From the IMG/VR virus record IMGVR_UViG_3300048445_000049, positions 1 through 21,372 of that record: 21,372 nucleotides of DNA, one strand, 5' to 3'. The translations under genes were made by a program, and so were the position numbers. Under the pieces are notes generated by a model that saw only the letters and a list, made by a program, of their open reading frames with translations, ran no database searches and had not been told where the DNA came from. Of this stretch, positions 1 to 21,372 are shown piece after piece; position 1 is the stretch's first letter; each line of letters opens with the position of its first letter. This DNA comes from a virus.

Positions 1-3000
1 AGATGTATACATCAAGTCAGAATACAAAGAGAGCAATCCGCTTTGATCAAATGCTCGTACAAACTTATCTGATGCGCTCATTTCATCCCAAGCAAAGTCA
101 GGTGTCTTAATCTTTATTGCCATATAGCCAAGACCCATTGCCGCTAGAACACCAGCAGTTCTATTTCTAATCTGATTTTGGCTATAGGAAGCTGTAACTT
201 TATTCATTGCAGCCATAGAATAAGACATAAACTGGAACGGCAAACCAAGGATTCCAGATTCAATGCGAGAGTATCCTTTAGCTATTGAATCCTCTTCATA
301 GCCAAAAGCTTTAGCAATACGATGAGGCACATATACTACGCCATCTGTAATTATTGGGCGATCAGCGGGTGTACCCATCATAACCGTGTTTAGAACGCCA
401 CTCTGCATTGCGGTTCTAAATGTTTCAGTGACTTCGCCCTCTACCCACTCACTTGTGTTTGGAAGGTATAATCCTTTTGAAGTTGTTTGATATGGCTGCT
501 CTGCAATCTTCTTAGCCATTGCTTCGTCAATATTGTACCGCGCTAAATAAGTAACATCTTTGTTTGTTATTTTAGTTTTAGGATCAGCCCATTGCTTAGA
601 AAGCTTAATGATTGTGTGACCACGAACCATTGTATCCATGTTTTTAGCAATAACCGTCATTGGGCCAAGAAGGTTGGCAATGCTGTAAACATTGCGAGCT
701 ACATCAAACGCATTGTTTTGCAATGGATTGTTGCTCAAATGCTCAGTAAATCGCATATGAGAACTACCCTGTAATATCTCTAAGCCTTCCCCAATGAAGT
801 CACGTTCTTTCTTTGTTAGCTTAATTGTTTGATCGTCAAGCATAGAAGTAAGGGACTTAACAATGTCCCCCATGTCATGCTCCATAATAATACGAGCAAA
901 GTCAGGAATAGCAGAGAATCCACTAGCACCAAGATAGTTTAAATAAGCAAAGTCTTTCATTACATTTGTGATTGTATTGTCCCAACGACTTGGGTCACTC
1001 AGTGGCGAACCAACAATACGGCGATACAAAGAATCAAAATCTTTGCGGTAAGCATTAATCTCTTTTTGAGATTTGCCTTCGATAATCATAGACTGCTCTA
1101 GTTCATCAAGAACTTCTGGCAAACGCTTGCCATCATACATCTTGTGGAACTGGTAAACAGCAGCAGTCTTGTGAGAGTAAGTCTTCATCAATGCCATTGG
1201 GTCTTGAATGACGTAGTCGTAAACCAACTTAGTTGGAATATCTAACTCACGGCTGCGTAAGTGTTTAGATTTACCATAACCAAATGAAACAAGCTCAGGA
1301 TCAGCAACGTCCTTAATCCCTAGCAACTGATCCACAGTCTGCTTGGCACGTTCTGCAATTGAATCCGCATCAGCTTTGAGATTAATTTGAGTCATCTTGC
1401 CATCTACTACCTGATACACTCTAGGATGCTGAGTATACCAAGCACGAAGAATCCTCTCTAAGCCAGCACGATCACGCTTAATAGCATTCATATCCCAATA
1501 GCGAGGCATAAACACATCCTCATTAGCGGGACTAATGTCTATATCTTGGAGGCTTTCGATTGTAAGATTGTTCTCTTCTATTCTTTCTTTGTAATCATCA
1601 ATGCGCTTTTGAATGTGCTTAACAGCACGAGAGTTCTTTTTGTATTTTGTGATGTCATCTTCCAATTGACGAAGGCGCATCTCAATAATGTTATTGTCAG
1701 CCTCTAAGCTTCTACGAGAGCCAAGCAAGCCAGCATCCTCAAGTCGATCTTCCCACTTCTTGTAGAATTTATTCATGGCTTCAATGGCTTCTTTTTCAAA
1801 GTCATTTGCACCATCAATGCCTTTGACGCGCTTCTCACTCACCTGCTTTAGAAAGTCACCATATGTGCGTGACTGACCAGTGCCAGTAATTTTAGCTTTT
1901 ATCTTGCCCGTGTTCTCAACAAGATTGGTTACATCAATGCCAAGAGGCTCAACAGCTTTGGTGCCAATGCTTTTTGCCCAGATGTTTTGAAGGGTTCGAT
2001 GTGACTGAACCCACTCAGCCTCCATTACTTTAGCCTTTTGATAAACAGATGGCCCCATTGAATAACCAAATCTATTAGCTGTCAGTGCCAACCCGCTATC
2101 GTTTGCCAATTGTAGAATTGCTTTTTTGCCAGAGTTTGTAATGTTTGATTGCAAAATCCTTTTCATAGGAGTTGTGACAAACTTAAACATTGGGCTGTTA
2201 ATAAAAATATTTGGATCAAAATTATAAGGATCAGTAATATTATCTATCTGTGCATCCTCAATAGATCGCAGTGCTTTCTCATGCTTGAGAACAGAAACCA
2301 TTTGCTCGGCCTGTTCTTTTGAATCTATCATCCCCTGCTTTCTAGCGCGGAGTTGTTCTAGCTCCTCAAAGTCAGCAGCCTTAGATGTGCCTTCGCTATT
2401 GTATCGCGCCTGTGCAGCAGAAATTTGGTCTTCTATCTCAGGCATTTTTTCTTCAATGCCAAACATTTTGCGCTCTTGATTGGCAATCTCTGTTGCTATT
2501 TCTTTGTCAGAAGAAGAACCAAAGTCTCTATTCTCACGAGATAGCTTGGTAGAAATGTCATCAATGCTTAATGCATTTAGCTCGTCAGTAATGCCAGCAG
2601 CTTCAAGAAACTCTTGATGTGTCTTTTCATAGCTTTTAATTGCAGCAGCACGGCGCGTTAATGGCACACTAACCGCAGATGCAATCATACCACCAAACAC
2701 AGCAGTGGCACCTACGTTCACACCAAATTCACCAGCAGTTGCAGTTGGGTCTGTCAAATAACGACCAGCCTCAACGCCAGCTTGAGTAAGTCCAGTTGAA
2801 GCAGCACCACGCGCAAATGATCTAGCAAGACCTACGGTTGGGCCACCAAAGGGAAGAGCAATGAGATTGATTGGATCAATTAGTCCAGCCGCCAAACCCT
2901 GAACCAAAGTTGCATTAGCTAATGTTTCACGTGAATCATTGCGCTCATTAATTTGGTGCTTAAGAACTTCCATATGCTCCGCGTTCTTAGCGTACACCAA

Positions 3001-3234
3001 ACTATCAAAGTGATCCTCGTAACCTTCAATATCATCAAGCGGATTGTATTCTAAATCTAGGTCTAAGTGACCAAAGCGTTGCTGGTTTCTAACATAATCA
3101 ACCATGCCACCGTAGCTGTAATCCCAAGAACTGCGCATAACCTGCCACATTTCTGGACTCCACGGCTTTTCTTCAACCGCAACCTCTGGAAGAGTGTGCA
3201 GTGGAAAAGCTTGGTATCTTAGATCAACAGCCAT
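1..3234 (-). CDS. Large internal virion protein (T7 gp16-like position), 3' end outside window
   Basis: This open frame starts at an ATG (3232-3234) and stays open for 1078 codons to the left edge, so the C-terminus is missing. It lies last in the internal-virion-protein series, where T7 carries gp16. That protein is ejected with the DNA and helps build the channel through the host envelope. Visible features: an N-terminal region without an obvious lysozyme or transglycosylase signature; a Gly/Ala-rich hydrophobic stretch at about residues 105-190 (including LIDPINLIALPFGGP at 118-132), which could touch membrane; then long charged helical, probably coiled-coil stretches. Near the window edge are GLPFQFMSYSMAAMNK and DFAWDEMSASDKF, which I recognise from large virion proteins of marine podoviruses. 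The protein role is inferred from size and position. Eleven bases separate it from the upstream 1030-residue gene, and GTGAGAT just before the start is a weak ribosome site. Confidence 0.85.
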   Translation of the reverse strand, partial: MAVDLRYQAFPLHTLPEVAVEEKPWSPEMWQVMRSSWDYSYGGMVDYVRNQQRFGHLDLDLEYNPLDDIEGYEDHFDSLVYAKNAEHMEVLKHQINERNDSRETLANATLVQGLAAGLIDPINLIALPFGGPTVGLARSFARGAASTGLTQAGVEAGRYLTDPTATAGEFGVNVGATAVFGGMIASAVSVPLTRRAAAIKSYEKTHQEFLEAAGITDELNALSIDDISTKLSRENRDFGSSSDKEIATEIANQERKMFGIEEKMPEIEDQISAAQARYNSEGTSKAADFEELEQLRARKQGMIDSKEQAEQMVSVLKHEKALRSIEDAQIDNITDPYNFDPNIFINSPMFKFVTTPMKRILQSNITNSGKKAILQLANDSGLALTANRFGYSMGPSVYQKAKVMEAEWVQSHRTLQNIWAKSIGTKAVEPLGIDVTNLVENTGKIKAKITGTGQSRTYGDFLKQVSEKRVKGIDGANDFEKEAIEAMNKFYKKWEDRLEDAGLLGSRRSLEADNNIIEMRLRQLEDDITKYKKNSRAVKHIQKRIDDYKERIEENNLTIESLQDIDISPANEDVFMPRYWDMNAIKRDRAGLERILRAWYTQHPRVYQVVDGKMTQINLKADADSIAERAKQTVDQLLGIKDVADPELVSFGYGKSKHLRSRELDIPTKLVYDYVIQDPMALMKTYSHKTAAVYQFHKMYDGKRLPEVLDELEQSMIIEGKSQKEINAYRKDFDSLYRRIVGSPLSDPSRWDNTITNVMKDFAYLNYLGASGFSAIPDFARIIMEHDMGDIVKSLTSMLDDQTIKLTKKERDFIGEGLEILQGSSHMRFTEHLSNNPLQNNAFDVARNVYSIANLLGPMTVIAKNMDTMVRGHTIIKLSKQWADPKTKITNKDVTYLARYNIDEAMAKKIAEQPYQTTSKGLYLPNTSEWVEGEVTETFRTAMQSGVLNTVMMGTPADRPIITDGVVYVPHRIAKAFGYEEDSIAKGYSRIESGILGLPFQFMSYSMAAMNKVTASYSQNQIRNRTAGVLAAMGLGYMAIKIKTPDFAWDEMSASDKFVRAFDQSGLLSLYSDLMYTS

Positions 3235-3245
3235 TTTTATCTCAC

Positions 3246-6200
3246 TTAGTTGAGGCCAGGGAACTCACTGCCAGCAGGTGACACGCCTACACCAGTAGTC
3301 CCTGTGCCAGTAAGCTTGTTTGCATTCTTAGCTCTTTGCAAACGCATATCTTTAACTTGCTCTATAGTTGGTAGCGTATTGTATGTTTTAACTGCAAGAC
3401 GTTGCGCTTCTTGAACAACATCTTTTTCAGCAGTGCTAAACTGAAATGGTATTCCTGTTTCTGGATTTTGAACTGGAACTATTGTCCCTGATCTTTCTTC
3501 AACTAACATAAAGTTTACTACACCACCGCTAGAAGAACCCAATGGCATTAAGAATGCTCTGTTCTTGATGTTGCTGTTTGAGATCATCTTGGCCTGACCA
3601 CCAAACCTAGCAGAAGCAATTGCCACTTCAACATTAACCTTGTTGATAAAGTATGACTTTAACTCTTGATTGGTAAACACTGCATCAAGCGCATACTGTG
3701 ACTTTGTTCCAGACATAGAAGCATAGTCTTTAATATACCCCTCGGTATCAACAAAGGTTCTATCATAATACTCAGCAAGAGACTTTTGAATCTCACCAGC
3801 TTCCATAGGCCCATGGAGATATTTAGCTAAGTTTACAAGCAAAGCTCTAGCCTTTGGGTTTGTTGCCGCATCTGGCACAGCGTTAAGTACAAACTCAGCA
3901 TCGCTTCTAGAATTATCTACATCTTTAAAAGCAGCTAATCGTGCAGCATTGGCATCTGGTGTTGTTGCTTCACTAAGTTGTGTTGCAATATTTTGAATTG
4001 GAGCTTCGATAGCTGTGCCTAATATAGAAATAGCCTCCAACTTAGCCTTTGTCGTTTCAGATAGATTGGAGTCATTCCATACGTTTACTGTGTTTTGACC
4101 TCGAGGTTGGCTGGAGAAATGAGCGTACAAAGATATTAAGCTTCTTGCCTCTTCTTCATTGCCAGTAAATGTACCGTTAGCAAGTTGCTGAAAGTTATTA
4201 GCAAGCGTAGTAGGAACAACCCCTGACTCAATAACAGAATACAATCTCTGTGTTGCAGGTTGGCTATAGTCTAAAAGGTCAGTGCTTCGGAAGTAAGCTT
4301 CTGGGTCTTCAAGAGATTCAGATATAAGTCTTTCAGAAAGATCACGATTAGATTTGCTGTCTTCTGTTTTTGTAGAAGAAAGCATTCTTGATATTTGTTC
4401 TTTGTTTTTATTACGTTGAGCAATGCGACCCTCTTCGGTACCAAGGCGAGAGCTTAACTGAACAAGGCGAGACTCAACATAACCAGCACTACCAGCGCGT
4501 ACTTTTGCAGTATCTACCGCATCTACAAGTGAGAGTGGAACTCCCTCTTTATCATCTGGGTTAGCAGCATATTGAGCAGCAGCAGCTAGATCAGCCGATG
4601 TTACTTTTCTACGAGTGCCATCAGCCTCAGTTACATAAGAGCCAATTTGAGAAGCAAGAAATACGCTAACAGCTTGGTTGCGACCTTCCTCAATGTATCT
4701 TGATTTTTGAGTGGGGCTTAGAAAGTCAAAGTCACGAACCCTAGTTTCAAATTCAGCAAGCAATTCATTTGCAGTAACAGAAGATGTAGAGTTTCCAATA
4801 TTCCGAATATATCCAGTTGATAGCTCCTGTTGGAACAAAGCTTTTTCTGATGCAAACGCGGCAGTTGACCTTACGTCATCTGAGGCAAAATCACTTGTTA
4901 CTCCATCAAGGAAGTTGTTGTCATCAACCGTTGTAATTTGCAGCAATGCTTCGATTGCAGCCTTACCTTTGCCACTTAGCTCATCGGTAGACTGCTTATC
5001 TAAAGCACGGTTAATCATTGCCTTTACGGTTTGAGGATCACCTTCAATAGCTTCATAAGCGGCAGCGATTAGCCTTTTAGCGTAAGCTTCTCTTACATCT
5101 TGACGCTGTGTATTAAATTCAGCTTTGGTTGTTGCTGTACTTAAATCTTCTGCTCTAGATTGAATTGAAGCTTGATCTGCATTGTATGCACCAACAATAG
5201 AGTCAACAGCAGCATCGCTAGATATATCTGCGTTATCCAAAATTGATACAGTCTTTGCAACATCAAGAACAACGTCTGTCACATAACGCTCGTTTGCGAC
5301 CTCAATCTCAAAACGTCTAGCTTGAATGTCTGAGTTATAATCATCCGCTACAGACTTAGCAGAAGCATCCGCATACCCAGATACAGCAGACAGCGCATCA
5401 TAATCTAAGACGGATGTTTCCTCACCATCAATCTTAACAGTACGAAACATGTACTTAGCAGCTTCATCGAAGACATTCTTTTCTTGTGCGCTAAGTCCAG
5501 TAGAGTCACCAAGCTTAATTGCGCTTGCAACCTTACCCGCTGAGATGTGGCCTAAGTCTTCAAAGTTTTTATCAATAACACCTTGAGCATAAGCAGCAGC
5601 AGCCGCTTGTCGATACTTAGATGAAGCTCCTTGATTTAAAAGAAACGAGTTTTCGCCATCATCAACGCTCCCAACAATAGACTCAATGAGAACAGTGGCA
5701 TCCTTGCCAAGCTTGGCGTAGTCACGAACAGCATCCAGTCTAGCATCTGCATTCTCAATAATAGAGTTGGCTGTAATTTGACGCTGCCGATTAATTTGCT
5801 CTTCTTGCATATGAAGCGTAGTAGAAGCAATGTACTGCGCTCCTTGCTCCATAATAAAGTTAGTATAGTAAGTCGGCTTGCCATCAACTTCTGATCCAAG
5901 AGCCATAGACTTAAGATACTCGTCCATTTGTTGCTTATACTGTTCAGCACCATATGGATTATTCTTAAACTTAAGAGCTATTTCACCAGCTTTTAGCTTT
6001 AGCTCATTCTCCATTGAAGATTGGAAGCGTTCTTTAACAACACGCTCATATGCTTCTGCTCCAGTACGCCCAAAGAAGCGACCTTCACCTACCCAATCTA
6101 AAGCTTTTGGTTTGCCAGTCTCAGGATTCAAAGCGATTATGTTGGCATCACTAATCTCTTGTGCCATCTTCTCGCCTTGGATTCGTGCCTGACGACCCAT

Positions 6201-6338
6201 TTCTTTAATGCCAATACTTGTTAGCTTTTGAGTGGCGTCAGCAATCCTTGAATACTTTTCACTCTCGCCAAGGTTCATTCGCACAACGCCTACTGGCCCT
6301 GCGCTTTTTACCTGCCGTTTTTCTCTAATTACTGGCAT
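3246..6338 (-). CDS. Internal virion protein, 1030 aa (T7 gp15-like position)
   Basis: A 1030-residue protein with no membrane segment or enzyme motif that I can see. It is almost entirely charged and Ala/Gln/Glu/Lys-rich helix, with long stretches suited to coiled coil. Its place between a small gp14-like protein and the very large gp16-like protein, together with its size, fits the gp15 class of ejected core proteins, which stack in the capsid core and pass into the periplasm with gp14 and gp16. The start ATG overlaps the preceding stop as TAATG, and the GGTGGAGGT that encodes the glycine tail of the upstream protein doubles as the ribosome site. The first residues (MPVIREKRQVKSAGPVGVV) are basic. 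Sequence identity to T7 gp15 is not apparent by eye, so the assignment rests on size and gene order. Confidence 0.8.
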   Translation of the reverse strand: MPVIREKRQVKSAGPVGVVRMNLGESEKYSRIADATQKLTSIGIKEMGRQARIQGEKMAQEISDANIIALNPETGKPKALDWVGEGRFFGRTGAEAYERVVKERFQSSMENELKLKAGEIALKFKNNPYGAEQYKQQMDEYLKSMALGSEVDGKPTYYTNFIMEQGAQYIASTTLHMQEEQINRQRQITANSIIENADARLDAVRDYAKLGKDATVLIESIVGSVDDGENSFLLNQGASSKYRQAAAAAYAQGVIDKNFEDLGHISAGKVASAIKLGDSTGLSAQEKNVFDEAAKYMFRTVKIDGEETSVLDYDALSAVSGYADASAKSVADDYNSDIQARRFEIEVANERYVTDVVLDVAKTVSILDNADISSDAAVDSIVGAYNADQASIQSRAEDLSTATTKAEFNTQRQDVREAYAKRLIAAAYEAIEGDPQTVKAMINRALDKQSTDELSGKGKAAIEALLQITTVDDNNFLDGVTSDFASDDVRSTAAFASEKALFQQELSTGYIRNIGNSTSSVTANELLAEFETRVRDFDFLSPTQKSRYIEEGRNQAVSVFLASQIGSYVTEADGTRRKVTSADLAAAAQYAANPDDKEGVPLSLVDAVDTAKVRAGSAGYVESRLVQLSSRLGTEEGRIAQRNKNKEQISRMLSSTKTEDSKSNRDLSERLISESLEDPEAYFRSTDLLDYSQPATQRLYSVIESGVVPTTLANNFQQLANGTFTGNEEEARSLISLYAHFSSQPRGQNTVNVWNDSNLSETTKAKLEAISILGTAIEAPIQNIATQLSEATTPDANAARLAAFKDVDNSRSDAEFVLNAVPDAATNPKARALLVNLAKYLHGPMEAGEIQKSLAEYYDRTFVDTEGYIKDYASMSGTKSQYALDAVFTNQELKSYFINKVNVEVAIASARFGGQAKMISNSNIKNRAFLMPLGSSSGGVVNFMLVEERSGTIVPVQNPETGIPFQFSTAEKDVVQEAQRLAVKTYNTLPTIEQVKDMRLQRAKNANKLTGTGTTGVGVSPAGSEFPGLN

Positions 6339-6841
6339 TATCTACCTCCACCACCACCGCCTGTTTTAGGCTTTACTAAAGAAGGCCCAAGGTTCTGAGC
6401 AATATCAGCCATGTTTGTAAACAAGTTTGCCGTTGCTTGCGCCCTCATGCCACTGGCTGTGTTTTGCCCATAAGTGTAAGCAACCGCAGCTTGAGTGGCA
6501 TACTTAGCCGAAAGTATTTCTGACTGGCGATCAATCTCAGCAATGTCAGCAGCAGCAATATCTTGGTTTCTTTTTAAGAAAGCATCTACTGATCTATCAT
6601 CACGCTCAAGCTTGCCAGTTAAAAAAGCAAGGTTGCTCGATTCCGCTTGGGTAAGCTCTTCTCGTCTTCGATTGGCAGCACCAATAGCTTGGGCTTTAGC
6701 TAAGAATAGTTCGTTAACAAACTGACGCCCCTCTAGTTTGCCAACTTCTGCCGCTTTTCTTGCAGCTTCTTTTTGAGCATCGTAACTTTTTTTTGCCCCA
6801 AAGATACTTAATCCAGTGGTAATAACTGTAAGTGGATTCAT
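6338..6841 (-). CDS. Small internal virion protein, 167 aa (T7 gp14-like position)
   Basis: A short protein between tail tubular B and the 1030-residue virion protein, where T7-like phages encode gp14, the ejected protein thought to reach the outer membrane. It begins with a short apolar segment (LTVITTGLSIFGA, residues 4-16), continues as one long Ala/Glu/Arg-rich helix (about 17-115), then a Gly/Ala-rich part, and ends in GGGGGGR. The apolar start plus helical body is what gp14-class proteins look like. The start ATG follows the tail tubular B stop with a one-base overlap (TAATG). The six-glycine tail is encoded by GGT and GGA codons that also form the ribosome site of the next gene, so tail composition may be partly set by that signal. 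Function is inferred from position. Confidence 0.75.
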   Translation of the reverse strand: MNPLTVITTGLSIFGAKKSYDAQKEAARKAAEVGKLEGRQFVNELFLAKAQAIGAANRRREELTQAESSNLAFLTGKLERDDRSVDAFLKRNQDIAAADIAEIDRQSEILSAKYATQAAVAYTYGQNTASGMRAQATANLFTNMADIAQNLGPSLVKPKTGGGGGGR

Positions 6842-9078
6842 TAGAACGATACCTCCGCTACTATACCGTTTACTTGCAAGCTTAACGGTGCGGTTTGTGT
6901 AAGGGTGACTTGTGGATCGCGGCTGTAGCCAAGCAATCTAAACTCTTTGTTGCCATTGAATGGCGTTCTTTGTTGGCTAAAGTCGCTATTGGTTCTGCGA
7001 ATGATTAGCTTGGTGCCATTTACTGAGGCTGAGAGAGTGTCAGTCAAGTTAACAATTACGCTGCCAAGCGTTCTTTCCCTTCCAGTCTCAGGCCCGATTG
7101 CTGTGTTTAAATCAATAGGATTGGTCTTCAACTCAACATCAAAAGCAAAGCCAGCCTCACAAGAAGTTAACGTAGCGTCAACCGCAGAAACATCTAGGTT
7201 GCCACTCGCAACGGTAAAGGTGCCAAGATAGTCAGAACCATTAATGACATCTAGTACAGCACCATCTTCAAAGAAGTTAGACACATCAAACACACCAGCA
7301 GTGCCAGTGTATGTGTCTGAACAATCTACATTCCTAGCTTCGTCCAACTGACAAAGCACATAGCTATTAGTGCCACTGCCCATGTCTACTTTCAAAACTG
7401 CAAAGAGGTGATCTGCTACAGAGGCAATAGAATGAAACTCGCCAGCAGTCTCAAACTTAGTCCAACCTGCAATGTTCTCAACACGATTTAAGTTGTAAGT
7501 AACAAGAGTGCCATCTTCATTTAAGAAGAAGACCGCAGCATCAGATGCACCAACTTCACTGATAGTAACCGCAGATTGAATTGGGTTGTTGATTAGATGA
7601 GAAGATAGCAATGAGATAGGGTCAGATTTGTAAGCATCTTCTGAGTCACTGTAGATAAACTGACGAACTGTACTGCCACCAAACTGAGTAAATAGTGTAG
7701 CACCATAGAAAGGTTGAGGTCTGGCAAAGCTAGTACCAAAAGAAGTTTGCCGCTTAACCACAGCGTTTGTAGGTGTAATCGCTTGGTTCTGGAATGTTGG
7801 AATGTAAAACTCAGAGCCAGCGGTAAAGATATGAATGTCACGGTTTGAAACAAAGTGACGGATGGTTGCAACCTCACCAATACTCATAACCAATTCTATG
7901 CTGTCATTGTCTAGTGCAGTACCAATGTCAAAGTTGTAGTACAAACCAGACTTACTTGCCCACACTGTATCAGGCTGAGAAGTTGTGCCACCAAACCATA
8001 ATCTGTTTTCGTGAAACCCAACAGCAGCAGGGTACCCTCTTAGATCAGAGTATGATTGCTCATACCATTGTTCAGTTGCAGCATGGGTAACAATCTCAAT
8101 GTTTCCACCGCCATCCTCAGTTGTATTAGCAGCTGCGCCAACAGTTACTTCAAAGATATTCTCATCAATGATTGCGGTAATTGATCGAGTACCATTAATC
8201 TGAGCAGCATTGATACCGCCTACTGTAGTAGCGTTTCTGATTGTAATGCTGTCACCAACAGCCATACCATGATTGATCTGAGTAATCTTAACATCGGAAG
8301 AGCCATCAACAGTACGAATGGCATCAGGATCAAGGGAAGCAAATAATTCATCAGTTACAGTTGCGCTTGCAGTTGTGCTATTGGTTACAGAATCAATTGT
8401 TATCTCAGAACCATGATAGTAAAGTTTTACACCGTTATGCTTGCCTGTTGTGTCAAAGTAAGCTGCGCTTGTTGTCAGTGTAATGCTGCCTGTTGTGTCA
8501 GACGGATCAAGGGTTACACCACTTGCTTGGAATTGAAAGTATGGCTGATATGTCTTTGCTCCACCTGCTCGAACTTGAAACTCAAACGGCTGAACCTCAA
8601 AACTACTTAGACCCGTGCGAACAATCTGTTGGCACTGGAATGTGGGATGGCACAGGAAAAGAATGTCACCACCTTGGGCATAAGTAATCTCATGCAGATA
8701 CTCCTCAGTCCAAGGAACAGTTGCTCCATCAATATCTGTAGTAACACTTGCAACGCTACTGACTGCACCAGTTACAGGGTCAATAAAGAAAAACTCTGCT
8801 TTACCATCGCTTAGCGCAGTCACATATTGTTCATCATCTGAGAAGTTAAATGGAATAATCCGCACTTGCTGAGTAACGCTTGTGTCTTCGGTTACACCAG
8901 TAAAGTCATGCAGAGCCTTGAATCCACCACGCTTTTGAACGCCACCTTCTGACATAAGAAAGAAGTTCTTAACGCTTTGCGCAGAGGAATTGTAAATGGC
9001 AGAATCCGTCCTTGACGACAGGGACGGACTAATCTCACCATACTGAAAGTTTGTCAGTGGGATTCTGGCCTTCTGCAT
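6841..9078 (-). CDS. Tail tubular protein B (nozzle), 745 aa
   Basis: This is the tail nozzle protein that forms the distal tube of podovirus tails (T7 gp12 class). The N-terminus (ARIPLTNFQYGEISPSL, then SVKNFFLMSEGGVQKRGGF) is the family's characteristic opening: a hydrophobic NF..GE motif followed by the GG..KRPG-like turn. The middle has WYEQSYSDLRGYPAAVGFHE (about residues 337-356) and RLWFGGTTSQPDTVWASK, the typical blade-forming G-P/H-RL-FGG signature of this family. The body is beta-rich with many Thr/Ser/Val strands. The length is close to the roughly 790 residues of T7 gp12. It directly follows tail tubular A with a TAATG overlap, preceded by GGAGAA, a good ribosome site. Confidence in the family is high; host recognition parts are not encoded here. 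Confidence 0.93.
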   Translation of the reverse strand: MQKARIPLTNFQYGEISPSLSSRTDSAIYNSSAQSVKNFFLMSEGGVQKRGGFKALHDFTGVTEDTSVTQQVRIIPFNFSDDEQYVTALSDGKAEFFFIDPVTGAVSSVASVTTDIDGATVPWTEEYLHEITYAQGGDILFLCHPTFQCQQIVRTGLSSFEVQPFEFQVRAGGAKTYQPYFQFQASGVTLDPSDTTGSITLTTSAAYFDTTGKHNGVKLYYHGSEITIDSVTNSTTASATVTDELFASLDPDAIRTVDGSSDVKITQINHGMAVGDSITIRNATTVGGINAAQINGTRSITAIIDENIFEVTVGAAANTTEDGGGNIEIVTHAATEQWYEQSYSDLRGYPAAVGFHENRLWFGGTTSQPDTVWASKSGLYYNFDIGTALDNDSIELVMSIGEVATIRHFVSNRDIHIFTAGSEFYIPTFQNQAITPTNAVVKRQTSFGTSFARPQPFYGATLFTQFGGSTVRQFIYSDSEDAYKSDPISLLSSHLINNPIQSAVTISEVGASDAAVFFLNEDGTLVTYNLNRVENIAGWTKFETAGEFHSIASVADHLFAVLKVDMGSGTNSYVLCQLDEARNVDCSDTYTGTAGVFDVSNFFEDGAVLDVINGSDYLGTFTVASGNLDVSAVDATLTSCEAGFAFDVELKTNPIDLNTAIGPETGRERTLGSVIVNLTDTLSASVNGTKLIIRRTNSDFSQQRTPFNGNKEFRLLGYSRDPQVTLTQTAPLSLQVNGIVAEVSF

Positions 9079-9665
9079 TAGCTTCTCCTATTAGTAATAA
9101 ATCGAGAAGTAATAAGCTTCCGTGTGCTTTGCTGTTGTGAATCAATAGATCGCGCTTTTGCCAAAGCTATATTGTACTGTTGATTCATTAAGTTTGCTAA
9201 ACCTTGGTCACGAGCAATTGCTGTCGAGAACACAGTCGCCATTGCGTACTCTACACATACTGAGAAGTAGGAAGGCCAGTCTTGCTCTTCTGCGCGGTAG
9301 GTGTAGTCAATAATTAGTTGGTCTTGTGGGCCAGCGTCACAGTAAATCTTGTCGCCGTAAATATCATATTCAATCTGAAAATCGTTTACTGTCACTGCGT
9401 GAACAAACAAATATCCAGATGGCAGTTGATAAGCTGCATCAAACCGACCAGTTGGTGCATCGCTTAATCTGTTGAGAACAGCTTGGTTTGTTGAAAAACG
9501 CCAGCGTGTAGATGTTAAGTTGGAACGAGCAATGTCTTCATACATGTTGCTCGAAACTAGGCCTTCTGTAGTATCATCCTCAAACGAAGTAATTGGCTCT
9601 GCGCCAATCAGGATCAAAGCCCTACTACAAATATCAATGCCACTGTTTGCTGCCGTACTTGCCAT
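9078..9665 (-). CDS. Tail tubular protein A (adaptor), 195 aa
   Basis: Adaptor protein joining the connector to the nozzle (T7 gp11 class). The opening ICSRALILIGAEPITSF (residues 11-27) followed by the acidic EDDTTEG and a W-R-F segment (TRWRFSTNQAVL, about 53-64) is the hallmark of this family, as is the later YRAEEQDWPSYFSVCVEYAM (about 122-141). Its length of 195 residues matches the usual 190-210. AGAGG sits a few bases before the ATG at 9663-9665. The gene is the first after the major capsid gene and is separated from it by a 41-base gap that holds a GC-rich stem-loop. It overlaps tail tubular B by one base. Confidence 0.93.
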   Translation of the reverse strand: MASTAANSGIDICSRALILIGAEPITSFEDDTTEGLVSSNMYEDIARSNLTSTRWRFSTNQAVLNRLSDAPTGRFDAAYQLPSGYLFVHAVTVNDFQIEYDIYGDKIYCDAGPQDQLIIDYTYRAEEQDWPSYFSVCVEYAMATVFSTAIARDQGLANLMNQQYNIALAKARSIDSQQQSTRKLITSRFITNRRS

Positions 9666-9683
9666 ATCAACCTCTTAGATGAA

Positions 9684-9701
9684 TGGGGGCCGAAGCCCCC
9701 A
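9684..9701 (-). terminator. UUCG-loop hairpin directly after the capsid gene; partial terminator or processing site
   Basis: On the leftward transcript the arms TGGGGGC and GCCCCCA pair perfectly (7 bp) around TTCG, giving a very stable UUCG tetraloop hairpin six bases after the capsid stop. There is no U-tract after it (ATTCATCT follows), so it is not a standard intrinsic terminator. It may be a leaky terminator, an RNase processing stop or a 3' end protector that raises capsid mRNA over tail mRNA. T7 places its main terminator at the same spot, just after gene 10. The fold is seen; the role is inferred. Confidence 0.7.
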
Positions 9702-9706
9702 CCATA

Positions 9707-10516
9707 TTAGTTGTTGTCTAGAACTTCATAGATGCCGTTGTCGTCGATAGCGACTGACCCCATTGACATCATTGATGTTGCTAGGTGTGCAACTTTTTGT
9801 GGCACATAGTTAACTTCTGTCTGTACGTCAGAGTTAACACCAATACCAACCGCAGTTGTGTGGTACGCAAAGTTCTTACCACCAGCTACAGCAGACGTTG
9901 AGAAAATCTTGAAGCCCAAGAACTCTTTCATTGTCATGCCGCCAGCAAACGGTAGGTTCTGCGGTCCAACGAAGTCTGATGATGCGAACTCGTTGATGTT
10001 GAACAAGTCAGCAAAACCCGCTGGAGACATTGCTAGGTAACGCTGTCCATCTTCTGGAATGTCAGCAGTACCAAATGTTTCAAACAATGTTAGCAAGTCT
10101 GCTTTACCCAATGCGCCACTTGTATCTGCGATTGCGGTAGCGTTTGCACCTGCGTCCATTGCAGCAACAATCAATGCGTCTGTTTGGCGACCTAGAGCCG
10201 CAGCCGCAGACTGAGCGACAGCTTGACGTTCATTGATGTTGATTTTCAATTCGTCAAGTTTGTCGATGTATTCTGCTGCATAGTAATCAGACATTGTTAC
10301 TTCAACATTGGTGTGTGCTAGTTCCATTGTGGTCACATCACCGTTGCGTGTTTTAGTAGAAGCGGCACCTGTGCCGATCTTCTGGAATCGAGCTGTTGAG
10401 CCTGTCACATTCGTAGAACGAATGGTGTTCCGTAGCTTGGAACCCATACGCTGGTACGCCATGTGAACCTCAGTCTCAAACTGCTTGATGAAGGCTTGGT
10501 CAATTGTATTAGCCAT
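9707..10516 (-). CDS. Major capsid protein, 269 aa
   Basis: Shell-forming capsid protein. It lies right after the scaffold and gp13-like genes and right before tail tubular A, the invariant position of the capsid gene in this virion module. The sequence is Ala/Thr/Gly-rich, without cysteine, with the opening FIKQFETEVHMAYQRMGSKL, a charged helix DKLDELKININERQAVAQ (about residues 85-102), an Ala-rich spine-helix-like segment and a C-terminal VNYVPQKVAHLATSMMSMG, all in keeping with an HK97-type fold of the short class. At 269 residues it is clearly shorter than T7 gp10A (344), as in some marine podoviruses. AAGGA precedes the ATG by 8 bases. It has its own 82-base leader and a 3' hairpin, both fitting high independent expression. 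No frameshift-made second form is evident. Confidence 0.9.
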   Translation of the reverse strand: MANTIDQAFIKQFETEVHMAYQRMGSKLRNTIRSTNVTGSTARFQKIGTGAASTKTRNGDVTTMELAHTNVEVTMSDYYAAEYIDKLDELKININERQAVAQSAAAALGRQTDALIVAAMDAGANATAIADTSGALGKADLLTLFETFGTADIPEDGQRYLAMSPAGFADLFNINEFASSDFVGPQNLPFAGGMTMKEFLGFKIFSTSAVAGGKNFAYHTTAVGIGVNSDVQTEVNYVPQKVAHLATSMMSMGSVAIDDNGIYEVLDNN

Positions 10517-10598
10517 TTTAACAGTCCTTGTTTGAGTTTCCTGATTGCTACGGGTATCCGCGCTCTCATCTCAATTCGGGTATCCTGTTAAGGGCCGA
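10517..10598 (-). promoter_or_regulatory. Capsid mRNA leader with two CGGGTATCC repeats and a bracketing inverted repeat
   Basis: This 82-base leader is the only sizeable gap between the terminase large gene and the capsid gene. It holds two direct copies of CGGGTATCC (10551-10559 and 10577-10585, plus-strand reading; 26 bases apart, about 2.5 helix turns). It also holds a perfect 7-base inverted repeat, TTAACAG (10518-10524) and CTGTTAA (10585-10591), that spans it almost from end to end; the proximal arm lies immediately before the capsid ATG. No sigma-70 promoter is convincing. It is plausibly a promoter, operator or translational control leader for the most abundant phage protein. Confidence 0.45.
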
Positions 10599-11129
10599 TC
10601 AATGCACTACGGGCCGCAATGACTTATCCGTAACACTATTTTCTATTAAAAGGCAACGCACAAATTCAACATAACGATCATCTTCTGTTATGCCACAAGG
10701 TTCAAAGCCAAGCCATACAGCCCAATTCAGCATGTGTTCAAACTGAGAAAACACAGTCATTGTCATTACTGGATGTACTTCATCAAACATTCTGAGCATT
10801 GCTTTAGACATTTTAGCAGTAAGAACTACGTTCCTCGCTAGGTTATTAGCAAACATACAGAACATCTGTGGTGACTCACCACCAAACCAAAGACCACCAA
10901 CAAATGTTATATCGCCATCTTGGTTGCGGCAAACATAAGCCTCTGAATTATTATACATTTCTGTAAGGCAATGCTGTGTACTTCCGTACCCAAGCTCAAT
11001 CATTTCTTTTGCATTGTATGGATGCACACACTCATAGAACTCTTCTATGTGGTAGTGCTGCATGGGGGTTAGATAAGCCAACCCCCTTTTGATTACTTTA
11101 GCTTCTTGTAAACTTTTGCCAACCATCAT
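10599..11129 (-). CDS. T7 gp13-like GNAT-fold protein, about 176 aa
   Basis: Between scaffold and capsid lies a protein resembling the T7 gp13 / DUF2833 group, small N-acyltransferase-fold proteins of podoviruses. Visible features are an opening strand (residues about 12-24), the helix HIEEFYECVHPYNAKEMIE, the strand pair YVCRNQDGDITFVGGLWF, a basic helix (VLTAKMSKAMLRMFDEVHP) and the late LNWAVWLGFEPCG, which corresponds to the GNAT motif in which a position along a strand is followed by an LGF turn. The acetyl-CoA loop is not obvious, so it may be non-catalytic. Start choice: ATG at 11127-11129 has AAGGCAGG upstream and overlaps the scaffold end by about 32 bases. ATG at 11061-11063 would give 153 residues but would drop the first strand and lie under a hairpin, so I prefer the longer form. 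Confidence 0.75.
   Translation of the reverse strand: MMVGKSLQEAKVIKRGLAYLTPMQHYHIEEFYECVHPYNAKEMIELGYGSTQHCLTEMYNNSEAYVCRNQDGDITFVGGLWFGGESPQMFCMFANNLARNVVLTAKMSKAMLRMFDEVHPVMTMTVFSQFEHMLNWAVWLGFEPCGITEDDRYVEFVRCLLIENSVTDKSLRPVVH
11064..11090 (+). repeat. 7-bp GC-rich hairpin at the scaffold/gp13-like junction, T-rich on the plus strand side
   Basis: GGGGGTT (11064-11070) pairs perfectly with AACCCCC (11080-11086) around a nine-base loop. On the plus strand it is followed by TTTTGATTACTTT, which looks like an intrinsic terminator facing against the late operon. On the leftward mRNA it lies within the gp13-like reading frame, ending one base before an internal in-frame ATG at 11063. It could stop antisense transcription or mask the internal start; coincidence with codons cannot be excluded. 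Confidence 0.4.
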
Positions 11130-11841
11130 CAACCTGCCTTACATAATCCATATCTCTACGCGCTGGATTCCAGTAGCGTTCGTCTTGCATCATGCTTCGC
11201 AAGCTTTCCTCTGTAATTTGGTCAACAGGTGTTGACTCGCCATTTACTGACACACCTTTGACTTGATCCATAATGAACTCAAGTGCGATTAAGCCATCGG
11301 CTGTTTCTGTTAGACGTTCAATTGAAGGCATATGTTCTGATGGAAAAAACTTTTTTGAGAACAAAGCAGCGGCTTCTATTCGCGCATTTGCATTGTCACC
11401 AAGCTTACCTAGCTCAGCTTCTACGTCTGGCACATCAGCATTCATAGAGCCAATTACCATCTCAATGCCCTTGGAAAACTCATCTTGGCTAAAGCCATTC
11501 TCGTATGAAAGTTCTGCCCACCACTTAACAAGATCGTTATCTATTGCTTCACCTTCATCTACAAAGTCTGGAAGCTGATAGTCACCTGATGACTCTGGTC
11601 GATCTTTGTATGCTTCTGCATTCAGTTCTTCAATGAACTTTTCACGAAACTCATCTTCGCGTGTGCCAAGCTTAGACTCCAATTCCTTGTATGCCTTCGC
11701 CAAGTCTTCGCCTGATTTGTATTTCTCAGGTAGCCATTCGGGACGTTCTGGTTGAACGTCCTCGGCTACCACAAAGTCTCGCTCTTCTGCTGGGGGTAAG
11801 CCTTCTTCTTGTGCTGGCGTTTCTGTTACTTGCTCATTCAT
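11098..11841 (-). CDS. Capsid assembly scaffold protein, 247 aa
   Basis: Acidic protein just upstream of the gp13-like and capsid genes. The segment RPEWLPEKYKSGEDLAKAY (about residues 33-51), followed by KELESKLG, is the recognisable signature of podovirus scaffold proteins. The rest is helical and Glu/Asp-rich with a conserved-looking end (RYWNPARRDMDYVRQVDDGW, about 222-241) that is probably the capsid-binding tail. Scaffolds guide procapsid assembly and leave before or during packaging. The length is close to T7 gp9 (about 307) but somewhat short. The ATG overlaps the stop of the upstream 84-residue gene as ATGA, so the two are likely translationally coupled. Confidence 0.88.
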   Translation of the reverse strand: MNEQVTETPAQEEGLPPAEERDFVVAEDVQPERPEWLPEKYKSGEDLAKAYKELESKLGTREDEFREKFIEELNAEAYKDRPESSGDYQLPDFVDEGEAIDNDLVKWWAELSYENGFSQDEFSKGIEMVIGSMNADVPDVEAELGKLGDNANARIEAAALFSKKFFPSEHMPSIERLTETADGLIALEFIMDQVKGVSVNGESTPVDQITEESLRSMMQDERYWNPARRDMDYVRQVDDGWQKFTRS

Positions 11842-12092
11842 TTGATCTTATGCCCTCTCTGAACATGTCGTTCTATCAGGCCAACAATGTGACGCTGACC
11901 CTCAAGATGACGCAGTGATGCGTCAGTAATCTCAGGGCCACCAACCATTTCAATTGTAATACTACGCAAGTATTTTAAGACTGCCTGTCCAGTAGGTTCT
12001 GAGAATAAAGAAGCTATGTTCAGGCTAATCTTGTCTTCATCTTCCTTGGTTCGATGTATTCCATCTAATCCAATGTGACTATTCTGCGGCAA
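11838..12092 (-). CDS. Small Bbp19-like protein between connector and scaffold, 84 aa, TTG start
   Basis: A short protein with no upstream in-frame ATG. The only reasonable start is TTG at 12090-12092, inside the last codons of the connector gene (14-base overlap). Sequence features are LFSEPTGQAVLKYLRS (about residues 29-44), a loop, then HLEGQRHIVGLIERH (about 62-76). The pattern of an F-x-P-x-G-x-x-VL helix followed by an x-EG-x-R-x-x-V-x-x-I helix is like the Bbp19 phage domain described from Bordetella phage BPP-1, whose function is unknown but which is usually encoded in virion modules beside the connector. The family call is from memory and moderate. The gene is followed by scaffold in an ATGA overlap. 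Confidence 0.65.
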   Translation of the reverse strand: MPQNSHIGLDGIHRTKEDEDKISLNIASLFSEPTGQAVLKYLRSITIEMVGGPEITDASLRHLEGQRHIVGLIERHVQRGHKIK

Positions 12093-13623
12093 GCTGTGGT
12101 CCTGCGATCTGTTGCTGTTGTTGCATCTGCTGCATTTGCTGCATCATTGCAACTATCTGTCTACGATCTTCTGCATCACGAATCAAGCCCTCTGGTACAC
12201 CAAACTTTTTAGCAAGGAATACCGCTGTCTCTTCTGAGTCGATCAATATGTTGGTCATATCAGGGCCAAAGTATCCATTCACAAGCTCCAAGAAGCGAGA
12301 AACGGAAGTAATATCTTGGTTTGATTGAGCTTGCGCTAGTGGAGAAACAGAACGAATCTTTACTTCACGACCATTTACAGTTGGTATTTCAATGCGGCCT
12401 TGCTTCTTCAAAATATGAATAACGCGTTGCAATACTGGCTGAACCAACTCAGCTTGAAGCCGACCAAAGGCAGAGCCAATACGGCGAGATAAGTCTGCCA
12501 TACGTTCCGCTACCTCAGTGGCACTTGCTGGTGTGCGGTCTGGGTTGCCAAGCATATCATTGTATAAGGCACGTTTAATATTCAAACGCATGTCACTTAG
12601 AACAATATCAGCTACATCAAAGCGACCAGCGGCCTGTACTGGTTGCAATCCAACGGACTGCGGTGACTTAGGAATGATAGTCCCTGGCACTAAGTTAATT
12701 GTATCAGGGTTAATAATGCCATCATCATCCATTTGATAGATGCCAGAGATAGCCATTTGCGCATTCTCTAGGATCAATTGAATAGTAAGATTAGTTGTTT
12801 TGATAGCAGACAGCGCATTGATTAGTGGGCCACGACCATAGACTTCACCTGCGCACTTAGACCAACGGAAGCAAACGTATGGGTTTGACCCAACACCACT
12901 AAAGCTTTCATCCATGATGTAAGTCTTAGTGTTCATATCGATTACATAATAAAGGTATGCCTCTTGGTTTTTCTTTGTGTAGTCCTTGCAAACTACCTCA
13001 AGCAATGTGCATTTGCCCTCTGGATCACGAGTAATGCGCTGCTCTACACGCGCATCGAATGTTCCTTTAGGATACATGTACTTTAGATCTGAGTTGCGAA
13101 GACCTTTACGCTCACGGAACACATGGTCAATCTTATCATCTGGCCCAGTATCCAACACTACATGTGGCAGCGGGATTGCTGAGAAGACAATAGGATTTAG
13201 GGCATCGCCTTCTTCTACGCAGAGAATGCCAGTGCCAACTGCCAAGTCCATAAATGACTCGTGTACTTCTTGACCAAAGTTAGAGTTTTGCAAAATCTCA
13301 AAGACATACTCTGTTACTTCATCAAGATCATTGTCTACAATGTCACGCTCTTGTGGTGGAATCTCTGAGCCAGCAGCTAGGTCTGCCCAACGTGCAAAGT
13401 TAGGAACAAGACCAGACTGTAGGCGAGATGCAAACTCCTGAACACCAACAACGGCAGTCTCGTCAAATATCTTGTCATCTCGACGCTGACCTGCGGTTTC
13501 ATAATAAAAGGATTCACGTTGAGGCAGCGCGTATTCGTAACACTCTTCAAATAGATCAACAAAGTTCTGGCGATGCGCCTTGGCTTTCTCGTACCGTTCT
13601 AGGTATTTCTTTGGATCATGCAT
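12079..13623 (-). CDS. Head-tail connector (portal) protein, 514 aa
   Basis: Dodecameric portal of the T7 gp8 class through which DNA is packaged and ejected. Evidence: the N-terminal helix (YEKAKAHRQNFVDLFEECYEY, with ALPQRESF after it), then KIFDETAVVGVQEFASRLQS (about residues 51-70), the later NPYVCFRWSKCAGEVYGRGP (about 244-263), and ASATEVAERM (about 363-372) before the long crown helix. All of these are standard for this family, and the length is usual (T7 gp8 is about 536). The C-terminus is a glutamine tract with MQQMQQMQQQQQ at about residues 495-506, typical low-complexity portal tail. The gene abuts the Thr-rich 209-residue gene by a one-base overlap and overlaps the small Bbp19-like gene by 14 bases. 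Confidence 0.95.
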   Translation of the reverse strand: MHDPKKYLERYEKAKAHRQNFVDLFEECYEYALPQRESFYYETAGQRRDDKIFDETAVVGVQEFASRLQSGLVPNFARWADLAAGSEIPPQERDIVDNDLDEVTEYVFEILQNSNFGQEVHESFMDLAVGTGILCVEEGDALNPIVFSAIPLPHVVLDTGPDDKIDHVFRERKGLRNSDLKYMYPKGTFDARVEQRITRDPEGKCTLLEVVCKDYTKKNQEAYLYYVIDMNTKTYIMDESFSGVGSNPYVCFRWSKCAGEVYGRGPLINALSAIKTTNLTIQLILENAQMAISGIYQMDDDGIINPDTINLVPGTIIPKSPQSVGLQPVQAAGRFDVADIVLSDMRLNIKRALYNDMLGNPDRTPASATEVAERMADLSRRIGSAFGRLQAELVQPVLQRVIHILKKQGRIEIPTVNGREVKIRSVSPLAQAQSNQDITSVSRFLELVNGYFGPDMTNILIDSEETAVFLAKKFGVPEGLIRDAEDRRQIVAMMQQMQQMQQQQQIAGPQLAAE

Positions 13624-14252
13624 TATTTAAACCTACTATAGTATCCGATCCCACCGCGAGAACCTGTCATTAGTGAGCGGCGACCACGACCACCACGGCG
13701 ACCTTGTGGCCCAAACTTCTGTGCGCCCTCAAGCCTAGTTCTTAACCTTTCAGCTTTACCAATGGCACGTTGCTGGCGTTGGCGGCGAAGCTCTGCTTGC
13801 GCCAACTTCTCTTGGTCGCTCATCGCTTCTTCTGGATCGCGAGTATAGATTGACTCAGCCGTTACGCTTGTTGTGCCAGCACCACTTATATCTGTGCTAC
13901 GTTCTGTTGTTGTATCGGTTGTTGTAGTGGTAGTAGTTGTATCAGTATCGTCAGTGTCAGTTGTTGTTGTTACAACTTTGGCTGACTTATCGTCGTTGTC
14001 ATTGCTAGACATTGCCGCCGCCCGAGCCTTGGAAGCTTCAGTGCGCTCTTGGTAACTCTGAATAGCTTTTTCGCTATATCCTTGGTCACGCAGCGTTTGA
14101 GCCTGTTTCTCCTTGCTTTGACCAAATGTTGATAGGCCCATTTTAACATCAGTAGCTATACTAGAAGCTGCGCTCTTAACTGTTTGAGTTGCGCTCTTGC
14201 CACTACCACTTCCGCGACCAGCACTCTTTGATTGCTTTTCTTTTCCGCACAT
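13623..14252 (-). CDS. Thr/Asp-rich low-complexity protein between terminase and connector, 209 aa
   Basis: I do not recognise this protein. It has three parts: a basic Ser/Gly/Lys-rich start (residues 1-40), a central tract of threonine and aspartate (about 93-122, with eight threonines in a row), and a basic end rich in Arg, Gln and Gly (RRGGRGRRSLMTGSRGG, about 184-200). Opposite charge in the middle and tail, with no predicted fold, suggests a disordered linker or a DNA-binding accessory protein. Its place between the terminase large subunit and the connector suggests a role in packaging or head completion, by context only. The N-terminal MCGK is not a lipobox, since no signal peptide precedes it. 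The ATG is preceded by AGAGGA, a good ribosome site. The gene ends one base inside the connector start. Confidence 0.7.
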   Translation of the reverse strand: MCGKEKQSKSAGRGSGSGKSATQTVKSAASSIATDVKMGLSTFGQSKEKQAQTLRDQGYSEKAIQSYQERTEASKARAAAMSSNDNDDKSAKVVTTTTDTDDTDTTTTTTTTDTTTERSTDISGAGTTSVTAESIYTRDPEEAMSDQEKLAQAELRRQRQQRAIGKAERLRTRLEGAQKFGPQGRRGGRGRRSLMTGSRGGIGYYSRFK

Positions 14253-14289
14253 AACAAAATCCTCTTTGTCTATTCAAAAGCACAGAATG

Positions 14290-14311
14290 AATATTTTTTC
14301 AACGCACAAAA
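14290..14311 (-). repeat. AT-rich element, copy B (shared with 17248-17273)
   Basis: In plus-strand reading, AATATTTTTT (14290-14299) is directly followed by CAACGCACAAAA (14300-14311). The same two blocks occur at 17248-17257 and 17262-17273, split there by GAAG. Both copies lie about 35 to 60 bases before a leftward gene start, so this may be a promoter, enhancer or RNA element. Copy B covers the last codons and stop of the terminase large gene. Confidence 0.5.
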
Positions 14312-15822
14312 GACCACACACTTGGCTTCTTCTGCGTCTTACTCTTGCCAAAGACATTAAAGTTCCTTGATGCATTAACAACTTTGGCTGGCCTTTGATT
14401 GGTCATAAGTGCGCGACCCTCACCTGCACCAAGCATCATATACTGCAATGCATCGTGAATGTGTGAGTACATGTTCTTGTCAGGTTTGTCAGCGTATCTC
14501 TCACCGCTAACTTCCATACGCTTGTACTGGTAGCCGCCCTCGAATCCTTTGATTAACTGTTGGCATCTTCGATCAATTAAGAAGGCTGGCTTACCATCTA
14601 CCATCTTGTTCAACTGGGAGGAGACTGATTCAAGACGGAGGTCAACAGAGTTGGAAGGCGCAGGGAACGCCCTCAAGCCAGCCCCACGCAGAATGTGAAA
14701 GGGAGTAGATTCATCAGTCTGCGCTCTAAAGTCACCAGCAGGATCACCATAGATAAACACATCAGATACTTCTGAAAAACGTGTAGCAATCTCTTGGCGT
14801 AAAACTTCGGCAAAGCGAACAATGCCCATATCAAATGCAACAATCTCAGACTGAATCAACCATCTGCCACGCACCTTCTGACCTATAGTGGCAGCAGGGG
14901 TAAGCCCAAAGTCCAAGCCAATATAAAGAGGCTGAGAAGCAGCAACTGGTATTTCTTCCTTAGCCACATGAACATCTTGCGCAAACATTGGATAGATAGG
15001 CTTACCATCCTGAATGGCACCTAACTTGTTCATTACATAAACATCAATCCAACTCTTGGTCTTACCTCGTATAAGGTTAGGGTAATAGTTCTGAAGCATG
15101 TGCCTACGATTCTCAGCATCATCGTTTGGCTTATAATCCTGAATCTCACCGTCATCATTCTTTACTTCGAGCATCCCAGAAGGTTGCGTAAAGAACTGCC
15201 AGTTGTCTGGCTTAACCAACATCTTAGCCTGTTCACGCGGAATGTGGTCAGGGATTGGAACCTCACCAGACATGATGGGCCACCAATGATCTTCTTCAGG
15301 AGCGTTGGTGTCTGCAATGACGCCTGTCCAACTTGGGCCACCGTCACGCATAGAAGGGTAACGACCAACACGCATAGTACATGCATCAATGATAGACTTT
15401 GGTATCTCCCTTGCCTCATTGATCCAGATGCCAGTCAGTTCGAGAGAGAGGAGTTTCTTGACATCTTCGGGACGATCAAGGGCAAGGAAGATTACTTCAA
15501 GTTCGACTTCGCCGCGCTTGATGTTGTGGGTATATGGGACTGACCATGTGAACTTTCCCCATTCGTTTTCTGGGAACCAGTCAAGCCATGTCTTAATAGT
15601 TGTAGTTCGTAACTGTGGGTTTGTGTTCCGTATAATAGCCCATCGAGACTTTCGTAATCCGTCTGGCCCTTTCTTTTGTTGAAGTGCCCTCCGAAATACC
15701 TCAACACAACATCCAACACTTTTACCACTCCCTACTGGCCCTCTAATCCCACGAAAGAAAGTATCGTCCTTCATAAAGGACTTTAGCACTTCACCGTCAG
15801 GCTTGTACTTAAAATCAACCAC
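14299..15822 (-). CDS. terL: Terminase large subunit, 507 aa, GTG start
   Basis: The packaging motor and headful nuclease. ATPase part: Walker A GPVGSGKS at residues 28-35, Walker B LTGIWINEARE at 129-139 with the catalytic Glu at 136, and coupling motif DTNAP at 171-175. Nuclease part with RNase H fold: GLDFG at 302-306 (Asp 304), YGDPAG at 358-363 (Asp 360) and HIHDALQY at 454-461 (Asp 457), which supply the three metal-binding acids. No motif is missing. The start is GTG at 15820-15822, overlapping the preceding TAG by one base, with AAAGGA about nine bases upstream; the next Met is residue 17, just before the Walker region, and would remove the opening strand. Unlike T7, where the gene is at the end of the late arm, it lies upstream of the connector. 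Confidence 0.96.
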   Translation of the reverse strand: MVDFKYKPDGEVLKSFMKDDTFFRGIRGPVGSGKSVGCCVEVFRRALQQKKGPDGLRKSRWAIIRNTNPQLRTTTIKTWLDWFPENEWGKFTWSVPYTHNIKRGEVELEVIFLALDRPEDVKKLLSLELTGIWINEAREIPKSIIDACTMRVGRYPSMRDGGPSWTGVIADTNAPEEDHWWPIMSGEVPIPDHIPREQAKMLVKPDNWQFFTQPSGMLEVKNDDGEIQDYKPNDDAENRRHMLQNYYPNLIRGKTKSWIDVYVMNKLGAIQDGKPIYPMFAQDVHVAKEEIPVAASQPLYIGLDFGLTPAATIGQKVRGRWLIQSEIVAFDMGIVRFAEVLRQEIATRFSEVSDVFIYGDPAGDFRAQTDESTPFHILRGAGLRAFPAPSNSVDLRLESVSSQLNKMVDGKPAFLIDRRCQQLIKGFEGGYQYKRMEVSGERYADKPDKNMYSHIHDALQYMMLGAGEGRALMTNQRPAKVVNASRNFNVFGKSKTQKKPSVWSFVR

Positions 15823-16022
15823 TATCGCAGTCCTTTGTCTACTCCGACCTTAATCATGCACTCTGCCACATCAGGCCCGATATTGTCTATCACTTGGTCG
15901 AGCATATAGTTTGTCACAAACATCTTCCCATGCTTTTCATCCACATGTTGGAAATGAACCTTCTTTACAATGCCACGAAGCATCCGAAGTTCTTCAGGTT
16001 TGAGTGAGTTTACAAAGCTCAT
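15822..16022 (-). CDS. Small unknown protein upstream of terL, 66 aa
   Basis: I do not recognise this protein. It is a compact, probably helical protein (MSFVNSLKPEELRMLRGIVK at the start) with three histidines and an amphipathic pattern through LDQVIDNIGPDVAECMIKVG (about 41-60). Its ATG overlaps the stop of the upstream gene as ATGA, and its stop overlaps the terL GTG start, so it is translated in a coupled run with the terminase. A packaging accessory role is conceivable by position only. Confidence 0.7.
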   Translation of the reverse strand: MSFVNSLKPEELRMLRGIVKKVHFQHVDEKHGKMFVTNYMLDQVIDNIGPDVAECMIKVGVDKGLR

Positions 16023-16270
16023 TTGGTTGAACTCGGTTTAACCGCCTTCTTAGTGACTTTCTTTTTAGGCTTAGAATAAGCCTCATTAATGTCAGGAGTG
16101 GAAGGGTCGTCTGCCTTCAATCGTCCCTTGGAGCTGCGAGAACGTGTTGGTTCTGGCCCTTCCACCAAGCGGCGCGAGTCAGGGGTTCTCGTTTTGCCGC
16201 TGTATGTTGTACCAGCAAGCTCGTGTGTCTCGCCAGTATAGAGTTCGCCACTAGGTAAATACCAAGCCAT
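16019..16270 (-). CDS. Small unknown protein with basic tail, 83 aa
   Basis: The protein begins MAWYLPSGELYTGETHELAG, an aromatic Gly/Thr-rich part with short strands. A Ser/Pro/Arg-rich linker follows, then a lysine-rich end (KPKKKVTKKAVKPSSTK, residues 67-83). I recall similar short proteins starting with the W-Y / Y-T-G pattern next to terminase genes of aquatic phages, but I know no function. The lysine tail could bind DNA or RNA. It follows the 78-residue basic gene after two bases and overlaps the 66-residue gene as ATGA. Confidence 0.72.
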   Translation of the reverse strand: MAWYLPSGELYTGETHELAGTTYSGKTRTPDSRRLVEGPEPTRSRSSKGRLKADDPSTPDINEAYSKPKKKVTKKAVKPSSTK

Positions 16271-16272
16271 AT

Positions 16273-16509
16273 CTATGTCCTATACTTCTTTACTTTCCGA
16301 GCAATCGTTTTCGGTTGAGCCACAAACTGCTTACCCTTTGCCTTGCCCTCTCGTTTAGCTCTGGTTGTAGCTGCATATTCAGAATCACTAAGAGCAGCAA
16401 TAGCCTTGCTAGGAAGGTAACGCTCACCAGTCTCACTAGACTTCTTGCCAGACTTAGTGCGCCATTTCTGCTTACCCCAATTGAGGAGTGACTTCTGAGG
16501 AGCCTTCAT
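16273..16509 (-). CDS. DUF5872-like small basic protein, 78 aa
   Basis: Small, strongly basic protein with W-x-x-QKWRTKSGKKSSETGE (residues 11-28), RYLPSKAIAALSDSEYAATT (29-48) and a final lysine-rich segment. The trio of KWRTKSGK, RYLPS-x-A and EYAATTRAK matches what I remember of the DUF5872 family found in phages and environmental sequences, whose function is not known. The charge suggests nucleic acid binding. Its ATG overlaps the upstream stop as ATGA. It belongs to a run of six small genes transcribed just ahead of terL. Confidence 0.75.
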   Translation of the reverse strand: MKAPQKSLLNWGKQKWRTKSGKKSSETGERYLPSKAIAALSDSEYAATTRAKREGKAKGKQFVAQPKTIARKVKKYRT

Positions 16510-16673
16510 TTGTAACCACCGCCACGTTTCTTATATTCCTTGGCAAGTAGTTGCGCCTTTCTGGCACTCCATTGTCCAGCAGCAGTGCCATGTGTGGCCT
16601 TGGCTTTAATGGCACTAAACAAAGACTTTCTCATCTTTGGCTTAGTATAGTTACCCGCTGCATTAACTGCCAT
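16506..16673 (-). CDS. Small basic protein, 55 aa, GQWSARKAQLL motif
   Basis: A 55-residue protein read from ATG at 16671-16673 to TGA at 16506-16508. It is short but clearly real, because both ends form the same one- to four-base overlaps (TAATG, ATGA) as its neighbours and its composition is coherent. The second half, GQWSARKAQLLAKEYKKRGG (residues 33-52), then GYK, is a motif I associate with small proteins of aquatic phages, of unknown function. It has 13 Lys/Arg and almost no acidic residues, so DNA binding is likely but unproven. Confidence 0.8.
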   Translation of the reverse strand: MAVNAAGNYTKPKMRKSLFSAIKAKATHGTAAGQWSARKAQLLAKEYKKRGGGYK

Positions 16674-16915
16674 TACGGAAACCTCTTCTCTGTGTCAGGC
16701 ATGTCAGAAAGCTGAGTGCCAAGTTTGCTAAGAAGGCTGCGGAGCTTGCGAGCGCGATCATCCTTTTCTTTGCTCAACCCACCCTCTGGTATGTTGTTCA
16801 TAATATTCTCTAGCTCTTCTTCGGCAGCATTGTATTGGCTGAGAAGAGACTTACTATTCTTGTTCTTTGGTGGCCGACCAACTTGCGAACCATACGTTCC
16901 TTTACCCATAGGCAT
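16673..16915 (-). CDS. Small unknown helical protein, 80 aa
   Basis: I do not recognise this protein. It starts with a basic glycine-rich part (MPMGKGTYGSQVGRPPKNKN), then an acidic helix (YNAAEEELENIMNNIPEG, about 28-45) and a charged helix KDDRARKLRSLLSKLGTQL (about 51-69), which suggests a short helical hairpin or coiled coil. The RPPKNK segment looks like an AT-hook core (xRPPKx rather than the classical RGRP), so minor-groove binding is possible. One-base TAATG overlap with each neighbour. Confidence 0.72.
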   Translation of the reverse strand: MPMGKGTYGSQVGRPPKNKNSKSLLSQYNAAEEELENIMNNIPEGGLSKEKDDRARKLRSLLSKLGTQLSDMPDTEKRFP

Positions 16916-17214
16916 TACGCTTTATCCTTATTCTTATTTCTCTTGCTAATAGCCCTAGCCTTGGCACGTGCGTCAGCCTTACTACTGGCACCCCAAGCTT
17001 TTAGGCTGAGAAGAAGACGAGTAGGTTTGCCCTTGGCATCCCGCTCTGGGCCACGCATCCCCGCCATCCTTGCCAAGAAACTGGCACGACGAGGGTTGTC
17101 ACCACTCTTCACTGGAGCCTTCAACGTGCCACCCTTGTAAGACGCACGCCCCTTGGCATTCAAGCCACCCTTCGGGTTCTTACCCTCTTTACGCGTCCAA
17201 GCTGGTGTCTTCAT
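16915..17214 (-). CDS. DUF6321-like small basic protein, 99 aa
   Basis: Begins MKTPAWTRKEGKNPKGGLNA, followed by KGRASYKGGTLKAPVKSG (residues 21-38), NPRRASFLARMAGM (40-53), GPERDAKGKPTRLLLSLKAW (55-74) and ASSKADARAKARAIS (76-90). This series (AW-x-R-x-EGKNPKGGLN, RR-x-SF-x-AR, GPE-x-D-x-x-G-x-PTRL-x-LSL-x-AWG) agrees with my memory of DUF6321, a family of phage and environmental proteins without known function. It is very rich in Lys, Arg and Gly and is probably DNA- or RNA-binding. AGGAG lies eight bases before the ATG at 17212-17214. It is first of the six-gene run after the gap behind the small terminase gene. Confidence 0.78.
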   Translation of the reverse strand: MKTPAWTRKEGKNPKGGLNAKGRASYKGGTLKAPVKSGDNPRRASFLARMAGMRGPERDAKGKPTRLLLSLKAWGASSKADARAKARAISKRNKNKDKA

Positions 17215-17247
17215 AGCTAAACTCCTATGCGAACCTTTCTAAAGAAA

Positions 17248-17273
17248 AATATTTTTTGAAGCAACGCACAAAA
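17248..17273 (-). repeat. AT-rich element, copy A (shared with 14290-14311)
   Basis: AATATTTTTT (17248-17257), spacer GAAG, CAACGCACAAAA (17262-17273), plus-strand reading. It has the same two blocks as the copy at the end of terL, with four extra bases between. It lies 34 bases upstream of the DUF6321-like gene. No good sigma-70 boxes fit, so a phage- or host-specific control site is possible. Confidence 0.5.
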
Positions 17274-17285
17274 CCTTCAAAGAGA

Positions 17286-17345
17286 AAAATGCTAGTAGGG
17301 GACTACTGACACTGTCCTAATGGCAACTTTTTGACCCCCTACCTA
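17286..17345 (-). terminator. Possible attenuator or terminator after the small terminase gene
   Basis: Three competing helices can form here: GTAGGGG (17295-17301) with CCCCTAC (17336-17342); TAGTAGG (17293-17299) with CCTACTA (17342-17348); and a local AGTAG (17294-17298) with CTACT (17303-17307). Read leftward, the local hairpin is followed by AGCATTTTT. The mutually exclusive pairings plus the T-run look like an attenuator or weak terminator between the small terminase gene and the rest of the late arm. Confidence 0.4.
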
Positions 17346-17723
17346 CTATGACAGATCAATGGATACCTTAATATCCCCTGCTACCTGTACCTGCGAGCGA
17401 TCTATCGGTTTGAATCCAGCACGATCAAGTATATCCTTGGATGCTTCTAGCTGAACGTACTCACTCTTGGCACCTGAAGCGAGCTTCAAGACCTTTGCAG
17501 CCGCAACTGTAGCATTCATACCGAGTTGCTCTGACACACGTTGCATCATGTACTGTTGCACATGTGGTTGCCGTAAGGCCTTGGAAGCACTCACTCTTCC
17601 AGACTCGCCCTCTGCATAACCCGCTTCTCTAGCAGCTTGAGTGACACTACAACCTAAGGCTACGAGTGTATCAACCAAGCGAGTCTGTTTGTCAGTCAAT
17701 TTCTTATTCACAAGGTCAGTCAT
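17346..17723 (-). CDS. terS: Terminase small subunit-like protein, 125 aa
   Basis: DNA-recognition subunit of the packaging motor. The N-terminal half, LTDKQTRLVDTLVALGCS (residues 9-26) then VTQAAREAGYAEGESGRVSA (27-46), is the helix-turn-helix of the Terminase_2 (P27-like) group. SKALRQPHVQQYM (47-59) follows as in many members. The rest is helical with a short beta tail that would form the ring's top. The length of 125 is at the small end of the family. GAGAGGAT lies just upstream of ATG 17721-17723, behind a purine-only tract. It is the first gene of the leftward arm. Packaging recognition sites of many phages lie in or near this gene, so the structured region next to it is a candidate target. 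Confidence 0.85.
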   Translation of the reverse strand: MTDLVNKKLTDKQTRLVDTLVALGCSVTQAAREAGYAEGESGRVSASKALRQPHVQQYMMQRVSEQLGMNATVAAAKVLKLASGAKSEYVQLEASKDILDRAGFKPIDRSQVQVAGDIKVSIDLS

Positions 17724-17739
17724 TGTATCCTCTCGTTAG

Positions 17740-17762
17740 CCCCCCTCTCCCTCTCTCCCCCC
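17740..17762 (-). promoter_or_regulatory. 23-base pure purine/pyrimidine tract in the terS leader
   Basis: The plus strand holds only C and T for 23 bases: six C, then alternating CT with a CCC core, then six C, a near mirror repeat. The leftward mRNA therefore has an uninterrupted G/A tract 17 bases before the terS start. Such tracts can adopt triplex (H-DNA) or stacked-guanine forms, and the GGGAG/GAGG repeats could act as extra ribosome standby sites. Confidence 0.5.
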
Positions 17763-17786
17763 ACAATAACCCGATTGACTGACAAG

Positions 17787-17821
17787 TTGTCAAGATGTGA
17801 CGTGGCGTCACTTCTTGTCAA
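17787..17821. promoter_or_regulatory. Large palindrome containing operator TGACG-N3-CGTCA (copy 1) between two TTGACA boxes
   Basis: TTGTCAAGATGTGACG (17787-17802) and CGTCACTTCTTGTCAA (17806-17821) match as inverted repeats at 14 of 16 positions around TGG. The core TGACGTGGCGTCA is 17798-17810. On the minus strand perfect -35 hexamers TTGACA occur at 17821-17816 and 17793-17788, oriented toward terS, with only poor -10 matches (GTTATT at 17770-17765 for the second, 17-base spacer). The site looks like an operator overlapping a leftward promoter. Confidence 0.5.
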
Positions 17822-17930
17822 CAAGAGTGATTGCTGGTGTTGCACCCCTTGACACATTGTCGAATCAGTCCGAGGGGATACGCACGTGCAGCTGCGCGTT
17901 TGCGTTCCCCTCAACTTATTCGCCAAGTCA

Positions 17931-17971
17931 CAGTGGCACTGGAGTGCCTAGTTCCAGTGGCACACTGGAGT
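17931..17971. repeat. Two near-identical hairpin units, direct repeat CAGTGGCAC..TGGAGT
   Basis: CAGTGGCACTGGAGT (17931-17945) and its copy at 17955-17971, which has two extra bases AC in the middle, are spaced 24 bases apart start to start. Each sits in its own hairpin: GGCACT/AGTGCC (17935-17948, 2-base loop) and TCCAGTG/CACTGGA (17953-17969, loop GCA). This is the only clear tandem duplication in the hairpin region. Confidence 0.6.
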
Positions 17972-18116
17972 CCACCACCAAGCAGAGGCACATGCCCATC
18001 GAGGGCATGCGACTCTGGCAGACGGACGACGCTCCCGCTTTTGTCGTCCTAAATCCACACGCGGGTGCGGATTTACTGCGGTCAGCTATCGCGTAATAAT
18101 ATCCGATCGAGGGATA

Positions 18117-18169
18117 GATATGGGCCGTGGCGGTACACGCCACTAAACCGCAAGCGGTTTACCCATATC
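18117..18169. ncRNA. Perfect three-way junction
   Basis: The outer stem GATATGGG (18117-18124) pairs with CCCATATC (18162-18169), 8 bp. Inside it are GTGGCG/CGCCAC (18127-18132 with 18138-18143, loop GTACA) and TAAACCGC/GCGGTTTA (18144-18151 with 18154-18161, loop AA). Every one of the 22 pairs is Watson-Crick, and only two bases (CC, 18125-18126) are unpaired in the junction. It is too compact for a tRNA and lacks all tRNA arms' conserved bases. Confidence 0.7.
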
Positions 18170-18390
18170 ATCTGTGTCAATACCTTCAGAAACAACTCGG
18201 TCAATGCGCAAGCGTTATTGTGTCACGCACAGCGTGACGCTCTTTAGTTTATTCGCGCACTGAGTCTCATTGTTTCCTCACCTACGGCTGAAACACTTCG
18301 TGATGGAACATCACCAAGTGTGTCAGGGTTTGACTTCGACCCTCGAAAGGATGTTCGGGAACCGTTCAAAATATCAGAAAGGAATGAACA

Positions 18391-18516
18391 ATGAGTGAAG
18401 ATATTGATTGGGTAGAGATAGAAGCAACGCAGCTTACAATACCAGCCTTCACATTCTTTTGTGACTGCTGGATGCAGGAACAAGAGGATGATGAAGAAGA
18501 TACAATATGGTTTTAA
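18391..18516 (+). CDS. Small acidic protein, 41 aa, first gene of the rightward arm
   Basis: I do not recognise this protein. It is a 41-residue frame with a very good ribosome site (GAAAGGAAT, about five bases before ATG 18391). The product is strongly acidic (MSEDIDWVEIEATQ at the start, QEQEDDEEDTIWF at the end), with an apolar centre and two close cysteines (FFCDCW, residues 22-27). Being the first gene beside the divergent region, it could be an early host-takeover protein. Acidic composition recalls DNA-mimic inhibitors, but that is speculation. The strong start signal is the main evidence that it is real. Confidence 0.65.
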   Translation: MSEDIDWVEIEATQLTIPAFTFFCDCWMQEQEDDEEDTIWF

Positions 18517-18534
18517 GAGAACCGCTGCCAACTG

Positions 18535-18597
18535 ATCGACCAGAAGCAAGGCAACCTCGGCAAAGCCGAGGCGCAAGCGGCCTTGCGTCTGCTCGAT
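18535..18597 (+). ncRNA. Long imperfect hairpin with internal 7-bp stem in the gene 1/gene 2 gap
   Basis: Arms 18535-18551 and 18581-18597 pair at 15 of 17 positions (5 bp, C/C mismatch, 4 bp, A/G mismatch, 6 bp). Inside, CCTCGGC (18555-18561) pairs perfectly with GCCGAGG (18565-18571) around AAA, and CGCAAG (18572-18577) can alternatively pair with CTTGCG (18582-18587). It fills the gap between the acidic 41-residue gene and the 205-residue gene and could be an RNase III site or a translation switch. A short TGTC-GAAA-GACA hairpin with GNRA loop follows near 18620. Confidence 0.6.
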
Positions 18598-18660
18598 GCA
18601 GTCGGACGGTCGCGAAGGTGTCGAAAGACATAATACAACTTATCAACAATGGAGAACAAA

Positions 18661-19278
18661 ATGGATAAGAAACAAGCGAAACTAATCAACTCAACACTTC
18701 AGACTGCTTACACAGGTGAGGACAACGTAGCACTAAGCGCAGCGATAGCTCGCTTGTGTGCGGAGATGTACGATCCGCGCATGAAGCTAAACCAAGACAC
18801 TGGTGCATATGAGGAAGTCAACAGCCACCAGTGGGAACAGTTATTCTTCATGCAACACATTGCGAACCACTTGTGGGCAGCAATGTATGACACGCGTACC
18901 AACACAAAAGGGTACGTCAAGGGCGTCAAGCACAAGCTGGACAAAGCGATGGTCAACTTGAAACAGGCCAGTGCGCAGTACGATGGTACCGAGATCGCCC
19001 TTGAGGCCCTTGATCGAGCGGAGATGTGGGTGCAGCAACTCGAAGAGAAGCTTGCGATGTTCGAGGAGATGTACCACATGTTTGCCGACTTTATGGAGGT
19101 TGCATGCGGTAGCACCCACAAACCATGGGAACCATGGACGACAGCAGTCGAGGTTAAGCCAGAAGCAAGCTCTGACAAAGAGGCAGAGATTGCGGCACGG
19201 CTTGCCGAGCGAGGCCTTGATATGGCAGTGGGTAATGCTGCCAACACCAACGGCGTTGATAGCGCGAAGACAGCATAA
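18661..19278 (+). CDS. Unknown helical protein, 205 aa
   Basis: I do not recognise this protein. The frame also has an ATG at 18649, but GGAG at 18651-18654 is six bases before the ATG at 18661 and nothing suitable precedes 18649, so 18661 is the likely start. The product is helical and acidic, with HQWEQLFFMQHIANHLWAAM in the middle and a long charged helix ALEALDRAEMWVQQLEEKLA, then a disordered tail (KPEASSDKEAEIAARLAERG and a short Asn/Ala end). The gene is GC-richer and uses more G/C-ending codons than the late arm. It ends right before an excellent intrinsic terminator, so it closes the first rightward transcription unit. The abundance of helices suggests a structural or regulatory binding protein rather than an enzyme. 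Confidence 0.8.
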   Translation: MDKKQAKLINSTLQTAYTGEDNVALSAAIARLCAEMYDPRMKLNQDTGAYEEVNSHQWEQLFFMQHIANHLWAAMYDTRTNTKGYVKGVKHKLDKAMVNLKQASAQYDGTEIALEALDRAEMWVQQLEEKLAMFEEMYHMFADFMEVACGSTHKPWEPWTTAVEVKPEASSDKEAEIAARLAERGLDMAVGNAANTNGVDSAKTA

Positions 19279-19281
19279 CCG

Positions 19282-19305
19282 AGGGGGGCAAGTCCCCCCT
19301 TTTTT
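19282..19305 (+). terminator. Intrinsic (Rho-independent) terminator
   Basis: AGGGGGG (19282-19288) pairs with CCCCCCT (19294-19300) over a five-base loop CAAGT. Six consecutive T (19300-19305) follow, the first of which can be shared with the stem. It starts four bases after the stop of the 205-residue gene. The textbook shape indicates that host-type RNA polymerase transcribes this arm. Confidence 0.92.
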
Positions 19306-19402
19306 CTTGTTGCATAGGTTGGGGTAACCGCAACCGTGCAGATATATGTGCAGCGGCCAACGTATGCATGCTGTGAGAAACGAATCCAAAAAGGAGAACA
19401 TT
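19306..19402 (+). promoter_or_regulatory. Leader of the next unit, with GTGCAG direct repeat
   Basis: The 97 bases between the terminator and the next gene contain GTGCAG twice, split by ATATAT (19337-19354), the short inverted repeat GGTT/AACC (19317-19329) and a GCATGC. A new promoter should lie here because the preceding unit is terminated, but no clear -35/-10 pair is visible. AAGGAG (19391-19396) is an excellent ribosome site for the gene that follows. Confidence 0.35.
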
Positions 19403-19597
19403 ATGGATACTCGTGACAATACCTTAGTTACCACTTTGCGTGGCATCATTAAGCAAGAGATTGAACTGGCACTCTATGTTCGAGACAAAGAGCCAAAGAA
19501 TGAATCGCCAATTGATATTGAAGATTATCGTGGCGACATCGAAACGATGATCTCTGAGTACATTAACTACAATGTCACAGTGACAATCGAAGGCTAA
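19403..19597 (+). CDS. Small acidic protein, 64 aa
   Basis: I do not recognise this protein. ATG at 19403 is chosen because AAGGAG lies six bases upstream; an earlier in-frame ATG at 19346 lacks such a site. The product is acidic and mixed helix/strand: MDTRDNTLVTTLRGIIKQEI, then ELALYVRDKEP, and an Ile/Asp-rich segment ending NVTVTIEG. The end of the gene carries a 13-base palindrome TGTCAC-A-GTGACA (19573-19585), 19 bases before the operator pair, so the gene's tail may double as control sequence. Confidence 0.7.
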   Translation: MDTRDNTLVTTLRGIIKQEIELALYVRDKEPKNESPIDIEDYRGDIETMISEYINYNVTVTIEG

Positions 19598-19602
19598 ACC
19601 AA

Positions 19603-19642
19603 AGTGACGTAACGTCAAAAATATAAATGACGCTACGTCACT
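19603..19642 (+). promoter_or_regulatory. Paired operators TGACG-N3-CGTCA (copies 2 and 3)
   Basis: AGTGACGTAACGTCA (19603-19617) and TGACGCTACGTCACT (19628-19642) are inverted copies of one another at 14 of 15 positions, and each is itself a TGACG-N3-CGTCA palindrome (19605-19617, 19628-19640). The centres are 23 bases apart, about two helix turns, so two dimers could bind side by side. AAAATATAAA between them includes TATAAA (19622-19627), possibly a -10 box, though no -35 is seen. Confidence 0.65.
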
Positions 19643-19663
19643 AAACTATTAGTTAATAAAGTG

Positions 19664-19677
19664 CTGCATACTTGCAG
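19664..19677 (+). promoter_or_regulatory. Palindrome CTGCA-N4-TGCAG, copy 1
   Basis: CTGCA (19664-19668), TACT, TGCAG (19673-19677), 22 bases before the DUF932 gene start. The same arms with the same 4-base spacing recur at 21127-21140, again just before a gene, which suggests a second operator family. Confidence 0.5.
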
Positions 19678-19699
19678 TGTAACAACCACGGAGAACACC

Positions 19700-20527
19700 A
19701 TGCTAGACATGACAAACGAATGGAACTTTCCCATTCAAACACAACCTATCTATGACATCAATGGCGAACCAATCGAGGGTCACAAAGCAGTGATGCGCAC
19801 TGACACCAACAAAGTGTTGGGCGTACACGGCTCTCGCTACAAAGCAGTAAGCCATGATGATGTTGTCAATTCAATCTTGGACGGTGTGTCACAAGCAGAC
19901 TTATCGAATGACTATACTGTTGATGTTGAGGTGCTAGAAGATGGACGCAAACTGCGCGGTCATATTCTATTCAATGATCTCACAGTTGAACCCGCAGTCG
20001 GTGACTACACCAAGTTCAAAGTAGACTTCTTTAATAGCTATGATGCATCGTGGTCATTCTCACAAGCAGCCAGTGGTCTACGCCTCTGGTGCTTGAATGG
20101 ATGTACTACGCCTGATGCAGTAGCTAAGACACGTTACAAACACACTGCGTCTATCAACGTAGAAGGCAGTGCCAATAAAATGATTATTGGTTTGCAACAC
20201 TTTATGTCACGCAAAGAAGTGTGGCAGTCATGGATGCGCACATCAGTGACAGACGCACAGATAGAGAACTTCTTTAAGAAGACTGTAGCTAAAGCGTTCA
20301 CGCGCCAAGTGACAGTCTCCAAGACCAACGAGAAGCAGCTTGAGAACCTGCTGTCTATCTGGAGCAATGAAGCGGCTGCGCTAGGCCACAACAAGTGGGC
20401 TGCGTACAACACACTAACCTATTGGGCAACGCACACTGGTGAACTGCGCTCGCCGCACACTGCGCGTTACAATCGTGAAGCAGCCATTGCATCTGCAATG
20501 CGCAACAAAGAATGGGAGTTTGCTTAA
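19700..20527 (+). CDS. DUF932 domain protein, 275 aa
   Basis: Start ATG 19700 has GGAG (19690-19693) six bases upstream; an in-frame ATG at 19661 lacks this. The protein opens with a mixed strand region containing KAVMRTDTNKVLGVHGSRYK (about residues 30-49) and the phrase DDVVNSILDGV. A central part, SWSFSQAASGLRLWCLNGC (about 115-133), follows, and it ends in KWAAYNTLTYWATHT with RYNREAAIASAMRN. These are the recognisable blocks of DUF932, a family of phage and plasmid proteins of unknown function, often in early or replication regions. The length is in the normal range. It lies downstream of the paired operators and overlaps the next gene by one base (TAATG). Confidence 0.85.
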   Translation: MLDMTNEWNFPIQTQPIYDINGEPIEGHKAVMRTDTNKVLGVHGSRYKAVSHDDVVNSILDGVSQADLSNDYTVDVEVLEDGRKLRGHILFNDLTVEPAVGDYTKFKVDFFNSYDASWSFSQAASGLRLWCLNGCTTPDAVAKTRYKHTASINVEGSANKMIIGLQHFMSRKEVWQSWMRTSVTDAQIENFFKKTVAKAFTRQVTVSKTNEKQLENLLSIWSNEAAALGHNKWAAYNTLTYWATHTGELRSPHTARYNREAAIASAMRNKEWEFA

Positions 20528-20727
20528 TGCTTAACCTATCATCAAAAGAACTGGACACACTCAGCGACAAGCTGGGTGTGGAACTATCACCACATGCACA
20601 CATGGCTATTGCAGACGCAATCAAGTCAGTGAATCCTAACTTCAATGCAAACAAGTTCTTAGCTCGTTGCATGCAATCATGGGAGGACAATCACCTTGCC
20701 CCACTTAACGACGAAATACCCTACTGA
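20527..20727 (+). CDS. Small unknown protein, 66 aa
   Basis: I do not recognise this protein. ATG 20527 overlaps the DUF932 stop as TAATG, and GGGAG lies eight bases upstream, inside the preceding gene. It is helical (MLNLSSKELDTLSDKLGVEL, then HMAIADAIKSVNPNF), probably a small two-helix protein. A Trp-containing end (CMQSWEDNHLAPLNDEIPY) follows. Its last 32 bases overlap the zinc-finger gene in another frame, so the two are translationally linked. Confidence 0.75.
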   Translation: MLNLSSKELDTLSDKLGVELSPHAHMAIADAIKSVNPNFNANKFLARCMQSWEDNHLAPLNDEIPY

Positions 20728-20890
20728 AACTGTGGCTTGCCCTGAATGTCTGGGCGATGGTCAGTTAACATATGAACGTCCTGAGCCTTGGGTAAACCGT
20801 GACTTGCCACCAAGCCTCGAAGAATACAAGGATACTTGTTGGAATTGCAAAGGCTCTGGCGAAGTAGAAGTTGACTACGATCCTGAATAA
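20696..20890 (+). CDS. DnaJ-type zinc-finger protein, 64 aa, TTG start
   Basis: Two CxxCxGxG-type modules are present: CPECLGDG (residues 15-22) and CWNCKGSG (48-55). Together they supply four cysteines, enough for one zinc, as in the cysteine-rich region of DnaJ chaperones. No J-domain is present. The start is TTG at 20696 with GGGAGG (20681-20686) nine bases upstream; there is no in-frame ATG, and the next option, GTG, lies just before the first module. Small phage proteins with this kind of domain are common and their roles are mostly unknown; DNA or protein binding by a zinc ribbon-like fold is likely. It overlaps the preceding gene by 32 bases. Confidence 0.8.
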   Translation: MPHLTTKYPTETVACPECLGDGQLTYERPEPWVNRDLPPSLEEYKDTCWNCKGSGEVEVDYDPE

Positions 20891-20900
20891 AAGGTGCACT

Positions 20901-21110
20901 ATGAAGATTACAAAAAGAAGTCCTTGGTCTAATAAACTACACACTATAGATGTAGATATTACCGAGGAACAACTAACTAAATTAAATAGTGGTAAGCACA
21001 TTAAAGATGTAGCTCCAGACCTTCATGTTTCAATGCAGGAGTTTGTTGCAAATGGATTTGTGCCTAGTGATTGGGTGGATATGTTTAAAGATGACTTTAG
21101 CAAAGGTTGA
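20901..21110 (+). CDS. Small phage protein, 69 aa
   Basis: ATG 20901 follows AAGGTG (20891-20896); a TTG start upstream would overlap the previous gene without a better site. The product has an N-terminal strand pair (KITKRSPWSNKLHTIDVDIT), a helix (EEQLTKLNSG), KHIKDVAPDLHVSMQEFVAN and GFVPSDWVDMF. The pattern of G-x-x-I-x-x-x-x-P-x-x, EF-x-x-x-G-x-x-P-x-x-W-x-x-x-F is one I remember from many small aquatic-phage proteins, whose function I do not know. This gene is AT-richer than the zinc-finger gene before it. Confidence 0.75.
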   Translation: MKITKRSPWSNKLHTIDVDITEEQLTKLNSGKHIKDVAPDLHVSMQEFVANGFVPSDWVDMFKDDFSKG

Positions 21111-21126
21111 CAGCAAACAATAATAA

Positions 21127-21140
21127 CTGCATCAATGCAG
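21127..21140 (+). promoter_or_regulatory. Palindrome CTGCA-N4-TGCAG, copy 2, directly before the HTH-like gene
   Basis: CTGCAT and ATGCAG form a perfect inverted repeat around CA, and with flanking A and T the arms reach 7 bp. It ends one base before the ATG at 21142, where a ribosome site would normally be. The same CTGCA-N4-TGCAG core occurs at 19664-19677. Confidence 0.5.
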
Positions 21141-21141
21141 T

Positions 21142-21372
21142 ATGAAACCATATTTTTCACAGCTGCAAGTATTAGCTAATGAGCTAAACGTACCTTTGCT
21201 CGACGCATTTGCACGAGCAGAGGTGCCAACTTCTACTTACTATCGGTCAGTCAACGGAACAACAGAGATGCGTTACGACACAGCTTGTCGTATCTACAAG
21301 GCGATCTATGAAGAACACTCGGCTGTCTCAAAACTACGATCAGCTAATCAGGATGCTGGTCAAAGCGAGACA
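21142..21372 (+). CDS. Helix-turn-helix-like regulator, C-terminus cut by window edge
   Basis: The open frame from ATG 21142 reaches the right edge after 77 codons. The sequence LQVLANELNVPLLDAFARAE (residues 8-27), then VPTSTYYRSVNGTTEMRYDT (28-47), reads as a helix-turn-helix: a first helix with LANELNVP, a short turn, a recognition helix with TSTYYRS, then a following RYDTACRIYKAIYE helix. This resembles Cro/C1-type phage regulators. A stop lies 18 bases upstream, so the start is fixed to ATG 21142 unless a rare CTG is used. There is no ribosome site; instead a 14-base palindrome covers that place, which suggests autoregulation or leaderless translation. It may be the factor that binds one of the two palindrome families. 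Confidence in HTH is moderate. Confidence 0.7.
   Translation, partial: MKPYFSQLQVLANELNVPLLDAFARAEVPTSTYYRSVNGTTEMRYDTACRIYKAIYEEHSAVSKLRSANQDAGQSET

Follow-up and report, generated by a model that had tools for sequence, protein, structure and literature searches.

A marine phage carries, between its two gene arms, a non-coding element of about 490 bases whose fold is conserved by compensatory change and present in at least three divergent phage groups. The element belongs to IMG/VR record IMGVR_UViG_3300048445_000049, whose 21,372 bases were analyzed as a whole (the window), and the conserved fold proper extends from about 17857 to 18345. We consider it probable, with considerable doubt remaining, that 17857-18345 is a large multi-domain non-coding RNA of about 490 nt, which would be encoded on the minus strand, the strand of terS and of the late genes.

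The window shows divergent gene arms, the leftward one containing terS, terL, a head-tail adaptor (portal-like), major head and tail genes, and the rightward one mostly unknown genes, among them an early gene (19706-20524) whose product has a DUF932 domain. Between the arms, 17724-18390 is without a plausible gene, and no tRNA was found in the window. Comparison of the relatives revealed no conserved reading frame in the region, as the longest stop-free stretch of each frame shifts among them and indels of 1, 2, 5, and 24 nt disrupt the frames. A conserved protein was rejected on this ground, bearing out an earlier note, made from the sequence alone, that had seen no plausible gene in this stretch.

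Folding of 17724-18390 gave z values of -8.8 for plus-strand RNA, -10.0 for minus-strand RNA, and -9.5 for DNA, and none of 20 shuffles was as stable as the native sequence. The whole window was also scanned in 200-nt segments (baseline mean z -0.7 to -0.8, sd 1.5), and 17.8-18.4 kb and the adjacent early region were outliers. The earlier note had described a series of inverted repeats with abutting helices and had proposed folding against shuffled controls; the repeats are present, the helices abut at 18049/18050 and 18116/18117, and the region is far more stable than its shuffles (z about -7 to -10). The extent it gave, 17787-18343, needs correction on the left side, as the fold occupies 17857-18345 and 17787-17823 is better read as operator/promoter DNA. 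These limits are the ends of the conserved fold and not mapped transcript ends. The features are as follows:

17857..18345, minus strand: large structured element, probably RNA, about 490 nt (consensus of 10 relatives, 17 helices); if a minus-strand RNA, 5' end near 18345 and 3' end near 17857
18288..18326, minus strand: 5' hairpin, near-invariant in sequence in the window's group (14/16 pairs constant)
18190..18275, minus strand: long-stem domain, helices 4-6, around a conserved GCGTCACGC/GCGTGAC hairpin
18100..18169, minus strand: exchangeable domain, with covarying stems in L093 and other sequence in the L092 lineage
17929..18080, minus strand: central multi-branch domain, closed by 18075-18080/17929-17934, the basis of model R1; contains hairpins 18051-18074, 18024-18049, 17982-18019, 17953-17969, and 17935-17948
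18024..18049, minus strand: signature hairpin, with a 7-bp covarying stem, AAAA bulge, 2 bp, and GGGA (GNRA) tetraloop
17861..17922, minus strand: 3' domain, a long interrupted hairpin with a basal GCGAAUC...GAUUCG motif common to other groups
17785..17854, no strand assigned: probable divergent promoter/operator block, probably outside the RNA, with TTGACA on minus (~17785-17790), the GTGACGTGGCGTCAC palindrome (17797-17811), and TTGACA on plus (~17849-17854)
18525..18625, no strand assigned: second conserved structured element, called by folding z, plus a conserved GTGTCGAAAGACA hairpin

This second element (~18525-18625) is located between a small ORF and a 209-aa gene, with z = -4.2 on the plus and -5.7 on the minus strand.

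The window's own group consists of the window (W), L082, L084, L085, L089, L092, L093, and near copies, with about 75-99% identity over the element. Ten relatives aligned in the terS sense gave a consensus of 137 pairs in 17 helices, 30 of these pairs being changed on both sides; helix 5 of the long-stem domain alone has double changes in 6 of its 11 pairs. Results showed that 98.8% of the cells were paired, versus 28-43% when the 3' partner was slid by 1-3 columns, and no shuffle attained the observed double-change count. As the ten sequences correspond to about three lineages, the events are fewer than the cells. Compensatory change across homologues, the key check set by the earlier note, is clearly positive against these controls. 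Its suggestion of one evolved fold is likewise supported, as the stems vary in sequence and one loop stays fixed.

The conservation extends to other groups. Covariance model R1, built on five sequences of the window's group only (domain 17928-18081), found a second group (L014, L017, L107, L109, L116, L117, L149, L153; E 4.5e-8 to 7e-4) and a third one (L105, L115; E about 1e-5), and the relative strand of the matches was the same throughout. When the groups were aligned together, double changes were present in 39 of 52 pairs and 95.9% of the cells paired, versus 35-47% in the slid controls; this percentage leans in the model's favor because the alignment was fitted to it. Independent of this bias is the gap-free hairpin 18024-18049, which is 100% paired with 4 of its 7 outer pairs changed on both sides. 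Its 7-bp stem occurs as GGACGAC, GGACGCG, GGCTGCC, or GGGCGGC around a constant core (AAAA bulge, GC, GGGA, GC on the minus strand); in L149 and L153 the inner pair is U-A, not C-G, and the L133 group has a TTT bulge and a stem ACAC/GTGT or GCAC/GTGC.

The loop pattern was found in 26 viral stretches, and in those belonging to the three groups at least 6 of the 7 stem pairs are Watson-Crick. There were at least 120 bacterial matches to the loop pattern, and among those listed none had five of five inner pairs; bacterial homologues were rejected, as the matches listed contained no fully paired stem, which is what chance predicts. The signature hairpin is also present in L099, a groundwater-type phage contig with unrelated genes (8/8 outer pairs, E 0.0016), where it adjoins a large fold (both at 5001-5480). 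In addition, four clusters carry a second signature, GCGAAUCUG...CUGAUUCGC, on the terS-sense strand, and no cluster carries it on the opposite one.

The data favor a single folded strand, the minus (terS-sense) one. The consensus energy is -172.8 kcal/mol on the minus versus -152.2 kcal/mol on the plus strand, the gain over column-shuffled alignments (energy minus shuffle mean) is greater on the minus strand in 9 of 11 clusters, and the signature loop is of GNRA type on the minus strand only. Isolated within-stem mismatches in the terS sense, counted over 17 clusters, were G.U in 52 cases versus A.C in 16 (p 1.4e-5, a naive value, as are all the mismatch p values, because the clusters are related). 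This strong asymmetry appeared only after Watson-Crick-flanked mismatches were required and clusters were added, looser earlier counts having been ambiguous or weak; taken by itself, the mismatch test does not reach significance for the window's own group and the other groups that carry the signature, where counts are few. In the window both strands fold almost equally well, and G.U pairs are scarce (5-7%; a ROOL control analyzed in the same way had 15%). The unpaired bases have only a slight purine excess and are not A-rich, and systematic loop counts gave no overall enrichment of GNRA or UNCG loops on either strand.

That the element is RNA is likely and not proven, as much of what was observed would also be expected of a single-stranded DNA; our preference for RNA rests on how large the element is, on its multi-branch fold and GNRA loop, and on other phage RNAs as a precedent. 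The choice between RNA and folded DNA, which the earlier note had left undecided, is thereby narrowed to a single folded strand that is more likely RNA, with single-stranded DNA not excluded.

Beside the fold, 17787-17823 is probably a duplex-DNA regulatory sequence and not part of it. In the window and in relatives, GTGACGTGGCGTCAC is flanked by outward-facing TTGACA-like elements, and from their sequence we read these elements and the palindromes as putative divergent promoters with operators. The palindrome TGACGYNRCGTCA is located at 17798-17810, in the divergent promoter region, and recurs exactly at 19605 (19605-19617) and 19628 (19628-19640), both before the DUF932 gene; allowing up to 1 mismatch, the window contains 5 matches versus 0.12 expected. 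Palindromes of this type are common in relatives, some of them within the folded region. No good -10 was recognized for the TTGACA elements in 17785..17854, and we found neither a convincing promoter where the element ends on the right nor a minus-strand terminator. We also observed, just upstream of terS (17742-17763), two C-runs on the plus strand (G-runs on the terS strand) that are conserved in many relatives.

Considering these data, three other accounts of the fold were weighed. An array of duplex-DNA operator palindromes without any single fold would hold for 17787-17823 and possibly for the near-invariant hairpin 18288-18326, which could alternatively be a duplex-DNA binding site; elsewhere, however, the stems vary freely with pairing kept, unlike operators, so that covariation refutes this account for the whole element and leaves it hardly any credit. 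A folded single-stranded or extruded DNA, such as an origin, primosome, or packaging locus with hairpins on one strand, is improbable and still possible, considering that G.T and G.A are the best tolerated mismatches in DNA too. The DNA z is equally strong, G.U pairs are rare, the two strands of the window fold near-equally, and the region is located between divergent arms, all of which would suit DNA, whereas the very large multi-branch fold, a GNRA-type core conserved on one strand, the consistent strand bias, and the fact that the element is not always beside terS would not. We hold in equally low regard a plus-strand RNA, namely a leader of the rightward early operon starting from the TTGACA at ~17849. 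A -35-like plus TTGACA does precede the fold in several groups, early genes always adjoin the element, and in L099 the genes run in the plus-type sense, opposite to the terS-type sense of the hairpin, so that a minus reading there is antisense to genes. On the contrary, a start at the usual distance would split the 17861-17922 domain, and the strand statistics point the opposite way. An RNA on this strand had been the initial reading, based on its position before the early genes and on a few UNCG/GNRA-like loops, and it was rejected as there is no tetraloop enrichment and the strand tests favor minus.

For a minus-strand RNA, we infer leftward transcription from the right-hand end during infection, for which there are no transcript data. 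The element adjoins terS in groups 1 and 2 and not in group 3: in L105 and L115 it precedes other leftward genes, and the terS-like gene of L105 is located elsewhere. A terS-specific role is therefore unlikely, and the packaging site next to terS that the earlier note had considered is weakened by this one related group. A cis-acting leader, that is, a 5' untranslated region controlling the leftward late operon, for example by RNA polymerase modification (antitermination) or by transcript timing or processing, is the main rival, unlikely overall and a minority choice, if a less distant one, when only the functional options are compared. It agrees with the position of the element directly upstream of, and co-directional with, the left-arm operon (window, groups 1-3) and with the absence of a minus-strand terminator between the element and terS. 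However, TTGACA-like sites and an operator palindrome stand between the two, suggesting that terS has its own promoter, and the first downstream gene is different in group 3. Moreover, put-type antitermination RNAs of HK022-like phages, which are structured leaders in a phage operon and part of early transcripts, are far smaller than the element. Among the functional choices we lean, a little short of even confidence, to a trans-acting or architectural RNA, which would act chiefly through its folded shape, with or without a protein partner, since the genes that follow it differ from phage to phage and one of its domains is swapped freely. Indeed, the L092 lineage has other sequence in place of 18100-18169 and keeps the remainder, consistent with a folded RNA of modular build.

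Relatives of the TerS protein number in the hundreds in IMG/VR, and the sole cultured relative, Pelagibacter phage EXVC031P Hodr, is a distant one. In 42 of 63 terS-linked loci (those of L002-L081 with enough sequence), the region upstream of terS has z <= -4 on the terS-sense strand; individual z values are rough because only 10 shuffles were made per locus, and these regions need not all be homologues of the window's element. Strongly folded non-coding regions before terS in many uncultured marine relatives suggest that such folding may occur commonly in the ocean without having been annotated. Upstream of terS in L043, L050, L053, L055, L060, and L065 we observed very strong, differently built folds with a clearer terS-strand preference, which are not established homologues of the window's element. 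A strong fold is also present in the divergent intergenic region of EXVC031P Hodr (L118 3637-3973; z -4.6 and -5.4); this region is shorter, and R1 does not detect it. No DNA match to the element was found in cultured phages or plasmids.

With Rfam 15, the window gave no match at gathering score, only two chance eukaryotic snoRNA matches appearing at E up to 5, and the relatives tested gave none, the GOLLD covariance model included. A known RNA family was rejected because none in Rfam matched at strict or lax thresholds, and the element is for this reason not classed as GOLLD or ROOL, upholding the earlier note, which could match it to neither. The same tool found the ROOL control, a single sequence from a search among relatives of a Lachnospiraceae genome, at 358 bits. 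The open-access papers searched contain no description of the element; most subscription papers and bioRxiv preprints were outside the search. As a terminase gene adjoins the element, the phi29-type packaging RNA (pRNA), also a phage RNA, has to be considered; unlike it, the element has no Rfam match and in group 3 is not beside terS.

ROOL and GOLLD, two large RNAs of phages, form cages of 8 and 14 copies, respectively; they often lie close to tRNA islands, and their function is unknown (PMC12286853). ROOL (RF03087) is also a large, ornate, multi-domain phage RNA (PMC12286853), and its 574 model positions are close to the element's length, but the element has no sequence or covariance match to RF03087 and no nearby tRNA island, and compared with the ROOL control its G.U pairs are scarcer and its strand asymmetry is weaker. 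GOLLD resembles it as a large phage RNA in which some regions are conserved and others vary, and of which a marine example is known, whereas GOLLD members are often >800 nt and near tRNAs (PMC12286853), the element being ~490 nt in a window without tRNA. OLE (PMC12286853) and the raiA motif (PMC11706538) are large structured non-coding RNAs too, multimerizing or binding proteins; both are bacterial and not of phage, and the element has no Rfam match to such RNAs.

One criterion for the general kind of large ornate phage RNA, an extended multi-branch fold conserved by covariation, is fulfilled. To our knowledge, bacteria and phages have yielded only a handful of large ornate RNAs, of which GOLLD, ROOL, and OLE form RNA-only complexes whose purpose is unclear. 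Tentatively, and with somewhat more doubt than belief, we propose a new, possibly widespread class of large phage RNA, defined by the AAAA-bulge/GGGA hairpin and the GCGAAUCUG/CUGAUUCGC helix with swappable domains between them, which would serve as a folded object in late infection, perhaps assembling into RNA-only particles like those of ROOL and GOLLD, and would be carried by marine phages of podovirus-like type as well as by an unrelated phage from groundwater. An independent class with its own signature and covariance model and with members in at least three phage groups would be a new test case for the role of such RNAs. In conclusion, the element is best read as representing a new class among the large ornate phage RNAs, one that may work like ROOL and GOLLD and is a member of neither.
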